From Tychonema litorale BBK16 (lineage in GTDB: Bacteria > Cyanobacteriota > Cyanobacteriia > Cyanobacteriales > Microcoleaceae), in NCBI RefSeq assembly GCF_021648855.1, contig NZ_JAKJHX010000065.1, positions 16,757 through 28,727 on the forward strand: a DNA stretch of 11,971 nucleotides, written 5' to 3'. A model generated the notes under the pieces. It was not told where the DNA came from. It did not search any database and worked only from the letters and a program-made list of their open reading frames with translations. Shown piece by piece: positions 1 to 11,971 of the stretch. Each line of letters starts with the position of its first letter. Position 1 is the stretch's first letter. The position numbers were made by a program, and so were the translations under genes.

Positions 1-148
1 TTGAAGATTTCACCTGATGATTTCTGATCTCAAAATACGCTCTTCGTCCGCGAAGGCGGACATCGTTTGTGTAGCCGCGATTTCCAATCGCCGGGAGCCT
101 CACAAATCACCAATTCCAATTACTAATCTCCTACAAACTATCAAATTT
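1..148. repeat. Dispersed two-hairpin cyanobacterial repeat upstream of cas4
   Basis: This non-coding stretch ahead of cas4 carries two adjacent palindromes: TCCGC-GAAG-GCGGA at 47-60, and GCGATT-TCC-AATCGC at 77-91. The segment at about 43-95 resembles a short repeat I recognise from many filamentous cyanobacterial genomes, although no second copy lies in this window. It reads through in frame with cas4 and would add 44 unrelated residues to the protein, so I treat it as 5' untranslated sequence. The first 27 bases can be read as the last codons of an upstream gene (LKISPDDF then TGA), but that is too short to identify. Confidence 0.55.
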
Positions 149-742
149 ATGAACGATTTTGATTACATTTCGATCGCACTTTTGAACCAATACTCCTACT
201 GTCCCCACCGCTGTTGGCGAATGTCTTGCGCGGGAGAGTTTGCGGACAACCAGTATACCATCGAAGGGACGAGTTTGCACGATCGCGTTCATACTCTCAG
301 TCAAATCAACCGCGATGAAACTTGGCAGGTGCGGGCGATTTGGCTGAAGTCTGAAAAGTATATGCTGATTGGGAAATCGGATTTGATTGAATCAACGGAT
401 GGTGAATTGTATCCCGTCGAGTACAAGCGGGGGCGCAAGGGCGAATGGGATAACGACGAGTTGCAGGTTTGCGCGCAAGCCCTTTGTTTGGAAGAGATGA
501 CTGGAAAAAGTATTGCGACGGGATATGTGTATTACGCGCAGTCTCATCAGCGACAGTTAGTGGAGATTTCTGAGGAGTTGAGACAAGAGGCAATTGTGAC
601 TATTTCGGCAATTCAAACTTTACTGCAAACTGGCAAAATTCCTCCAGCCAATTATAGCAAACGCTGTCAAGGTTGCAGCCTTTATCAGCAATGTTTGCCC
701 CAAGCTGCTGAGAGAGTCCTGCGCTATCAAGAAGCTAATTAA
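149..742 (+). CDS. cas4: CRISPR-associated exonuclease Cas4
   Basis: Cas4 is a RecB-like iron-sulfur nuclease that works with Cas1-Cas2 to trim prespacers and define their PAM end before insertion. The 197-residue product shows the family signatures in order: C18 in YCPHRC, a motif I-like LHDRVH (H44), GKSDLIE (D78), the ExK catalytic motif VEYKRG (E91, K93), a Q-rich helix after it (Q106, Q110), and a C-terminal cluster C173-x2-C176-x5-C182 that with C18 should hold a 4Fe-4S cluster. The ATG at 149 is chosen because the open frame extends upstream only into repeat DNA, and because family members begin just before the YCPxRC motif. cas1 follows after 22 bp on the same strand. The protein appears intact. 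Confidence 0.93.
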   Translation: MNDFDYISIALLNQYSYCPHRCWRMSCAGEFADNQYTIEGTSLHDRVHTLSQINRDETWQVRAIWLKSEKYMLIGKSDLIESTDGELYPVEYKRGRKGEWDNDELQVCAQALCLEEMTGKSIATGYVYYAQSHQRQLVEISEELRQEAIVTISAIQTLLQTGKIPPANYSKRCQGCSLYQQCLPQAAERVLRYQEAN

Positions 743-764
743 ACCTAATTTTTGGGAGTCAATC

Positions 765-1766
765 ATGGGAACACTTTATATCAATCAAGATGATGTGTTT
801 ATCGGGAAAACAGATGAACGGCTGAATGTCAAGGCAAAAAATCAAACGTTACAAGATGTGCCTTTAATTCATTTAGATGGAGTGGTGATTGTGGGACGGG
901 CGACTATTTCCCCGGCTGCGGTTGCAGAATTACTTCAACGGAAAATTCCTCTGACTTTTATCACGGATACTGGTCACTATTTGGGTAAGCTGGAACCGGA
1001 ATTGAGTAAAAACATTTTTGTTCGGAATGCTCAGTGGAAAGCGGCGGGGGAAACTCCCCAAGCTATTCATGTTGTCCAGGGTTTTATTCGGGGGAAATTG
1101 AAGAACTATCGCACGAGTTTATCTCAAACTCAGCGGGAACATTCCGAACTAAATTTAGGTTCGGCAATTACTCAGATTTCAAATGCGATCGCCAAACTTG
1201 ACAAAACTGACAACATTAACTCTTTGCGCGGACACGAGGGTGCTGGGAGTGCGGCGTATTTCGGAGTTTTCAACCAATTAATTCGCGCGGAAGGCTTTGT
1301 GTTTAAACCGCGACACCGCCCAGCTACCGATGCGGTGAATTCTTTGATGAATTTTGCTTACACGCTGCTACGTCACGATGTCCAAAGCGCAATTAATATT
1401 GTGGGATTTGACCCTTATTTAGGATACCTTCATACGCAGCGCTACGGCCGCGTGGGTTTAGCGTTTGATTTGATGGAAGAGTTCCGCCCGTTGGTGGCGG
1501 ATAGTGTAATTCTGAATGCGATTAATCGCCGGATTCTGACGCCGAATGATTTCACTGTGGAACCGCTGAGTAATGTGGTGCGACTGTCGGAAACGGGACG
1601 GAAAGAGTTTTTGAGGTTGTATGAAAAGAAAAAGCAGTCTGAGTTTAAGCATCCAGTTTTGAAGCGTAAGTGCACTTATCAAGAGGCTTTTGAGATTCAG
1701 GGGCGGCTGTTGGCGAAATATTTGATGGGCGAGATTGACAAGTATCCACCTTTAGTTTTGTACTAG
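765..1766 (+). CDS. cas1: CRISPR-associated integrase Cas1
   Basis: Cas1 is the metal-dependent integrase that, as a Cas1-Cas2 complex, inserts new spacers at the leader-proximal repeat. The 333-residue protein has the usual length, with an N-terminal beta-rich part (about 1-80) and the helical catalytic part. Conserved active-site positions are visible: E158 in LRGHEGAGSAAYFG, H223 in GFDPYLGYLHTQRYGR, and the acidic group D235/E238/E239 in LAFDLMEEFRP. A ribosome site GGGAG at 754-758 lies 6 nt before the ATG. The gene sits 22 bp after cas4 and 2 bp before cas2, so all three are probably co-transcribed. The sequence looks like the cyanobacterial type I-D/I-B Cas1 group, but the subtype call is inference. 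Confidence 0.95.
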   Translation: MGTLYINQDDVFIGKTDERLNVKAKNQTLQDVPLIHLDGVVIVGRATISPAAVAELLQRKIPLTFITDTGHYLGKLEPELSKNIFVRNAQWKAAGETPQAIHVVQGFIRGKLKNYRTSLSQTQREHSELNLGSAITQISNAIAKLDKTDNINSLRGHEGAGSAAYFGVFNQLIRAEGFVFKPRHRPATDAVNSLMNFAYTLLRHDVQSAINIVGFDPYLGYLHTQRYGRVGLAFDLMEEFRPLVADSVILNAINRRILTPNDFTVEPLSNVVRLSETGRKEFLRLYEKKKQSEFKHPVLKRKCTYQEAFEIQGRLLAKYLMGEIDKYPPLVLY

Positions 1767-1768
1767 AT

Positions 1769-2044
1769 ATGCACGTTCTGATTTCCTACGATATTTCCGA
1801 AGACAAGCGCCGGACTAAGATTCACAAAATGCTGAAGTCTTATGGGCAGTGGATGCAGTACAGTGTGTTCGAGTGTGCTGATTTGACTGAGACGCAATAC
1901 GCTAAGTTGCGATCGCGCTTAAACAAAGTCATTAAACCGAACGAAGACAGTATTATGTTTTTTCCGCTGTGCGCCTGCTGTCAAGGTAAAATTGAACGTA
2001 TTGGTGGGGTCGTTCCTGCCGATCGCACAATATTTTTTGCCTAG
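1769..2044 (+). CDS. cas2: CRISPR-associated protein Cas2
   Basis: Cas2 is the small ferredoxin-fold protein whose dimer bridges two Cas1 dimers and sets the spacer length during acquisition. The 91-residue product is full length. It starts with the beta1 strand MHVLISYDIS carrying the conserved Asp (D8), continues with the basic helix DKRRTKIHKMLKSYG and the Q-x-SVFEC strand, and ends with the usual IERIGG...TIFF tail. The ATG follows the cas1 stop by 2 bp, which suggests coupled translation. The stop codon abuts a nested inverted repeat that opens the leader, so the 3' end of the cas mRNA may be structured. Confidence 0.94.
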   Translation: MHVLISYDISEDKRRTKIHKMLKSYGQWMQYSVFECADLTETQYAKLRSRLNKVIKPNEDSIMFFPLCACCQGKIERIGGVVPADRTIFFA

Positions 2045-2151
2045 TTTCCGTGAACCGGTAGGTGTTAAAATAGGGGTATCAAATTTTTCGGCTGAAACTC
2101 ATATGCACCAAGAGTTTGATGCCCCTAGTCTGAAAAAACGATTCACGGAAA
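2045..2151 (+). repeat. Nested inverted repeat directly after the cas2 stop
   Basis: The outer arms are a perfect 10-bp pair: TTTCCGTGAA at 2045-2054 and TTCACGGAAA at 2142-2151. Inside them is a 12-bp pair with one mismatch: AGGGGTATCAAA at 2072-2083 and TTTGATGCCCCT at 2115-2126. The spacers between outer and inner arms are nearly equal (17 and 15 nt). As RNA this could fold as an interrupted hairpin covering about 107 nt; as DNA it offers two concentric binding sites. No run of T follows the right arm, so it is not a classic intrinsic terminator. Its role is unknown: transcript processing, attenuation or a leader protein site are all possible. Confidence 0.6.
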
Positions 2152-2204
2152 GTCTGAAAGCTTTGCAGGATAACGTTTTTGGAGTGAGTATGGAAAAGTG
2201 GCGG

Positions 2205-2234
2205 TTGACAAGTCGAAGGGTGGAATGGTACTTT
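2205..2234 (+). promoter_or_regulatory. Candidate pre-crRNA promoter
   Basis: A perfect -35 hexamer TTGACA (2205-2210) is followed after 18 bp by TACTTT (2229-2234). This -10 box matches TATAAT at only three positions but is preceded by TGG, an extended -10 feature. A transcript would start near 2241, about 55 nt before R1, which is typical for CRISPR leaders. The strong -35, the location and the strand support the call; the weak -10 keeps confidence low. Confidence 0.38.
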
Positions 2235-2296
2235 TGTTTTAGGTTCACAGAACTGTACCTTGAAAACCAAATAGAGCAAGGCTTCTGGAGCGGGCG

Positions 2297-5202
2297 GCCG
2301 CAATAAACCTAAATCCCTATCAGGGATTGAAACGCAAGAAAACATATGAGGTAAAAATGTCAGAATACCTTGCCGCAATAAACCTAAATCCCTATCAGGG
2401 ATTGAAACCAACGAAAAGCAGGAATGACTGTAAAAATAGTGGGCCGCAATAAACCTAAATCCCTATCAGGGATTGAAACTAACTCCATTTGCCTTGCTTT
2501 GAGTTCGGCAAACTTGCCGCAATAAACCTAAATCCCTATCAGGGATTGAAACATTTTTTTTCGGGCGAATTAAGGACAGAAATAACACCATAAGCCGCAA
2601 TAAACCTAAATCCCTATCAGGGATTGAAACCTGGTGTGGGTTTGCGCTTGGGGCTGGGCTTTTTGGGCCGCAATAAACCTAAATCCCTATCAGGGATTGA
2701 AACTTTGGCGTTGTTTCTGTGGCATTCGAGGGATATTGGGCCGCAATAAACCTAAATCCCTATCAGGGATTGAAACATCATAAAAGTGATATTAAGTGAT
2801 AGCAATGATAGCCGCAATAAACCTAAATCCCTATCAGGGATTGAAACATCACTTAAATCTTCTGGCGCTTTGGACGGATTTGCCGCAATAAACCTAAATC
2901 CCTATCAGGGATTGAAACCCTCTTTCTCCTCCCCCACCTGCAATTCAAACTGCCGCAATAAACCTAAATCCCTATCAGGGATTGAAACCAGTTATAAACC
3001 GTTTCTTATTAATCCTGCAACTGCCGCAATAAACCTAAATCCCTATCAGGGATTGAAACATGAAAAATCTGGGTCTTGCAAAGTATTTTTTCTCAGCCGC
3101 AATAAACCTAAATCCCTATCAGGGATTGAAACTTGGCGGTTCGCTACCGCCTTCAAATGAAATCTAAATTTCTAGCCGCAATAAACCTAAATCCCTATCA
3201 GGGATTGAAACTTAACTAAATTTCAGCAGGCTCTAAAAAGGAAGGCTCTAGGCCGCAATAAACCTAAATCCCTATCAGGGATTGAAACGTTTGAACCCCT
3301 GGTGTGGGCTTGCGCTTGGGTGCCGGTTTTTTGGGCCGCAATAAACCTAAATCCCTATCAGGGATTGAAACGTTTGAACCCGGCATGAACCCGTAACTAA
3401 ACTAACAGGAGCCGCAATAAACCTAAATCCCTATCAGGGATTGAAACCAGAACCTCGACTATCCAAAAACAACTATGGAAGGCCGCAATAAACCTAAATC
3501 CCTATCAGGGATTGAAACCGACAGCAGCCAGAAGCGCCTTAAATGATCCGAGCCGCAATAAACCTAAATCCCTATCAGGGATTGAAACCTAATCGTTCAC
3601 CCTCGGCATGGTTCAATGCGTAGCCGCAATAAACCTAAATCCCTATCAGGGATTGAAACCCATCACTGCTGGAACTTCTACTGCTTCCACTGCCGCCGCA
3701 ATAAACCTAAATCCCTATCAGGGATTGAAACTTGTCAGTCAAATCGACCGATTTAACTCTCGCGGTCTTCGCCGCAATAAACCTAAATCCCTATCAGGGA
3801 TTGAAACAGTAACAAGCTCCGGGCAGGCGATCGCATTCCGAGCCGCAATAAACCTAAATCCCTATCAGGGATTGAAACCAGTTGTCGCTGTTTTAGCCGC
3901 TAGTTTGGTTTTGTGCCGCAATAAACCTAAATCCCTATCAGGGATTGAAACGCGAAACCCATAAAGCCCAAAAAACCAAAATTAGCCGCAATAAACCTAA
4001 ATCCCTATCAGGGATTGAAACTGATTACGATACAATCGACAAAACGCTTATAGAGCCGCAATAAACCTAAATCCCTATCAGGGATTGAAACTCTCCAAAA
4101 AAAAAGATGACGATGTAGAGGCATTGGCGGCGCGCCGCAATAAACCTAAATCCCTATCAGGGATTGAAACCCGCCTTGATAAGTTGCTACAACACGCGAG
4201 GCCATGCCGCAATAAACCTAAATCCCTATCAGGGATTGAAACCCTGTTCCTAAGTACCACTTGTATTCCCCGGTTAGCCGCAATAAACCTAAATCCCTAT
4301 CAGGGATTGAAACAATGCTGTAAAAGTGTAAACAGTGTAAACAATGTAAACAAGCCGCAATAAACCTAAATCCCTATCAGGGATTGAAACTTTGCCTGAG
4401 TTAATCCACATAAGGACATCGCTGAGCCGCAATAAACCTAAATCCCTATCAGGGATTGAAACGCTATCTTGCTATCAATCCAGATACTATCCGTGTGAGC
4501 CGCAATAAACCTAAATCCCTATCAGGGATTGAAACAAGCACACCATCACAAGGCACTTTATGCACACTTTAGCCGCAATAAACCTAAATCCCTATCAGGG
4601 ATTGAAACCGATTTTGGATTGCCCTAATCGCCATTCACCCCACAAAGCCGCAATAAACCTAAATCCCTATCAGGGATTGAAACATAGCACCAGAAATATC
4701 AACACCTTTCAAGTCAAGCCGCAATAAACCTAAATCCCTATCAGGGATTGAAACATAGTATACTCAACCATAAAGTGATAGCGACCGCAGCCGCAATAAA
4801 CCTAAATCCCTATCAGGGATTGAAACGCTAGGCATCAAAAACAAGAAAACTCAGGCTACAGCCGCAATAAACCTAAATCCCTATCAGGGATTGAAACCAA
4901 AATATCAATCCTCCTTTTGGGATCTGGGGAGGCCGCAATAAACCTAAATCCCTATCAGGGATTGAAACTTACAATCGCATCCGCACATATTTCTAGGAAG
5001 GGGGGGAGGGGGTGAAGCCGCAATAAACCTAAATCCCTATCAGGGATTGAAACCGAGCTCTGCACGTCTCTCACCGATTAACGCGATCGCGCCGCAATAA
5101 ACCTAAATCCCTATCAGGGATTGAAACAACTTCGATTCTAGTCAGCCACAAGAGTCCTGCACCTGGCCGCAATAAACCTAAATCCCTATCAGGGATTGAA
5201 AC
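2297..5202 (+). CRISPR. CRISPR array, 40 repeats of 37 nt and 39 spacers
   Basis: Forty repeats of 37 nt were counted, all identical by eye. Each begins GCCGCAATAA, continues ACCTAAATCC and ends CTATCAGGGATTGAAAC. Repeat positions 16-22 (AATCCCT) and 26-32 (AGGGATT) pair in a 7-bp stem with a 3-nt loop, a Cas6-type hairpin, and the 3' ATTGAAAC would be the 8-nt crRNA handle. The 39 spacers total 1426 nt (mean 36.6, range 33-48). First repeat 2297-2333; last 5166-5202. The leader is on the cas2 side, so spacer 1 (2334-2371) is the newest. The repeat type and the cas4-cas1-cas2 order suggest type I-D, but no effector gene is present to prove it. Open frames across the array merely translate the repeat and are not proteins. 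Confidence 0.98.
3252..3410 (+). other. Irregular CRISPR unit: spacer 14 shares its first 10 nt with spacer 15
   Basis: Repeat 14 is 3252-3288, spacer 14 is 3289-3334 (46 nt), repeat 15 is 3335-3371 and spacer 15 is 3372-3410 (39 nt). Both spacers start with GTTTGAACCC. After those 10 nt spacer 14 has exactly 36 nt, which align without gaps and with matching ends to spacer 5 (2631-2666), with 30 of 36 positions identical. The unit repeat plus GTTTGAACCC (47 bp) is therefore directly duplicated around a normal 36-nt insert. Confidence 0.85.
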
Positions 5203-5234
5203 TTTTTACTTTCAAAAAATTAGCATCAGTAATT

Positions 5235-5265
5235 AATATCGTTTCCGGTTGCATCGGAATTATTT
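5235..5265. repeat. 31-nt dispersed repeat, copy A
   Basis: This 31-nt segment matches a second copy at 10533-10563 at 27 of 31 positions. Shared blocks are AATATC, then TTCCGGTTG, then ATCGGAAT and ATTT. The core holds a small palindrome TTCCG...CGGAA. Two copies 5.3 kb apart in non-coding DNA indicate a dispersed REP-like element. It lies in the array trailer 33 nt after the last CRISPR repeat. Confidence 0.6.
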
Positions 5266-5278
5266 GTAGCCGAAATTA

Positions 5279-5299
5279 GGACACGAGAGTGTCGTGTCC
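5279..5299. repeat. Palindrome GGACACGA/TCGTGTCC in the array trailer
   Basis: Arms GGACACGA (5279-5286) and TCGTGTCC (5292-5299) pair perfectly around a 5-nt loop. The flanking CCTAC and the second GTAGGGA-type palindrome 21 bp further on fit a family of hairpins common in cyanobacterial intergenic DNA. It could stop transcription leaving the array, or reading from the fasciclin gene on the other strand, but neither strand has a clear T-run. Confidence 0.55.
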
Positions 5300-5320
5300 C
5301 TACGGTATTATTTTGGGTAG

Positions 5321-5341
5321 GGAGACGGCACTGCCGTCTCC
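5321..5341. repeat. Strong 10-bp palindrome downstream of the FAS1 gene
   Basis: GGAGACGGCA (5321-5330) and TGCCGTCTCC (5332-5341) are a perfect inverted repeat around one central base. It begins about 20 nt past the stop codon of the fasciclin gene on the minus strand, so it may form the 3' end of that mRNA. With the palindrome at 5279-5299 it separates the converging CRISPR transcript and FAS1 transcript. Confidence 0.55.
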
Positions 5342-5360
5342 TCTATATCCAAGCCTTAGC

Positions 5361-5762
5361 TTACGCAGGAAGCAAAACCGCATCAATAATGTGAATAACA
5401 CCATTATCAGCAGCAACATCGGGTGTTGTAACAGTAGAATCATTGATCTTGACGCCATTGGAAGCATCAATTTTTACAGTTGAACCTTCAACAGTAGTAG
5501 CTGATTTCAACTTGACCACATCAGCAGCCATCACTTTGCCTGAGACTACATGATAAGTCAGGATTTTTGTTAGCTTAGGAATATCCTTAAGCAATGCTTC
5601 AACTGTACCTGCGGGAAGCTTAGCAAAAGCTTCGTCAGTAGGGGCAAAAACTGTGAAGGGTCCAGGGCCTTTGAGAGTATCTACTAAACCCGCAGCAGTA
5701 ACGGCAGCAACCAGGGTTGTGAAAGAGCCAGCCTTAACGGCAGTATCAACAATGTCAGCCAA
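5361..5762 (-). CDS. Single FAS1 (fasciclin) domain protein
   Basis: The product is one FAS1 domain, a fold linked to adhesion and surface roles in other organisms; its function in cyanobacteria is not settled. It shows the FAS1 H1 motif [11 protein letters not shown], the central YHVV, and the H2 motif [11 protein letters not shown] near the C-terminus. I choose a TTG start at 5762 because it gives [14 protein letters not shown], the usual family N-terminus and a 133-residue length, and because AAGGTGA lies 5 nt upstream (5768-5774). A GTG at 5795 in the same frame would add 11 residues without a better ribosome site. No signal peptide is visible with either start, which is odd for a surface-type domain. 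It is probably monocistronic, with 185 nt of AT-rich DNA upstream. Confidence 0.9.
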
Positions 5763-5947
5763 GAGAGTCACCTTGTTTTGTAATATGCTTATCACCGTAA
5801 CGCTAAAAAGTAAATTTAGCTACCTAATTTCTTATGCCTTTAGTTCAGTTTCTTTTTTGTGATTTGTTCATAAATATCACTCTAAAGATAGATGACAAAA
5901 TATTAGTAATAGGCATCATATTTATTCACGATAAATAACAGTTGTTT

Positions 5948-6394
5948 TTATACTCTCAACACAGGTCTTTCAGGATTTTCAGGATTAGGAACTAGACGCT
6001 GATTCTTGCAATCTACCAGCAAATCCAAAGTTTCCAACACAGTTTGACCAATTAACACCATATCACCTAAAACCATCGCCGCCTCGATCGTCTCCCGTCC
6101 TTCCATTTCAATCAGAATAGGCCCGGTCAATCCCACTGCTTCTTGTCTCCCATCAGCATATTTAGCTATTTCCTGACTCCGAATTCTTAAGCCCAAGTGT
6201 TCGCAGACTTCTACAGGAATTGCTGTGCGTACAGCACCAGTATCTATCAGTCCTTCTGCTTCATACACGCGCAACAAATTTGGATTGAGCAATCCTCGAC
6301 TCACTAACTCTTCATCAATTGCATTTGTTAGCTTGACTTTAACTCTAACTGCGCCCATGTTTTTGCTGATTTGACTCCGATCGCAATTTATCAT
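5948..6394 (-). CDS. Retropepsin-like (clan AA) aspartic protease
   Basis: A small, single-domain protein of the clan AA aspartic protease type found widely in cyanobacteria, active as a dimer in related families. The active-site motif is EGLIDTGAVRTAIP (D51-T-G), followed by a hydrophobic strand with the flap region, and near the end LIGQTVLETLDLLVDCKNQRLVPNP, the usual second conserved block. The ATG at 6394 has GAGG 8 nt upstream. An ATG at 6358 would give MGAVRVKVKLTNAID, closer to the start of many relatives, but lacks a good ribosome site, so the start is uncertain. The substrate is unknown. No antitoxin or partner gene is adjacent. Confidence 0.8.
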   Translation of the reverse strand: MINCDRSQISKNMGAVRVKVKLTNAIDEELVSRGLLNPNLLRVYEAEGLIDTGAVRTAIPVEVCEHLGLRIRSQEIAKYADGRQEAVGLTGPILIEMEGRETIEAAMVLGDMVLIGQTVLETLDLLVDCKNQRLVPNPENPERPVLRV

Positions 6395-6500
6395 AAAAAT
6401 CGCCTCTCTTTTCGTCTACAAAATCTACCTTTAATTTTAGCTTTAAATTGGTGCAGCCACAGATTTTAACCTGTAAGCTGCAACCGCACCCAAAATATTA

Positions 6501-6595
6501 GAACTTACGCAAAAAAAACCGGTTTCTCTGAAAAATTGTCGATCGCACCGAGAGAGATTAACACAGAAACCGGGTTTTTAACCCTGGGTAAGTCC
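6501..6595. mobile_element. MITE-like element with terminal inverted repeats
   Basis: The left end holds ACTTAC (6503-6508) and, after an A-run, AACCGGTTTCTCT. The right end holds AGAAACCGGGTTTTT (6565-6579) and GTAAGT (6588-6593). These arms are imperfect inverted repeats around about 35 nt of core, with outer bases GA and CC. At about 95 bp without coding capacity this looks like a miniature inverted-repeat element. No convincing target duplication is seen. It lies 21 nt past the pdhA stop, so its hairpin may also end pdhA transcription. Confidence 0.55.
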
Positions 6596-6616
6596 AGGAT
6601 TTAATATTTCTAAAGA

Positions 6617-7651
6617 CTAATCTTCAGCATAGATATACCGATACAATTCACTAGGATCAGGCTCAGGGCTTTTCTCAGCAAAATCTACTGCATCATCAAT
6701 TACTGCTTCAATCTTCTTTTCGATCGCCTTTAATTCGTCAGCAGTCACTAAATTGCGATCGATCAAATCCGCAGCCAACTTCTTAATCGGATCGCGAGGG
6801 AACCAATACTCCTTCTCTTCCTTAGAACGTAACTCATCAGGATCTGCCAAAGAATGCCCGCGAAAACGATAGGTCAAAGCCTCAATTACAGTCGGCCCTT
6901 CCCCAGCCCGTGCCCGCGCCACAGCTTCTTTTGCTACTTCCCGCACTGCCAAAACATCCATCCCGTCAACCTCAACTCCAGCCATGCCAAAAGCATGAGC
7001 CTTCTTGTAAATCAACGGATCAGAAGTAGCACGTTCATGGGACATTCCGATCGCCCATTTGTTGTTTTCTACCACATAAAGAATCGGCAACTTCCACAAA
7101 GCAGCCATATTCAAACACTCAAAAAACTGGCCATTATTCGCAGCACCATCGCCAAAAAAACAAGCAGTTACGCCATCGGAACCCTCATCTCCCAAAGCCT
7201 CACGCCGATACTTAGATTGAAAAGCCGCCCCCGTTGCTACAGGAATTCCCTCAGCCACAAAAGCATAGCCTCCCAAAAGTCGGTGTTCAGCAGAAAACAT
7301 ATGCATCGAACCACCACGGCCCTTCGAGCAACCAGTCTCCTTCCCAAACAATTCCGCCATCACCTCCCGCGCCGGCACACCCGCACTCAAAGCGTGAACG
7401 TGGTCGCGATAAGTGCTGCTAACATAGTCAGTGCTATCCCGGCGCATCGATCGAATCACCCCAGTAGAAACAGCCTCCTGGCCGTTGTACAAGTGAACGA
7501 AACCAAACATCTTGCCCCGGTAATACATCTCAGCGCACTTGTCCTCAAAAAAGCGCCCCAAAACCATATCCTCGTACAGCATCAAACCTTCATCGCGGGA
7601 AATAGTTACGCTACTTGCGTCAAAAGGTGGTAAAGTCCGTTCCTGAACCAT
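6617..7651 (-). CDS. pdhA: Pyruvate dehydrogenase E1 component, alpha subunit
   Basis: PdhA pairs with the beta subunit (not in this window) to form the thiamine-diphosphate-dependent E1 enzyme, which decarboxylates pyruvate and passes the acetyl group to E2 lipoamide. The 344-residue protein is full length. It shows the entry segment YRDH (81-84), the cofactor motif from GDG (167-169) to VVENN (NN 196-197), and the loop [14 protein letters not shown] (262-275) equivalent to the phosphorylation loop of mitochondrial E1 alpha. The ATG at 7651 gives [15 protein letters not shown], typical for cyanobacterial PdhA, with only a weak AGG about 13 nt upstream. It is transcribed away from ftn2 from a shared intergenic region. 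Confidence 0.95.
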
Positions 7652-8006
7652 AAATAATTAATACCTGATAAGTATTATTTGAACTCTCGCTTTTAGTCGA
7701 TCGGGCGAGTCAACGACCCTAACTATACCAAGAATCGGTCGATCGGCTTTGATCCGCTTTGTAGGGCGATCGACACCTCGTGACCATTAACATACTTAAC
7801 TAACAAACTGCTATTCTTTGAAGAGTGGGGCAGGACGCGCACCTCACTATAAAATGCCGTCAAGGGAAACGAAGTATCTTGAAGGAAGTTCTTGATATCC
7901 ATAACAGGACTCAGAAGCCCAACCGATCATTATCATTTTTGATTTGATATGGGAGCGTCACTTAGGATAGGCTAATTCAGTCGCTAGCGCTTTGGGGAAG
8001 TGGACA
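7652..8006. promoter_or_regulatory. Divergent pdhA-ftn2 intergenic region
   Basis: This 355-bp stretch holds the promoters of pdhA (leftward) and ftn2 (rightward); no gene is visible. GTCGATCGG occurs twice (7697-7705 and 7738-7746), and an inverted CGATCGAC is at 7767-7774, all on the pdhA side. They could be an operator, but GATC-rich motifs are abundant in cyanobacteria. TATAAA at 7848-7853 is a possible rightward -10 box with no matching -35 at normal spacing. Nothing is firm enough to place a promoter. Confidence 0.3.
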
Positions 8007-10310
8007 GTGCTCATTCCACTAGATTATTACAGGATTTTGGGTCTACCGATTCAAGCTACTGCCGAACAGTTGCAGCAAGCTCATCGCGATCGCACTTTAC
8101 AACTTCCACGCAGGGAGTATTCCGAAGTTGCGATCGTCGCCCGCAAACAACTGCTCGACGAAGCCTGCGCCGTTCTGTCAGACTCAGACGGGCGTAAAGC
8201 TTACGATGCCAGTTTTTTAATCAAAACTTACGATCGCGAATCAGAAGCAGGAATATTAGCCAAGCATCAGAGGTCAAAAACCTCACCAAGCACGGCCACA
8301 GTCCTGCAAGACTCAGAAGAAACAGACTGGCAAGAGTCCGGGGTTTTAGACGCTACTCCAGACCCCCACACTCCAAGTATTGAAATTGATGACAACCAAT
8401 TCGTAGGAGCCCTGCTCGTACTGCAAGAACTGGGAGAATACGAACTCGTACAGAAACTGGGTCGCCCCTATCTCAACAATGGCAGCACCGGGATCGAAGA
8501 AGGGCGCTTCGGCGACCCCCAACTCGTACGGCCCGACATAGTCTTAACCGTAGCCCTGTCCTGCTTAGAACTCGGCCGGGAACAGTGGCAGCAAGGTCAA
8601 TACCAGAATGCAGCCAAGTCACTAGACGCAGGCCAAGAACTGCTGCTGCGCGAAAGCCTATTTCCAAGCGTGAGGGGTGAAATGCAAACCGATATATACA
8701 AACTACGTCCGTACAACATCTTAGAGTTACTATCCCTCCCCGAAGATCAAGTCTCGGAACGCCGTCAAGGGCTGAAAATCCTGCGAGAAATGCTCGAAGA
8801 AAGGGGTGGCATCGATGGTTCCGGGGATGATCGATCGGGTTTGGGCATAGAAGAGTTCCTGCGATTTGTCCAGCAACTACGGAAACACCTCACCAGCAGT
8901 GAGCAACAGGCCCTATTTGAAGTAGAAGCTGGCCGCCCCTCCGCAGTAGCCACCTACCTCTCTGTCTACACCCTGTTAGCTCAGGGATTTGCGGCCAGAC
9001 AGCCCTCAATGATCCGCCGCGCCAAGCTGATGTTGATGCAATTGGGCCGTCGCCAAGACGTTCACCTCGAAAAAGCTGTATGTTCCCTGCTACTCGGTCA
9101 AACAGAAGAAGCCAGCAGATCCCTCGAACTGAGTTCGGAAAAAGAACCTCTCGCCTTCATTCGAGAAAATTCCCAAGATTCTCCCGATTTGTTGCCGGGG
9201 CTATGCTTGTACGCCGAACACTGGCTACAAGAAGAAGTGTTTCCGCACTTCCGGGATTTGTCACAGCAGTCAGCTTCCTTGAAAGATTACTTTGCCGATT
9301 CCAAAGTACAAGCCTACCTAGAAGCATTGCCACTTGATGCAGAAAACGCCAACGAATGGGTTGTTGTGCAACCTCGCTCTGGTGGCAAGCCCCAAGTGCG
9401 ATCGCCACAAACAACCTCACTCCACCCATCCCCAACAGATTCTGGGCGAGCGGCTACAGTCACCTTGACCCCCGTCGCCGCAGCCCAATCCACACCTGGG
9501 CCAAGCCCCAAATATGAAGGGACAGCAGCCACGCCCAAACCCCCAGCCAGTGTTGAGGGCCCTACACCTACCCCGATCGGATCGATACCGAAGAATCGGC
9601 GACAACCCCATTCACCGCGTCGCAGTTCCAGGAATAGCGCTGGGTTTATGGGTAATTTGGTCGATCGGGCTAGGACACTTGGTTCACAAATCTCCACCCA
9701 AGTCAAGTCAATGCCTCGAAATAGGCTGGGATTGCTTCTAGCGGCAATTTTTCTGAGCCTGTTCATTCTGTGGTTAATCTTCAGTATTTTGGGTAACATC
9801 GTCCAAGCTCTCTCAGGCCCATATCTACAAGGAGAACAAGCCTTAGTCAGCATCGAAGCACCACCGATTGAAATCCCTGCATTACCCCCCGCAGTCCCTG
9901 AACCGAGCGCCCCCGCTCCAGAATCGGGTTCCATCACTGAACAAACAGGTGAGCAAATCATTCAGGGTTGGCTGTCGGCAAAAGCAGCAGCCTTGGGCCC
10001 CAACCATGCTGTCGATGAGTTGAACCAAGTGCTGACGGAACCGGCTTTGTCTCGCTGGCAATTGATGGCGGAAGCTCAACAACGAAATAATGCTCACCAG
10101 CGTTATACACACAAGCTGCAAGTCACCAAGGTAACGGCAAATCCGACTAATCCCGATCGGGCGGAAGTAGAGGCGCAAGTTACCGAAAAGGCCGAAGTGT
10201 TCGATCGTGAACAGCTAGTTACTTCCCGCAACGAAAACCTCCGAATCCGCTACGACTTGATTCGCCAAGATGGACAATGGCGAATTATGGATTGGCAAGT
10301 TATGAAGTAG
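8007..10310 (+). CDS. ftn2: Cell division protein Ftn2/ZipN (ARC6 homologue)
   Basis: Ftn2 (ZipN, Cdp) is the cyanobacterial ancestor of chloroplast ARC6. It anchors and organises FtsZ at the inner membrane early in division. The 767-residue product opens with [27 protein letters not shown], a J-domain-like segment (about 1-65) in which I see no HPD tripeptide. A helical middle region follows, then a Pro/Ser/Thr-rich basic linker, one membrane span (about 574-599, [19 protein letters not shown]) and a C-terminal ARC6-IMS-like domain (about 649-767, from [15 protein letters not shown] to [10 protein letters not shown]). The start chosen is GTG at 8007, which matches the family N-terminus [11 protein letters not shown] and has GGAAG 6 nt upstream; a TTG at 7992 would add five residues. 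Its stop codon overlaps a heptamer repeat. Confidence 0.93.
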
Positions 10311-10365
10311 GGAATTGGGAATGGGGCATAGGGCATTGGGCATTGGGAATTGGGAATTGGGAATT
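10310..10365. repeat. Tandem heptamer repeat GGGAATT/GGGCATT, 8 units
   Basis: Eight in-phase 7-nt units begin at the last G of the ftn2 stop codon. The units are GGGAATT or GGGCATT with two single-base variants (GGGAATG and GGGCATA). This is the short tandemly repeated repetitive (STRR) type known from filamentous cyanobacteria. No function is evident. Confidence 0.85.
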
Positions 10366-10377
10366 GACAGTTAAAAC

Positions 10378-10488
10378 CTTCTTCCTTCTTCCTTCTTCCT
10401 TCTTCCTTCTTCCTTCTTCCCGGTTCCTGAGCGAAGCGGTGCGCTGAGCGTAGTCGAAGTGTCGAAGGGCCTTCTTCCTTCTTCCTTG
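10378..10488. repeat. CTTCTTC-type heptamer array split by a dispersed repeat
   Basis: A run of 7-nt units of TTCTTCC type covers 10378-10420 (about six units) and resumes at 10470-10488. Between them, at about 10421-10469, lies a GC-rich segment containing GAGCGAAGCGG, GCGCTGAGCG and TAGTCGAAGTGTCGAAGG, which resembles a dispersed repeat common in cyanobacterial genomes. The simplest reading is that the element entered a longer heptamer array. Open frames here are low-complexity and not genes. Confidence 0.7.
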
Positions 10489-10532
10489 AAAAATAACAAT
10501 AAATAATAACTAAAAAATCACAACCAACAAAT

Positions 10533-10563
10533 AATATCAATTCCGGTTGTATCGGAATGATTT
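10533..10563. repeat. 31-nt dispersed repeat, copy B
   Basis: Second copy of the element at 5235-5265, same strand, 27 of 31 positions identical. Here the palindrome is slightly longer (ATTCCG...CGGAAT). It is followed at once by another repeat block rich in GCGAAGG. Confidence 0.6.
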
Positions 10564-10566
10564 AAC

Positions 10567-10593
10567 CGCGAAGGCGCGAAGGACGCGAAGGAA
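10567..10593. repeat. Short GCGAAGG tandem repeat
   Basis: Three imperfect units, GCGAAGGC, GCGAAGGAC and GCGAAGGAAG, lie head to tail after AACC. The block is similar to repeats seen near genes in other cyanobacteria. From here to the next gene the DNA is AT-rich, with a 14-nt direct repeat of ATAACAAACCACA starting at 10638 and 10652 and no clear promoter. Confidence 0.5.
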
Positions 10594-10726
10594 GAGAAGA
10601 GAGAGATTAATACAGGACGATGAAGAGAGGATTTGATATAACAAACCACAAATAACAAACCACAAAAAACAAGATACAATAAGAACCACAAGTTCAAGCA
10701 ATCGACCTTATTTGGCAGTCAGTGCT

Positions 10727-11905
10727 ATGCAATCTACAACAAATCAGTCCGAGACAGAGCCGACAATGGACGCGCCCAAACACGGCTTGCCCGTTACCAT
10801 CATTACAGGATTTCTCGGCAGTGGCAAAACAACCCTGCTCAACCACATCCTGACCAACCAGCAAGGTTTAAAAACAGCAGTTTTAGTCAACGAATTTGGC
10901 GAAATTGGCATCGATAACGAACTCATCTTGAGTACGGATGACAATATGATCGAGCTGAACAACGGCTGTATTTGCTGCACGATTAATGAAGATTTGGTAA
11001 ATGCAGTTTACAAAGTTTTAGAACGTCAAGAAAATCTCGATTATCTAGTAGTAGAAACCACTGGGCTTGCCGATCCACTACCAGTAGCTCTGACTTTTTT
11101 AGGCCCTGAATTGCGAGACTTGACTCGTCTCGATTCTATTGTTACTGTAGTAGATGCGGCAAATTACAGTTTGGATTTGTTCAATTCTCAAGCAGCTTAT
11201 AGTCAAATTGCTTACGGCGATATTATTGTCCTCAATAAAACAGATTTAGTTGAAGAAGCAGAGTTGGATTTGTTGGAAGTTAAGATTCGCGATGTCAAAG
11301 AAGGTGCTCGAATTTTGCGAACAGTAAACTCGCAAGTTCCACTGCCCCTCGTTCTGAGTGTAGGATTGTTTGAGTCTGACAAATATTTCCAATCTGAAGA
11401 AACTACTAGCAGTCACGACCATCACGATCATGCTCATCACGATCATGGCCATCATGATGAACATAATCATGACCATCATGATGAACATAATCATGACCAT
11501 CATGATCATGGCCATCATGACCATGCCCACCACGATCACGGCCATCATGACCACGCTCATCACGACCATCCTGACCATTTAGAAAATGACGGATTTACGT
11601 CAATTTCATTTCAGAGCGATCAGCCGTTTTCTCTGAAAAAGTTTCAATATTTCTTAGACAACCAATTGCCAACAAATGTGTTTCGGGCGAAAGGGATTAT
11701 GTGGTTTGACGAAAGTCCTAAACGGCACATTTTTCACTTGAGTGGCAAGCGATTTTCGATGGATGATACTGAGTGGAAAGGTGAGCCGAAAAACCAGCTT
11801 GTGCTGATTGGTCAAGGTTTGGATATCGAGGGTTTGCGATCGCAACTAGAAAACTGCATCTGTCTGTCTTCACCTAATCGCGGCAAAGGATTCGGGAAAG
11901 ACTAA
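10727..11905 (+). CDS. CobW/COG0523-family metal-chaperone GTPase with His-rich insert
   Basis: Members of this G3E GTPase family insert or traffic metals (zinc, cobalt, nickel); here zinc is a guess from the family. The 392-residue protein has Walker A GFLGSGKTT (28-36), the metal-binding C81-I-C83-C84 within NNGCICCTIN, Walker B ETTGLADP (110-117), and NKTD for guanine (170-173). A His-rich stretch at 230-284 has 31 His in 55 residues, alternating with Asp, Gly and Ala, and would bind or store metal. The C-terminal CobW_C domain follows (about 290-380). ATG 10727 is chosen; TTG 10712 and ATG 10766 are other options, none with a good ribosome site. No Zur-like site is evident upstream. Confidence 0.9.
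   Translation: MQSTTNQSETEPTMDAPKHGLPVTIITGFLGSGKTTLLNHILTNQQGLKTAVLVNEFGEIGIDNELILSTDDNMIELNNGCICCTINEDLVNAVYKVLERQENLDYLVVETTGLADPLPVALTFLGPELRDLTRLDSIVTVVDAANYSLDLFNSQAAYSQIAYGDIIVLNKTDLVEEAELDLLEVKIRDVKEGARILRTVNSQVPLPLVLSVGLFESDKYFQSEETTSSHDHHDHAHHDHGHHDEHNHDHHDEHNHDHHDHGHHDHAHHDHGHHDHAHHDHPDHLENDGFTSISFQSDQPFSLKKFQYFLDNQLPTNVFRAKGIMWFDESPKRHIFHLSGKRFSMDDTEWKGEPKNQLVLIGQGLDIEGLRSQLENCICLSSPNRGKGFGKD
11414..11578 (+). repeat. DNA repeat encoding the His-rich segment
   Basis: The 165 bp that encode the His-rich stretch are themselves repetitive. A 24-bp unit coding EHNHDHHD is duplicated perfectly and in tandem at 11459-11482 and 11483-11506. Further units coding HHDHAHHDHG recur with synonymous changes. 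Perfect identity of the 24-bp pair suggests a recent slippage expansion, while the other units are older. Confidence 0.85.
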
Positions 11906-11971
11906 ACATAAACTGATGGCGTTGCTGAATCTAGGTATGATTAACTTGCTTAGGCAATTCCCGAAATGTAG
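11906..11971. other. Downstream flank, possible edge of a dispersed element
   Basis: After the CobW-family stop there are 66 bp with no gene. The phrase GGCGTTGCTGAATCTAGG at 11919-11936 looks like ends of cyanobacterial insertion-type repeats that I have seen, but the window stops before a second end or a transposase can be found. Confidence 0.2.

Follow-up and report, generated by a model that had tools for sequence, protein, structure and literature searches.

The CRISPR Locus of the Window

The stretch of Tychonema litorale BBK16 DNA analyzed here (11,971 nt in all; hereafter the window) carries the genes of a CRISPR adaptation module followed by a long array, all on the forward (+) strand. 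The module consists of cas4 (149..742; TIGR00372, 176 bits against a cut-off of 65), the cas1 gene of type I-D, Cas1d (765..1766; TIGR04093 cas1_CYANO, 402 bits, cut-off 385), and cas2 (1769..2044; TIGR01573, 65 bits, cut-off 24.5). The window was assigned to type I-D from these three adaptation genes, with Cas1d scoring above its curated cut-off and Cas4 and Cas2 encoded on either side of it; the first-pass annotation of this DNA had likewise placed the array in a system with Cas4. The leader is defined by its position between cas2 and the first repeat (2045..2296, + strand); by eye, its end (AACTGTACCTTGAAAAC...) resembles the stretches preceding the arrays of three other loci of our survey (L048, L211, and L154). 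The array itself (2297..5202, + strand) comprises 39 spacers between 40 identical repeats of 37 nt and, with the leader upstream, its spacer 1 is regarded as the newest. Farther along are genes whose products we take, by resemblance, to be a fasciclin-domain protein (5361-5795), a retroviral-type aspartyl protease (5948-6394), a pyruvate dehydrogenase E1 alpha subunit (6617-7651), an ARC6-like division protein (7992-10310), and a CobW-type GTPase with a long His-Asp-rich tract (10712-11905). A second, small array in the same genome (G000 contig C11:37824-38059) holds four copies of a repeat variant, CCTACCAGGGATTGAAAC.

Spacers 14, 15, and 5 of the Window Array

Within the array, repeat 14 (3252..3288, + strand) is followed by spacer 14 (3289..3334, 46 nt), repeat 15 (3335..3371), and spacer 15 (3372..3410, 39 nt). 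As the first-pass annotation had observed, with correct coordinates, the two spacers start with exactly 10 common nucleotides, GTTTGAACCC, located at 3289..3298 and again, identically, at 3372..3381; among the other adjacent pairs of the array, none has a common start of at least 5 nt. The other 36 nt of spacer 14 (3299..3334, + strand) align with spacer 5 (2631..2666, + strand; 36 nt) over the full length, without gaps, and with both ends coinciding, as had been described, although what had been called a match amounts to 30 identical positions of 36 (83%). In one reading frame the two sequences encode KKPSPKRKPTP and KKPAPKRKPTP, and by eye four of the six changes fall in third positions. The alignment with spacer 5 thus points, independently of the common start, to a junction at 10 nt in spacer 14, in agreement with the position proposed earlier, and the 36 nt beyond it match the mean spacer length of 36.0 in the pooled arrays described below.

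Spacer 14 is not the longest of the array; spacer 37 has 48 nt and no start in common with spacer 38, so that length alone proves nothing. The chance of a common 10-nt start somewhere in the array had been put at 4 in 100,000; the arithmetic is right (38/4^10), but the empirical rate is higher, since spacers acquired again from one source, or from related ones, have starts in common. Among 203,906 non-adjacent pairs, re-acquired spacers included, common starts of at least 10 nt occur at a rate equivalent to 0.33 per 6,083 pairs, or about 2 in 1,000 for the 38 pairs of the window. The significance of the match between spacers 14 and 15 therefore rests on its recurrence in other genomes.

Survey of Type I-D-Like Arrays

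Arrays were collected from loci with the window's repeat in the genus, from 80 loci around cas1 on genome contigs, and from regions around Cas1d genes in the order. They were located by script and oriented by the 3′ end of the repeat or, where this was ambiguous, by the strand of cas1 (as for L149). The final pool holds 164 type I-D-like arrays from 147 loci, with 6,871 spacers in 6,695 adjacent pairs, where type I-D-like denotes a repeat ending like GGGAYTGAAAC or GGAATTGAAAC. The arrays of L207, L223, and L277 were read with a 37-nt repeat, and those of L187, L209, L225, and L231, whose repeats end in GGAATTGAAAC and are of the same kind as L277, were counted in the pool; the comparison group of other repeat types includes L184 as well as L158, whose I-D-like repeat was called with one base too few. 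Four badly called arrays of the first survey (L050, L063, L078, and one of L117) were left out, as were repeats called at less than 26 nt, 10 duplicate arrays, and spacers outside 24-70 nt or containing N; 43 of 221 loci, and 6 of 20 in a later set, yielded no array. In each adjacent pair, the leader-proximal member is termed the newer spacer. A pair was counted as a full footprint if the newer spacer was at least 40 nt long and retained 31-39 nt after subtraction of the common start, limits that were set after the first cases had been seen.

The first-pass annotation had pointed to other arrays as the place to look for common starts, and the pattern recurs there: full footprints occur in 16 of the 6,695 adjacent pairs, vs. 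a mean of 0.39 (0.392; maximum 4) in 1,000 shuffles of spacers within arrays. For all pairs with 7-19 nt of common start, whatever their spacer lengths, the count is 19 vs. a shuffled mean of 1.90 (maximum 6 in 1,000 shuffles). The newer spacers of the footprints are spacer 14 of the window, L149 67, L154 11 and 36, L159 66, L167 8, L170 82, L181 25, L185 52, L198 59, L211 95, L246 10, L249 112, L263 5 and 13, and L277 28. They are 40-49 nt long, begin with 7-13 nt in common with the older neighbor, and retain 32-38 nt after subtraction (mean 34.7, vs. 36.0 for all spacers, in cases selected for 31-39). It is the newer spacer that is lengthened in all 16 pairs and the older one in none. Accordingly to length, common starts of 7-19 nt were found for 9 of 68 newer spacers of at least 45 nt and 6 of 165 of 42-44 nt, falling to 1 of 1,162 at 38-41 nt and 3 of 5,300 at 37 nt or less. 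The 233 newer spacers of at least 42 nt separate into 217 with 0-4 nt in common with the older neighbor, none with 5-6, and 15 with 7-13, together with one whole re-acquisition. The natural rate is about 0.24% per spacer (16/6,695; 95% interval 0.14-0.39%).

The common starts of the 16 footprints measure 7, 7, 8, 8, 10 (four cases), 11 (five cases), 12, 12, and 13 nt. Eleven of the 16 thus lie at 10-12 nt, about one helical turn, and 12 at 10-13 nt; both L263 cases measure 12 nt, and 10-11 nt prevails elsewhere. Most of these offsets are upper bounds, since bases identical by chance prolong the common start, and the four cases at 7 and 8 nt fall short of a full turn. The footprints are spread over 14 loci with 14 different repeat sequences, from 13 genera and 11 families, and five of these loci are on contigs of about 4-5.4 Mb, a size that speaks against assembly artefacts. 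The repeat end GGGACTGAAAC occurs at three of the loci (L149, L159, and L263); the cas1 genes of L149 and L159 are only 33-35% identical to that of the window, and all three loci lie at matches above the Cas1d cut-off.

The counts were accumulated over successive data sets. In the first survey (2,418 pairs) the window pair provided the only footprint. The next set contained 12 adjacent pairs with at least 8 nt of common start, vs. 0.57 expected from non-adjacent pairs, and two of these 12 are whole spacers taken up twice. Eleven footprints come from the first large set (4,745 pairs), already collected when the pattern emerged, four from 40 regions fetched afterward (1,208 pairs), and one from 24 regions (542 pairs) fetched after predictions had been written down, in which about 1.3 were expected. 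This last set agrees with the rate but is small and by itself a weak test; it provided the footprint at L277 28, which counts only with the array read with a 37-nt repeat, as well as a misfit at L277 89. The footprint at L246, with its 40-nt spacer, lies below the 42 nt set in these predictions. Counting the arrays of L187, L209, L225, and L231 in the pool enlarges the first two sets by about 200 pairs without any further case; with these arrays placed among the other types, the counts are 16 of 6,495 for type I-D-like arrays and 0 of 1,389 for the others.

Controls and Misfits

The mirror image of the footprint, in which the end of a spacer resembles the stretch now upstream of the array over at least 7 nt, was found in none of 6,595 spacers in 153 arrays, as is required of a reaction that is accurate at the leader and errs at the spacer side, although the comparison carries less weight for old spacers, since leaders change. 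At a threshold of at least 6 nt, 3 of 6,262 spacers gave leader-side hits; one lies in masked bases and two stem from a mis-called repeat, and all three were rejected. A search for 3′-truncated repeats as traces of undershoot, over seven long spacers and the upstream stretches, gave no clear case; some degenerate repeats were seen.

In other repeat types (mostly cyanobacterial), no footprint was found among 1,181 pairs in 55 arrays. For newer spacers of at least 42 nt, the difference between type I-D-like arrays (15 of 233) and other repeat types (0 of 183) has p = 2e-4, and restriction of the footprint to type I-D is suggested; on a per-pair basis, significance is not reached (p = 0.15).

Three of the 19 pairs with a common start do not fit, having newer spacers of 36-37 nt (L149 30, L177 33, and L277 89). 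Spacers 33 and 34 of L177 are of normal length and have their first 14 nt in common, perhaps from related protospacers.

Protospacer Searches

Searches against phages and plasmids recovered no protospacer for spacer 14 (at most 63% of the query covered) or spacer 15 (best matches of only 17 nt), and the whole window array searched against phages matched nothing better than E 0.02, in weak or repeat-like hits. In viral contigs, neither exact nor codon-degenerate patterns for spacers 14/5 and 15 had a match, and in 388 genomes of the order the core common to spacers 14 and 5 occurs only in these two spacers themselves. Likewise, no protospacer was found for the footprint spacers L154 11, L167 8, L249 112, and L185 52 in the one or two collections searched for each, and L211 95 had one weak match among plasmids (E 0.2). 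Searched locally against the fetched loci, 15 footprint pairs returned two 16-nt matches and, for the window pair, spacer 5. With no protospacer in hand, the window alone cannot decide on an overshoot, nor is the junction proved from a source sequence; the argument below is therefore built on the arrays.

A Probable Overshoot at the Spacer Side

We consider it very probable that Cas1-Cas2 acted correctly at the leader side and went about one helical turn too far at the spacer side, so that the repeat and a further 7-13 bp were copied. This is the reading put forward in the first-pass annotation, and it is supported by the other arrays, which fit its predictions both in number (16 vs. 0.39) and in direction (16 to 0). 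In the window, spacer 15 would have adjoined the leader when spacer 14 was acquired. Cas1-Cas2, with Cas4, would have joined one end of the prespacer at the leader-repeat junction, as usual, and the other (PAM) end 10 bp inside spacer 15, after base 3381, instead of at the repeat-spacer junction; gap filling would then have duplicated 47 bp (repeat plus 10 bp) rather than 37. The predicted product is a repeat, GTTTGAACCC joined to a new spacer of 36 nt, a second repeat, and GTTTGAACCC with the rest of spacer 15, which is the arrangement observed. Repeat 14 would accordingly represent 37 bp of the leader-side copy of the duplicated 47-bp unit, completed by the putative copy at 3289..3298, while repeat 15 and the original start of spacer 15 would form the spacer-side copy, and 3299..3334 would be the part actually acquired. 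An overshoot of the second, PAM-end attack places the copied bases at the 5′ side of the newer spacer, as seen. The arrays themselves show the common start, the lengthening of the newer spacer only, and the recurrence of both; what we infer from these patterns is that Cas1-Cas2 was the agent, that its attacks came in this order, and that the helical turn caused the step. The seed of the spacer 14 crRNA, next to the 5′ handle, is likely to have been copied from another target, and spacer 14 is probably a dead memory.

Long uptake offers a simpler account, in which spacer 14 was taken up at 46 nt and its 10 common nucleotides are due to chance or to related protospacers with the same start. Long spacers free of a footprint are indeed commoner (218 of the 233 newer spacers of at least 42 nt, as well as spacer 37 of the window), homologous spacers sometimes start at different offsets (L046/L053, L080/L088, and L128 21/22), and the reading frame is open across the junction in spacer 14. 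Chance, however, gives 0.39 full footprints in shuffles where 16 are seen, and related protospacers would neither give a newer member of at least 40 nt in 16 of 19 pairs, when only 9% of spacers are that long (p about 1e-14), nor always leave the older member unlengthened; we therefore regard uptake at full length as very improbable. Recombination, or template switching during replication, between neighboring repeats could also have put the start of spacer 15 before spacer 14 after acquisition, and arrays do rearrange via repeat misalignment (PMC8047081). Such exchange might explain L048 20/21 and L211 178/179, whose last 14 and 10 nt, respectively, are common while the spacers are not lengthened; overshoot does not explain these pairs, and they show that some other process also links neighbors. 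They are, however, the only two pairs in the pool with at least 7 nt of common end, whereas recombination predicts both directions and both ends, and the direction seen is 16 to 0. Recombination leaves insertions near 10-12 nt unexplained and would seem to need a return jump without clear homology, all of which makes it improbable as the source of the footprint.

Within the overshoot reading, a special case would be that the integrase mistook the start of spacer 15, GTTTGAACC, for the repeat end, GATTGAAAC, to which it is identical at 7 of 9 positions. The look-alike ends at position 9, whereas the boundary given by spacer 5 lies at 10, and for the window we judge such a decoy highly improbable. 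As a general cause it was rejected: over six end positions tried, the older spacers of the other 15 cases reach 2-5 of 9 at best.

Relation to Known Systems

To our knowledge, type II-A systems operate without Cas4, unlike the system of the window. A precedent comes from a type II-A repeat mutant of Streptococcus thermophilus, in which the second-site attack fell eight bases into the spacer and the spacer was partially duplicated; this aberrant product is stated not to have been observed in the wild type (PMC6895254). As in the window, the leader side was accurate in that mutant, which was tested in vivo, and part of the old spacer was duplicated, but that case concerns mutated repeats and a single offset, whereas here the repeats are intact, the type I-D-like arrays are natural, and the offsets range over 7-13 with a cluster at 10-12 (PMC6895254). 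In the rulers of types I-E and I-B, as outlined in the same source, the second attack falls at a fixed distance from a repeat motif, and the site was moved there by altering the repeat, in contrast to the present arrays, in which the repeat is unchanged and the site appears to move by about one turn (PMC6895254). For type I-D, with the same Cas4-Cas1-Cas2 module as the window, the model begins with the non-PAM end at the leader side, after which the PAM end is joined at the repeat-spacer junction; the most frequent spacer length is 35 nt, and second-site overshoot is not mentioned in the accessible part of that review (PMC10212523). A literature search that covered few subscription papers, some sources only in part, found no report of the footprint in natural arrays. 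We rate what is new here as a natural variant of a known second-site reaction, for which the known precedent is a repeat mutant.

These footprints make natural mistakes of Cas1-Cas2 readable from existing genomes, with their rate, their direction (spacer side only), and their step size, and they fit the idea that the leader side is recognized by sequence and the far side placed by distance. Going one step farther, we somewhat favor the view that type I-D Cas1-Cas2 can, on rare occasions, use another spacer-side register about one turn beyond the repeat, in about 1 of 400 natural acquisitions, with each event writing a readable footprint and a memory with the wrong seed. If so, public arrays would log the errors made in nature, and they would allow the accuracy of the repeat ruler to be measured lineage by lineage. 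In practical terms, of the long type I-D-like spacers about 6% (15 of the 233 newer spacers of at least 42 nt) probably carry bases that do not come from the invader, and such bases mislead searches for protospacers and PAMs.

Other Relations Between Neighboring Spacers

Several sequences in the surveyed arrays were taken up twice with the same 5′ end and different 3′ ends, either as adjacent spacers (L053 66/67, L189 62/63, L240 39/40, and L288 99/100) or as near neighbors (L048 14/16 and L077 85/87), a pattern that a fixed PAM side would predict. In L128 21/22 and L109 11/12, adjacent spacers overlap with their starts shifted by 6 and 16 nt, respectively, and these overlaps probably derive from neighboring positions of one source.
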